Origin: Caenorhabditis elegans
Taxonomy: Eukaryota; Nematoda; Chromadorea; Rhabditida; Rhabditidae
DNA: 64,000 nucleotides
NCBI RefSeq assembly: GCF_000002985.6
Contig: NC_003283.11
Coordinates: 15,439,501-15,503,500, forward strand
Direction: 5' to 3'
In this document: piece by piece, positions 1-64,000 of the stretch
Position numbering within the stretch: position 1 is the stretch's first letter
How the letters are laid out: each line of letters starts with the position of its first letter
Notes under the pieces: generated by a model
Database searches by the model: none
The model's input: the letters and a program-made list of their open reading frames with translations, nothing else
What the model was told of the DNA's origin: nothing
Position numbers and translations under genes: made by a program

Positions 1-832
1 GAATTTTTGAAGTGTTTTTAGCTAACTGGTAGTGCTGCTCTGTTTCTGCAGTTGGATACATCAAGAAATACACGTCAGATGTCCAAATATTTACAATTAA
101 GACACAGGGAAGCATGACAATTAACATCTTAGAACCATCAAAATAATATAATTTTTCTGACCTGAAAAATATAAGTATAAGAATATGAAACAACGGCTTG
201 CACTTGAATACCTGCAAATCGCGATGTATCGATAAAAGAACTGTAAAGCCAGAACGGAAAGACACAGTCAAAATACACCGCAGGTTAGAGCTGAAATTAT
301 TTTAGTTCACACAGAGGTTTTCAAAGAAACGAGTCCTTAAAAAAACGTGTGACAATTTATTAGTTTTCTATCGGTTAGTTCTCAAAAAGAAGTTTAAACA
401 AAATGCTCTCATCCCGCGCCACCCATTAATTTCAATAACTGTTTTTTTTTCTTCTGATGTTTGATTTTTTGAAGAATTTTTACAGCTTCATTGTTAATTT
501 CAGCCTAACTAACATGTTAGAGGAACTCCAATGTTTCTCTGATTGGTGAATGGTCCATTCGAGCAAACGATAAACGACCTGTCCTTGCACGCAAAAACCT
601 AAAATCAAATAAAAATCACAACTATATTTATAAAATACCCTACCGGAAAAGTCAAAATGTCAAGCAAAGAATATAGCATTGCAACAATTGAGAATAATAT
701 CATTAAAATTCGATATCGACCAAAGTTTTTCGATGCTCTACTCAATAATAGATATAATAGGAGAGCATTTATTATTTGTGCAGAAACAAATCCAGTGTAT
801 TGAACTACTTGGATATGGTTCTCACTTCCCAT
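1..832 (-). pseudogene. str-family 7TM chemoreceptor pseudogene, cut by the window edge
   Basis: Four exons can be read on the minus strand with matching phases: 832-644 (ATG at 832), 598-514, 290-212 and 161 to beyond base 1. The reading has str hallmarks: an N-terminal membrane segment, a LLDILTFP stretch, and LALQFFYRYIAIC (the conserved F/H-F-x-YRY block of TM3), followed by SEKLYYFDG. Exon 3 carries an in-frame TGA at 270-268, just before the YRY block, so the copy cannot make a full receptor. All splice sites still look good (for example TTTTCAG at 168-162), so decay is probably recent. The 3' half lies outside the window. The family assignment is from motif recognition; the stop is seen directly. 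Confidence 0.75.
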
Positions 833-1823
833 AGCTCCAAATTCAATGGGTGATATTTGCCAACTTTATCTAAAATGAAAAGAATCAAGAATAAATATGG
901 TACTTTCAGAAAAGAAGGATTATCTAATTAATTGTTAAGAATTCAAAAAAAAAATCAGAAATTGTGTCTGAATCGGAATTATTATCCTTATTTTCCGAAA
1001 TATTGTGCAAAAATGAATAAAAACAACTGATACATGTTTTGACGGAACTCCAAAAATTTTGAATCTAAATTGGAAAAAGACGGCGGGAACAATTTTTGTT
1101 TTCACTTAGACTCGCAATTTTGTTCGAGCAATGAGCAAAAAACAATGCACAGAAAAATATATTATTTAGAAAACGTCATTCTTGCTCTTTTTCACTATTT
1201 TTTTGACAAACATTTTCTAGGAACCGGAATATGGAAATTAAAAAAAAAGGTGGATAATAGTCTCAAAAATGGAGAAAAAAAATTTTCTTAAAGGTGGAGT
1301 GTCTAAATACACTCATAATAGTGCAAAACGGCCGAATATCGTAATAAAGCACTCTAGAAAATTTTAGATTTTTTTATAATTTCCAGTCAAAGTTTTTCCA
1401 AATTGCCGATTTTTATTAAATATGAGCTTTCAAGGACATCTAGAGCAATGTCGCATTTTCCGACCCCTATAGTGTCTTAACACAAATAATTAAATTAAAG
1501 TTAAAGTATAAAAATCGTTGAAAAACATTTTTTTGGTCGACTTCCAAAATTATGAGTGACAAAAACTGAGTAATTCTTACTTTTTGACAGTAAATAAAAA
1601 ATTTCACAAAAATTTTGAAAAGTTCAGAATCTTGGGAAAAATCACATTTTTCAATTGTCAAAATCATGAACAATCTGGAACAATGCTAGAACAATTTTCA
1701 TGTAAAAATTGAAAAATACATATTAGTGAGAGTTCTGTATTAGATTTTTCTTTTAAATTTATTATTTTCAATCAAAGCAAGCATGTTTTATTTTCTAGCC
1801 TAATTCAATCAATAACAAACAAA
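833..1823. other. intergenic, no gene seen
   Basis: AT-rich sequence between two minus-strand chemoreceptor genes. The short open frames here have biased K/N/F composition and no splice-linked partners. I see no repeat, tRNA or conserved motif. Confidence 0.6.
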
Positions 1824-3479
1824 TCAATATAAAACCGAAATAGTGCTCCGTGACTCATTTCTGCTGAACGGGAGTAGATTGATAGTAATTCGAAATATTT
1901 TTTCATTTTCCATGAGCTGCAGACAAAACTTTCGGTATGGTTTATGAGCCCATAATAGGATGACAGTAGAGGTCAGTCCGTGAAGTGCGAGAAATATGAA
2001 AATAAAGTTGTTGCCAGCCTGATTGTAGTATTCAAAAATTATAGAGAATAAAATATACGTGTAAGGAATCAGGCACGCCACTGCAAATGCGATAGCCAGA
2101 AAATTAAATTTAAAAAATATAGGCAAAATTATCTTTGTTTTTTTGCAGAAAATATATTTGTGTTTTTTATCAACATAAATTAAATTTTTTTTGTTGGAAA
2201 ACGATTTCATCTTCCGGTAAACCAATCAGCGGTTGGTGAGGGGCGTGGTCAGCTGCGCTTATTGGCCGGCGTCTGTTTAATTTTTAACTATCTCTTTTTT
2301 TTAAAACTATTTCCTTCATTTTTGTGATTGTCGATTTTTCATTTTTCACAGACTTTTGAGGTACTAATTTTTTTAAAATGAACATCAAGTTGAACTCCTC
2401 AAGTTATTTTCTGTCTCACCTGCGCATAAATCGCCTGTAAAAATTTCTTTTGCAAATGCATTGTCTGTTGAGATTGAACTGATTTCCGTAATGATAAGCT
2501 CAGATTCCAATGGATCAGCACAATGAATACAGTCACCTCTGTGATTATGAGCCCTGCCACAAAGAAGAGGTCCAACAGGACCCAGCTCAGCTCAATTGCT
2601 ATGACGTATAAAGGAGACGATTTGATTTCATCGGACAAAAATGGGAGTTTCTGGAATATTATATTTTTTTAAGTTTTGGTTCAAATTTGAAAACTCACTG
2701 CAAAAACAACTTGCAAACCCAAAGCTTGATCTGGAGCGGCTAAAATTATTGGTATCATGAAGGTTACCGCTATAATATAATTAAAAATTATTAATGGTAT
2801 CCGATAATAACGCCATGACGTATTTGTTGCAAATATTTGATAGAAACGGTTTTCGAAAATCAATATCATTGCGTCGAAAACCACTGAAAATTGGGAACTT
2901 CTTGAATTAGTTTTTGAAAATTTTTTGGAATGTTAACCGTTTAAAATTAACTATTGTTAATTTTTTTTCTCAAAATTTATGAGTTTTTTTAAATCTTGCC
3001 AATTATTAATCAAATTCGCCCTCATATCAAAAAAAATTGAAGCCAACCAATCAGCGACATATACCACGCCCCCTACTCATCGTTGATTGGCCAGCGCTGA
3101 ATAGATCGCGTTTATTTAATTTTGCGATGATCTAATGCGCCGTGGTTTTTGACAATGTTTAAAACTTTCACTTACTACATAAAAAAGTCAGTATCAAGTA
3201 GGTAATAATAGACGTCGGAACTTTGAAAACAGTTCCCAAAATGCCTAATGGATACCCAGCCAGTGCTGGAAATACCAGAAAAGGTACGCTCAATACAGTA
3301 TCCCCAAGGTCAAAAATTAAGCACCAAAAGTGAAAATTGAACAGGCTCCACTTCACAGAACTCATTATTTTTGGGGTTTTGAATAAAATACAGTAGATGC
3401 CAAACATATTTAAGGGGCATGTGATTATGGTAATAAAATGCAGAGAATAATATAAAAACTCTGGAGTTTCAAAAAGCAT
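1824..3479 (-). CDS. srh-family 7TM chemoreceptor, 3' part uncertain
   Basis: Minus-strand exons 3479-3176, 2883-2699 and 2650-2420 join in phase. They show the srh pattern: PLNMFGIYCILFKTP then SVKWSLFNFHFW in exon 1, the FENRF motif and an NY...PDQ block in exon 2, and a KLPFLSDEI start in exon 3. The last exon holds FEYYNQAGNN and LHGLTSTVILLWAHKPYR and ends at 1824. Its 3' splice site is not obvious: the homologous start would lie near 2085-2105, but no consensus acceptor in the right phase is there, and using an AG near 2131 would add about 12 residues. It is either a divergent receptor or an early pseudogene. Introns 1 and 3 each hold one copy of a 44-bp palindromic repeat. The product would be a seven-transmembrane odorant or taste receptor in chemosensory cilia. 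Confidence 0.65.
2222..2265 (+). repeat. 44-bp palindromic repeat, copy 1
   Basis: Arms CCAATCAGCG and CGCTTATTGG form a near-perfect hairpin around a core containing GGGCGTGGT. It lies in intron 3 of the srh gene at 1824-3479 and is much more GC-rich than its surroundings. Its inverted partner is at 3047-3090. Confidence 0.7.
3047..3090 (-). repeat. 44-bp palindromic repeat, copy 2 (inverted)
   Basis: Same length and layout as 2222-2265 but in the opposite orientation: arms CCAATCAGCG and CGTTGATTGG, with core ACCACGCCCC, the complement of GGGGCGTGGT. It lies in intron 1 of the same srh gene. Confidence 0.7.
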
Positions 3480-3900
3480 TCAAAAGATTAATATGATGTG
3501 GAAACTTTCAGAAAAAAAAACGAAATTCGATCACCAAAATGCACACTTTGTGCTACCTAATAATATGTAATTAGGCGAGCTTCTCCAAAAAAAGAAATGT
3601 ATGTAGATTGCTCTTGGAAACATTTAATGTTCTTTGGAAGTTCTTATTTAGTCACAATTTTAGTTTGTTGAAAGAAAACTATTCCATTTGTCAGAAGACA
3701 TTCTAAATAATGCTTCGTGAATCTAGAAACAACCTGTTGAGATCTTTTTCAATGTTTAGGTGCACCCATTCAAAAGGTCTTACAAATTATATAATATGTA
3801 TAATCCTTTTTAAATGAAAACTTTAAAAATCATCTAAAAACTTTTTTATTGAAAAATGAAAGATAGTCAACACTTCATTCAAACTTTACGTGATCAATAT
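3480..3900. other. intergenic, no gene seen
   Basis: AT-rich spacer between the srh gene start and the 3' end of the small secreted-protein gene. No motif recognised. Confidence 0.5.
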
Positions 3901-4343
3901 TCATTTTTCGCAATTATTCACTTCTCCCCTTCCGGTCAATTGTGGCGGAGTGGTATTTCCGAATCCTCTGTATGCGTACAAATCAAGAGATACCTCCATT
4001 GGAGCTGGTCCCAATCCAGTGACCGTTGCATTGAACACAATATCTTCTAGGGATGATCTTATCCATTTGACATTGAAAGCAATTTTGTTGTTGGATGGAA
4101 GACTCATTAGTTTCTCTATAACTTGGCCTGCAAAAATATTGCAAACTAGAACAAATAACAATATAATCATTCTTACTTTGATTGTATTCTCTTTTGCAAT
4201 CGTTTAAAGAAAAGTAGCCCGTAAAAAGGTATCCTATTTCATCTTTATCCTTCGATTGCACCGTCTTTGAGCTCATGGGTATTGCTAACAGCATGAAGAG
4301 CAGCAACTGAGATCAGTATGAAGATAAACATAGAATATTTCAT
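3901..4343 (-). CDS. small putative secreted protein
   Basis: A two-exon model, 4343-4262 and 4127-3901 (minus strand), gives about 102 residues. The protein begins with a clear signal peptide (MKYSMFIFILISVAALHA). The mature domain has N-glycosylation-like NAT and NTT sites and a C-terminal VNNCEK. The intron begins with a non-ideal donor (G|GTGCAA) and ends at TTTTTGCAG. A stronger donor-like AAA|GTAAGA lies inside this intron, but using it would need another frame with no signal peptide. TATATATATA occurs about 60 bp upstream of the ATG. I do not recognise the family. The signal peptide plus splice-phase agreement supports a real gene; the exact exon 1 end is uncertain. Confidence 0.5.
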
Positions 4344-5423
4344 GTTGTTTGAGAATAAAATAAAATAAAATCCTATCGAATCATATTGTGGTCAGCATAT
4401 ATATATAGCAAAGAATTTAATCAAGGGAAGATAAACACAAATGGGAAAATAAACAAAACAAATTGAATTCTGTAAGAAAGATTTCCAAATTGATAAGTGA
4501 GTTATTGAGAAGTAAGCTTCCGACGACCTCCGTCTAAAATAGCAGAATGATTATATTTCTCAAGTTAAAAAATATTAATTTCAGAAACGAAACCTTCGGT
4601 CCAGGTGTCACCCATTGTGGATCTCACGAGAATCAGGGTCAATAGAGGATCATAATCTTAGACCTTTCTTGTAACTTTTTTGTTTATTGTGCAAAAACTT
4701 CATCTATTTATAAATACTGTTTGATAAGGACTACGTAATTTTCCAATTTTGTCTTCAATAAATCACCTGCTTCTGCAAAACGTTATGTTTCATTTAGCGG
4801 CACATTTCAATTGAAAAGTCATGCATATCTCGTATTTCTCAAAAAAAATGGAAAATTCATATCTGTCAATAATCTGAGAATATGCAATACATACAGATTT
4901 ATACAGATTTAGGCATATGAAGCAAGTTCTCGAAAAATTGTTCTTTTTTTTGCTTTTAAAAATTACAAATTGAGAAATTCACGCTGATAAACTAAATCTT
5001 GCACTTTCTTATACTTTTAGAATTTCTAGAAAGTTTTCTGACCAACAAGTCTTGCTCACTTTAAATTATATAGCACTCTCAGGCAAGCGTCCCCCATATA
5101 ATATTTTATTGGGCGCCAGTGAGTTTCACTTTCCGGTTTTTTCTAGTCCTAGTGGGCAACCGGAAATGTTGACATCGTTTTGAAAATAAAAAGCCAAGAA
5201 AATTTTCATGTTCAAAGTGTTATCAAGAAAAAGTAAAAAAAGTTAATCAACTGTTTAAAATTTCAGCTGATCATAAAAGTTATATCATGAGTTCTCTTAT
5301 CAATTCTGCTCTACTTCATTTCCGCCCATTGAGCACGGCATTTAAATACCGTAACGCTTGCAATACCACCAGAAAGCCTCTCTAAATTTCTATTTGCATA
5401 AATCCAAATATTTCCAGATCATA
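4344..5423. other. intergenic, weak exon-like fragment
   Basis: AT-rich spacer. A possible terminal exon follows TTTCAG near 4585 on the plus strand, with an open frame to a TAA near 4650 and AATAAA near 4758, but I find no start exon for it. An inverted repeat TTCCGGTT...AACCGGAA lies near 5133-5166. A TTTCCAG just before the ATG at 5424 looks like a trans- or cis-splice acceptor for the next gene. Confidence 0.35.
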
Positions 5424-5801
5424 ATGAGTGACGATGACCCGCGAAGATTCTGTCTGAGATGTATGGGAGAGTGTACTGATAATGACTGTCAATATCATCC
5501 TGAAGTCATCAGAATCAATCAACAACGAGAACAAGGTTTGTTTTTTCCCTTTTATCAAAGAGCGCCTGCTCAAGTTTTTTTGTAAAATGATTTTCGTTTA
5601 GGGACAAGTTTAAATACAGATTTTGTCACTGGGGAGACCGTCGAATTTTAAATCGCACTTGCTTTTTTTTCAATTTCAAAATTTACAGAACCTCCATATA
5701 GATTTCACGATCCGGAACTTCAATACGTAGTGCACGCATGCGATCCCCGTGTGATTGCTTATGCTGCTAGAAACCTGGAAGAATCGGATGAGGATGACTG
5801 A
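5424..5801 (+). CDS. small acidic Cys-containing protein
   Basis: Two exons, 5424-5535 and 5689-5801, join in phase to give 74 residues. The N-terminal half has a compact cysteine cluster (FCLRCMGECTDNDCQYHP), which could bind a metal. Exon 2 starts with EPPYRFHDP, and the protein ends in an acidic LEESDEDD tail. The ATG follows a TTTCCAG acceptor by a few bases, typical of trans-spliced nematode mRNAs, and AATAAA occurs about 50 bp after the stop. Exon 2 layout (PP...DP... then an acidic tail) resembles that of the gene at 9788-10059, so the two may be diverged paralogues. Function is unknown and no signal peptide is present. Confidence 0.65.
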
Positions 5802-6352
5802 ATGAAACCCTACACAAAGCGATCATTTTTTGTTGAAAAACAATTTTATGTAATAAATTTTTTAAATACATTTTTTGACTTTTGAGGATGATAGAAATAA
5901 AAACGAATTCATAATTATGACAGGCGGTTTTCTTGTTCTACATACTTGTAGTCGCAGCGGCCGAAAATTTATTTTCATTGAATAATAACCTACTTATGTT
6001 GTATATATTGGCCGTTTGTTAAGAGGTACATTTCCAAATGCAAACTTTTAAGTTCTCAAGAATAGAAAGTTATTATAATTTTAAGAAAGGTTAAAACAAC
6101 TCAATTGTCTTTTTCGTTTGCTCAAAAAGTATAATTTTGCAGCGCCGTGTTTTCCGCGAAAATCTGAATTACATATAAGTATTTGTTCAAACTTTTCAAT
6201 TACTTTACTCATTGGAACTATTTTTAGTGCTTTTCAACTTCAAAAAACACAAAGTTACGTAGAAATTCCAATCTTTCAGCGTAGTAACCTTAAAAATAAA
6301 CACCTGCCCTGCCTGTTATTCGAACTTTTGTTACCCCGACCTCATTTCTCCA
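5802..6352. other. intergenic, upstream of srh gene
   Basis: Contains the AATAAA signal of the preceding small gene, then AT-rich sequence. An open frame at 6118-6366 is not linked to any splice model and runs into the srh start in another frame. Nothing else seen. Confidence 0.5.
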
Positions 6353-7782
6353 ATGATCTCGTGTGAAAGTCACTACCTAGCCAGTCCTGGTTTTCTAAAA
6401 TTAGCGTTTCATATAATAACAGCCGTGGCAACTCCAATACATGCATTTGGATTTTATTGTATTGTCTGTAAGACGCCAGTTCATATGAAGTCCGTCAAAT
6501 GGTTGTTATTCAACTTACATTGTTGGTGCATTTTTCTTGATATTACTATCAGTTTTCTGGGTATTCCTTATATTTTGCTACCTGCTATGGCAGGCTATGG
6601 ACTAGGTCCTGTTGAGTCTCCGGGCTTATTTTTCTATCTAGGAGTCACTTTTATCACCGGTAAGAGGAGCTAATTGTGGCTGAAAAGCCGATAGGAAAAT
6701 ATGTTTCTATTTAATAGTTTTTTTAATGGTCTTTGGTGAAGTTTCTAAAATTTTGAAATAATTTGAACAATATTGATGACTGGTTTTAAATGCTGGGGTT
6801 CTCTTATGATCTTTCACATAAGCATATTCCCAATATTTTTTGAACATTAAACCAAACGCCATTTTTTCAGCCGCCTGATTTTAACACGCACGTTAACAAA
6901 AATAATTATTCTTCAATCTACGACTATTTGAACACAAAAACAATTTTTTATCAATAAAATTCAAATTTACTAGAAGTTTTCAGTTTCTAGATAATTGTAT
7001 TAAAACCAAGCTTTCAGGCGTCACCACGGCAGTATTTGTAACTTTTGAGAACAGATTCCATATATTATTTGGTCAAAACTCCAAGTGGAGGCATTTCCGA
7101 AAGTATGCAATCGTTTTCAGCTATATTATTGTGCCTCTGTACTACTTGCCAATTCAATTTCTAATTCCTGAGCAAGTAACGGGACGGGAACTTTCTTGGG
7201 CGGTAAGTTTCATTTTTCAAAATATGGTTCCAATTATTTGTCATTGAAGATGCTCAGTTGCATCCCGGAGCTTCCTGATGATGGCCGGGAACTGTTCGTT
7301 TTTGCAACTGAACTTATTGGTCCAGCAATCACAATGATTGTTTCTGAAAGTGTTCCAAGTATTCAGTGTGGAACATTTTTGACTCTTAATATTTATAATT
7401 TGATATTTGCGAGACCCAGTGGCATTTCAAAAAAGACAGTTCAAATGCAACATAGGCTGGTGGTCGCCTTGATTATACAGGTTCGCATGAGTTTTTATGA
7501 TGACTTCCAAAATAAGAATAAATTCAGACATCCTTTACACTATTTCTTTTCGTGGTCCCTGTCAATGTTCTCATTGCATTTGTATACTTTGACTATCAGA
7601 ATCAGTTTCATAGCAATTTGATATTTTTTGCTCTTGCAATTCACGGTATTGCTTCCACACTTATTATGGTGTTCGCCCATAAACCATATCGAGACTTTGC
7701 CTTTTCTCCGTTCGAACGATTTTTCATAGATCACACAACTGTAGATGTGCTCCCCGTGTTTTCGACATCAAGGACTCACTAA
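6353..7782 (+). CDS. srh-family 7TM chemoreceptor, intact
   Basis: Four exons, 6353-6659, 7018-7202, 7250-7480 and 7528-7782, join in phase into 325 residues. Diagnostic srh blocks in order: YLASPGFL, PIHAFGFYCIVCKTP, MKSVKWLLFNLHCW, the FENRFHILFGQN motif in exon 2, IPEQVTGRELSWA at its end, a CIPELPDDGR loop, SKKTVQMQHRLVVALIIQ before exon 4, then YQNQ...AIHGIAST...AHKPYRDF. Exon lengths of 185 and 231 recur in neighbouring srh genes. The acceptor of exon 3 (ATTGAAG) is weak but keeps phase. A broken duplicate lies at 12833-16270. It likely encodes a chemosensory receptor in the plasma membrane of sensory neurons; the ligand is unknown. Confidence 0.88.
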
Positions 7783-8139
7783 CAAATCACGAGTCTTCAA
7801 AAGTGGTTAAAACTTATTCGGGAAATCATTAGTGGAAAATTTTAAAGCGAAGATTCCAGTTTGAATAAATGTTTTTCAAAATCTCATTTTTCGAGTGGAA
7901 TAAAAATATGTTAGGAGTTCCCAGAATCGTATGATTTTTTTGCCCTTTTAAGTTCTAAATGCCACCGATTCAATACAACAATTGCATGTGTAAACTTGGC
8001 AAAATGTAGAAATTTTGCAGAATTTTCTTTTAAAAATTATATAATATTTTCTTTAAATGCACGTTTAATAAATATTAAAATAGAATCAAATGATACGAAA
8101 AACTTAAATAGAGTAATTTTAGATTAACGCTGTGAAGTT
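7783..8139. other. intergenic, convergent 3' ends
   Basis: Lies between the plus-strand srh gene and the minus-strand Ser/Gly-rich gene. AT-rich with AATAAA-like hexamers; no other signal. Confidence 0.5.
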
Positions 8140-8708
8140 TCAGGTAGCAGTGGCAGTCGCGGCTGAAAAACATTTTGGAATGTATTCACAAGTTAAAAAA
8201 AACGTTTTAAAACTCACTATAAGTGACCCCTGGCTTGAGTACAGCTCCATCGTCTTTGGTTCCATCTTCATACTCATAACATTTCATGTTCTGCTTCTTT
8301 TTAGTAGTGGTGAACGTTTTACTGCTCGCTTCTCCACTTCCACCACCACCAGCTCCGCCAGTACTCGTAGAGTTGTCACTTGACATTTCTGTTTCAGCAG
8401 CTGCTCCACTACCAGATAACATTGCAGATGTCATGTCACTGGTTGTAGTGTCACTCGAACCATCAACTGAATTAGAGCTTTCAAGATCGTGTTATAAAAT
8501 GCAAAAGATCTATTGTTTGTATATTTTTGGGTATGAGCTTTTAACGTAGAGATATGTGGGTGCCGGAAGAATACAGGTTTTTTCCCAATAAAAACAGTTA
8601 CCATAGAATTTGCACAATCCATGTTTCTTTTGCGGCATCGACGGAGCACACGAATGAGCACGTGATAAAAATTGCAATTAAGGAAAAAATCAATTGAACA
8701 GACTTCAT
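8140..8708 (-). CDS. small secreted Ser/Gly/Thr-rich protein
   Basis: Three minus-strand exons, 8708-8602, 8477-8218 and 8162-8140, join in phase to give about 129 residues. The first 24 or so residues form a signal peptide (MKSVQLIFSLIAIF...). After it comes a low-complexity segment with many Ser, Thr and Ala, a GGAGGGGSGEASS stretch, a basic TKKKQNMKCYEYEDG patch and an alternating Thr-Ala tail encoded by the tiny last exon. There are few cysteines and no recognisable domain. The acceptor of exon 2 (TTGAAAG) is non-ideal; the next one (ATTCAG, 11 nt later) would hit a stop. It may be a linker-type matrix or cuticle protein; the function is unknown. Confidence 0.55.
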
Positions 8709-9787
8709 CCCAGGCACGTGTGGCAAGTGCGTTAATTATTATTGTTATATCAACATCTACATATCATCAATAAATATCATAATGATAATATGAATATAAC
8801 TAGTTGAACTGGTCTTGTTGTTTAGCGTCGGAAAATTGAAAGTGCTGAGGCGAGTGGTTCGATGAACGATGAGCGTCCTTGATTCACGATTTTAAACATT
8901 TTTGAGATAAATGGTAATTTCCATGACTTCTACTGAATTAGTTGGCATCTTGTGGAAAAGCATGTGAATTTCCTGTTTGGTCCGAAACTCTGTACAAATT
9001 TCTTCATGTCGATTTTTGATAATATTTTTTGTTATTATTCGAAACTCGTTATCAGGGCTCCAATAAGATAAGCTGCACAACTTCCATCCGATAAAAGTGG
9101 TTAAAGTGGAAATAATACTATAATAGTATTTCTCTGCGTCCACAAAATAAGCTCACCGAGGTGGTTGGACGTACAACCGATAATGAAGTCAATGATGAAT
9201 GATTGTGATTGCCAATTGAATGCTTCTGCCCAATAGTGTCAGTCAATAGGTTTTGCTAATTGTAACATTTTATGGTCATCGAAATTGGTGTTGGCCAATA
9301 AAAATGTGTTGGTGGAGCCAAACAAGTGTGATTCACAATTTTTAGTACCCAATTAAAAAGTAATTGTTTCGTACCGGAAATGTTGGTATACATTTTTTAT
9401 GGTTAAAATTTAGCTTTTCAGGATTTTTTTCAATGGTTAATAACCTTTTGGAGAAATGATTGAAAGCATTCTGATGGGTTCTTATGGCAACAGTTCATAA
9501 TAAATTTTTCAAACAATTTTCAGAAAATTGTATTTTTAAAAAGCGGTGAAAACTCTGTTTTCTTCTCAATAGGTGGTGCAAACTATTTGACTCAATAAAA
9601 AAATTTTGTCAGATGGTTTTTACTATAAGTTCTTCCTCACTTTAATTTTTTGTCCAGGACATTTCTTTTTCTTATCAGTTGCAACCTATTCATCCCCGCT
9701 CTTTTGAAAAGTGTTGAAATACTGTAGAGATTGCTGCATCACCAGTGAGCCATTCTCATTTAAAACTTGTACTAATTCCAAACCATC
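8709..9787. other. intergenic with one unlinked ORF
   Basis: A minus-strand open frame of 83 codons at 9143-8892 has protein-like composition (two Cys, mixed charge) but starts at a non-ATG codon, and I found no convincing upstream exon or family match. The rest is AT-rich. Confidence 0.3.
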
Positions 9788-10059
9788 ATGGATTCCGAGG
9801 ACGATTACGAGTATGGCGGTCGACCTGAATCAACACGGAGACAAGAACCGAGAAGACAGAGAAGTGAGTTTTTTTATTTATTGTTGTGGCCAAATTTAAT
9901 TTTGAAATTATTTTCGGTCGCTATGTACCGCCTGTTTGGACTCAAGACCCCAACAATCCAAATATATGGACCACACCCAGTTGTCAAATTTTTCCACCCG
10001 AACGTGCCTTCGAAACTTCTTCGGAGGACGATTCTGATGATGATTTTGAATGGAATTAA
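9788..10059 (+). CDS. small acidic-tailed protein with a defective splice acceptor
   Basis: Exon 1 (9788-9863) encodes an acidic then Arg-rich segment (MDSEDDYEYGG...RRQR) and ends at A|GTGAGT. The best homologous exon 2 would begin at 9917 (RYVPPVWTQDP...) and run to a TAA at 10057-10059 after a run of Asp/Glu (SSEDDSDDDFEWN). At the expected acceptor the sequence reads TTTTCG, not TTTTCAG. The next AG in the same phase is at 9945-9946, which would skip 10 residues. AATAAA follows about 40 bp after the stop. Layout resembles the gene at 5424-5801 (PP...DP, acidic tail). It may be a working gene using the downstream AG or a fresh pseudogene. No signal peptide; function unknown. Confidence 0.5.
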
Positions 10060-10130
10060 ATGCAATTCTCTGATTTTTTTTTCTCTTCATGTTGCAATAA
10101 ATGTTTACGATGGAATACTCAAATACAAAT

Positions 10131-12021
10131 TTATTCAACTTTCACAAAAGTGGACACAGTACTCATGGCAGGATGTTGAAGTGAAATTGAGTTTTTACTC
10201 TTTTTATTTCTTCCAAACATTTCACGAACAGCGTCCCGATATTGTGATGATAAAAAGTAGCAAAGAAAGAAATGAATGGCGCCGTTGATTGTGATAATAA
10301 GAGGGAATAGTGAGGCAATTCGATCGACTATTAAACTGAAAAAAAAAATCAGGTTATTTCTATAAATATTGGAAATGTAATCACACTTTCTGGATTTATG
10401 GATTTCAAGTAAAAAAACATTTCTTACTTCATTCCTTCAGACCCTATTGCTTCAGAAACAATAACTTTCACCAAGTGTAGAATACCAAATGGAGCTGTGG
10501 AAATTGTGAATGAAATTGTCATAAATGTCACGAGTTTGGTGGTACGATCCCCTCCGCTGTTACTTGTGTGTCTCAATGCTTCTGACTTTTTCCGCGATAT
10601 TCTCAATTGAAAAATCAATATTAATGTAGAAATTGGCAGAAGAATAGATGGTATTATAACGTATAGCACTCCTTCCATTCCAGTCAAAAAGTCTGTTGAT
10701 TTTTCGAAAATATGAGTTTCTACGTAGGTATATTGGATTTGAAAGTAGTTTTTCGGAAAATCGGTGCAGTTTTGTGGTGGGACCCAGAGAGATCCGAAAG
10801 GTTGAATTGAATAACGAAAGTATTTTGGAATTGATAAAATGATTATTGGTAGAGTGATAAGAAACAAAACTCGTATTCCATATTTTGATTCAATTAAGTC
10901 ACTGATTCTGAAATGTCTTAAATTGAGTTAGACGGATTTCAGGCGCCAAGATTTCAAAGTTCTAAAACTGCACGAACCTACTATTCAACGGATATTTAAT
11001 AACAAGGCTTCTGATAATTGCCATTGCGACCGCCAGCCAAATGGATAAATATTCCACCAACTTTCCAGTGAAACCGCTGATTAAGGCGAATAGTATTGTG
11101 GAATAATAATTTGGAGACATACTATAATTAATTTTATTTTTTTATTTTCTGAGAGGTTTTCTATTTTTGGTACTTGTGTACAAGAAAAACAGAAAGTTAA
11201 TTTATCTCCGAAAATTTAAAACTAGAAAAGATTATTTAAAAGGTTGTGTTCAGACTAGGTTATTACAAAAATTTAAGTACTTCAATCTGAAATTTTTCAG
11301 TGTAATTGTTTGGCAAAAATCTGAATTTTTTTTATTTTCAAAATTTTCGATTTTTTTTGCAAAAAACTAATTAATTCTAAAATCGCATATAACTTTTAAA
11401 CAGAAAATTGAGAAAAGGAACAATTCTGAAAGAATTTTACAGAAATCTACTTCCGTATGAAAAAAGTACTTTAAAAAACTAGTTGCAGGTCTAGTAAAAA
11501 TTCTCCAGAACCCGTGGTTTTCAGAAAAATTTACCTGCAAGTTTTTTTTAACTTAACCTTTAGTTCACCCATTTCGAAATGTTCATTTTTCAAAAAAAAA
11601 AATTAAAAAGGACAAGTTTTCCAAAAAATTTCCACAACGTGTGGCTGTTCCTGAACATCCGTAACATCATAAAAAATTTTTTAACTTTTTTAAAATTTGA
11701 ATCTCGAAGTTACCACTCAGGATGCTCCAAATGGCTGAAATGTTCGGTATATAGCGGCCCCAGAACCATAATAATAAACATCATCCGAGCAAGATCACAG
11801 ATTCCAATTCCTAATAGAAAAGCATTAATCGTTAAAGTTCTCATTGATTTTCTGCTGAGAACTATAATATGAAAAATAGTTGGTAAAATTCCAATTATAG
11901 AAATAAGAAAACTGAGCATGTTAAATAGAATGCTCAATACCGCAAGGAGTTCGTCAATTTCAGTCCAAAATTTGATGTCCTCGTCACTAAAACCGGGATA
12001 TAAATCGTTGGAAGAGTTCAT
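10131..12021 (-). CDS. srw-family 7TM receptor, intact
   Basis: Four minus-strand exons, 12021-11714, 11121-10978, 10907-10428 and 10335-10131, join in phase to give 378 residues. srw features in order: HIIVLSRKSMRT, NAFLLGIGICDLARM in TM2, YLSIWLAVAMAIIRSLVIKYP in TM3 (with the IR-x-LV-x-x-P block), a Cys-containing second extracellular loop, PSILLPISTLILIF in TM5, TKLVTFMTISF in TM6, then a TM7 with INGAIHFFLCYFLSSQYR and a Ser-rich cytoplasmic tail. The srw family is related to FMRFamide/peptide GPCRs, so the ligand may be a peptide; that is family knowledge, not seen here. The gene's 3' end lies about 70 bp from that of the plus-strand small gene (convergent). Confidence 0.88.
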
Positions 12022-12832
12022 TCTAGGTCACACTAAAGCCTCCAGGAATATACAAATATTCTAGTCGGTAGCTTGTACCTAGTTCACACCGAGAACTCAA
12101 TATTAAAAGAAGGATAAATAAAGAAATCAGAAAACTAGCAATTCCAGTTGTAAATGTCGGAGTAAATATATAGGAAAAGCGAGCACACAAAGTAACACCT
12201 CTGACTGACACATTAATCATAATTACTTTTCCGCGGGGTTTTGGCTGTTTTTATGAAAGTTCGACATGTTGATCAGAAACCTTTGTAGTTTGAAAATAGA
12301 ACGGGGGTTCGCAAAAAACTGAATTTTTATTATTCGACCTGTTCAAAAAATACAACTTTGGTTTAAAGCTAAAAAGGACATCCACGGGCAAACCATACGC
12401 GCACTTACCTATGTACCTCTAACGACTGCCTGCTTTTGGCTTTATTCCCGTCTATTCCATATCTACCTACACTTCTCGTGCCTGCCTACCTCATTCCTGC
12501 TTGTGTCCATCTACCTCATTAATATTTGCTTGGACATGCTTGCCTATCTCATGTGCATTTCAATGCCTACCTCATGCCTATGTGCGCCTGTTTCGTACCT
12601 ATCCCCCCACCGTTCCTGTCTGCCTACTTGCAGCCATAAATTAGTATGTATTTAGTGCAAAAAAAAGTGTTTTTTGTTGTTGATTTTAGAGCATGTCATT
12701 GCCAAAAAAGGAAAAAAAAGATGCTAAACGACAGGTGACATTTTGCTAGGCGTTTAACGCAGAAACATTGAGAAAGTTTCACCTGGCTAAACTAAAACTA
12801 CTTCTTTCCATTTCTTCGATTCTGTTTTCCCA
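12022..12832. other. intergenic with pyrimidine-rich degenerate repeat
   Basis: A 65-codon hydrophobic minus-strand frame at 12220-12023 ends right before the srw start and has no partner exon that I can find. From about 12390 to 12620 there is a degenerate repeat, described separately. Confidence 0.45.
12390..12620. repeat. degenerate CCTACCTCATGCC-type repeat
   Basis: Plus strand shows repeated variants of TGCCTACCTCAT, CTGCCTACC and CATGCCTATG over about 230 bp. Related GGCAGGTAGG/CCTGCC words appear near 18131-18160 and in a DPP4-gene intron near 34125-34200, so this is a dispersed family rather than a local artefact. Confidence 0.6.
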
Positions 12833-13425
12833 ATGAGCTCCTGTGAAAATCATTACCTGGCTAGTCCTGATTTTCTAAAAGTAGCTTTCCATACAATAAC
12901 AGCCTTGGCAACTCCAATACATGCATTTCGATTTTATTGTATTGTTTGTAAGACCCCAGTTCACATGAAATCCGTCAAATGGTTGTTGTTCAATTTACAC
13001 TGTTGGAGCATTTTCTTGATATTACTATCAGTTTTCTAGGTATTCCGTATATTTTACTACCTGCTATGGAAGGGTATGGACTAGGTCCAATTGAGTCGCC
13101 GGGTCTATTTTTCTACCTGGGAGTTACATTTGTCACTGGTAAGGATGGAGAAGTTTTAATAAGTTGAAGTGTTTTTTATCCGAAACTCTCAGAAAAAAAT
13201 TACAAACTAATTTGTAAGAAACATGTATTTGTCTAACTCGAATATTCACAAAACTAAAAAACACGTTTTTAGCCAATCACGTAAGTTTACCAGATTGAGT
13301 GTAAATATCCAATTTTTCGACCAACATTTTGGTGAAAATATTTTGACGATGGACGAAACAGTTATTTAAAACAATTATTTTTCAAAACTGTATTATAAGT
13401 TTTTATTTTACTCAGTACGTAATTA

Positions 13426-15286
13426 CTCAGATAACATAGAGTCACCTCTAATTAGCAAAAACAGCGAAAACCATTTCTAAGTAGCGCGGAAGCACTTCTA
13501 ACTAGCGCGGGATCAGTTCTAATTAGAAAACTCAGAAAAAGCCATATTTCACTTATCGCGGGGTCATTTCTAATTAGAAAAGCTACAAAAAACCATTTCT
13601 AATTAGTGCGGAGTCATTTCTATTTAGCAAAGCCAAATGAAGCCAATTATAATCAGCGCGAAATCATTTCTAATTAGCAATGGCAGATAAAATCTATTCT
13701 AATTAGCTCGAAATCATTTCTAACTAGCAAAACCAAAACAAAAAACTATTTCTATTTAGCTTTGTAATGGCTTTATCGATTTATTCTGTTTTTTATACAT
13801 TTTTTCGTCTTTTATCAGTTTTATTTCAAGTTGAATATATCGTTTAATTATGTGTTGCTTGTTGGAATTTTTGGCCCACTATTTATTATTTTGTACCAAC
13901 ATATGCATTTTCTCGTTGAATTCTTTTATACATAGTTTCCTTTAATACATAATATTTTTCAGAACTGGGATCAGTCAATCATGGTTTTGAGACACTCTAC
14001 AGAACGAGGTTCCTCGAAGTTGCAGCCGACAAGGATATCTTCAGCATCAAGCAAAAGACCGGAACCGCTAAGGGAACGCCGGTTAGTTTCGTTTCACGTA
14101 GAATTTCAAAAGCAGCGCTTGGCACTTGTCAGACTGCCTTGATAACAGACCCTTCTGTACACATTCTTAATGTTTATTTGTTAAGGACGTCAGCTCAACG
14201 ATATAAATTGCGGAGTCGACACTGAGGCCACCATCTACGTCAACTTTGGGCTTTTCGAAAAAGCCAAGAAGAGAAAGAAGAAGGCCAACACCACTCCAAA
14301 GAAGAATAAAAAAGAAACAAGATCAAGCGCGTCGTCCTCAAGTACTTCAAGGTAAGAACTGTGTATTTTCCCAGGAAAATCAGCTCTGGATAGAAAGTTT
14401 AGAATGATAAAAGTTTTGTCTTGAAACGATGCAATTTTTCACATTTTCAGATCGACGAGAACGACAAGACCCACCGTCTTTGCAAGGAAGTCAACAACCA
14501 TCCTTCGAAGGAGGAGTCTTCAAGACTCCAGCACGCCAACAGGTGCTACTGCGGAAGATGTCAAGTCAACTCATCGTTGACATCGCCACGGCCGCTGCCA
14601 CCTCTAGCAAGAAGCGATGATAGATGGAGAAGATGATTGTTAAATGAATTTTCCATTTTTTATTTTTCACAGAAATAAAATTGTTGATTTTTGTTATACT
14701 GTGTTATTTCGTACATAGAAAATTTCTGGGTAAGTGCGTTCAGCACACCACAACGACGCACACGATCTTGCTATAGTGAAAAAATAATCGGAGAAAGAAA
14801 CCTCTAAGTAAAATATTTTCCAGAAAAAGAGTGACTAAATTAGTTTACCCAGTTTTGGATCCCGAATCTCCATGACGCAGTTGTTGCGTTCCAAGAGAAT
14901 GATCTCGTTATTTAAGTTGCTTTCATTAGCAATCTCGCGCGAGGCGCCATAGCGCAACAGGTAAGGTCATCGGCGTTAGAGTGAAGCAATGTATGTTCAA
15001 TCCCCAGCAAAAACATTGGCGTTTAACAGAGCGGTTAGGGAGCAAAAACGGAGCCGGACATGGCAGGGAGAGCAAGATGTTGGAGAAGTGGTATCCCGGA
15101 ATAGCATGGCAGGAAACTGTCAAAAAACGTTTTTCATTTTCGATATCGAAAACCACTTCTAATTAGCTAGGAAGTCACTTCTAATCGACTGAAAAGCATT
15201 TCTAATTACGGTGACTCTAGAACTGGTCGAAATAGCTAATTAGAAATGGTTTTTTGCTAATTAGAGATGACTCTATGTTATCTGAG
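13426..15286. mobile_element. TA-flanked inverted-repeat element with captured gene
   Basis: The ends are 36-bp terminal inverted repeats (CTCAGATAACATAGAGTCA...) with one mismatch, flanked on both sides by TA (13424-13425 and 15287-15288), the target type of Tc1/mariner elements. Inside each end are many copies of a CTAATTAG palindrome (13440-13770 and 15150-15265). No transposase frame is present, so it would be non-autonomous. The interior holds a decayed ubiquitin-like/RPS27a gene copy (about 13970-14627) and a weakly tRNA-like stretch (about 14945-15005). It sits in intron 1 of the srh pseudogene. I cannot name the family from memory. Confidence 0.75.
13966..14627 (+). pseudogene. ubiquitin-like/ribosomal protein S27a gene fragment
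   Basis: Three exon-like blocks keep intron-exon structure. The first, after TTTTTCAG, reads as a ubiquitin-like start (RFLEVAADKDIFSIKQK) and ends before GTTAGT. The second reads GRQL-N-D...DTEATIYVN, then KKRKKKANTTPKKNKK, and ends at a GTAAGA donor. The third, after TTTTCAG, reads IDENDKTHRLCKE and, in other frames, GGVF and NRCYCGRC, ending in TSSKKR. This order (ubiquitin fold, Lys-rich linker, CxxC zinc ribbon) is that of S27a; in C. elegans the ubiquitin-like version is ubl-1. Several frameshifts break it. Kept introns argue for DNA-level capture rather than retroposition. Confidence 0.75.
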
Positions 15287-16290
15287 TAGGTGTGATCAAT
15301 CTCCAGTAAAAGCTAAAAAGAGAGATCAAGTATACAGCTGAAAAAAGTGGTTTCTTGTTAGATCTCTTCAGGTATTCAGAATATTCTATATGATTTTTTC
15401 TCAAAAATCTTGAATTTATCACGAAAAAATATTTTTATGATTTCATGCAACATGAAATCATACAAAAATCAAATTTTCCAACGCCAAGTAGTTATTAAAA
15501 GTATGAAAATCCAGCTTTCAGGTGTAATGACTTCGGTCTTTGTAACTTTCGAGAACCGATTTCATATATTGTTTGGTCAAAACTCGATTTGGAGGCATTT
15601 CAGAAAATATGCAATTGTGCTCAGTTATATTATTGTACCATTATAATACGTACCAATTCAATTTCTGCTTCCCGAACAAGTAACGGGACGAGAACTTTCT
15701 TGGGCGGTTGGTTTCTTTACGCTATTACTGGCAATGGTGAAAACTATTTGGCTTTATAGATGCTTGAATGTATGCCTGAATTGCCAAGTGACGGACGTCT
15801 ACTATTTGTTCTTGCAACGGAAATTCTTGGACCAGCACTCACAATGGGCCTCTCGGAAACTGTCCCAGCTATCGAAACTGGAACATTTCTAACTCTCAAT
15901 ATTTATCACTTGATATTTGCGAATCCAAGTGGGGTTTCCAGGAAAACTGTTCAAACTCAACATAGGCTCGTCGTCGCTTTGATTATCCAGGTTTTTTGAA
16001 AATAATTTGTTCGTACGTTATTTTAAAGTCTTCTATTCTTCAGACATCTGTTACAATATTCTTTTTTGTGGTCCCTGTCAACTTTCTAATAGGATTTGTA
16101 TATGTCCACTATCAAAATCAGATTCTTAACAATTTAATATTTTTTGCTCTCGCATGCCACGGCATAGCTTCCACATTTATTATGATATTCGCCGTTTGTA
16201 CGCGTTTCTCGCAGATATTCTACATCGAATGTGGTGCCAGTGTTTTCGCCATCAAGGACTCACTCACTGAGGCATATATAGTTTTTTTTA

Positions 16291-16345
16291 CAGTGGTGGC
16301 CAAAAGTATATGCGTTTTTTGGTTTTTTGCTAGTTTTTGATAGTT
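16291..16345 (+). mobile_element. Tc1-like terminal repeat remnant
   Basis: Directly after a TA (16289-16290) the sequence reads CAGTGGTGGCCAAAAGTATA followed by TGCGTTTTTTGG, closely resembling the start of Tc1-family terminal repeats (CAGTGCTGGCCAAAA...). No matching inverted end was found within the next several hundred bases, so this looks like a solo end. It lies just past the tail of the srh pseudogene. Confidence 0.55.
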
Positions 16346-16565
16346 TTCACATAGGATAACTCACAACTAGAGGCTTAAAAAAAAGTTCAACTAATAAACT
16401 GTTGTCTAGAATGATGTCTACACAGTAACACATGTTTTAACATTTCAAAATCAGTCAAAGTCAGTGTACATGGTGGTTCTTGAAATTACTGTAATTTTGC
16501 TTACACTTTCTCTTTTTAAACATTTTCAGCAAATTACTGAAAACAAGAATAATTTAATTAATTAA
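16346..16565. other. intergenic, includes (TTAA)n run
   Basis: AT-rich spacer ending in a short TTAA microsatellite at about 16553-16575 that overlaps the stop codon region of the following minus-strand str gene. Nothing else seen. Confidence 0.5.
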
Positions 16566-17945
16566 TTAATTAATAACACTGTCTATTTCATATCTAATTT
16601 GTAAGTTAATATTATTTCCGCATTTGTAGCGTCTCTCCGCACGTCCAAAGAACGTATCCCAATATCGATCTGAAAAATTTAATAAATGAGGTTTTGAGAG
16701 GCGACTTTGAAAATCAAACCTCGTATCACTTCTCGGTATTCAGACACAATAATTATAAATGAAATACTATCAAATGGTGGATACATGCCAACTACAGAAT
16801 ATAGCCATCCGGTTTGCCAGCTGACTTCTATTTTTAGGTATGGCCAAATGAGAGGTACTAGCAGAGTAGGGGCTATTGGTAAAACCAAAAATAAAGTTGG
16901 TCCGATGCACTGAAATATCAATGCTTTGAAAAACTGACGTTGAAGTTTCCCGTTAGCAATTGAAAACTTTTTCAACTGGTGTTTCATATTCAAACACATT
17001 TTTAAACCGCAAAAAAGAATGATAGAGTAGTGAAGCCAAATTAAGAGTACACCGGAAAAAAGGTAAATGGTATTTTTGACTCTCAAAGAGCCATCGGAAG
17101 CATACGGTATTATTGTGAACGCGGCCACGTCGGTAATTGACAGATCATAGGTTTGAAGGACGATATCTCTGCAAAATAGGACTGTTAGAATGCTCTTAAA
17201 ACGTGTTCAAGGCGCGGAGGAAATAATGATATTGGACTTCTAAGCAGGCGCCGAAACGCCTGTCGCAACCTTTGCCTTCTGTATAGTGCGGCGCCGAGCC
17301 CAAAAAGTGTTTGCCGCAGAGATCTAGCGCACTATGTATATTGTGAAAACACCAAGAGTTTTCAATATACGCCAGAAAGCAGAATGGAGGCAGGCACGTT
17401 TCAGGCAAACTCTGAAACCACACCTACATCCGGTGGAAGCCTTACACCATCGCACCGCTATTCACCTGATAGTAGAGTTCATCAGGCAGGCAGAATAGAT
17501 ACAACGAGCCAGCATAGACTGCACCAGGTACTAAAGGATACGCTATCAAACAGAATCCGCGAATCCCTTTAAACATTCTCATATTTTTCGGAGTGAAGAA
17601 ACAGAAATATCTATAGATAAACTGGATGGAAATAAATGCAACTATGACTAGATAGAGTCCCGCCCAAGTCGCGAGCAACAACTGCAGAAAAGTTTTCGAA
17701 AAAATCCACGTGGACATGCTGAAGAATACGACAGATTTGTTGTAATTGTGAGCAAATGGTCTTGTTATAACTTTCAACGCTGAGAAAATGATGCCCAGTG
17801 CCGTAAATATAATCACCATTATCCGATATGTCCCAAATACTTTTTTGATATGAAATATGGTTAGGTAGATCAAAAAGAAATTGGAGAGAAAGCTGGCGCA
17901 AATTCCAATCTTTGAAATATAGTATGTAAGGTCTTGGGGTAACAT
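16566..17945 (-). CDS. str-family 7TM chemoreceptor, intact
   Basis: Three minus-strand exons, 17945-17446, 17168-16720 and 16669-16566, join in phase to give 350 residues. str signatures: FGTYRIMVIIFTALGIIFS in TM2, a TRPFAHN loop, AFISIQFIYRY at TM3, LPDELYY in the second loop, KLQRQFFKALIFQCIGP before TM6, and VGMYPPFDSISFIIIVSEYR in TM7. The exon 1 donor is ATGGT|GTAAGG, not the earlier CAG|GTGAAT, because only the former matches the phase of exon 2. Intron 1 is unusually GC-rich and contains a hairpin. It is a tandem paralogue of the gene at 18315-19688: exon 2 is 449 bp in both. Probably a chemosensory GPCR; the C. elegans diacetyl receptor belongs to this family. Confidence 0.88.
17337..17375. 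repeat. imperfect hairpin in str intron 1
   Basis: GTATATTGTGAAAAC is followed after a six to seven base loop by GTTTTCAATATAC, giving a stem with one two-base bulge. The flanking intron (17200-17440) is rich in GGCGCC-type words unlike the local exons, suggesting an inserted repeat. Confidence 0.5.
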
Positions 17946-18314
17946 TTGGGGAATTTTGGGAATTTGGGGAAGGTGTAAATGATTATCATGTGTTTTTCTA
18001 GTTTATCACAAGCGTGGGTTGAGTGAGACAGGGAAGGAACAGCGGAAATTGAAACATTCTAATGTTTTCATATATTAATGTTATTTTCAAATATTATTGA
18101 ACATGCCTTCATTAGTTTAGACTTCCCGTATGCCTGCCTGTCTTTATGTAGGTAGAGTAGATTCAGAATCAGATTATCAAACAAAAACTTTTTTTTAAAT
18201 AAAAATGCAGCCGTCTCGATCAAGGTCCGCGATTAGCTACTCAAATAATACAGGCTTCAGTGTGACTTTTTAAACATTCATTATGACAGGAAATCGTAAT
18301 TTAAAAATAACATT
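17946..18314. other. intergenic between the two str genes
   Basis: Holds a pyrimidine/purine patch (GCCTGCCTG...GTAGGTAGAG, 18131-18160) and a GCAGCCG...TCGATC...AGGTCCGCGAT segment (about 18209-18235) that recurs near 37469-37496. It serves as the promoter region of the str gene at 16566-17945. Confidence 0.5.
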
Positions 18315-19688
18315 CTAATTATTAACTACTTGAGAAGATGTCGAGACCACCTGAATGTTTCCCGCCAAATACCGCTTGGTACAAACAAATAGATATCGAT
18401 CTGAAATAACTTTTCATTAGCTTCCACTGAATGAATTTTTTTATTTTAAAAAAAATTAAAAACAACCTCTGATTATTTTTCGATACTCTGTAACAATGAG
18501 CATGAATGCAACGCTATCAAATGGTGGGTACATTCCGACAATCGAGTATAGCCATCCAGTTTGCCAGTTGATTTCTAGGCTTAAATACGGAGCTACCAGA
18601 GGAGCAATGATGGTTGGTGCAACCGGTAGCACAAGGAAAACTGTTGGTCCAATACTCTGAAACACCAGGGCCTTGAAAAACTGACGCTGAAGTTTTCGGT
18701 TGACAACCGAAAACTTTTTGAGTTCTTCTTTCATGTTCAGGTGCATTTTGACTCCACAGTAAAGAATTACGGAGTAGTGAAGCCATATGGATACCACGCC
18801 GGAGAGAAGGAAAAATGAGTTATTGAGTCGCCAGGAGCCTTCTGATGTGTATGGAGCAACCATGAATCTAGCAACGTCCGCAGTTGCCAAAGCATAGTTT
18901 TTAAGAATTGTTTCTCTGAAAATCAAAAAATACATACAGTGTGGGCCAAGTATTCGTTTTTGGTTTTGAGGTGAGTTGCTTGAGTTGCTCAAACTCGTAT
19001 AACTTAAAGATTTATTGCCGAATATTTTTTCTACATTTTTAGCACTAGCAAAACTGCACGACTTTAATCAAAAGAATGTTCACAACGGCTGACATCTGGC
19101 GGGTCTGTTGTGACTTGAAATCATAATTGAAAATCAAAACCAAATCGTCATTACTGTATGTACATTAAAAATTAAGAGTTGTTGGACTCAAACTCTTTAC
19201 CTCACACAATCATCCGAGTATTCATCAGGCAAACAGAACCAATAAAATGAGCTGGCATAAATCGCGCCGGGGATCAATGGGTACCCCATCCAGAGGAAAC
19301 ATCCGAGTCCGTCAAATTTCTTTGCCCATCTGACATTTGACAAGCAACAGTGGCGATAAATGAATTGGACGGAAATAAATGAGACTATAACTAAATAGAG
19401 TCCTGCCCAAATTGCTATGAGCAACTGCGAAATTGATTGCGGCTGAATCCACGTGTTAACACTGAAGTACATAACACAGTTATTGAAGTTGTGGGCGAAT
19501 GGCTTCGCTAGAATTTCCAGGCCGGAGAATGTAATGCCCAGTATCGCGAATATTATCACCATCTTTTTATAAGTACCAAAGACAGCTTTGACGTGGAAAA
19601 CTGTCAGGTAAATTAGGAAAGTGTTGGAGAGAAAGCCAGCAGAGAATGCGATTTTAGAGACGTTAGATGCCAGTTCAAAGTAAGGCAT
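18315..19688 (-). CDS. str-family 7TM chemoreceptor, intact
   Basis: Three minus-strand exons, 19688-19201, 18915-18467 and 18400-18315, join in phase to give 340 residues. Signatures: TYKKMVIIFAILGITFSGL, AKPFAHNFN, FISVQFIYRH at TM3 (Tyr-Arg-His instead of the usual YRY), LPDEYSDDC, LKKFSVVNRKLQRQFFKAL, and VGMYPPFDSVAFMLIVTEYR in TM7. The exon 1 end is GTGAG|GTAAAG, completing an Arg codon with the first base of exon 2. It is closely related to the next gene downstream (16566-17945) with identical exon 2 length, so the pair arose by tandem duplication. Expected location is the ciliary membrane of sensory neurons; the ligand is unknown. Confidence 0.88.
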
Positions 19689-20003
19689 TTTGTGAAATTA
19701 TTTAGTAGGTAAATGTATATTTAAAATTTATGAAGGAAAACTTGATCACTGTCAGATAAAAGGAACTTCCTAGTATATATACATTGATGTTCAATAATAA
19801 CATAAATTCAATTAAACAACGGAAATTGCACCCGCTCATCTATAGAAAACATGTTTTTTTATATAACTTGTATGGTGTAGTCTGTAATCTTACTTCAAGT
19901 TTGGCATAACGAGACTGAGAACCTTTATTGGAAATATTGCACTTTTCTTTGTTAAATTAATTAATTATTGTTATTAAATTATTTGAGAATTTAATTAAAT
20001 GGT
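19689..20003. other. intergenic, no gene seen
   Basis: Spacer upstream of the str gene and downstream of the ZP-domain gene, both on the minus strand. AT-rich with TATATATACA near 19776; no other motif. Confidence 0.5.
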
Positions 20004-23000
20004 TTAAGGTCGCTTTGTTCTTGCGATAATTTGGAAAGAAATTGCAAAAAGTAAGAACGCCAATGACAATCCTGTCGAAGTAGTCGCCAATTGAGTGTTG
20101 ACGCAGATTCGGACTTCTTCTGAAAATTTCAGTATTTTAATATCGCTTTAGATTTCACAAATTTGAAAACTACGCCCCAAATAATTACAATAAACTAGAA
20201 AATTTACCTGAAAAATCTGGTCTGCAGCTTTTCGACAAGCAAATCGAGGTTCTCACCGATTGCGTCGCTGGGGAAACTTCAGAAGGTACTGAAGCACGTC
20301 GATGCTTGATGAATGAAGAAGCATCTGAGAGGATAGAATTTGGTGGAGACGTCACAACATCTGCACAGAATGGAGGCTGAAACAATTTTGAAAAATTTTG
20401 GAAATTCTGATGATCTTTACCGAAGGAATATCCTCACAGCTAGTCGTGTTCGTAACGGAAGACTTGATGTTTGAGCATATCAGAATATCACATTTGATCT
20501 GGAGGCTCGACATGTCTGGAACCTTGAAAGCCCACATGTGAGAGGAAGCAGTGTCGTGGTAGGTGTCATAATGGGGATGATCGATGATCTGAAGATCCGC
20601 AGAGCACCCCTGCTCGTCTATTAGAGTATGATCGATCTTGCCCACCGCATCTACCACTTTGCAGTTGCGTATGTGCATTCCATATGCGTCTATAACACAA
20701 AATTACGGAATACTTTAATAGATATCATGAACCAACCCGACTCTGGAACCATACTCCATTTAAGAGCCAGTGGCATTCCAATGTCAGCAGCACTGACCTC
20801 AGCGCCAAGCTTGTGATGTCCCTCGTCTACTACAATTTGCATTTGAACACTCGGCATAGAGGCTTTCTGCTCCAACTTTGATGGTACTAAGCGGAGTCTG
20901 AACGCATCTCGTTTATAAATAACCAAAAATAATTCTCCAAGCTTACTCTTCCAGAGCCTCTTCAATTCTCTTCGGGAGCACTTGCTTGTTATAATTGACC
21001 TTCTGATGGACACATTGAGCCATAAATGATTGCAAAGTGTTCGTGCCATTTCCTTGATCAATGATGAGAACCACTTGCATGTGGTATTGAGCTCTGCTGT
21101 CCACTTGTTCACCAACATTCTTGACTCCACACGTGGAAAATGGCAGGAACATTTTTGGCTTGGCCTCTTCAGTGAAGGATTTGTGGCATCTGAAGTAATA
21201 TGTTTCATATACAGTTTTACAAATTTGTCTTACTCTAGAACCCGTTTCCTATCATTTGCAAAGACTTCTCCGGTGAGCGGCAAAATGGTTTTAACCTCGA
21301 AACTGATTCCATCCTCCAGACAGAGGATTCTCGGCTTTCCTGCAAACTGATAATTTTCAGCAGCTATACAAATAGATACTCACCAATCAACCGATTTGGT
21401 ACCCTTGGAGCACCCTCTGGAGGAGCATATGGATTATTTCTGGGTGGCGGGTTGGTGCTTGGCAAGATTCCAGGTGATGATCCCTCGTTCGGCGGGAAGC
21501 TTGCGGTGACGACGCGAGTCGGCGAAGGAGGTGTAGGTGACGTGGCATATTCCGACGGTCTGAATCTATCTGTAAATGTAGAGGTCACATCTTCGAATTG
21601 ATCAGGAGTCAGTGTAGAAGACTCGAATGTCTCAGTGAACGGCGTGATGACGGTGGTGGTCTCCGTGCTTCTAGATGATTCAGACGGTGTGAAACGATCA
21701 GAAGTTGATAGAGTTGGGAAGCTTGATGCAGTGGAGTATTCAGATTCTGGTGTAGCGTCGGTAGATGTGTAGATCCATCCAGCAGTGGTTTGAGGTGATG
21801 TCGAGAATGATCCAGAGCCTGGAGTTTCAGAATCAGTAGATGAAGCTGTGGTGGTCACTACAGACTCTCCGGAATTTGTCTTCTCTCGGTCAGTGAAGAC
21901 TTGTGTGAAGTATCCTTCAGTGGTTGGATTGCTGGCAGGTGGTACCGTAGAAGACGGCCCATTTGGCACGTTTCCTCCAAATGGTGGAGTATTTCTAGTT
22001 GGGAACTCGGGTCGTCTTGTGACTGAAGCTGTCGGTCTCGTGGATCTAGCAGATGTTGTTGGAGTTGGTGTGGACTGGGATGTCTCTGGATGCAGTGGAA
22101 TATAGGTTGGAGGGTTCTTCCCACTTGGCGTCGACGCGGTCATATGAACAATTGCAGGTGGAACATGCTCCGGAGTATCTTCCTCGGTAGTTGTGGATTC
22201 AACGGGCTTTGATGTTGTGGTAGTTGTCGGGGCAGTAAATCTAGTAGAAATAGTCTGAGCAGTTGGACGGACGGTATCTGTCTGAAAATTTGTAATTTTA
22301 GTAGATCTGAGCTAGAAGATATGTAGTTGTGCCAAAACTTACCGTAGTCTCGTGGTAATCCTCATCAGGTGGGAAAGTACTTGGAGGAGGGAAATTATGC
22401 GCCGGGATCAGGCTTCTTGGCGGAGTCGCAGGTCCTTCTCCAAATGGTGGGAATGGTTGTTTGCCGGGGGGAACGGTGTACGGCGTGGCATACTCTTCTT
22501 CAGGATGCGGGGGCGGTGGTGGAGGGATGTATGGATTGATCAGTGGTGGAGCTGGTTTGTATCCGGCACGCGATGCATCGTCTTTTGCAGCGTTACTGAT
22601 CACGAGTGTCGGGCTCGAGTCCTCATTGTCACGGTCTGGCTTGTAGAGGGATATCTGGAAATATTTCAAATTTAGAGAATGTTCAAAAGCCCTTATAACC
22701 TCACCTTATCAGTATCCACTCCTCTGCACGGCGGTGTTACACATCCTCCTTTGCCTTTTGGTCTCTTGAAATTCACGTTGATATGACTCGTAAAATCTTC
22801 CGGCTGATGTCCTGGCGGCTGATATGCTTGAGCACTGACAGGTCTTGGGAAGAAGTTCCTCATCATTTCCTCTTCCTCCTCTTGTGGAGTTGGCGTGCTT
22901 CGCTCTCCGTCGTCTTCTGACTCGGAGGATTCCGGTCCAATAGTTTCCGATTCCGTTGAAGAGGGTTTCAATGGATTCTTTATCTGTGAACCTGGTGATC

Positions 23001-24920
23001 CAGGAATCTGAGATTTCTCTGAAGAATGTGGGGAATCGGTTGCCTTGCTGATATCCTCTAGCGGTTCGTCATCTTCTTCGTCAGAACTTGAACCTAGATA
23101 TATTGGTCGGATGGTTTTAAGATCGTTGAATGGATTTTTGGTCATCTCGAATGGAGTTGTCTCTTTCCCATTTTCGTTAGAAGACGGAGTGGTGTCGGAT
23201 GAACTTGTTGATCCTGGGCTTTTAGAAGGAGTAGAGCTTTCCGTGTTTCTACCAAACGGAGTTGTAACTTCAGAGCTTCCAGTCTCTACATCTCTAGTGT
23301 AGTCGGCGTCATTAGGCAGTCTAGGCTTGGAAGAAGTTCCAATTCCACCACTAAGCTCTTGAGGTCCTGGGCGGATGGTTGGATTTACAGTTTTTCCATT
23401 TCCATTTTCAAAATCCCGAGTTGATGATCTAGGCCTTTCTGAGGGAGATGTAGATGGCTGTTCATAGGATTCCGTGTTGCTCGAAGTAGTGGAGACTGTT
23501 GAATCCGGATAGGAATTTGAAGACGGGGACACCTGAGTCTGTCCTCCATATGGATTTGGGGGCTCGTAAGGTATAGTAGTGGTGATAGGGTTGGCAGAGG
23601 GACTGTGAGCGACGGTTCCTGAAAAATTCTTTCAATTATTTTAGCTCGCTTCTTCCTTAAATACCTGTATACGTTTCCGGATTGACCGACGGTTCCATTG
23701 GCTTCTCGGTTGTCACAGTTGGTCCATACAGGCCATAGCTTCCTGTTGAAACTGGCACGGGCGGTCCAGCGGGTCCCGGATAATACGGGTACGCTCCAGT
23801 AGTTTGTCCTGGCGTGTCTGGAATCCATATCATCTGCACTGGATACTGCTGCCAATTTGGTGGCAATGGAGGTAATCCCTTTGGAAATTGGCCCTTGTTT
23901 GGAGAATTCTCATAGTAACTGGTTTGAGGGCTGCCGGGTTTTGGTTGAGGGCCAACCCAAGCGAATGGTCGGAAGCTTCCACCAGATGTTAGTTGATGTG
24001 GAGGAACTTGTTGATATGAGATCTTTGGAGATGGTAACGGTGGAAGACGTTGACGAGGTGGACGGTATTCCGGAATCGAGACCTGCTCGGGACGTGTGTA
24101 GTAGTTCGGTTGAGCACGCTGGAATAGAAAAAGTTTATGTATTTTTACTTCAAATATAGAAGTGTTTGATTTGAGAAATAATGTTTTGAACAAATCATTA
24201 CAGATATTTAAGAGACCTCAAAACTTCGCGGAAATTGAGAAACGTTGGAAAACTTCTACAAAGACATTTTTGGAAATTTTTTGGTTACTTAACTTGGTAT
24301 ATATAGGGTTCTTGACGACTTTTGGAAGTTTTTCAAACTGTCTTACTCAATCGAAAAATTACCAGGTTTTCTACCGGTGCCTGAACATTGTCGAAACCGA
24401 ATTTCAAAAGCTTCAAAAGTTTTTAAATTTTGACACCTTCCGTGTAAGACAATTTATGACGTCACTGCTCTTAAGAGTTTTAACCACAATTACTGTTTTT
24501 TGAGTGAAAATGTGTGACCAGTAAGGCATGAGCAGCTGTTCCAAGTTGTTTGAATTAAAATACTTTTAAAATTAAAAAAAACTGGATTTCTCGGTATCCC
24601 TTTAAATCTTATAGTTAGTCCCCCTGTTTTAAAATTCAATATACCAAAAATGTTTAGTTCAACACACGAGCCTCAGCTGGAGCGTTTTATTTTTCAATTA
24701 AAGTTTTACGAATGCTACTATTTCACGAGAGAAACCAGAATTTACAAAAACAATTTCTGAAAAAAAAACTCACCTTCGCCAAATTCGAGTGTCCCTTTAA
24801 AACTTCGAGATTCGCATTTGGATTCGGCTCAGAGACGGGCGTCTTCCATACGGGCTTAACCGCAATAATCGGCCCAAAAACCGCGAAAATCACGGGGAAA
24901 CATGAGAGTAAGGGCCTCAT
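20004..24920 (-). CDS. mucin-like zona pellucida-domain membrane protein
   Basis: Eleven minus-strand exons (24920-24774, 24118-23665, 23618-22705, 22654-22343, 22281-21384, 21339-21234, 21189-20947, 20897-20737, 20689-20421, 20376-20208, 20119-20004) join in phase to give 1262 residues. Order: signal peptide (MRPLLSCFPVIFAVFG...), Pro/Tyr/Gln-rich part, about 600 residues of Ser/Thr/Pro-rich mucin-like sequence, then a ZP module. ZP marks are ILCLEDGISFEVKT, PFSTCGVKNVG, IVVDEGHHKLGAEV, DAYGMHIRNCKVVDA and IDEQGCSAD. Next come a furin-like KHRR site, and a C-terminal membrane helix with a short basic tail (RTKRP). ZP proteins polymerise in apical extracellular matrix or cuticle after cleavage at such a site. 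Start at 24920 is the first ATG after a GTG; the two choices differ by three residues. Confidence 0.85.
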
Positions 24921-25585
24921 CAGGCCCACGTTTTAGGCCTCTAGTTTTTGTCCGAGATTTAGGAAAACAATACGGGAGAAAACAAGAACAACAGGGAGGC
25001 AAAGAAGTGAGGAAACGGGTGAGGGGGGAGAATGGACATTCCAACATTATTAGATCGATTTAAGCGATATCGTCTGGTTATGATCGACGGAAATCCCTTT
25101 TGAATAGACGCTTTTTAAGGAGGGGAAACAGAAATGAAAACTGAGAAAATCGGGAATGAGGGAAAGTGACGGCAGGAAATGAGACTAAATTGGTCATCGA
25201 TGTGTTGAAATTCTGGATTTTTTTTCGGTTTTGAAAATCTGCTGAATAGAAGATATTTTATTTGAAACAACACAGTTCAGTTATGTTATCGAGAAAAAAA
25301 ATTACTGAATATAAACTTTACACTAGAAAGATGAAATTAAACATTTTTGCGTCAAATTTTCAATTAAAAATAATTGAAAACTAAACTTTAAAGCCGTTGT
25401 AACACCTTATACAGCAATTTTTTATGCAAAATTTTTCACAAATATTTGTTCAATTAATACATATTTATGTTTGAAAACATTAAAATTTTCCATGCCAACT
25501 AGATGTACTAGTTGACCACCAGGCGCGCCTCTCGATTCTCTCCCGATTCCGTTTTCTAAAGACCAATTCTAACACCGCCGCCGTG
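24921..25585. other. intergenic, promoter side of ZP gene and tRNA cluster
   Basis: GC-richer up to about 25200 with purine-rich plus-strand runs, then AT-rich. No coding signal; probably holds the ZP gene promoter. Confidence 0.5.
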
Positions 25586-25658
25586 GCCTCCTTAGCTCAG
25601 TTGGTAGAGCGTGAGACTTTTAATCTTAAGGTCAGGGGTTCGAGTCCCCTAGGTGGCT
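25586..25658 (+). tRNA. tRNA-Lys (TTT)
   Basis: Cloverleaf reads directly: acceptor GCCTCCT with AGGTGGC (one T:T mismatch), D-loop TAGCTCAGTTGGTAGAGC, anticodon loop CTTTTAA giving anticodon TTT, T-arm GGGGTTCGAGTCCCC. A long T run follows at 25661, fitting a Pol III terminator. No intron. The acceptor mismatch is unusual for a working tRNA gene. Confidence 0.93.
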
Positions 25659-25725
25659 TGATTTTTTTGTTTTTTTTTTCATTGTTGAAAAATTGTTTCT
25701 TTCTCAATTTTTTTCAAAAGGAATG

Positions 25726-25796
25726 GGCCGAACCGGGGATTGAACCCGGGACCTCTCGCACCCAAAGCGAGAATCATACCACTAGACCATTCGGCC
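25726..25796 (-). tRNA. tRNA-Pro (TGG)
   Basis: On the minus strand: acceptor GGCCGAA with TTCGGCC (perfect), D-loop GGTCTAGTGGTATGAT, anticodon loop TTTGGGT giving TGG, T-arm CCGGGTTCAATCCCCGG. It faces the tRNA-Lys gene tail to tail, about 67 bp apart. Confidence 0.93.
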
Positions 25797-26200
25797 ACGA
25801 GAGACATGCTTCACGGAGGTATACACAATTGAGAGGAACAGAGATAGCGCTGGCCAGAGGAGAGTGTAATGCAAATAAACGATTATGGGGAATGAATAAT
25901 AAATTGAGAATTTAATTCTGTTTTACTTCAAACTTATATATTTATTTCAAAAATAACTGAACAAACATGAATAACTCTGATTAAGAACCAGTTTTCCTCC
26001 ATCATGCTCAACAAACAAACAAAAGATAAGTTGATTTATCGGGTCAATGAAAAATGCAAACATTGTAAACTTTTGATTAGGATTTTCAAGAAAAAAAAAC
26101 GTGTCTAACTAGAAACAAAAGTGTAGGTTGGTAAACAACATGAAAAAGTATAAAAGTGGCAAGAATTACACGGGGTATACTCACAGAATCCCATTGAGCG
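25797..26200. other. intergenic, promoter of Q/C-rich gene
   Basis: AT-rich spacer. The proximal part carries a TATA box (see separate entry). No gene seen. Confidence 0.5.
26149..26155 (+). promoter_or_regulatory. TATA box
   Basis: TATAAAA lies 46 bp before the ATG of the Q/C-rich secreted protein gene, a typical spacing for highly expressed nematode structural-protein genes. Confidence 0.6.
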
Positions 26201-27538
26201 ATGCGTTGTGTGATTATATTGTTTGCAGTTGCTTTGGCTGTGGCTCAGGTTAGTTTTTCAATTTTAAACTAATTGTAAGGAATTTGAAAATTTATAATTT
26301 CTAAGTGCTGAGAGAAAGCCTAATAATTGTATTTTCTTTTCGCAATTTCGTGTTAACAAAACTACTTGAAATGTGAATTGGCGCTTTAACGACTGTTTTT
26401 GAACCTCTTCGAATTTCAATTTTCGACATCATTAACTGAAAAATCTCCTTTTTTAGAGTAATATCTGTATTCCCGTATATGGAAGTAGACCGACCCTGTT
26501 TTAATGTGGGCCGATAAAAATCTCGTAGTGACGTTTAAAATTGATAGAAGCATTCCAATTAACGACGTGTTTCTCAACTCAATTTGATTTCAGGCCTCCT
26601 CAATCCGCGAAACCCGTCAAGCCTCCTGCGGATGTGCTCAATCGGTTCAGCCGACCTGCTCCTGCCAGCAGGCCTCACAACAATACAGCTGCTCCTGCCA
26701 ACCTTCAACTCCATGCTCTTGCGCCAGCAGCCAGCAATATCAATTGCAGACGTCTCAATGCATGCCTGCTTGTCAACAGTCCTGCAGTCAACAGTGCCAA
26801 TCTAACACCAACACTCAATGCCAGCCAACGTGTCAGCAATCCTGCCAGACATCGTCTTGCAATCCGATGACTTCCACACCAATTCCAGCGTCGCAAAGTT
26901 GTCTTCCAGAGTGTGAGAACCGATGCATGCAGCAGTGTACTCAACAGCAGACCGCGCAACAGTGCCAGCCAATTTGTCAGCAGCAGTGCCAGCAGGAATG
27001 TGGGTCCACAGGAAATATGATGTACAATAATCAGGATCCGTATAATCAAATGCAGTATGGAGGGTACAATCAGCAAGGAAATCAGTACCAGAACCAAAAT
27101 CAGTACCAAAATCCAAACCAGATCCAAAATCAGTACAACCAGAACCAGTACCAAAACCAAAACTACTACAACCCTTACCAACAAACTCAATGCCAACAAC
27201 AATGTGCTCCACAATGCTCTCAACAAACTTCCACCAACTGCCAGCAGTGTCAGAACTCCTGCCAGAACAGCAACACTCAAACCATAACCATCTACGTGCA
27301 AGCCTCCCCACAGACCTCCCAATGTGTTCCCCAGTGCCAGCAACAATGCCAACAGCAGTGCCAAACTAGAACCACGGCCTCCCAACAGTGTGCTCCAGCT
27401 TGCTCGACATCCTGCAATCAATCCTGTAATCAGCCGGCCCAAATGGCATGTCAACCAATGCAAAATAGTCAGTGCGGATGTCAACAAAACTATTCGCCGT
27501 GCGGAAATGTCTCCGGGCAGTGTTGTTTGAAGAAGTAA
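26201..27538 (+). CDS. Gln/Cys-rich secreted protein (abu/pqn type)
   Basis: Two exons, 26201-26248 and 26594-27538, join in phase to give 330 residues. Exon 1 is a signal peptide (MRCVIILFAVALAVAQ). The mature protein is about one third Gln, with many Cys spaced C-x3-C-x3-C (QCQPTCQQSC, QCAPQC) as in the cysteine-rich CXXXCXXXC repeat of C. elegans ABU/PQN proteins. A central roughly 45-residue stretch is N/Q/Y-rich and Cys-free, prion-like. It ends with CGNVSGQCCLKK. Family members are secreted and many build the pharyngeal cuticle or respond to ER stress; that role is inferred. AATAAA follows at about 27580. The open frame on the other strand is a shadow of the CAG-rich codon pattern. Confidence 0.8.
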
Positions 27539-30500
27539 AATTCTTGAAGATTGTATTTCTGTAAATCTAGGAAATGATGAATAAATGTTTCTCACTACCA
27601 GTTTTTTTGTTAAATGGGTCCTTTCAAAAGTGCTGAAGCTAATAAATTTGGTACCTGGTATTCACACAACATTTTTTGTTGAATGGAAAAAAGGTGGATG
27701 TACCTTTAAAGAGTACTGTAGTTTCGAGCTCTGTTTTTCAGGAATAATCATTTCGAGACCCGGAAAAACAATTAGAAATATTAAGAAAACTATTGTTGTA
27801 TTGAAATTATGTTGATAAGATTTTATAGAAGATGACCGAAAATGTTTTAAAATTTATAATTGATTAGTATTTTTCGAATTTTTGTTTTCAGAATCAAGGA
27901 AAAATCGAAAACTCGACCCACTTGGTCCCTGTTGTTTGTTCTGCTACTACGTAGTAGTTGAGTGAGAGCAAGAAGAGGTGAAAAGTGCATTGAGAAAAAG
28001 AGACAAAAAGTTACCCCTTCAAATGCATATCGCTACATATATATAAATAGATGTCCAACTTTTTTCGCACTTTTCAATGAAAAGAAGGGGAAAGTTTATT
28101 AGTAATTTTTTTGAATTTTGAAATGTATATTTTTAGGTAGGAAATTTTCGATTTTTTAAATGAAAATTTCAAATTATTTTTTGCTTTTAAAACTATTTTT
28201 TGCAATTTTTCTGTTACATAGACTTCGAATTGAGAGCGACATATTTTTCTGAAATTTACATAAATTATTCATCAACAAGTAGCTTTTCATATTTTCAAGA
28301 CATCTACATAATTGTTTCGAAAACAAAATCCCAAAAAAAAGTACACCTTTCAAAAAATGTGACGGGGCCTTTTCTTTGTCTTACAATGTGTTTTGTTCTC
28401 GTTTACTCAATTAGTGAAAGTCAATGACTTGTTGAGACTCTGCAACTAGTCACAATACTTTTCCGCGTTTCACCGAATTTCTATGAGCGGAGCAAAATTG
28501 AGTTTTTACTTTTGAATGTGTGCCGGGTGATTTTGGACTTTTTTTTCTGGGGATAAATATTTCAGCACTTTACTTATTTCTCGTAAATTCGAAGGAATTT
28601 CCAATTTTTCGCGAAATTCGAGTCTTTAAATTTTAATGTCCCGCAAAAAAATGGAGCAATCAACTCCCAGTTAAGCTGAATTTTAGTTGTTTTTTATGTA
28701 GTTGTTTCCCTCCAAAAAAGCGTCCACTCCCACCCATTTCCCCAATTTGTTCAGCAGAACTTTTTTTGTTTCTCCTCTCTCAAATGGTGGTCCGTCTTTT
28801 CAAAAATTCCCATAAATCGTTTTGCAGAACCCCGGGGTGTTTTTGTGAAAAACTAGAATTCGAGTGACTTTTTCAAGTAGTTCTGGTAAGAGGATAACGG
28901 AGGGACAAGGAAATAAATTTGAAGGGGAGCAGCACACTTGAATTGAAACTTTTGGAATTTAAACTAAATAAGAAGACAACGAATTCGTATTCTATGAGAG
29001 AGATCAAGCTTTTGAATATAAAAAACTAGTTCTTGAATAAGTTGCTCCGTTTTTTGGGGCATTTTTTGAATTGTAAAAAAATTTAAAAATCCGAAAAGTT
29101 TCGTGTTTCGCTGTTCAAAGTGACCTCCCTTCTGTTTTTCTTATTGAATACTCTCAGATTATTTATTTTCCAGATTATTTAAATTCAAACTGTGACACTT
29201 TTTCGATTTTTTTTGTCGACCTCACCTATTCTAGTGCCAATTCCAAATTCTTCCTTGTCCTTTTTTGGGAATACAAAAACATTTTAATGGTTATTTTGGC
29301 AAACATATTTGAAAAGAACATGTCAACCAATTCTTGAAGTCGTTGACATTTTTATGCATTTTTCTCCATCCTTTTACATATTTTTCTTCCATTTCCTTCT
29401 TGAACCAATTTCTAACTCCATCTTGACATGGTCTGCCAAATCTTAACCAAACAAATGTTTACGCAAATCATTTGGGTTTTCAGATAAATTATTTTTGATT
29501 TGATTTTTCAATTTTGTAAAAAAAAAGTGAATATTTAAATTCCCGCCCGAATGTGCCTACGCTCTCCGCTATCCGATTTTTCGATGTTTTCAGAATATTT
29601 CAATTCTTCTTGAACATTTTTTTTGAAAAGTACCTCAAAATTGTTTTGAATTTTTATTCGCATCTATGAAAGTTGATAGAGAAATGCATATTTTCAAAAC
29701 ATTTCTCGACTTTTCAAATTTTAGTTTTCAGCAATAATTACTATTCCGAAACTCTGATTTTTTCCAGCTGAAACCCAAAATTTCCAAAAATTTTGGAACA
29801 TATACAAATTTATTTTATGGCCCTCATACATTCTCGGATCCCATTAAAATGTTCCCCCATAAATTTTTCCCACAACATTTTGTTTCACTGTCTGTACCTC
29901 TTCCGTCTCTTTTTTCATCAACCTTCTTTTTCAACTTTTATCTTTTATCTTATCATCTTACACCTAGCTTCCATTCTCTTTCTCTCGGGGATATACGTCT
30001 GCTCTTTCATCCCCAAAATTTCTTTCTATTTTCCTACTTTATATCAAAACTCCTTATCTCATTTCCTTTTTTTTCTATTTGCTCATATCCAAATGATGGA
30101 ACATCAAATTTTCTGACTTCAAGTGTGATGAGAAAATCTTGAGCCAAAAAAAAAAGAAGAGTTCCCGGAAAACTTGGAAAACAACTTCTTATTTTTTCAA
30201 TTAAGTATTCAGAATTTTTGAATCTTGAACGACGAGCTTGCAGTCTACTAGAAAATTCCAGATATTTTCGATTTTTTCAAGCTTCAAGTTTAGTTTTATT
30301 TTATTATTCTGACGGGATTCATAAGTCAATTTATTTATTGAAAAAAGATCTTTGTAGAAAAATTTTTTTTTTTTGGAAATTTCTACTTTTAAAACAATTT
30401 TTCAATTTTCAGACTTTTACAATATTTTATCAAAAACGATATTTTGAACCGTTTTTTTTTCAATTAAATGCGTTGAAAGTGTATTTTCCGTATATAAAAA

Positions 30501-31873
30501 ACTTTTTTACCAATTACGAATTTAATAAACTTTCGAATTGTTTAAATTTAAAAAAATTTTATGTTGAGTTTTTTTTTGATGACTCAAAACGTTTTGCAAA
30601 AAAATTTAAAAGAAAACCCCCAGATTTTTATTTAATTTTAAGCAATTTAAAGTGCATCTCCAGAAGTTGAAATGCAATTCAATCTTCAATCTCATTCAAA
30701 CATAAATAAACATCTGTGAGGATTTGAGTGTTCAATCCGTCTTCTGTCTCACTTCTTTCTCTAGTTTCATAAACCAATTTCATATGTTTTGTTCTCATCA
30801 AGTTGATTTCTAAGATTTTTTGATCAATTTTTCCTGTTCCATTGAAGTTTTCTTATACACGTAGAACCTGAATCCTTTTGTTAAATCTAAATTTTTAATT
30901 TTCACAAAAAGTGATTTTTCTAATGGAGTAGCATCGTTTTGGAATTTTCTTAAAGTAAGAAAAAATGAACCGGTAAAACCAAATAAAATTGTGAAAAAAA
31001 ATTAAATTTTTTCAATTTATTTTCGGGCAAATGAATAACCTGATTTTTTCTTCTTCTTCGCGTATTCAGGAAAAACATTGTTTTTCACAAAAGTTCTGAA
31101 AATTAAAAAAAAATTAAGCAATTAACAGAAACAAATGCATTCGTATTAAAAAAAGTAATTGGCAGTTACAAATTAATTTTTGAAATTTATAAGTTTTTTA
31201 ACAATTTTTTTCGATCAACTTGAAATTACGTATTTTAAGAAATCTGAAAATATCACTTTAGAAAAATCTAGAAAATATCGTAACTTTTCCTTTTTCTTTT
31301 CTTTCTGGTGAAAACCAAAAAAAAAAAACTATATTTCCTCTTGTGCAAGTCACTAAAACTTCTGGATCAATCTTCATTGAGCTAGTTATTTGAGAATCTC
31401 TCATTTTTGGCACATCTTGCTCTGGTAATTTAATATGGCTCTGTTTCTCCGCTCGCGGGGTATTTCAAGATGAAGAAAAAAAAAAGTTGTTTTGGTCTTT
31501 CATCTCTTCTGGCAAAAAAAATTAACAAAAACTAATATTTTTCATATTTTTGTAGTTTTTTTTTTTTTTTAATCGTAACCTTTTGCAAAAAAAAAATTCT
31601 AGCACTGAATTGGAAAAAAAATGTTTTTTTTTGTGAGAAATTTTAAGGATTTCTAGGGGCAGACAAAATTACAAACCTTTTAGAATTTTTTTTTCAAAAA
31701 AAAAGAAGTTTTATTATCACTATTTTGAAAAATTGACAGTTTCATATTTTTAACTTAAATTATAGTTTACACTTTTTCCTTTTTTCCATAATTTTTAATA
31801 ACTTTTTTTTTCAAATTTTAACCAATTTTTTCAGACCTTCCCAGAAAAAAAACTCAAACGGCTTCCACAGGGC
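27539..31873. other. 4.3-kb AT-rich intergenic region
   Basis: No coding exons recognised. It holds the 3' end of the Q/C-rich gene, a perfect palindrome CTACTACGTAGTAG near 27944-27957, many homopolymer A/T runs, and pyrimidine-rich stretches (29890-30060). A TTTTTTCAG near 31834 followed by 39 nt to the ATG at 31874 may be an SL1 trans-splice or leader-exon acceptor for the DPP4 gene. Its length suggests it holds distal promoter sequence or non-coding leader exons of that gene. Confidence 0.5.
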
Positions 31874-34800
31874 ATGACAGCCGAGGCGGATCTGTTAGAG
31901 GGATATGATGAGGTAAGAGATTTAGAGATAAAAATACACTATCAGTTACACCGTAAAGCACAATCTAATATCTTTTTTTCAATTTGTGATGAGCGAGGAA
32001 TGCTTGGAATCAATGAAAAATAATTGAGGAATTATTATAGAAATTAAAAAATTCCAGACAAGAAAAAACTGGTTTTACTTTCTTTTTTTAAATTTTCTTT
32101 TTTAAGACGGACACTTAAAAATGATGTGAATGACCTTTATGAGATAGATGGAATTCTACGGAAAAAACACAAAAAATGGAAAACTTCGAAAAATCAGGTG
32201 GTGGTGGTGACCTTCTAAATTTGGAATATACTTGGGACAAGATCAAGTGCCCATAATTATTTTCTTTGAAACTCCAAAGTGTGTTAGAATTTTTTTTCAG
32301 ATTTCTAATTTTCAAAAAAATAATTTTTCTAACGGAACCATTGAAAAAGGTGCTTGAACATTCACAGACAAACTAGAAAAGTTTCTAGAAATGTTTATTA
32401 AAATTTTATAACATAAAGAAAAAAATTGTCATTTCTCTTCTTTTATTCTTTCTTGAAAAATTGACAAAAAAAGTTTGTTGACTGAATTTTACAAAACTTG
32501 CCTATTTCATCTTTTAGAAAGATTACAGCAATTGAAAACAGTTCCAAATCGTTCGGAAAAACTTTTATAAACATTTTCAATCCATCTTTTCGTCTAATTC
32601 ACCAAAACTGACTAAGGAATTCCAAGCATAATTGAATGAACACAAAAAATGCAACACAAAAATGGGTACAAAAGGACTGTCCTCCACCTAAAAACAGGTC
32701 CTTCCATTCTCATTTTTAGTTCCGTCTCGCCATTTTACCGCTTTTTTCATCAGAATTTTTTTTTGCTTGCTGATGTTTTCTAATTTTGTTTGTTTGTCAA
32801 TAATTCCCCCTCCTTGCTAAAAGGTGTTCCGACTATTCATGGCAGAGGAGGTGGAAGTGTCCAGTTTTTCGGATGAATTCCTTTTAATTCTATTTGCAAA
32901 CATATTTTGATGCGGGTGTGTGCTCATGCTTCTTTGAAGGCATGGTTGGAGGAAGTCTTTCGTTTCAATGATACTTTTGAGAATTTCTAGATTTTTTAAC
33001 TATTAAAACTAAAGTGAAACATTTCGAATGGCTGATTTATTTTTTAATTCTAGACCTAGTTCTTTTCTTTTTCATTTTAGCGTTTTTTCGGCGAAAAAAA
33101 TTTGTAACTAAAAGTGGTTTTATCGACTTTTAGGTCATTTTTAAAGTTTATTCACTTCGGTCAAATTCATTTCGGGTTATCAATTTTACTTTTTTAACTT
33201 TGTGAAATCTAGCACCATAAAATCACACTTGAAATTTTCAGGAGCTCGGCGGAAACGAGTCTCAAAAACGTGACTGTAAGGGCATCACCACCGCTATAGT
33301 CGTGGTGCTCCTCATATTGGTAATGATATTCGCAGCGCTGGTATTCTTCACACCACGTGAGTTTCGGTAATTTAAGATTAATTCTCTGAAGCCAAAAAAC
33401 ATGAACATTTCACAGTATTTAATAAAAAATTGCCAAATAAAATTTAAAAGTTTCAGTTTTTGCTGCTAAATCATTTGGATCGTGGCGGTTGAACGTTTCT
33501 GATCTACGATCGCTACGATATCCATATGCCGAATTCGCGTTTACCGATAACAATGCTGTTGTTATGCAAAGTTGGGAAGGTGTGGAAATTGTCGAAGATG
33601 GAGTATCCAGACTGATTTTTGGAAGAGAAAATGGGGTAATTTCTAGATTACTTTTTTCCAACTTCTCTCTCATTCAGGCTGAGATCTATTCCCAATTTCT
33701 CTTATTTAGGCCGAGATCACGCCGTCCGCAGATCGGAAGTATTTTGCTATGATGGATCACGCGCCGAATCCGGGAATGAATCCGCAGAACGAGACGTTTC
33801 ATTTGAAAATTGTGAACAATAATGAGAGGTTGAATCCCCTGTTACCCTTTGAGGTTGAAGAACTTTTCCGTGAACTTTCGGATTCCAGAATCACATACGA
33901 CATTGGCCTCCGCAAGGAAGAGTCCGTGATTCAGGCGTTCAAGTGGAATGGGAAGTTCAATGATTTTGTAAGTTGGGTTTCTAGAAAAAATCTTAGTATG
34001 TTGCAGTAATTATTTTCTTCAAAAACTGAGATCCTAGTCTAGGAAAAAAGATCAGAGAGTACTCTAACTGTCTGGGCTCTTCCAACTCTTCTGATTTTTA
34101 ACGTCTTATTAGCCTAGTTTTGCACCTGCCTCGATTTTACACCTACGCCTTTTGTCAAATTAGAAGTAAACACGTAAAGGCAGGTAGGTTTGAGGCAGGC
34201 TCGCATCCCTATGGAAATGCTACCCTTTAGTTCATGATACATATTTTTTAGGTTTTCGTTGAAAGTAATAAAATCTACTACCAAAGTAGTCCTGAAGAAG
34301 AAGGCTTGACTCGTGTGAGCAATGGAGGTGAACACACAGTCGACGGACTTTTTGATTGGATCTACGAGGAGGAAATATTCGGAAGAAAGGATGCAATGTG
34401 GTGGTCAACAAAAGGAGATCAACTCGCATATGCTTCATATGACAACCATCTTACAAAGAATGTCTCCTTGAAAACCTACCACCGTCTAGAGCCCTACCCA
34501 ATTGACACAAATTTCCACTACCCGAAAACCTTTGCAAAAGTCTTGCCAACTTATACGCTTTCGATATGGAACAAGAAAACGGAACAATCCAGGCAGTTAG
34601 ATGTTCAGTTGAAGGATAGTCTGTCCTATCATTATTTGCTGGCAGTGAAGTGGTTGGAGATTAATGGAACAGAGCAATTGGTGTCGGTATGGACAAATCG
34701 GTACCAAAATGAGGTGGCGTTGACGATTTGTGACTGGGACACTGCGATTTGTCGTTTGGTGAGGGTTTTCTTGATATTGCAATTAAGGACTTCGTTGAGC

Positions 34801-36505
34801 CAAATAATTTGTTCAGCTATCCCTTTAGAAAAAGCAATCCTTTTTTAAAACATTTTAAGCCGTTAAATTGAAATATTTTCAGGAATTTGAATACAAATAT
34901 GCCTCAAAACGATGGGTAACTCATGATGATTTCCACTCGATCACCTCATTCGAGGACACTCTCTTCTTCCTTCTTCCACATGACAAACGTGACAATGCCT
35001 TCCAACAAGTTGCATCTCTTCGACTCTCACATGGACAACTTAGAACTCCGAAGTTCCTGAACCTCGGTGAATACGATGTCACATCAATCAACGGTATCAA
35101 TAAAGAAACCAGAACAATTTTTTTCCACGCAGCCGCGCCAAAACCTTCCCACAGATCGCTTTTCTCGTATAGCTTGGCCGATGAATCTCGAAACTCGGCA
35201 TATTGCATCTCGTGCTCTATTAAAAATTGCACATGGGCTCAAGCTCAAATGGATGATCAGATGAAAACGGCAATTGTTTCATGCAAAGGACCAGCTGCGC
35301 CCCATACAGCAATAGTGAACTTGACTCGAATGGACAGTGACAAAAAAACAGAGCGTAGGCTTCAAATATCTCAACAACGGAAGAATTCGAGTTCTTACAG
35401 ATGCGAATCTCCTCTACGACAAAACCTATCAAAATCGTGTAGAAGAAGCTGGTCTTCCGGTGATTATCAAAGAGACTATCAAAATTTCTGATGACTTTGG
35501 TACCTTTTTTGGATTTTTTTTTTCAAAAATTTAGAGCCAATATTTCAGATGCCCTTATCAAGCTCTCAATTCCAAAAGACATTTACAACCGAGACAAACA
35601 TCAGGCAATACCGTTGATTGTTCATGTATACGGAGGACCTAACGATCAGAACACGAAGGAGGCGACTCAAATTGGAATCGAAGAAGTTGTGGCTTCAGCG
35701 TCACAAGCCGCCATTTTAAGGATTGATGGAAGAGGAAGTGGTGGACGAGGATGGAAGTATAGATCAGCAATTTATGGGCAGTTGGGAACGGTGGAGGTGG
35801 AGGATCAGATTAAAGCTATCAAGTGAGTTTTGGATAATTTGAAACTTGCGATAGCTCGGAAAAATCGCAACTTTTCTAATACGTTGCGATAAAAAGATTT
35901 TTAAAAAGTGTGCTAACTAGTTCGAAGTTTTATAATTTGAATTTAAGAGTTGTCCTCCGTCTCTACCGTCACTTATTAGATGCTCGCCGAGTTGCCGTTT
36001 TTGGCTGGTCCTATGGCGGTTTTATGACGCTCTCCATGGTCAATGAAGCTCCAGAGCAGTTCTTCAAGTGCGCAGTTTCAGTGGCGCCAGTCACTAATTT
36101 TGCATATTATGGTAGGCTCGCCACAGAAAAATGGAAGAGTATGATTGAAATTTTCAGATGCAACCTACACTGAAAGATATATGGGTGATGCACCGTTAGA
36201 GTCGTACAGCGATGTGACTAAGAAATTGGACAACTTCAAATCTACACGACTTCTTCTGATGCATGGGCTTCTGGATGGTAGGGATTTCAAATTTATTTTT
36301 TTTTTAAATTAAAAATGTGTTTTCAATTCCAGACAATGTGCACTTCCAAAACAGTGCAATCCTAATTGATGAGCTACAAAATCGGGGAGTCGATTTTGAC
36401 TTGATGGTCTACCCAAATCAAGCGCATTCCCTGTCCAGTCGGACGTCTCATGTCGTTGGAAAAATGACACATTTCCTTAGACAATGTTTTTACACTGATA
36501 AGTAG
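31874..36505 (+). CDS. dpf-1: DPP4-family type II membrane serine peptidase
   Basis: Ten exons (31874-31912, 33242-33356, 33457-33635, 33710-33967, 34252-34758, 34883-35499, 35549-35822, 35948-36111, 36158-36277, 36333-36505) give about 800 residues. A short cytoplasmic start is followed by one membrane helix (TTAIVVVLLILVMIFAALVFF), a beta-propeller with the DWIYEEE substrate-binding motif, and an alpha/beta hydrolase domain. All catalytic residues are present: Ser in GWSYGG, Asp in HGLLDDNVHF, His in NQAHSL. Exon 6 (617 nt) does not keep frame: it has one base too many at a run of seven A (35342-35348), or contains a 37-nt intron. DPP4 enzymes remove X-Pro or X-Ala dipeptides from peptide N-termini at the cell surface. 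The symbol is tentative, from family and inferred chromosome. Confidence 0.82.
34125..34200. repeat. dispersed GGCAGGTAGG-type inverted repeat
   Basis: In intron 4 of the DPP4 gene, GCACCTGCCTCG and, about 65 bp on, AGGCAGGTAGG...GAGGCAGGCTCG form imperfect inverted arms. The words match the degenerate repeat at 12390-12620. Confidence 0.5.
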
Positions 36506-36938
36506 ATTGTTGAAAAAAAAACCTAGGGAAAACATTTGCACTACGGGTTTGATACTTGCTTTTACATGATTGATGTATTTATTTTTTGATAAAACAGATT
36601 TGAAATAAAACTTCAAATAACTAATTAATATGATGGAAATATTTAATTATTAATGGAACTTAATACCGGTTTGAATCAACACAAATATGATTGCATCAGC
36701 AGAGAATAACAACAAATTAAGGTATTTTTCCTATTGGACTTGCACTTCTCTACTTTGACGGCTGAAATTTCGGTTGTCATGGGTTGTATCAAAAAACAAT
36801 TTTACGTAACTTCCTAGTTGGCAATTTTTTGATAAACCCAATGATAAAACCAATTGATAAACCGATATATACGTTGTTAAAGTAGAGCCAGGAGGAAACC
36901 CGAATAGGAAAACCCCTGTTATCTAAATTTCAAAATGC
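36506..36938. other. intergenic, convergent 3' ends
   Basis: Contains AATAAA near 36604 for the DPP4 gene. A CAATTTTTTGATAAACC / GATAAAACCAATTGATAAACC partial duplication lies at about 36821-36862. No gene. Confidence 0.5.
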
Positions 36939-38839
36939 CTAATACGTCCGTTCAACTACACCAACATTCTTTGCCATGAAGTAACTGTTGTGATCTCGAA
37001 ATTGATTTAACAGCAAAATATTGATTGATGACTGATCGTACCGAAAACATCCTGCATAAGAATTCCAGGTGGGAATGATGTCGCACTTCAGTTTCGCTGC
37101 CGGCGGGTTCATACATTTTTCTTCTAATGCGCAAAGGGTGTGCCTGGAATTTTTTAGAAGGTAATGTGTTTTTAATTGGACAATTTTCCAAGCAAGAGCA
37201 TGAGAAAAAACCCTACCATTTCAAAATCTCCAAAGTGAATGGAGTTCGAGCCAAATAGACCAGCATTGCAGATACTTGAAGGCCTTTTTCGTTTGTTTTC
37301 AGAACATCTGTGTCAAACGTGGGAAAATAGTCAAGAAGTCCTGAAAATCCTATGTTTCTAAAATTCAAACCAAGACAACGGACCATTTGTTAGAACTGCG
37401 TAATTGCTGTGCGTTGAGTTGATAAATGTTTGAATTGAGGAGTTCTGAAAAAAGATTTGAATAAATACGCAGCCGACATCGATCGAGGTCTGCGATAACC
37501 TCCGCAGTAACGAGCTGATTACTGGAAGAGTACGGTGGAAGCAGTGTCACATTTCGGTTTGTTCTACCTTGACCTACAAGAATCGCAGGAATTTAGACGC
37601 AGACTTCTCAACTGATTTCGCATGATTAAGAACGTGCTGGCGTCGCACTTTTTTGGAGGAAAAATTCCCGCATTTTTAGTAGATCAAACTGTAAATGGAC
37701 AGCCTGACACCACGTGTGGAAGCACTAAAAGCTACCTCTGATTTTCTACAAACCTTCGTACAGTTAACATCGTTGGCGCATTCTGCCAGATCTCCATAAA
37801 CTGTATCCAATGAATTTGGATGAATCCATTTTGTATGGGCATCAATCCACCAAACATTCGCATAATCCCGAATCGCTTCCTTCAAAAGTCTGATTCTATT
37901 CTCCTTTTTAAACCAAAACTCACAGCGAGAATCAACGCTTTGAAACGATATTCCATCCAGTTTTCTACATAATTCGGATACTTGGAATAATCGAATTTCC
38001 GAACTTTGACAGTTGGCCTCTTCTCGATGTCAAGTATTTGAGCGTCGGTAAGATCCAAAGAATAGAGAATCATGTTTTGATTTGGCCAATTGCGATGCAC
38101 AATGTTATACTGAAAATGTAGCATTAAGATTTGTTCAACTGAATTAATTCGAGAAATTATGAAAAAAGTCTCAAAATGAACTCTTACCATTTCATTGAAG
38201 TTAAACAGGTGGTTTTTTGAAGTGGCAGATACAAACATAATATCTGAATCATTTTTAACAGGCCTCTTCAGTTCCACCATAATCTGTTCGTGTGATCCAA
38301 TGAGTTCTGGAAAAAAAATAGTTTAAAAACTAAGTAAAAAAAGAAAAAAAAACGACTGGCGTGGCACGAGTAATACAAGAGAAAAAGACAGGCGAGGAGA
38401 ACCTCCGTGTAACTTACTCAAATCCTCCAAAATGCTTAACCAAGTGCAATTGAACCGCTTCCCAACCAACGAAACATTCTGAAAGACGATATCAATCTCA
38501 AAATATTACAGAAAAAGCAAAAACCTTTGGATTTTTGTAGCAGAAATCGAAAGACTCCCGTGTACGACTTGAGACACATTCGCATGCTCTATCGATGAGT
38601 AGCGTGGGCGTAGAAGCTTCCAAAACTTCAAAGCTGGGTTTAGGAGTTGTTTGCAAAACTTCAAATTTAGGGTTCACACAGTAGATTATCTGTATTAAAA
38701 AAAAAATAATTAGAACTATGTAATTGCAACGTTTAATAAAAATATTTAAACTTACTCTATCGGAATTGTGCAAAATTAAAAGCAGCGCCAAAAAACTCAA
38801 TGTAACGTAAAAAAACACAAACTTTTTCCGGGTCAGCAT
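36939..38839 (-). CDS. DUF1647-like type II membrane protein (possible glycosyltransferase)
   Basis: Nine minus-strand exons (38839-38756, 38689-38525, 38478-38418, 38306-38188, 38109-37924, 37879-37754, 37444-37384, 37340-37217, 37143-36939) join in phase to give 376 residues. One signal-anchor helix (FVFFYVTLSFLALLLIL) follows a basic N-terminus. The luminal part reads ILYSLDLTDAQ, VRKFDYSKYPNYV, YRFKALIL, VWWIDAHTKW, HSNYAVLTNGLLDYFPT and a C-terminal RYDQSSINILLLNQF. These blocks match my memory of the nematode-expanded DUF1647 family, thought to be glycosyltransferase-like. Two splice sites were chosen for phase: acceptor GAAG at 37880 and a 43-nt intron 37383-37341. Likely a Golgi luminal enzyme; the activity is inferred. 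Confidence 0.75.
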
Positions 38840-40043
38840 TTTGTCGATAATTTGTTCTAAAACAAAATGAACTATATTTTTTATGTTTTAATTTGATATG
38901 AGACTGCTGAATATCGAATTCTCTTGTAGATGACTCATTACCTTATTTCTAAAGTACATGAACTCTCCCAACCCCAACTTATAATACCAACATTTAAAAC
39001 TTACCTAATTCAAAAACTTGTGGATGAAACAATTTTCCAGATTACGAATGGGCAAAATTTGCTTTTGAAAAATATTGCTATCATGTCTCGTGATTTCAGT
39101 ACGATGGGAGGAGCTTATTCAACAATCTGTACACTGACGCTACAAATTTCATTTTTGCTACATGTGAAAAACTGGGTTCCGCCCCACCCTTTGGCAACTA
39201 CATAATCGCTACAAAAGTTTATAAATTTACAATCGTTGAAGCAAACTTTCAGTTGGATTAAAAGCATATTTTTATCAAAATTGCGAAATTAAGATAATAT
39301 GTTTGCAAGCATGCATAGTGTTATAAAATTCTAACGACTACAGAGACCAAACTATGGTATTTACTTTTGTGAGCATACTGAGTGTATTTTATTGGCAACA
39401 TTGCAAGTGATAGGTGTTGATAACAGACAGAGAAGAGTCCAAAAAGGGTAACTGCAAGTTGTAATAAGAACTTTAACATCCAAAAAAACTAATTTTTATT
39501 AGGAATGGGCCGACATTGCATCTCTGACCTCCTAAGCTTGATTAAAAAATGTTAAATCGGAGAAGCTTGTTCAGCTTGGCAAGACAATTGTGCACCCTAA
39601 AACTGCTGAATTTTTATTTTAATAATAATTTCCGGTCCGTTATTTCTTGTATTGAGATTTACTGTGAGCACCAAATCTTTTGGCACATCGATTGAACAGA
39701 GAGACCAATTGATCAATTGGCTCATCTGTTATCATTTCTTGGTTTTACTGATCAAATTGTGAAAGAAACCTTATCAGCGTTTAATTTGATTTCTCCGGTG
39801 CTAACGCCCTATTGACCAACGTCTTTTCAGTAAACGAGTATAGTATGAATAAGCAGAGATTATTGATATATGCATGAGGGGAAAAGGTTCAGTGACTTTA
39901 TTATTTAGAACTGGTAATTTTCATGGAATGCGAAACTTTTTCTCAATCAGAGGGTTGCAAAACTTTTTAACGTCAAGAAACCAAGAAATTGTTTTCTAGT
40001 GAAGATTGTAAGTCAGAATCGAAAAAATAAAAGCAATATTAAA
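38840..40043. other. intergenic, no gene seen
   Basis: AT-rich spacer upstream of the DUF1647-like gene and downstream of the nuclear receptor. A 91-codon plus-strand frame at 38930-39205 has no splice partner and no recognisable feature. Confidence 0.5.
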
Positions 40044-41890
40044 TTACAGTTTGGATTCCCTTATTATCTCCATGAATCCTGGGTCGATTTTAATGTTTAG
40101 TAGTTCACAAATCACCATCTCCTCCATAAACTTCTTCTCTCCTCGTTCGACGAGTTGTAGTGCTTCTAATATTTCAAAAAACCGATTTCGATCGAAGTTC
40201 CTGTCAATTTGATAGCTTCTCAACTCGCGAAGAATCACTTTTTTAATGTTTCGGCACGCTTCTCGACACTTATCGGAAAGATTTGTGTAGCCTGCAAGTG
40301 AGAATTTGGGAAAGGAAATAACATTCTTGAGCACCATTATCAAAAAACAATAACCACACAAGAGCCATGAACTCTGGACCTTCCAGTTTCATCAGAGCAA
40401 TTGGTAAAATAACTTTGTTAGTGTAAAAATTCCAGTACGGTTCAAATATTCTGCAAAATGTTGAAAATTCAGGAAAAAAAGGTTTGGAGGCACGGGGGAT
40501 TGAACCCCGGACTTCCCGCATGCGAAGCGGGCGCTCTACCTCTGAGCTATGCCCCCGACACCGCTAACCTTATTGTGTCCTTCTTTGAAATTGTGTTTGT
40601 TTCAGGAAGAACGCCGTCGTAAAAATCAATTATACTGCTCTCATATTCATCTCTGCCGATATTTTTGAACACATCGATGTTTGCAGCGAAGTACGGTACG
40701 GAATCGATTTGTATGAATTTAGGCATGAAGTTTCGCAATAGAGCAGTCTTAAAACATATAGTTGTTCATGGACATGTTCATAAAAATAAGGGAAAAGAAA
40801 AAAGAAACATGCATATGTTTAGTAATTGTTTTCCACATCTAACGTTTTACAAACCTTATCTTTAATTTCCAATTCTCCTAATGAAGAGAACAAATTTATA
40901 ACCATTTTCCATGTTGAATCCATATCACCGGCTGATGACGTCGAAACAATCAATGCATTTCTTTTGGTTCCTTTCTTACAAGCCCGAGTATTTTCGAACT
41001 CTTGCCAGAGATGTACTGCACCATGTATATTCAACGACGAACGGGGAATTATACGTGCCTGGAATGAGGAAATTAATGAAGATATTGTGAATGGAGTCTC
41101 AATTAGGTATTTCCGGTTTCAGGAAAATTACCATGGCAATTCACTCAAAATTTCTGTTATCACGCAATGACTCCGGTTATCAGGCAAGACACGCCGTCGA
41201 TAGCTCAGTTGGTAGAGCGGAGGACTGTAGAGTCAGTGGGTATCCTTAGGTCGCTGGTTCGAATCCGGCTCGACGGATTTCTTTTTTCGAAGGTTGAAAA
41301 AATATAACTTACACTTAACGAATTAGATGTGCTCTCTGTAGAAATACAACTTATCGCTTTTGTTGATGTCTTGTCTCGACCAGATTGAATTTCTGCAGAA
41401 AATAAACGTTTTGCAGACAAGTTCCTATGCAAAAACTTACTTTTCGACGTCATTCCGGCTTCAAAGCACTTGAGAATCCGGCAACTTCTACATGGATGAG
41501 AATCGAGAATTCTGGTTTTACACGTGCACTTTTTGGATTGTTTCTTTGAAAGAAAAAAACGACGGAAGAATGCAGCGCATGCTCTGAAATGGGAAATTGT
41601 GGCATTTTCAAATTTTGCTTAAAATTCAAAAAAAAAAAGGATTTTTCTGAAAATTAAAAACTTTTCTCGATATTCCGGAGAGTTGTAAAATTTTCAAATT
41701 AGGATAGTTTTAAATTTTCCAAAAATCTCGAAAAAAATTGCATGTCAAGTCAGTTTTTTTTTTGAAATTTTTGAAATGTTTCATATTTTTCGTTTTGTAA
41801 AAAAAAAAGTCACCTGCAAGATATTCCACCAAAATGTAAGTCTGCTTCCGCAGCTCCGCAAACCTGGCACATTGTATTCGAGTTCTTCAT
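40044..41890 (-). CDS. nuclear hormone receptor (supplementary nhr family), intact
   Basis: Seven minus-strand exons (41890-41814, 41583-41441, 41392-41313, 41058-40855, 40747-40569, 40450-40335, 40291-40044) join in phase to give 348 residues. The DNA-binding domain has two C4 zinc modules: CQVC...CRAC then CTC...CRSCRILKCFEAGM, with the nematode P-box CAAFFRR. The ligand-binding region is alpha-helical, with RNFMPKF, LPIALMKLEGPEFMALVWLLFF (the conserved helix 3-5 signature area) and a C-terminal helix FMEIIRESKL. It belongs to the expanded HNF4-derived nematode receptors, which act as nuclear transcription factors. A tRNA-Tyr lies antisense in intron 3 and a tRNA-Ala lies sense in intron 5. 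A broken paralogue is directly upstream (42649-44165). Confidence 0.87.
40486..40556 (-). tRNA. tRNA-Ala (CGC), nested in nhr intron 5
   Basis: Minus strand: acceptor GGGGGCA with TGCCTCC (one G:T pair), D-arm TAGCTCAGAGGTAGAGC, anticodon stem CCCGC/GCGGG around loop TTCGCAT giving CGC, T-arm CCGGGGTTCAATCCCCCG. It has the same orientation as the host nhr gene, inside the intron between exons 5 and 6. Confidence 0.92.
41194..41277 (+). tRNA. tRNA-Tyr (GTA) with intron, antisense in nhr intron 3
   Basis: Plus strand: acceptor CCGTCGA with TCGACGG, D-arm TAGCTCAGTTGGTAGAGC, anticodon loop CTGTAG then an 11-nt intron at about 41231-41241, then ATCCTT, and T-arm GCTGGTTCGAATCCGGC. Intron position one base 3' of the anticodon is standard for eukaryotic tRNA-Tyr. 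It is transcribed against the host nhr gene. Confidence 0.93.
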
Positions 41891-42648
41891 GAAAAAGAAT
41901 TTCAAAAAGTAACCGAAATGTATCAACTTAGCAAGAGAAATGTGAAAGGAAATAGTTCGCGTTTATACCCGCATGTACTAGATCTACAAGATAAAAGTGT
42001 CAGTGCCATGTAGAAAGAGGTCATTGAATTATCTGATGAGCGTATCCGAATTACGAACGATTTTCGATATAATGTTAAATATTGAACTGCATTTCTGGAT
42101 ATTTCAAGATTTTTTTTTACTGGCATCGTTTCCAGTCTCTAGTTTCAGTTAGTTTCAGGCATCATATTCTGCTCTTTTTTGAAGAATTCTAACTTCCCAG
42201 AGATCTAGCATATTCAGCGAAGGTCAGTGGCCAATGATCGACAAACGATAAAATCGGGATAAATATTCTGACGTTTTAAAATTTTTGAGACGTCATTAAC
42301 TAAAGTTTAGTCTGCTCAAAAACCACTAGGAAACCTTATTTAAATTTCTCTGGAAATTGAAATTTGGAAATGCTCAATCAAATTTTTGACTAAAATTTTC
42401 TGAGAGCTGGTTTATTAAATAAAAGTTTTTGAAAAGCTCTCCCAAGAAGATTATTTTCATGTTGCTCAATATTGCATCAACTGACACATTTTCAGATGGT
42501 GTTTTCATGTCTTCGGAGCCTAAGTTCTCCCGCTAACACTTTTGTAGTGAGTACCTGGATTACAAAAATTATTCATTCAAATATTTTATTCCTGAACATG
42601 AGATCCAAAATTACCCATTAATTTAACAAAAAATGGAAAAATTAAAAA
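41891..42648. other. intergenic between nhr paralogues
   Basis: AT-rich with no gene recognised; probably the promoter of the intact nhr gene and the 3' flank of the pseudogene. Confidence 0.5.
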
Positions 42649-44165
42649 TTAAAGTTTAGTCTCGCTGAGTATTTCTCGAAAATCGTCGTGTATTTTGATA
42701 TTATTAATCTGACAAATGAGAATTTCTTCCATCAATTTTTTATCTCCTTTTTCGAAATATTCCAATGACTCCAGTGTTTCAAAAATCGCTTTTCTCCACA
42801 ATTTATATCTATTTGATAGTTCCGTAGCTCCCTCAAAACAATTTTTCTGATATTTCTGCACATTTCCAGACATTCATCGGATATATTTGAGTAGCCTGAA
42901 TTTCATTAATCGTTAATTTTGGATTGAAGTTATTTGACCAACTGCTATCAAAAAACATCAGCCAAACAATTGCCATAAATTCTGGCTCCTCCAACTTCAT
43001 CGATATGATAGGTTGAATCAAATTGAAAAAGTAGAACGACCAAATTGGTGAAAAAGTTCTGAAATTCAACAGATTTTCTGTTAATCAAGATTTTATAAGT
43101 GTATACCTTATTATATCTTCATCACTCATGCTACATTTTACCGAAAAAGCTCCCTTGTAAAAATCGATGATTAGTTTTTCTAAATCAGATTGTCCAATCG
43201 CATCGTATTCCTCAAAATTCCGTATATAATCCAAGACAGGATCAATCAGCCATAACTTTGGAATAAAGTTCCGCAAAAGAGCTCCCTGAAAATATTTCTG
43301 AAACGTACTGGAATAGCAAGATATGAAAAATTTCTACTATTTTTTGAATATTATTGAAATTTTCCTAAAATCTCAGTAAAGTCTCAACCCACCTTATCGC
43401 CATTTTTCAGTTTTTCCGTGGAAGGAAACAGATTGTGAACCATTTTTTATGTCAAACCAATATCCTTGCTGACAGCACACGAAAGTTCAAAAATGTTCAA
43501 CTGGTTGTAGGTTCCATCTGCAATTTTACTTCGAGTCACTTCGAATTGTTTCCAGTGGAGCACGGCACAATGAACATTGGAAGTATCGCGAAGAATTATT
43601 CGGGCCTGTAATTATGTGGGGGAGGATCGACGGAAAATTCAATTTCTCTAACAAAAAATTTAGGTGGTCAATTCAAAAATTTCTGAAAAACATTTTGCCG
43701 GAAAATTCGAATTTGTTAAGAAGATTTTTTGGAGGGTAATTCAATTTTTTACCCCAACTCATTAAAATTTTAATAAACTCACTGTTAACAATGATGATGG
43801 ACTTTCTGAAATTGCTATTGTAGTGGAATTTTTGTCTCGATTCACTCGAATTTCTGAAAAGTTTCAAAGTACTCATAAACCCCCAGAAAATTCAAGAAAC
43901 TTAACTAACTTTCAACTGTCATCCCCGCCTCGAAACATTTCAAAACCCGGCATCTTCGGCATGGATGGGATTTCGACGTTAGTATCTTACAGGTACATTG
44001 TGTCACATCTCGTTTCGCATGATGGTATCTACGAAAAAATGCCGCACATGCTCTGAATCGTGTACATTTTTGCAAATTGAGACAAAAATTACAGAAAATC
44101 ACTTACCGACAAGATATTCCTCCGAAATGTGGCTCGGCTACCGGGGAGCCACATATTAAGCACAT
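42649..44165 (-). pseudogene. nuclear hormone receptor pseudogene (tandem paralogue)
   Basis: Seven exons match the intact neighbour nearly one for one: 44165-44107, 44052-43910, 43853-43783, about 43604-43404, 43285-43107, 43058-42943 and about 42896-42649. Exons 2, 5 and 6 have identical lengths (143, 179, 116). The zinc modules are intact (CLICG...CRACAAFFRRY; CRRCRVLKCFEAGM). In exon 4 a TAA at 43449-43447 replaces the Trp codon of the paralogue (x-T-W-K-M-V context). In exon 7 the frame shifts between INCGE and IFETLESL. A truncated protein with only the DNA-binding domain could still be made; that would be speculation. Confidence 0.8.
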
Positions 44166-44553
44166 TAATTGAAAATCAATAATCAATAAAAAAATATATT
44201 TTGTTTGCAAATGAAATTTTCGCTCAACGTCATGCCAAATGGAGTGATAGTAGAATTAGAGAAAGAAAGAAAAGTTCATTGAAACATGCGTGTTGACTGA
44301 ACAAAGAACGAATTGTAAAGGTCATGTGTACGCGGCAGGCCGGACAAAAATGACAGATCCACAGGGTTTTTAAAGTGATTTTAAAACTACTTATGGAATT
44401 TTATTAATTAGAAACAAAACTAGTGATTAGATAAAATGTTCATAAAACTGCAATTTTTGCAAATCGCGACCCATCAAGAGCCGCTAATAGCGAAAGACTG
44501 CTAATTTTGGAAGTGGAAGTAAAGCGTAGAGACTAATCGAAACACCAAAAAAA
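44166..44553. other. intergenic, no gene seen
   Basis: Spacer between the nhr pseudogene start and the dehydrogenase remnant's 3' end. No motif recognised. Confidence 0.5.
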
Positions 44554-45220
44554 TTATTGCTTTAAAATTTCCAACATATCATGTGCCTGCATTCCCATCA
44601 CCAACGATGATCCTCCGTCAGCTATTATAGATTGTCCGATGATATATGAGGACATGGTTCTATCCGCCAGGAATAATATTATTTGAGCAATATCTCCAGG
44701 TCGAGCAACCACTCCACTCGGAATACACTCTTTGTGGGATGCATAGTGTTTTATGACCTAAACTTACAAATTTACTCATAGGTAGCATATAAAGATGGGT
44801 TCACCTTCTCTAGGGCTCCCGGAGGGAATCCCATGGCATCTCCAAATCCTGTCAATGTGAACCCTGGACTGACGGAGTTTACTCGAACTCCGTGTTGGAT
44901 CAGAGAGATCGCAGAACTTCTGGTGAAGTGGTTCAGATCAGCCTTTGACATCCCATAGTAGGTCATTTGGGAGTCCTACAAACTTCTAAGTACGTTTTTT
45001 TGTAATATAAGCCTTTCACTCACCCCATGGGGACCTGACGCAATACTGGATACATTGATGATTTCACCCTTGGTTTTTATCAGATGCTCTTTTGCCTTCT
45101 GCACCAAAGTGATCACACTTCTCATGTTGATCTGCATAGTGCATAGTTTTATCAAACACTGCAATGTCCTGATCTATCCCAAAACGTCCTTATTCATTCA
45201 TCAACGCTGCTCCAGCATTT
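44554..45220 (-). pseudogene. short-chain dehydrogenase (dhs) remnant, 5' half lost
   Basis: Minus strand. Recognisable SDR blocks: NAGAA at the very edge, GIDQDIAVFDKTM, KGEIINVSSIASGPHG, the catalytic YYGMSK (Tyr-x-x-x-Lys), HGVRVNSVSPG, then LFLADR and QSIIADGGSSLVMGMQ. Exons are about 45220-45024, 44975-44805 and 44757-44554. The N-terminal Rossmann half with the TGxxxGIG cofactor motif is missing: the sequence breaks where the tandem array at 45221 begins. Lesions: a TAA a few codons after NAGAALMNE (about 45200) and a seven-base duplication of ATGCACT-type sequence near 45138-45150 that shifts frame. The catalytic half reads well, so decay looks secondary to the loss of the 5' half. Confidence 0.8.
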
Positions 45221-46653
45221 ACCTTGTAGACCACAATTTATATGCAAAATTAATAGATTTTCCAAACTTTGAAAATTAATTTCTGGCTTCAAACAAACTT
45301 TTTTTAAAAATTCCCGTAGCCATTTTGTAGCAAATTTAATTTTCTTTCAGAATTTGAAAACAGAATTAAAAAAAATTTCGAAACCGCCAAGTTCAAGCAG
45401 AAAAAGTGAATTTTCAGTCATACCTTGTAGACCACAATTTATATGAAATTAATAGATTTTCCAAACTTTGAAAATTAATTTCTGGCTTCGAACTTACTTT
45501 TTTAAAAATTCCCGTAGCTATTTTGTAGCAAATTTTATGTTCTTTCAGAATTTGAAAACAGAATTTCAAAAAATTTCAAAACCGCCAAGTTCAAGCAGAA
45601 AAAGTGAATTTTCAGTCATACCTTGTAGACCACAATTTATATGCAAAATTAATAGATTTTCCAAACTTTGAAAATTAATTTCTGGCTTCGAACTAACTTT
45701 TTTTAAAATTCCCGTAGCTATTTTGTAGCAAATTTCATTTTCTTTCAGAATTTGAAAACAGAATTTAAAAAAATTCCGAAACCGCCAAGTTCAAGCAGAA
45801 AAAGTAAATTTTCAGTCATACCTTGTAGACCACAATTTATATGAAATTAATAGATTTTCCAAACTTTGAAAATTAATTTCTGGCTTCGAACTAACTTTTT
45901 TTAAAATTCCCGTAGCTATTTTGTAGCAAATTTTATGTTCTTTCAGAATTTGAAAACAGAATTTCAAAAAATTTCAAAACCGCCAAGTTCAAGCAGAAAA
46001 AGTGAATTTTCAGTCATACCTTGTAGACCACAATTTATATGCAAAATTAATAGATTTTCCAAACTTTGAAAATTAATTTCTGGCTTCGAACTAACTTTTT
46101 TTAAAATTCCCGTAGCTATTTTGTAGCAAATTTCATTTTCTTTCAGAATTTGAAAACAGAATTTAAAAAAATTCCGAAACCGCCAAGTTCAAGCAGAAAA
46201 AGTAAATTTTCAGTTATACCTTGTAGACCACAATTTATATGAAATTAATAGATTTTCCAAACTTTGAAAATTAATTTCTGGCTTCGAACTAACTTTTTTT
46301 AAAATTCCCGTAGCTATTTTGTAGCAAATTTTATGTTCTTTCAGAATTTGAAAACAGAATTTCAAAAAATTTCAAAACCGCCAAGTTCAAGCAGAAAAAG
46401 TGAATTTTCAGTCATACCTTGTAGACCACAATTTATATGCAAAATTAATAGATTTTCCAAACTTTGAAAATTAATTTCTGGCTTCGAACTAACTTTTTTT
46501 AAAATTCCCGTAGCTATTTTGTAGCAAATTTCATTTTCTTTCAGAATTTGAAAACAGAATTTAAAAAAATTCCGAAACCGCCAAGTTCAAGCAGAAAAAG
46601 TAAATTTTCAGGCATACCTTGTAGACCACAATTTATATGCAAAATTAATAGAT
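45221..46653. repeat. about 200-bp tandem array with dimeric higher order
   Basis: The word ACCTTGTAGACCACAATTTA starts at 45221, 45422, 45620, 45820, 46018, 46218, 46416 and 46616, giving spacings of 201, 198, 200, 198, 200, 198 and 200. Monomers alternate between two types that differ at fixed sites (TATGCAAAATTAAT versus TATGAAATTAAT; AAAGTGAATT versus AAAGTAAATT; CAAAACCGCC versus CGAAACCGCC). The repeat is therefore a dimer of about 398 bp. There are seven full monomers and a broken eighth. Open frames within it are by-products of the repeat. Confidence 0.92.
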
Positions 46654-46887
46654 TTACAATGGAAATTAGAAAGAAGGCAAAGCTGATGCCATTGTGGAGA
46701 GAATAGGAAAAGAGAAATACGCGGGAGTGGCTACATGGAAACGTCATCCTTTCTGAGTGCAGTTTGCAGAGCGGTTTCAGAGCCTGCCGGAAACCTGCCG
46801 ACGTTCGAAATTTTTCTAAACTTTGGCATTGCAGAAAAGATCTTTAAAAAAAGCTCAATTTATTTTCAAGTGCTTATGTAAAAAATG
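46654..46887. other. short spacer after the array
   Basis: GC-richer patch (46720-46810) then AT-rich. It could be displaced flank of the dehydrogenase gene, but I do not recognise SDR sequence in it. Confidence 0.35.
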
Positions 46888-47618
46888 TCAATTGCAACAC
46901 GTTGCAAAATAATTTCCCTCCATACATGTGGCACCATCCGGACAGAAATTCGATTTGCAACTTTTGCCACGAAGAATGTAGCCAGATTCTCCATCCTTCA
47001 CCACTTTTGTTCCTCTCGCACATTTTGGATCAAAGTCAGCATTGTACTTGTCTTCGATCCTCTTGTCGCAGCAAAAGTTGTAATACGGGGAACTCAAACA
47101 AACTCCATTTTTACCACAGTCAAATGCTGGAATCCCTCGTAAGAATCTATATTTGTCGCCATACGTTTGAACTCCCTCTATCTGACAGTGACCACCGAGA
47201 CTCTTGCTATTGGCGGCACAACGAAAATCATCCACTAAAAAGTGTTAGAATATTTCAATATAGGACAGTAAACTATCTAAATAACTGACTCATTGTACAT
47301 TTGGCCCTGTTCTTGTTTTGAAGTTATTCGCATTTCCACCGGATCCAGTGTACCCAAATGCCAAAATGATATGAAGCTTTGGGTCAAAGTGGTACTAAAA
47401 CATTTTTTAATTTGTAGCAGCCGACAATCATCGAGGCCCAACAAATTTCTGAGCTCTGTTCATTCAAAAGGTACCAAAAACTATCAATTTGTCTCTCTCA
47501 CCCGTAGTTCTTTCTTCGTTCCATTGGTTGGTGTTGTACCTAAATCTAGCGGCAGGTCGCAAATTTTCAGATTGGCGGAAACCGATGCCAGAAGAAAAGC
47601 CCAACGAAGAAGTCGCAT
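46888..47618 (-). pseudogene. Kunitz/lustrin-like secreted protein, probably broken
   Basis: Minus strand. Exon 1 (47618 to about 47502) encodes a signal peptide (MRLLRWAFLLASVSA) and KICDLPLDLG, the usual start of a Kunitz inhibitor domain. Exon 2 (about 47394-47287) continues YHFDPK...FGYTGSGGNANNFKTR, a Kunitz-like second half in which the expected cysteines are absent (GSGGN for GCGGN, none after TR). It runs into TGA at the donor. Exon 3 (about 47229-46888) is a separate Cys-rich region of two lustrin-like units (CGKNGVCLSS...FCC; CKSNFCPDGATC...CC) and needs a phase that exon 2 cannot supply. Either a pseudogene or a gene with a different exon 2 end. Intact relatives would be secreted protease-inhibitor-like proteins. 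Confidence 0.55.
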
Positions 47619-48563
47619 GGTTCTGAGTGTCGATTTTGGTGCGAACTTCGATTTTTATGCTCCTCAACCGAGCAGTTTTATGTATGTGAAAACTTGAATC
47701 AGAAAACAGTTCCTGCCTGGTATTTCAAATGATCAGAAAACATTCGCGAAGTATTTTTTGTATCATTTATGTTAATTTAGGCAACACATTGATGAAAAAT
47801 TCAAGTGATGATTTAAAAACGAAAGAACAGATATGATAAGGAAGTTGAAAAGAAACAAGCTTCATTCTCTTTGTTTTGCCTGTGGCAGCACGGACTTTCT
47901 GTATTTTGTGTAGCAGACCAGGAAGAAACTTTTATAATAGTGGGTTCTTATCAACACTATTCGACCTCTCCGAAATTTTATGAAGAATGTTATAGCAAAA
48001 ATGCAAAAATGAAACGTTAATGTTCAGGCTTCTTCTTCCCATTTTATTCATTTTTTGCTACTCCAGAATCAGAATCTAGGTTCGGGAGCATCTAGAAAAA
48101 CTACCACCATTGCCGACTCGGGGGAAAGGACAGTTCCAGCTGTTTCCAGACGTTTACAGCAACTTCTGGAATAAATATTGAATTTTTCCAGAACTTCCCA
48201 GAAATTTTCAGAAGCTTTCCGAACCTTCTTGAAGTCTCTCAAACATTTCAGAGTTTTTTGAGAAATTGCAGAAACTCCTGTTTTTAGCACCAAGATATTC
48301 CTCAGAGCACTATCATTTCCCGCCAAACTTGTTCTCAAAAATTTGAATTCCCCGCATTAGGCCTTTTACTATGCATGATATTTTGTCGAATTTTTTCATT
48401 ACATTCCCGTATGACTAACTTTTCAAAACAATCAACAATTGTAAAAATGATTAATGTTTTCGCGATACCTAGGCGCATTTAATTGCTACTTATGATTATA
48501 TGTTCACTGGTATGTTCAGTTGAGTAGGCTCATTCTTTTCATATCCGGTGTCCAAAACACACA
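47619..48563. other. intergenic, divergent promoters
   Basis: Lies between the start of the Kunitz-like gene (minus) and the srw gene (plus). AT-rich; the frame at 48069-48338 shows no family feature. Nothing else seen. Confidence 0.5.
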
Positions 48564-49901
48564 ATGGCTAGTGATCCTTCGGATTGGAGGTACAAGCTTT
48601 GGGTATTTTTTTGGAATATAGCCTCCCATCTTCAAATTGTTGGCATTGTCGTCAGCGTTTTTCATTTGCTGATTTTGATCCGAAAATCTCTCCGAACAAG
48701 TGCAGTTTTCATTTTTATGATAGCGATATGTATATCGGATATTGTCAAACTTGGTTTCGCATTCGGCTACAAAAATTCTGTCTACAAGCATCAATGGCAG
48801 CACAGAATGATGTTTCAGGAAGATCCGATACCTGACTGCCTAAAGCAAGAATGGGTTCTAGTAGACATACTAGGCCAGGTCATGGCCAGTTCATACAGTA
48901 TAACAAGAAAGTATTCCGTTTGGTTGTCAATCATTATGGCTATGATAAGAACGTTGTCAGTGATGTTTCCAATGAGCAATGCTATTCAGAAATTGACAAC
49001 TACCAAGGCTACTGTCATTAGTGTGTTGATTATATTTTGGGTTGTAGTGTTTCTGGATTTTTCACGTCTGGCAGTTTATTATAGAATAAAATGGTTTCCT
49101 GATATTTTAGAGTGTTTTTCCAGAGTAGAGTTGATAAAAGTTTTTGATGAGAAATATTCGGAAAAAATTGTAAGAAAAAATGTATTGGTTGAACATTTTT
49201 GCTAGTTTTAGTACTATCGTCTACCATCGGCCAAAAACAAATGCTCTTATAGTTTTTTGGTGATTTTTCAAAAATTTCAAAACAGTATCTCTGTGACTAT
49301 AAATTTCAGCTGAAGATACCTGAATTATAAATTTCTCTAATTTCAGTTGCACATCCATGAAACCATCCAACAAACACTACACTCTTGCCATCTGCATACT
49401 ATGTGACAAAACAATTTATGGATACACGGACGTGGCTCACCGCTTTCTACCAACTCTCATATACCCTGTGCTCACAGTTTTACTAATTATACAGTTAAGA
49501 CGTATTAAAAAGAAAAGAGCTGCTATGTTACAAAATAGTCCGAATAAAGTGGATAACACTACAAGTATGATATTACTAATGACAATTACATTTATGTTGT
49601 CAGAAGGTTTGAGTGGTACAATTGGCATAATTAATATTAATAGCGTGTATTTCATGTCAATTGATTATAATGAAAACCTGAAGTAAGTTGAATGTTGGCC
49701 GACCAACCAAAAACTTTTGATATTTCCAGATATTTTTTCCTTATATTCACGCATTCTGCACTCACACTACGAATTTTGAATACAGTATCCCACACATTTG
49801 TCTGTGCACTCATGTCGACACAATATCAAACCGAGTTGAAATCAATTTTTTGCCGGAAAAGTGTGTCGCCAAATTCCACAAGAGCCCAAGAATCTATGTA
49901 G
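48564..49901 (+). CDS. srw-family 7TM receptor, one junction out of phase
   Basis: Exon 1 (48564-49169) encodes the N-terminus to TM4: HLLILIRKSLRTSAVFIFMI, ISDIVKLG in TM2, KYSVWLSIIMAMIRTLSVMFP in TM3 (the srw IR-x-L block). Exon 2 (about 49347-49682) encodes LIYPVLTVLLIIQLRRIKKKR (TM5) and TSMILLMTITFMLSEG (TM6). Exon 3 (49730-49901) encodes TM7 and a C-terminus with SHTFVCALMSTQYQTELKSIFC. Exons 2 and 3 join in phase, but exon 1 ends in phase 0 (ATT|GTAAGA) while exon 2 needs two carried bases after TTTCAG. A 42-nt intron candidate 49170-49211 followed by a mini-exon does not fix this. So it is either a frameshifted copy or has a splice form I could not resolve. Confidence 0.65.
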
Positions 49902-49977
49902 TTTTTGAATTTTGTAATTGAGATTAAATTGTTATTCAAAAAAATGTACATATATACATAAATGCTAGATGTAAATC

Positions 49978-50165
49978 AGGGTGGGCGGCAATTCCAGTTC
50001 GGCAAATTTTTTTGTCGACAAATTCGGCAAATCGGCAAATTACCGGTTTGCCGATTTGCCGGAAATTTTCAATTTTCGGTGTTTGCCGATTTTCCGTAAA
50101 TTTCAATTCCGGCAATTTGACAATTTGCCGATTTGCCGGAACAAATCGTTTGCAGCCACTCCTGA
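49978..50165. repeat. CGGCAAAT/ATTTGCCG multi-palindromic repeat
   Basis: About 190 bp made of alternating CGGCAAAT and its complement ATTTGCCG, for example TCGGCAAATTACCGG next to TTTGCCGATTTGCCGG. It can fold on itself at many registers. The edges GGGTGGGCGGCAATTCC and GCAGCCACTCC look non-repetitive. It lies just 3' of the srw gene. Confidence 0.75.
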
Positions 50166-50341
50166 TCTAAACGTCAATCCTTTTTTGTCATATTCATAAT
50201 TTAAAACAAAATTTTTAAAAATTATTTATGTATGTAATTCTATAACACCCGAGCATGAAAAACTCCAATTGAAGTCCCCGTCATTGTGGGTTCCCTCACA
50301 AAAAATCGTTGAATAGCCATACGATAATTCTTGATAAAATA

Positions 50342-51583
50342 TCAGGTTGTCCCATAAGTTTTTGTACTATTTTTTTTTTGAAAAAAATTTATTTCTCTCA
50401 AGCGACAAGTAGTACTATTCACACAAGTATTCACCATTAGTGTCCACCACTTGTTGCCATTTACTAGGTAACATCATGATGCCACGGGAGAAGAAATCCG
50501 GCGAACGCGATGAGAAGAAAGTGGAGAGTTCAGTTTTGAGATGCTCTTCGTCGTCGAATTGCTTGTCGCGCATGTAGTCACTGAGAGACAAGAACAAATG
50601 GTAGTCGGTTGGTGCAAGATCTGGAGAATATGGTGGATGCGGTAAAACAGTCCAACCAAGATCTTGCAGCTTTTGGAAAGTCTTCTTGGCGACATGAGGC
50701 CTAGCATTATCGTGAAGAAAATATAGTTTTTCATATTTTCCGTTGGTCTTTTCTGCAACTCGGTCCAATTGGGCACAATAGTAATCAGCAGTGATAGTTT
50801 TATTAGTTGGCAACAATTCCCAGTGCACGGGTCCTTGAACACCCCACCAGACACAGATCATAATCTTTTTTGGGTGAAGATCAGGCTTTGGCGTCGGTAT
50901 TCCTTTCTCACCGATCGGAAGCCATTGACGTTTTCTGGAATGGTTAACATAGAGCACCCACTTCTCATCTCCAGTAACCAGATTGTTCAGCCAATCGAAC
51001 TTTCGACGAAAAGTTAGAAGTTGAGTACAAACGTTGACCCGAGTGAGCTTCTGTGATGCCGAAAGTTCATGAGGCACCCAAATTCCAAGTTTTGAAGTAA
51101 AACCAAGGCGACCCAAGTGACGTGCAATTGTGCTATGACAACACTCAAGCTTCTCTTCCATTTCACGAAGACTAAGACGAGGCTCTTCCTCCACCAGCTT
51201 CACTAGGTCTTCTTCATTTAACTCTACCGGTCGCCCAGAACGTTCTATTTCTTCGAGACTGAAGTCGCCGTTCTTGAACTTTTGAAACCAACTCTTTGCT
51301 GTATTATAAGAGAGTGCTCCCTCACCCATCGCACCGCATATGTTTCGTTCCGCTTCCATTGCTGAATGACCAAGACGAAATTCATAAAGAAGAAGCAATC
51401 TAACGTCTCGACGTTCAAGTTTGATGATTGTCATCGTGGCAAAGTAGAAATGGATGAAATGAATCTTTTCTGAAAGGGGACGACCCGACCTTGACACGAC
51501 CTACGATGAAAAAATTTTAAAACTTTCTAGAAGTTTTGGAAAAATATTTGAAAAAAAGTACAAAAACTTATGGGACAACCTGA
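50342..51583 (-). mobile_element. complete mariner-family DNA transposon
   Basis: 1242 bp with 27-bp perfect terminal inverted repeats beginning TCAGGTTGTCCCATAAG, flanked on both sides by TA (50340-50341 and 51584-51585). It encodes one intact transposase on the minus strand. It is inserted in the last exon of a chemoreceptor gene. Perfect ends, an intact frame and an otherwise open host gene all point to a young copy. The dinucleotide target and DD34D enzyme identify mariner; I do not assign a named subfamily. Confidence 0.93.
50415..51434 (-). CDS. mariner transposase (DD34D)
   Basis: 339 residues from the ATG at 51434; an upstream in-frame GTG at 51497 would extend it by 21. The N-terminal half holds paired helix-turn-helix DNA-binding motifs (ALSYNTAKSWFQKFKNGDFS then LSLREMEEKL...STIARHLGRLG) with the linker SGRPVE. 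The catalytic domain has VTGDEKWVLY, FLHDNARPHVA and YSPDLAPTDYHLF. Between the second Asp and the third (in APTD) I count 34 residues, the mariner DD34D spacing. No stop or frameshift is present. The enzyme cuts and pastes its own element at TA sites. Confidence 0.95.
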   Translation of the reverse strand: MTIIKLERRDVRLLLLYEFRLGHSAMEAERNICGAMGEGALSYNTAKSWFQKFKNGDFSLEEIERSGRPVELNEEDLVKLVEEEPRLSLREMEEKLECCHSTIARHLGRLGFTSKLGIWVPHELSASQKLTRVNVCTQLLTFRRKFDWLNNLVTGDEKWVLYVNHSRKRQWLPIGEKGIPTPKPDLHPKKIMICVWWGVQGPVHWELLPTNKTITADYYCAQLDRVAEKTNGKYEKLYFLHDNARPHVAKKTFQKLQDLGWTVLPHPPYSPDLAPTDYHLFLSLSDYMRDKQFDDEEHLKTELSTFFSSRSPDFFSRGIMMLPSKWQQVVDTNGEYLCE

Positions 51584-53102
51584 TACATAGGGACCATAGA
51601 ATCTACTACAGTCTGTGCTCCCATCATCGGTAAGAATATTGTTTCGACAGGCCCTGGCTCAAACTTAAATAATGGGAAGAGCAGAATACATCCTGATGGG
51701 ATGAGCAAGAAAAACATTGGGAATAGAGTTTGAGCAACAATGCATTTGAAGAGTTGAGTTTGCATTTCTAGAGTTCGTTTGGATAGTGATAGGTATTGCT
51801 TGGTGGTATGGGAGAATACTTTCTGAAGCTTTAACCAACAATATCCGATTATAAGAAAACCCGTGTCCTGGAATTTTTCGGATTTATTGATTTAAATTAT
51901 AGTACAGATTTTTAGATTGTTCGGTTTTTAAAAGGACATTTTCGAAAAAATGGAAATTTTTGTAACTTCCGTATTTCAATTTTCGTTGAAATGCACTAAT
52001 AAATCAAAATTAATATATTTCTGGGCATTTATTTTTCGATTTTCTGAATGAAATTTGTTTAATGAATCTAGATTTTATAGACGTTTTTCGTTCAATTCTT
52101 TGAATTTTTTTTCGATTTTTGAAAAATAGAAACATTTCCATTTTCTATATAAATTTTTAAAAATTGTTTAAAAAAATTTTTTTTCTAAAAATCAAAAAAA
52201 CCGAAAATTTTGATTTTAACTTTTTAGAAAATCTATAAATTTAAACATTGAAAAACAATTTCACTTACAATTATGAACATCAAATTGATCAGAAGCAAAA
52301 AATCGTGTAAACTCAGTTCTTCAACTCCAGTTTGGAGATTCTTTTTCTGAAAATTTCAAAACTCAAAATTGAGCTAAACTTTGAGCAAACTACATAGAAT
52401 ATCGACGAAATGTAAGAGAATTCCACCGGCGTTAAATTGAATTTTTGAAGCATATTTGAGCTGAAAAATATATAATGTATTTTAATACAGGTAAAAATTA
52501 CCCAATATATTCATCTACAGATCCACTTTCCCCAGCAAAAAATACAGCTGACAACCACCAGTTTAATGTCATAAACGAGAAAATTCCAGTGAAAATTAGA
52601 GAATATGGGAATGTAAAAAAGTAGAGTTGATCGGGTTTAAGATCTGCCAAATATCGATAGACAAAATGAAAAGCCAGCAAGTAGAGGGTCATCGCAAATG
52701 CAGCACAGTCGAGAGCTGAACATTTTAATATTGATTACGGCCAAAAACCGTTCTGAACACTATGGTTTTTGTATCCTTTCGTTGGACAAGCCAACTATAT
52801 TTTAATTCAACAAAATTGCGGAGCACTTCCAGAACCTCACCTAAAACCCAAAACGAAACAGCTCTCGGTAATCCAACAGGATTTTCACTGTAAATAACGT
52901 AAGAGGCTTGATAAAAATGAACTTTCGGTTGATTTATAAAATGGAGAACTCCGATAAATACTTTCAGAAAACTCGAAATAAGCATCAAATACTTGTAGTT
53001 TGCCATTGACGATGAACTTTTCTTGATGATCAAAGTGATAAGGATGATGTCGAGAAAAAGTGATAAGCATGATATAATATTGAACGGGATTTGGGCTAGC
53101 AT

Positions 53103-54467
53103 TTCTTGTATGGATTCTAAAAAAACGTGATTTTGGGAAAAAGTCAGAAAGCCTAGAATCACCTGTATTATGTTTTTTTCTGAATAAATTATTATACTAC
53201 ACTTATTTGAAGTTTTAGATATACGTCACAAACCGAATAGCTGGAAAATAACTTGGGGAAAAAAAATAATATTTTGTTTCTTCTGCTTGAAATTTTGATT
53301 GATTGACAGCTAATTTTTGGGGGGAAACACGTGTGTAGACACCCCTCGTCGTTGAAATTCAATTAGTAATAAACAGATGTGTTGGAATTTTCTAGATGTA
53401 TTCAGATCATTGAAATCAAAAAAATTGTTAGTCTTGGGACAAAGATAGTTATGAATTTTTGAACATTTGTCTTAACAGGTTCTTCCAAGTTAATACTTGG
53501 TTTTATTTAGTCTTGGTAACCTGGAGACTAATTAAAGGGGCTTAAAAATGTGATTTGGAAGTTTTCCGATTTTTCTTAATTTCGAGAACATTTGCCTATT
53601 TCTAAGCACCTCTCAATTATTCAAAAGTTTGCAAAAATCCACGTTTTTAACCATTTTCCTCGAGAACAGCAAAAATTGGTCTGAAAAGTTTTTTCTTTTT
53701 GAATTTTTTTTTTCCGCTTTGAAAAGCCAACTATGAGTTCAATCGCATTTTGTATAATCAATTGAGATTTGAGACGAGATTTTGAACAGTGCACTTTTGT
53801 GATCAAAATTGCTGATTTTTTTCTTACCCCTACTTTAGTGATTTTTTCTTTAAGAAGTTAGGCTGTAGTCAAAGACCTTTAGTCACCAATTCATGGATTC
53901 ACCTGTCAGCATAAAATTGCAGGTGTTACTGAACAACCAAAGTCTGAGAAAAGGAGGTCTAAATTTTTTGCAGAGTACTGTTTTGCAAACGGTTTATGCC
54001 TAAATTGAATTGCCTGAGATTTTCGCTCTAAAAATGTAGCCAGAAAACTTCAAGCAACTGGAAAATAAGCCTGAATTAATTTTAGTATCAAAACGTGTTC
54101 CCGGAGTGATAATTTCAGGATTTGACAAAAATGTTCAAAATTAAAATTCAAAACTTTAGTGACAAAGGGTGTATTTTTTTAACAAAAACTACCAAAACGT
54201 TTCTAGATTGCTGGAAACTTTCAAGAAATGTATGCTGCTACAGTACCAACATTGAATTCAGCAAAAAAAAAACCTGGTGTTTTGAAATTCTCAGGAAAAT
54301 TTCAGAGGTTTTGAAAATGTTTTCTCATATTTGATGTAATTCTGTGCAAGTTGAATTTGTAGACGATCTTTGAAACTCTAAATCAAATGAGTCCATGAGC
54401 CCGCAGGTGTTATTCTGATCTCTGGCGACATGAAACATTTCATCAGTGCGCCTTTTGCTGATATTTT
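53103..54467. other. intergenic, divergent promoters
   Basis: Between the disrupted chemoreceptor (minus) and the srh pair (plus). AT-rich; short frames at 53621-53806 and 54122-54334 look non-coding. No repeats recognised beyond homopolymers. Confidence 0.5.
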
Positions 54468-56261
54468 ATGTTTAACGATATGGACAATGTGAGTTACTGC
54501 CCAATTGACTATGAGTTCACTTATCTGGATTCTCCCGATTTCTATACATTTGCACTACATGCGGTTGCTCTCATAGCAATTCCAATATACATTTTAGTGG
54601 GTTATATGATTATTTACAAAACTCCCCAATCCATGAAAACTGTTAAGCGGAGTTTATTGATTTTTCATTTTTGGACTTGTTTTGTGGATATTTTATTCAG
54701 CATTCTGGTATGCCCATTTGCTGTTGCACCACTTTATGCTGGGTATCCATTGGGAGTGCTCAAAGAATTTGGAATAGGTGTAGCGAATCAAGCTATCCTT
54801 TCAATGGCTTCAACCGAATGTGAGTGGGAGAAAGGCCGAATATCATGAAATTATTTTAACATATTAATAAAATTCTTCAAAAATTCTCCAAAAAATTCTT
54901 CCAAAATAGACTTCCAAAAATATGTGAAAACTGGATACAACAATTGTTGACTTATAAAAAAATTTTTCAAAAATTTTTTGAAATATTTCAATATGATATT
55001 TGGTCATTTTAGCACTATAAAAATAGTTTTTAATCTATTCCACAATGTTTCAGCTATGATGGTATCCATACTCGGTCTATATGAAAATCGATATTTCATA
55101 TTCAAACGCAACAAGAAACGCTGGGCTCTTTTGCGATTCCCCTGGTACGCGTTCAATTATTTTTTGGCAGTGGCGGCGTACTTACCGGTTTATTTTATGG
55201 TTCCGGATCAGACGAATGCGAGAATTTTTATTTTAGAGGTATTTTTTATAGAATTAAAAGATTCTCTTTATTGTTAAAACACTAGAAAAGTCTTATACTT
55301 TTCAAAATTTTCAGTTAATATAGTAATTGTAGAAGTTTTTTTTAGAAAACATTATGATGAGTTAAAATTGTTTTCACCACATTTTGACTGCACATAAAAA
55401 CTCAAAAATTTTAAAATAGTTTTAGCATAATGTATGAACATACTAGCACTATAGGAAACCACTTTTCAGATTTAAACAAACCAAAACAAAATACAAAGAA
55501 AGCAACAAAAAAAACCAACATTTTTTAATCAACAAAAAAAATTTTTACCAAGAAAACCAAAAAATTGCCATTATTGAAGTTTATCGGTTAAGAGTAATAC
55601 TTGAAATATGCGATTTTTGGTTTCCGCGGAAAATTTGAAAGTACCCGAGCAATTAGCGTTGTTAAAAAATCCGAATAAAATTCTCTCTTATAAATAATTT
55701 CAGCACCTTCCCTGCCTAACACCTGAAATCCTGTCTGGTCCAATGTTCATTGTGGCCCTTGACGTGAATTTAATGTTACGGAGTGCCTCACTTGTTTCAA
55801 CATTTATTTGCATTGAAGGATTAACGTTTTTCTTCTTAGTAAAACGATCACTGAATCAGTATGGGACACAGTTATCTAAAAAGACTGTGGAAATGCAGAA
55901 TAGGTTTTCGAAGTTCGTTTTAGTCCTAGAACTGATAATAATCAAGATGAATAATTATAGAGCCATCATTCTGCAGCTAATCGTTCCATCACTATATCTT
56001 GCCGCGCCTTTTACATATCTCTGGTATTCTGGTAGATTTAAGTACTTCAACCAGAAATTCACAAATCTCTCATTTATTTTTATATCAACCCATGGATTAT
56101 TCGGATCACTTTTCATGCTGTATATCCAGGTTGCTTATCGAGAAGTTGTAATTAAATTTTTCGTGAACACATTGAAATCGTTTGGTATAAATATAGAAAG
56201 ACAGTATCCACAGAAGAAGTCGAGTATTTTTCAATCAAGAATGTCTATCAACGTTTATTGA
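54468..56261 (+). CDS. srh-family 7TM chemoreceptor, intact
   Basis: Four exons, 54468-54819, 55054-55238, 55704-55912 and 55961-56261, join in phase to give 348 residues; a second ATG four codons in (MDNVSYCP) could be the true start. Blocks: YLDSPDFYTFALH, PQSMKTVKRSLLIFHFWTCF, PFAVAPLYAGYPLG, LGLYENRYFIF, PWYAFNYFLAVAAYLP, PDQTNARIFILE, HLPCLTPEIL, LSKKTVEMQNRFS, YFNQKFTNLSF and STHGLFGSLFML, then AYREVV. The last intron is only 48 nt, a multiple of three without a stop, so its retention would insert 16 residues. The paralogue at 56796-58037 places an intron at the same codon, supporting splicing. Likely a chemosensory GPCR. Confidence 0.88.
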
Positions 56262-56795
56262 ATCTTTGTTGATTGTTTCTATTTGTATAATAAAAACTTT
56301 TTGAATGCACGCTAAAGAAATGCACGCAAAAGAATTACAGAAAACAAATTAATAGCAATGGTAAAAAGTAAATTTATGTATGTATAAGCAAAACATCACA
56401 AAAATTTCGTTGTGCTTCTTCCAAAAAGAGTTATAATTTTGACATTGACAAAAAGCAATCGAAAACATTTTGTTAGATAAAAATGTTTTTCTAACTTTCA
56501 TAGTTTTTGAGTTATACGTGTTTGTAAAATTCAAAAAAATTATCTAAAAACCGAATAAAATTTTGTCCGGCACTGTAACTTTCATAAAAACGAAATTCAG
56601 ATGTATAAAGTTTTTGTCAATTAACTGTAGTATGCAAAATATGTATGAATTCTAGGAAACGAGGATTGTTATTTGCAACAAAAAAAAACAATTAATCATA
56701 AGAGCAGGTGGAACTGATGAAATCGTTATATTTTCTTAACTCCCGTTCATTATGAACACTCAATAACCATAAGAATTCCTTTAATCAATTTATTC
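56262..56795. other. intergenic between tandem srh genes
   Basis: AT-rich; AATAAA-like hexamer near 56290 for the upstream gene. A minus-strand frame at 56349-56534 has no family feature. Confidence 0.5.
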
Positions 56796-58037
56796 ATGTT
56801 TATTCTACAAACATTTAATTCGTGCTCTTCTGACTATCAGTCGACCTATCTAGATTCTCACGAGTTCCTTCTACTATCTCTTCATATTGTCGCAATATTC
56901 TCATTTCCCTTATGTATATTCTCCGGTTGGGTTATAGTTTTCAAAACTCCCCCATCGATGAGCTCTGTAAAGTTCAGCCTTTTGACTTTTCATTTTTGGA
57001 CCTGTTTTGTGGATATTGTATTCAGTATCCTGGTGTGTCCATTTCTAGTTGCACCACTTTATGCTGGATGTACATTGGGTCTGCTGCAATATTTTGAGAT
57101 AAATACAGAGTATCAAGTTATGTTTATAATGGCAACAGTGGAAGGTAAGATTTAGACTTTCAACAATAAAATATTCAATTCTACAAAAATTTGGGGTTTT
57201 TTTTTTTTAATCAAATTTCAATTCAAAATTTCGGTGCATTCATAAAATGATTTTCCAGCAATGTGCGTCTCGATACTTTGCCTCTATGAAAATCGTTTTT
57301 TCATATTATCCCGTAACCTGTACTGGTGGAAATATGCTCGAATTCCGTGGTATACAATGAACTACACAATTGCCGTGCTCATGTTCTTGCCAGTTTTTTA
57401 TCAGATTCCAGATCAAACTCATGCCAGAGAATTTATTTTAGAGGTGAGACAATCGAAATACTTCTCAAAAGCATCATAGTTTTTTTCAGCACCTACCATG
57501 TCTCTCCTCTGAAATCTTATCTCTACCGTTATTTGTTGTCGCTGAGAATGCTGGCTTAATGCTTATCACTTCCATGATGGAACTTGGGTTTTTATGTGCT
57601 CAGGGAGCATTTCTAATGTTTTTGTTAAACCGATCCATAAAAAAATTCGGAAATCATTTGTCCCAGCGAACACTGGAAATGCAGAACAGATTTATGAAGT
57701 GAGTGGTGGAGTCGAAATGATCTGACTAAAAAATTTCAGAGCCATCATCTTACAATTGCTTATTCCATCGTTCTGCTTGAACACCCCTTTTTTCTACATT
57801 GGATTTTCTGGAGCCTTTGGTTACTTCAACCAAAAGCTTACAAACGTATCATTCATACTGATTGCAACACATGGATTTTTCTCGTCACTTTTCATGCTTT
57901 TTGTACATGCTTCTTATCGAGAAGCGGTTCTAGAGTGTTTCGTAAAAATTGGGAGAATACTTGGATTCAATATCATCACTGTGTATCCAGAAAGAAAATC
58001 CACAATTTATCCGACAAGACATCCTATGCTTCTTTGA
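56796..58037 (+). CDS. srh-family 7TM chemoreceptor, intact
   Basis: Four exons, 56796-57144, 57259-57443, 57490-57698 and 57740-58037, join in phase to give 346 residues. It is a tandem duplicate of the gene at 54468-56261: exons 2 and 3 are 185 and 209 bp in both. Shared blocks: TYLDSHEFLLLSLH, PPSMSSVKFSLLTFHFWTCFVDI, PFLVAPLYAGCTLG, LCLYENRFF, IPWYTMNYTIAVLMFLP, PDQTHAREFILE, HLPCLSSEIL, LSQRTLEMQNRFM, YFNQKLTNVSF and ATHGFFSSLFMLFVHASYRE. Introns are 46 bp and 41 bp near the 3' end. AATAAA follows at about 58051. Expected role is chemoreception with an unknown ligand. Confidence 0.9.
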
Positions 58038-58126
58038 TTTTTATTCCAAAATAAACATAATTTTTTTGTTTTGTTTTTTGTATTGGATGAAGCTTTAGCG
58101 TCCTCTTAGACATAAAATTATGCATA

Positions 58127-58175
58127 AGCCTACACCTAAGCCTGAGCCTAAGCCTCAGCCAAAGCCTAGAACTGT
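58127..58175 (+). repeat. degenerate interstitial telomere-like repeat
   Basis: About eight tandem variants of a GCCTAA-type hexamer (AAGCCTACACCTAAGCCTGA, then GCCTAAGCCTCAGCC). The nematode telomere unit is TTAGGC, whose complement is GCCTAA. Several units carry point changes, so this is an old interstitial tract. Confidence 0.7.
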
Positions 58176-58312
58176 GAGCTACCGATTTTCAGGTGTTGTT
58201 TGAAAAAAAATCACTGATTTCATTTCCAAAGTCGTTCCAATATGTGTGTCTTGTTGCTTCTCCACTGTCATTTTCCCTACAAGCGTTCAGGTAACCACAC
58301 CTGTCCAGAGAG

Positions 58313-58455
58313 CCTGCGTCTCTCCAGCTACCCTCTTATCTCTCATGTTGACTCAAGACACCAAGCCCTTCCTCCCAGCAGTCCTGACCCTTTGAGACTG
58401 TCTTCGTTCGTCGTATGCTCTGCGTCTCTCCATGTATGTAAATATCTGCGTCTCT
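58313..58455 (+). promoter_or_regulatory. cluster of three ESRE-like motifs
   Basis: TCTGCGTCTCT occurs exactly at 58419-58429 and 58445-58455, and with one change (CCTGCGTCTCT) at 58313-58323. This 11-mer is the ethanol and stress response element described upstream of C. elegans stress-induced genes. The cluster lies about 0.8-0.9 kb before the Bark-like gene start and 0.3-0.4 kb after the srh gene. Confidence 0.65.
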
Positions 58456-59089
58456 TCGTCTCAAACGCTCTCTTGTTCACTTTATGCATATTTGGTTCAC
58501 CCCACAAGCAGGTAGAAAGCACAGGCTCTTCTTGTATACACTGTCTACGTATTATTATTGATTATTTGTTGAGATGATTCATCACCCCCTTTTTACTTCT
58601 TATCAGTAGAGAGTACTATGAGTGTTTTGGTTTTTTTTGTTCCATTGCATTATTCTAAAGGAATATTTTTGTACTTTGTTTTGAAATATTTCCAAAAAAT
58701 GTTTCCGGATTTGTCGTAGTTTTAATCGTAGTTATTTCAAAATCCGAACCAGCACTCTATGCAAATATTTTTCAGAAATTCAATTTGTTGAGTCATCATT
58801 TTTACCGATAATTTATATTGTGCAAGATGTGTTTATTCTGAAATTCCTGCCAATTTATAATTTCCGTTTTATTGAAAATTTTCAAGGTGGAATATTTATG
58901 TTACGAATAAAAATATTAAAAACTTTTTCACTGTTAAAGTGTGCAAAATTTCATGCTGACATTTTTGTTAGTTCGAAACATTTTATAGCTCATCTATTGA
59001 ATAGGTACAGCTTCTTAAAAATAGCTTGTAAAAAATGGGAAAAGAGTGTTAGAGGAGGGGATGTGTTAGACGGCAAGACTGTCAGACTG

Positions 59090-59100
59090 TCTGCGTCTCC
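59090..59100 (+). promoter_or_regulatory. ESRE-like motif, near match
   Basis: TCTGCGTCTCC, one base from the ESRE consensus, 143 bp upstream of the Bark-like gene start codon. Confidence 0.5.
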
Positions 59101-59242
59101 TTTCTCTGAAATAAGAAGAACATTTTCAACAAGTGAATTGTACAGATTTTTATAAGGATTATTAATTTGCTATTGGCGACTTTCTATTTATTTCCCCCAG
59201 CTAATTTTCCACCACTGAAATGATTTTTTTGCAGTTGAATGA

Positions 59243-62200
59243 ATGATCCTACGAAGTCTCTTATTAATAGTAATATTCCATGTAACATGGTGTCAAATCG
59301 GTCAGCCGGGACAAGCCCCAGGCCAAGTACCACTGGATCCAGGATACCGGCAACCATTGGAACCGATCAAGAATGTTCTTCAAGGCGCATACGGTAGCAA
59401 CATCACGTTGTACTACCGTAACAGTCCATATCGAGTTATGGGTGATTTGACTGTCGAATATGGGGTAACCATGGATATCGAAACGGGTACAAGGATATAT
59501 TTCGATACCGGAGTTGGGCTTATTGTCAAGGGAACTCTCAGAGCAATTGTGAGTTTTTTAAAGATATTTTTAAATGCATAAAACTGGGAAAATTAGAGAA
59601 AGTTCGGAGATTTTGGAGCTTTTTTTCTGAAAAAAAGTTGAGAAAAATTTCGCTTTAGAATTAAAATTTTGTGTCGAGGCCGCTAAAAATCCTTGTTGTT
59701 TCCATTTACGGTCATCCTTATCCGAAACCCCTATCTATGACGTCACGCTGACTGGCGAGAGATAGTTTCCCATGTGAGAGACGCAGACGTATGAACAAAA
59801 AAGTAATGCAAAGAACATACGAACGAAGCAGTTTGATGGTGGAAACAGGGCAAGCGGAATAATATAATACTATGCAAATAGATGAGGAAACAAGTGTTGA
59901 AATTAGAATTCAAAGTGTTCGCTGTGTGGGAGGGCTTGAGAAAGAATTTAAAAGTCATGCAAATTTGAAAGAAAAATTTAAAATGATGGCAGTACTTTAT
60001 TTCTTGAAACTTCTGCAAATTAAGCGTGACGATTAAGTTTCGCTGGATAGGAACCCGGCACATGTCGGGCGGAGCAGAAATTTTGAAAACCATCATTTTA
60101 AGAGTTACAAATTAATATCCGATTAATTTTCAGGGAAATGAATTCGCACATATCGAGATGCTCCCCTATCAGCAACAAATCAACTATGACTCCGAAATGC
60201 CCAACTTTCGCCTAGTAGACGGGCCTACAGTACGACAAGGTCGACTTCAAGTACAGTTCAGAGATCGATGGAGATCCGTGTGTACAATGGTTACTAAGTG
60301 AGTTGGTTTTCCATTTTGACCGAATATTAAAGCCAATTGTTTTAGCTGGACATCCATAGATACTGGAACCGCATGTCGATCAATGGGCTATTCGGATGGA
60401 GGCTTCTGGAAATGGTTCCGTCGGAACAATGACACGTACCCATTTGTAATGCCGAAACCAGATTGCCACGGAGCCGCAAAAAACCTTTGGGATTGCCCCG
60501 CATTCTCGAATCCTCAGAAAATCAGATTGTCGGAAAATCTGTGTCAAGGAGAAGACGACATTGGAATCTACTGCTGGGGCCCGCCAACATTCACCGGATG
60601 GGCACGGCATTGGAAGGGTATCCAGATTTTGAACTCCCCGTTTCACTATGTGAACTCGGATCCTGATCTGGTTGCGGTTAATCGAGAATCGGATTCGAGG
60701 CTCGAGTTTGTGGATATTTTGTACGCTGGATATGATGGGTAAGTGAATTGTTTGTGGAGAGGTGTGAGATAGAGTTTTCAAAAACTTTGGGATGACTTCA
60801 GCTATCTAACCTAAAACTTTGGGGACTCTTTCATCAAATTATCTAGAGCTCCCGTCTAACTTATGTAGTCCAAATCGGCTGAACTTAATGCAACTTTTTT
60901 CAGAGTGAACAAAAACACAACATCAGCTTTATACATAGAAGGAGTGCCTCCGATAATGAACGGGCTTCGGATTGAACACAGTGCCCGAGATGGCTTACAA
61001 CTCCTGGATGCGAATGGCCCCGCGATAATTGCCAACTCGACTTTCTCCTACAATCGAGGGCATGGAATTTCTGTCGTTAACACCACCGACGCTAGAATTT
61101 TTATTAATAACACAAAAATCCAAGGAAACTGGGGAGATGGAATTTGGTATAAGCAGCAGACGGGGGTGAATCTTATTGACTACGGTATGCGGGAGCGACG
61201 GAGCATTGGGAGTGGACGGCTCGAGGAGCAGAAGCCAAGAATCGATATGTGTGCCGAGCACCGGGTTGATGATAATCACTTCTTTCCTCACTTGATCGCT
61301 GTGAATTTGAAAAATCGAACATATCTGGATCTTGCGCAACCGGCGATTTGCTGGATGGTAAGTAAAAAGGTTTCATACTTGTTTCTATCTCAGCTCTTTT
61401 TAATTCCAGACGGTCTCCCTTCCACCGAGACTACCGTACACCTACAGTATCCAATGGCTTCACATCCGTGACCGTAATCCTCAAACCGCCCGTACCACGC
61501 TTCTCGTCTGTGATTCAAATAACGTAGATGAAAATTCGTGTTCGACGCCGAGATTCCGGATTCCTATCCGGAATGAGATATTCCCGCAGAGTATCTCTTT
61601 GAAAAGCTCAGGGAAACCACTATATCTAGCCTTGGAGCACGTTTTAGACGGAGATCAAGCAGGATATGTTCAAGGAGACGTTCATCTTCTATTCAATATC
61701 CATGCTTCGGTTTTGGGTAAGTCCAGTTCACCAATGAGAGTAAAAATTCGACGCATTTTCAGACAAAGCCTATTACGGTTTGAACGTCACCAATTGCATC
61801 ATTGAGAAGAACACAGGAAACGGAGTATTCGCCAATGATATCCGTGAAAGAACCGCTCTGACAAATGTAACACTGGATGAAAATCAGGGATACGCTGGGT
61901 TTTTGGTAAAAGTGAGCCACTCATGATTATTAATCCTTATAACCTATTCCAAGAATTTCAGGATGGAGCAGCAGACATCTGGCTCAATGAGACTAGGATT
62001 CTGAATAATTGGGGTGATGGAATGAATATATCGTATGCTGGCGGAAGTATAATGGTGAATGGAACACGAATTGAGAAGAACCGTTGGAGAGGTGCTGCTA
62101 TCCATTACAATCAGACTCTTCCGTTTTTGCCAATGTACAATGAGGTGATCTTCAAAGGACGCCCCTCGAATAATAAGTTCTACCTTCCAACAATAATATC

Positions 62201-64000
62201 GGAGAATGAATGGGGAGGTCTTCTAGTCGGTAATTTCTGTGCTTATTCGAATGAATCTAATTGGCATTCGAAATACCGTATTCCAATCAACTCTGTGTAT
62301 CCGAAGCTTGTGCCGAAAATCCTTATTTCTTGGGTAGAATTTCTGAAGAATCAGTATCATCCGTCAATGGAAATATTCTCGTGTCGAGACCCGGATGTGA
62401 TATGGAATATAGTTGACGTGACTGGAAATCGGATTGATGGAAATCTGGGTTATGGTATGCGGATTGCACCGGCCGTCAATATGCACACGGTGATTAACTC
62501 CAATCAGTTTTTACACAACAATGACACAACATTGTATATCAGGAATGCACAGTGGCCGGAGCTCGGTGATTTGCCAGCGGAGGTAGGTGGTTGAACAGTT
62601 GTCCGACAGGGTACCATAAAATAATAATAAAAACTTTCAGGTCACAATTTCCAAGAATGTGTTCAAATTCAATGTGGCTAAATATATTATTTCAATCGGA
62701 ATGAATGAAGATGCTCCACGACAGTTTCTAACATTCAATCAACAGAATGAGGTAGGCGGGAGTCATGGGATTATTTTCAAGCCTAGTTACCTTACAACTC
62801 CTGCAACACTCAAGAATAATTTCAGATCCGAGCCAACACGGTATTTGACCCGTTTCCGTCCTTGCCGCCACGTAGCACTCCTTACGCAGCTCTCGTAGTT
62901 TCCTCGTCAAATGTGAAGATTCATAGAAATTGCTTTAACAACGAACGTTCAAAATATGAGATAGCCACCGAGCTGGAGCAACATGCCAAGTGGATAGATG
63001 CTCGCGAGAATAATTGGGGATTTCAGGAGATCCCGCGATTTATTGATAAGTTTTTTGATCAATTCAACCGATATTCCTTGGCATCCATCGATATCGAACC
63101 TTACATGGCTGCGTGCAACCAGAGAATGCCTTATATAACCTTGTTGAATGGTGCATTCCGTCAGTTCAAGAAACAATCAGAGCCATTCAAGCTTGGAGGA
63201 ATCATCTATGAGAATCATGATTTGCTTAAAGGACGTTATCAAGTCACTGAAGATCTTCAAGTTGTACCCGGTGCCAAGCTAACTATTGCATCCGGGTCAG
63301 TGCTTGAATTTCAGCATGGGATTGGAATGTTAGTTCAAGGAGATTTGATAAGAAATGAGTACGATCAAGATGAAAAGGTAATCTTTACCTCTACTCCGTT
63401 CACATTGGAAAGGAGGTCCGATATTCGCCTGGTAGATGTGGATGGGAACTATGAGGTGACAGAGGGAAGGCTAGAAGTTCTTGTTGACGATCAATGGGGT
63501 ACTGTATGCAATCGAAGTTGGACCCCGCAGCTGACAATCCTGGCGTGCAATCAGCTGGGACTAGTGGCCGATGTTCAGTATTTTGAGAACTGGAGAATAT
63601 TCCCGGAGCCTGGAGACTTGCCAATGATCATGGACAATATAAGATGTGAGGAAAATGAAGTGGATATCACAAAATGTCGGCATGATGGAGTGGAAAGGAA
63701 TTGTGCGGCAGGATGCAGAAGCACGGAAGTTGTTGGTGAGGATTTCAGGTACCAAGTTGCCCCATAAACTTGATATCTAATTTCCAGGTCTCCGATGTCT
63801 TGAACCACGTTGGGCGGGTGTTAGGTACAGCTTACTTGCCAACCCACCTACCGTAACCGGCCAGACTACAATGGACAACTGGAGGATCGAAAAAGGAGGA
63901 CTATTCAACTTCCGTACGTCTGAGTTTTGTGCAGCTTTTAAAGTTGATTGGAACTATCATACCTTTCATCGGCTGGAGATTCGCGTAAGTTTTTGGGTTT
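59243..64000 (+). CDS. Bark beetle-like SRCR/beta-helix surface protein, 5' part
   Basis: Ten exons lie in the window (59243-59548, 60134-60297, 60346-60738, 60904-61357, 61410-61716, 61763-61911, 61962-62582, 62641-62751, 62826-63735, 63788-63984), all in phase, about 1200 residues before the edge. A signal peptide (MILRSLLLIVIFHVTWCQ) is followed by a first SRCR domain (FRLVDGPTVRQGRLQV ... CRSMGYSDGG ... GIYCWGPP), long parallel beta-helix-type repeats with ANSTFSYNRGHGISV and GNWGDGIWY, and a second SRCR domain (IRLVDVDGNYEVTEGRLEV ... CNQLGL ... NIRCEENEVDITKC). This order matches Drosophila Bark beetle/Anakonda, a tricellular-junction transmembrane protein. The C-type lectin and membrane parts expected later are outside the window. 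Likely an epithelial surface protein; the role is inferred. Confidence 0.85.
59777..59787 (-). promoter_or_regulatory. ESRE-like motif in intron 1 of the Bark-like gene
   Basis: AGAGACGCAGA, the exact complement of TCTGCGTCTCT, in the first intron. Confidence 0.55.

Follow-up and report, generated by a model that had tools for sequence, protein, structure and literature searches.

A captured ubl-1 gene in a probable Mirage-group transposon of Caenorhabditis elegans

The window, i.e., the whole 64-kb stretch of Caenorhabditis elegans DNA that was analysed (NC_003283.11, positions 15439501-15503500), contains at 12791-15999 a chemoreceptor gene or pseudogene of the srh family, whose plus-strand intron at 13139-15521, delimited by splice signals that were read in the sequence, holds a transposable element of ~1.86 kb; the placement of the element in this intron is a point absent from the initial annotation of the window. 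Pfam matches to the Srh domain (7TM_GPCR_Srh) lie on both sides of the intron, before 13139 and at 15760-15999, and the 41-aa piece just past the acceptor gave no Pfam match. The upstream Srh match changes frame near 13005, so that the element may have a pseudogene as its host.

The element is bounded by a left terminal inverted repeat on the plus strand (13426-13461, starting with CTCAGATAACATAGAGTCACCTCTAATTAG) and a right one on the minus strand (15251-15286). The repeats begin with CTCAGA, so that the termini of the element read CTCAG..CTGAG, and with the flanking TA included they extend to 38 nt (13424-13461 and 15251-15288) and are 97% complementary. Comparison of the flanks identified this TA as the two copies of a target-site duplication (13424-13425 and 15287-15288). 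On the plus strand, CTAATTAG-type repeats form a left subterminal array with ~50-bp spacing (13448-13767), a candidate transposase-binding region, and recur in the right subterminal part (15148-15250); the motif CTAATTAG itself occurs nine times in the window and all nine occurrences fall in the element, hence the terminal and subterminal repeats reported initially are both borne out. The interior, read on the plus strand, consists of a first exon (13963-14081) that has a splice acceptor immediately 5', a start codon at 13981 and internal deletions, a first intron (14082-14185), a frameshifted second exon (14186-14351), a second intron (14352-14450), and a third exon with a 3′ UTR that contains AATAAA (14451-14700). 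It is followed by a downstream core block of ~450 bp (14701-15147), which is part of the cargo and includes a tRNA-Arg(ACG)-like relic (14943-15003) that is clear in the subfamily B copies described below and weak in the window copy.

One gene in the genome (100,286,401 bases in 7 contigs were searched), located at III:3068.3-3069.2 kb, aligns with all three exons and both introns of the cargo; we take it to be ubl-1. The gene at III:3.068 Mb (locus L015) is an ordinary gene outside the element family, and its translation is an open three-exon ubiquitin-like/S27a fusion. Identity between cargo and parent is 68-78% over BLAST pieces and 75-78% for the window copy under stricter scoring (75% over bases 530-931 of L015, 78% over bases 1018-1275). 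The similarity is clear from the splice acceptor 5′ of the start codon (presumably a trans-splice site) onward, through both introns and past the poly(A) signal, beyond which it extends ~60-75 bp in subfamily B; the cargo has no recognisable promoter region. Under lax scoring the window copy matches ubl-1 for ~160 bp further 5', over an AT-rich stretch of low identity, which was left uncounted because the match begins at or near the acceptor both under stricter scoring and in copy IV17.32. Capture at the DNA level, as proposed initially, is supported by the presence of the introns and of some 3′ flank, and a retrocopy (processed pseudogene) was rejected since both introns align with ubl-1. The exons and introns first described were thus confirmed, but the term "fragment" does not hold, as nearly the whole gene is present with internal deletions and frameshifts. 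Pfam recognises the cargo poorly (Ribosomal_S27 was matched by exon 3 of the window copy at E 0.042, which falls short of the cut-off, and the pieces from exons 1 and 2 gave no match), therefore its identity rests on the DNA alignment to ubl-1. The second intron of the parent contains the snoRNA ceN106 (113.7 bits, Rfam), most of which is missing from intron 2 of the window copy; the copies retain only part of its first half.

At least 37 matches to the window element were found in the genome. The loci examined were the window and 18 regions, one of which is ubl-1, which leaves 18 non-parental loci; ubl-1-derived sequence was found in seven of them, i.e., the window, IV17.32, V8.71 (exon-3 tail and 3′ UTR only), I14.68, X9.63, I11.5, and V18.34 (parts of exons 2 and 3). 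The family therefore has members both with and without the S27a segment, the comparison that had been proposed when the element was first annotated. The ends recur elsewhere too: the terminal repeat pattern has six exact matches in four elements, and a broader pattern, with up to 3 mismatches allowed, finds 14 ends of this type (type A). A second, type-B end pattern has 59 matches within 3 mismatches, composed of 17 exact ones, 2 other B-like ones and 40 of a third type. This third end type, CTCAGTCAAGAGCGAGTCACG, was seen at 23 places (e.g., I:9467607-9467816), 17 of which have both ends, mostly ~210 bp apart; these short elements are apparently MITEs of the same group. When the 14930-15145 part of the downstream block was used as a 216-bp query, it was found at 10 loci including the window, in 18 pieces, all of them in family elements. 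The elements with type-B ends (subfamily B) lack most of exon 1 and contain there a unit with exon-like structure (positions 1086-1322 of locus L013 and five other B elements); a 237-bp query with this unit matched six genome places, all of them B elements, two of them partial, with the V18.34 stub included.

One further locus, IV:7175646-7176276 (positions 1647-2277 of L017), has window-type ends around another gene-like cargo, in which two exons form an open frame of 195 aa. This frame has an acidic end, and its stop codon lies within a 34-bp stretch common to the S27a elements. A DNA search of the genome gave no further match to it, nor did a protein search at E up to 1, and no Pfam family scored above the cut-off; it could be captured, or it could be an old gene of the element itself.

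Target-site duplications were counted in 12 two-ended copies, a set that includes neither the 5.6-kb family discussed below nor the short elements with ends of the third type. Identical 2-bp flanks were present in 11 of them (TA, AA, TT, CA, TT, TC, TA, TA, CA, TA, and TA), and in the remaining copy, III6.63, the left end is decayed; random dinucleotide pairs in the window match at a rate of 7.7%, at which 11 or more matches in 12 have a probability of 6.4e-12. Since six of the eleven duplications differ from TA, the family is not TA-specific, and the initial designation of a TA-target element has to be abandoned. A 3-bp flank match was found in none of the 12 copies, on which ground membership of the Harbinger superfamily, the type of Turmoil-1, was rejected. 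Duplications of 2-5 bp are described for the CMCT group (PMC12730594), and the 2-bp duplications of the element family fall in this range. The same source gives CA..TG as the CMCT termini in most cases, which makes them not strictly defining (PMC12730594); the element family has CT..AG, which speaks against a place in this group.

The window copy is without a transposase, and its description as non-autonomous is supported. An element with exact type-B ends at both sides and a TA duplication was found at X:16231745-16236011 (4267 bp). Compared with five B copies, it has 94-100% identity at the right end and 71-81% at the left end. Its terminal 33 bp reach only 0.63-0.67 in comparison with the window copy, which likewise counts against placing the latter in the Mirage group. 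Five putative exons, placed from splice signals in the sequence, read through for 386 aa, and these match DUF1258 in Pfam at E 2.5e-17 (63.7 bits, the curated cut-off being 33.1); a sixth stretch is open in the expected frame. The X element thus appears autonomous-like and is a candidate helper for B ends. DUF1258 is assigned to the Mirage group and placed near Transposase_21, itself a member of the cluster of CACTA transposases (PMC3985635). Non-TA duplications together with the DUF1258 partner point to a non-autonomous Mirage-type "Pack" element; a DUF1258 transposase in a same-ended element was found for subfamily B ends, and for the A ends of the window copy we only infer it. The autonomous partner that was sought for the element was accordingly found for subfamily B ends but not for those of the window copy, for which no transposase-coding copy with the exact A ends was found in the genome. 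A search of the genome for the Transposase_21 family (PF02992) returned no match, but neither did the control genomes, so that this absence carries no weight. Among the elements found, those nearest to the A ends of the window copy are 5.6-kb elements with ends CTCAGATARACTGGAGTCAC. This Mirage-like family has paired ends at IV:507687-513308 and similar copies at II:1.08M, II:14.69M, IV:0.70M, V:0.77M, and V:3.33M; within the 2.8 kb that was compared, identity is 99.5-100% among all of these except V:3.33M, and the near-identity of the five suggests recent activity.

The tRNA-like part of the downstream block was assessed by pairwise alignment with tRNA-Arg genes called by ARAGORN, the scores being compared with those of 1000 shuffles that keep single-base composition only. 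For tRNA-Arg(ACG), X9.63 scored 58 (tRNA positions 5-63 of 75 aligned) and V18.34 scored 48, values that no shuffle attained, and the window copy (31) and IV17.32 (34) were equalled by 1-2 shuffles. The scores for tRNA-Arg(CCT) were 37, 29, 23, and 21 in X9.63, V18.34, the window copy, and IV17.32, respectively, with 0, 9, 71, and 148 shuffles as high. ARAGORN called no tRNA in six loci, and Rfam gave none in eight loci at E up to 0.5 and, with the limit raised to E 10, none in a 131-bp piece of a single B copy. Judged from these alignments, a tRNA-Arg relic is likely in subfamily B, and we regard the one in A copies as inherited, in view of its position.

Frameshifting gaps or deletions are present in the retained exons of all six copies that contain intron 2, and with its reading frames broken the cargo looks dead. 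The window copy differs from ubl-1 to an even degree at all three codon positions (23/116, 20/116, and 19/118), and the counts are 24/113, 24/113, and 26/113 in IV17.32 and 16/114, 19/113, and 25/113 in X9.63 of subfamily B, for which the set used avoids the stretch that would pair the unrelated 5′ unit with exon 1. The third-position excess in subfamily B may come from silent changes of ubl-1 itself. In the introns the differences from ubl-1 amount to 60/203 (window copy), 42/163 (IV17.32), and 50/205 (X9.63). In a maximum-likelihood tree of 7 rows, which leaves out V8.71 (too short) and V14.95 (no S27a), each element lineage is ~0.19-0.22 changes per site away from the node shared with ubl-1, and the end branches of subfamily B measure 0.006-0.016. 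These branch lengths suggest that an old capture was followed, much later, by the spread of subfamily B.

Taken together, the window element is very probably a non-autonomous cut-and-paste transposon of the Mirage group (CACTA/Mirage/Chapaev) that contains a captured ubl-1 gene and was spread by transposition. In its breaks and its divergence the S27a segment resembles an ordinary pseudogene, so that it might be asked whether a retrocopy or a segmental duplicate of ubl-1 was invaded by unrelated inverted repeats and is not a cargo at all. Very little credence can be given to this, because a retrocopy would not contain introns, the same composite lies between paired ends at several loci with separate target duplications, and, among the matches listed, those that cover the S27a segment are either ubl-1 itself or family elements. 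Hardly any credence at all is left for a TA-specific element of the Tc1/mariner type: the window copy is flanked by TA and so are 5 of the 11 duplications, but the other six are AA, TT, TT, CA, CA, and TC and the partner transposase is DUF1258, and membership of Tc1/mariner was rejected on these two grounds.

The number of captures and the history of the ends are separate matters. The tree divides {ubl-1, window} from {IV17.32, B} with support of 100/100, a split that, with ubl-1 as the sole outgroup, does not by itself prove a common ancestor after capture and would accommodate two separate captures of ubl-1, one in the window lineage and the other in the IV17.32/B lineage. This is improbable, though, given that all six copies containing intron 2 share the same gaps of 9, 8, and ~87 columns relative to ubl-1 (the longest being ~2 longer in the window copy) and have the 3′ block in an identical position, with 0.82 identity between the window copy and IV17.32 over 451 aligned bases; the shared gaps and the shared block argue for one old capture. 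More credible, although still tentative, is an addition to the preferred reading, namely that the S27a composite was moved from A-type to B-type ends by recombination, which would make subfamily B a re-capture by a second Mirage family. The cargo of IV17.32 is nearest to that of B (20/163 intron differences, vs. 52/161 to the window copy). In its right subterminal part, by contrast, IV17.32 is closer to the window copy (91/105) than to the B copies I14.68 (82/107) and I11.5 (78/100); moreover, B ends match the X element. On the other hand, the ends differ little, and their tree admits a root that agrees with the cargo tree, hence the ends may have diverged gradually.

According to the preferred explanation, i.e., a single capture by a Mirage-group element, an ancestral element would have acquired almost the whole ubl-1 gene with its introns, its 3′ UTR and a little of the 3′ flank at the DNA level, presumably through a template switch while an element was being repaired or replicated, and the tRNA-Arg-bearing block would have come together with ubl-1 or adjoining it. 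The composite would then have spread by transposition and given rise to the lineages of the window copy, IV:17.32 and subfamily B (four S27a-bearing copies), moved in trans by transposases like that of X:16231745-16236011, which would bind to the subterminal repeats; the cargo would have no coding function. One may ask if Mirage-type ends serve as a platform for cargo, with the S27a/tRNA block passed from A to B ends, another member taking up the cargo of IV:7175646-7176276, and partners still active, so that genes are being shuffled in C. elegans at present. This broader picture is speculative and we consider it unlikely. The capture would be a multicopy one in the best-studied nematode and in the Mirage group, with a known parent, a candidate helper and separate insertion sites, which would allow the steps of capture, spread and decay to be compared inside one genome.

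In plants, the capture of genes by cut-and-paste transposons is a familiar phenomenon, whereas fewer cases have been documented in animals. The plant Pack-CACTA elements, in which genes are captured by non-autonomous relatives of CACTA transposons, are likened here to the window element by description, Pack-CACTA being a plant CACTA and the window element an animal Mirage. In C. elegans itself, Turmoil-1, published in 2008, is a DNA transposon with captured fragments of rsp-2 (exons and an intron) and cpg-3, thus a worm DNA transposon with host coding sequence like the window element, and its captured sequence is described as showing no selection for maintenance of the frame (PMC2572040). It differs in being of the Harbinger type, for which 3-bp duplications are usual, and in having captures of 205 and 131 bp inside long terminal repeats (PMC2572040), whereas the Mirage-type window element holds a nearly whole gene internally. 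A survey of 100 animal genomes reports 370 Pack-TIRs, four of them in the worm reference genome (PMC8277862), and together with Turmoil-1 these weaken the view, put forward when the element was first noticed, that gene-carrying DNA transposons are rarely described in nematodes and that this one would be novel. The ubl-1 element is a real gene capture, though one with precedents. In the open-access full-text literature we recognised no description of the window element or of gene capture of the Mirage type; a link to the ubl-1-based siRNA sensor was set aside as a coincidence, since the ubl-1 promoter and UTR served there as a tool (PMC3334881).

Like the animal Pack-TIRs (PMC8277862), the window element has host DNA between the two ends of one TIR transposon, and its parent is without flanking TIR elements, as judged by matches of the window element, which over 3.5 kb around ubl-1 fall in the S27a segment alone. 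As multicopy Pack-TIRs of reference genomes the survey lists four (three in frog and one in alligator, none of them in worm), besides the Ssk-FB4 family of fly, and it ascribes the multicopy cases to transposition (PMC8277862). The window element differs in its parental identity of 68-78% and in being multicopy in worm. With this identity the cargo falls short of the 90% or more to the parent by which the survey filtered its candidates (PMC8277862), a filter that concerns age and not mechanism; such a filter would miss the ubl-1 element, which suggests that it loses older captures. The named family MIRAGE1 is reported to be one of those with most insertions across wild strains (PMC5850821). 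With the Mirage/DUF1258 transposons (PMC3985635) the B-ended partner on X shares the DUF1258 protein, whereas the window copy has, instead of a transposase, the captured ubl-1 gene.
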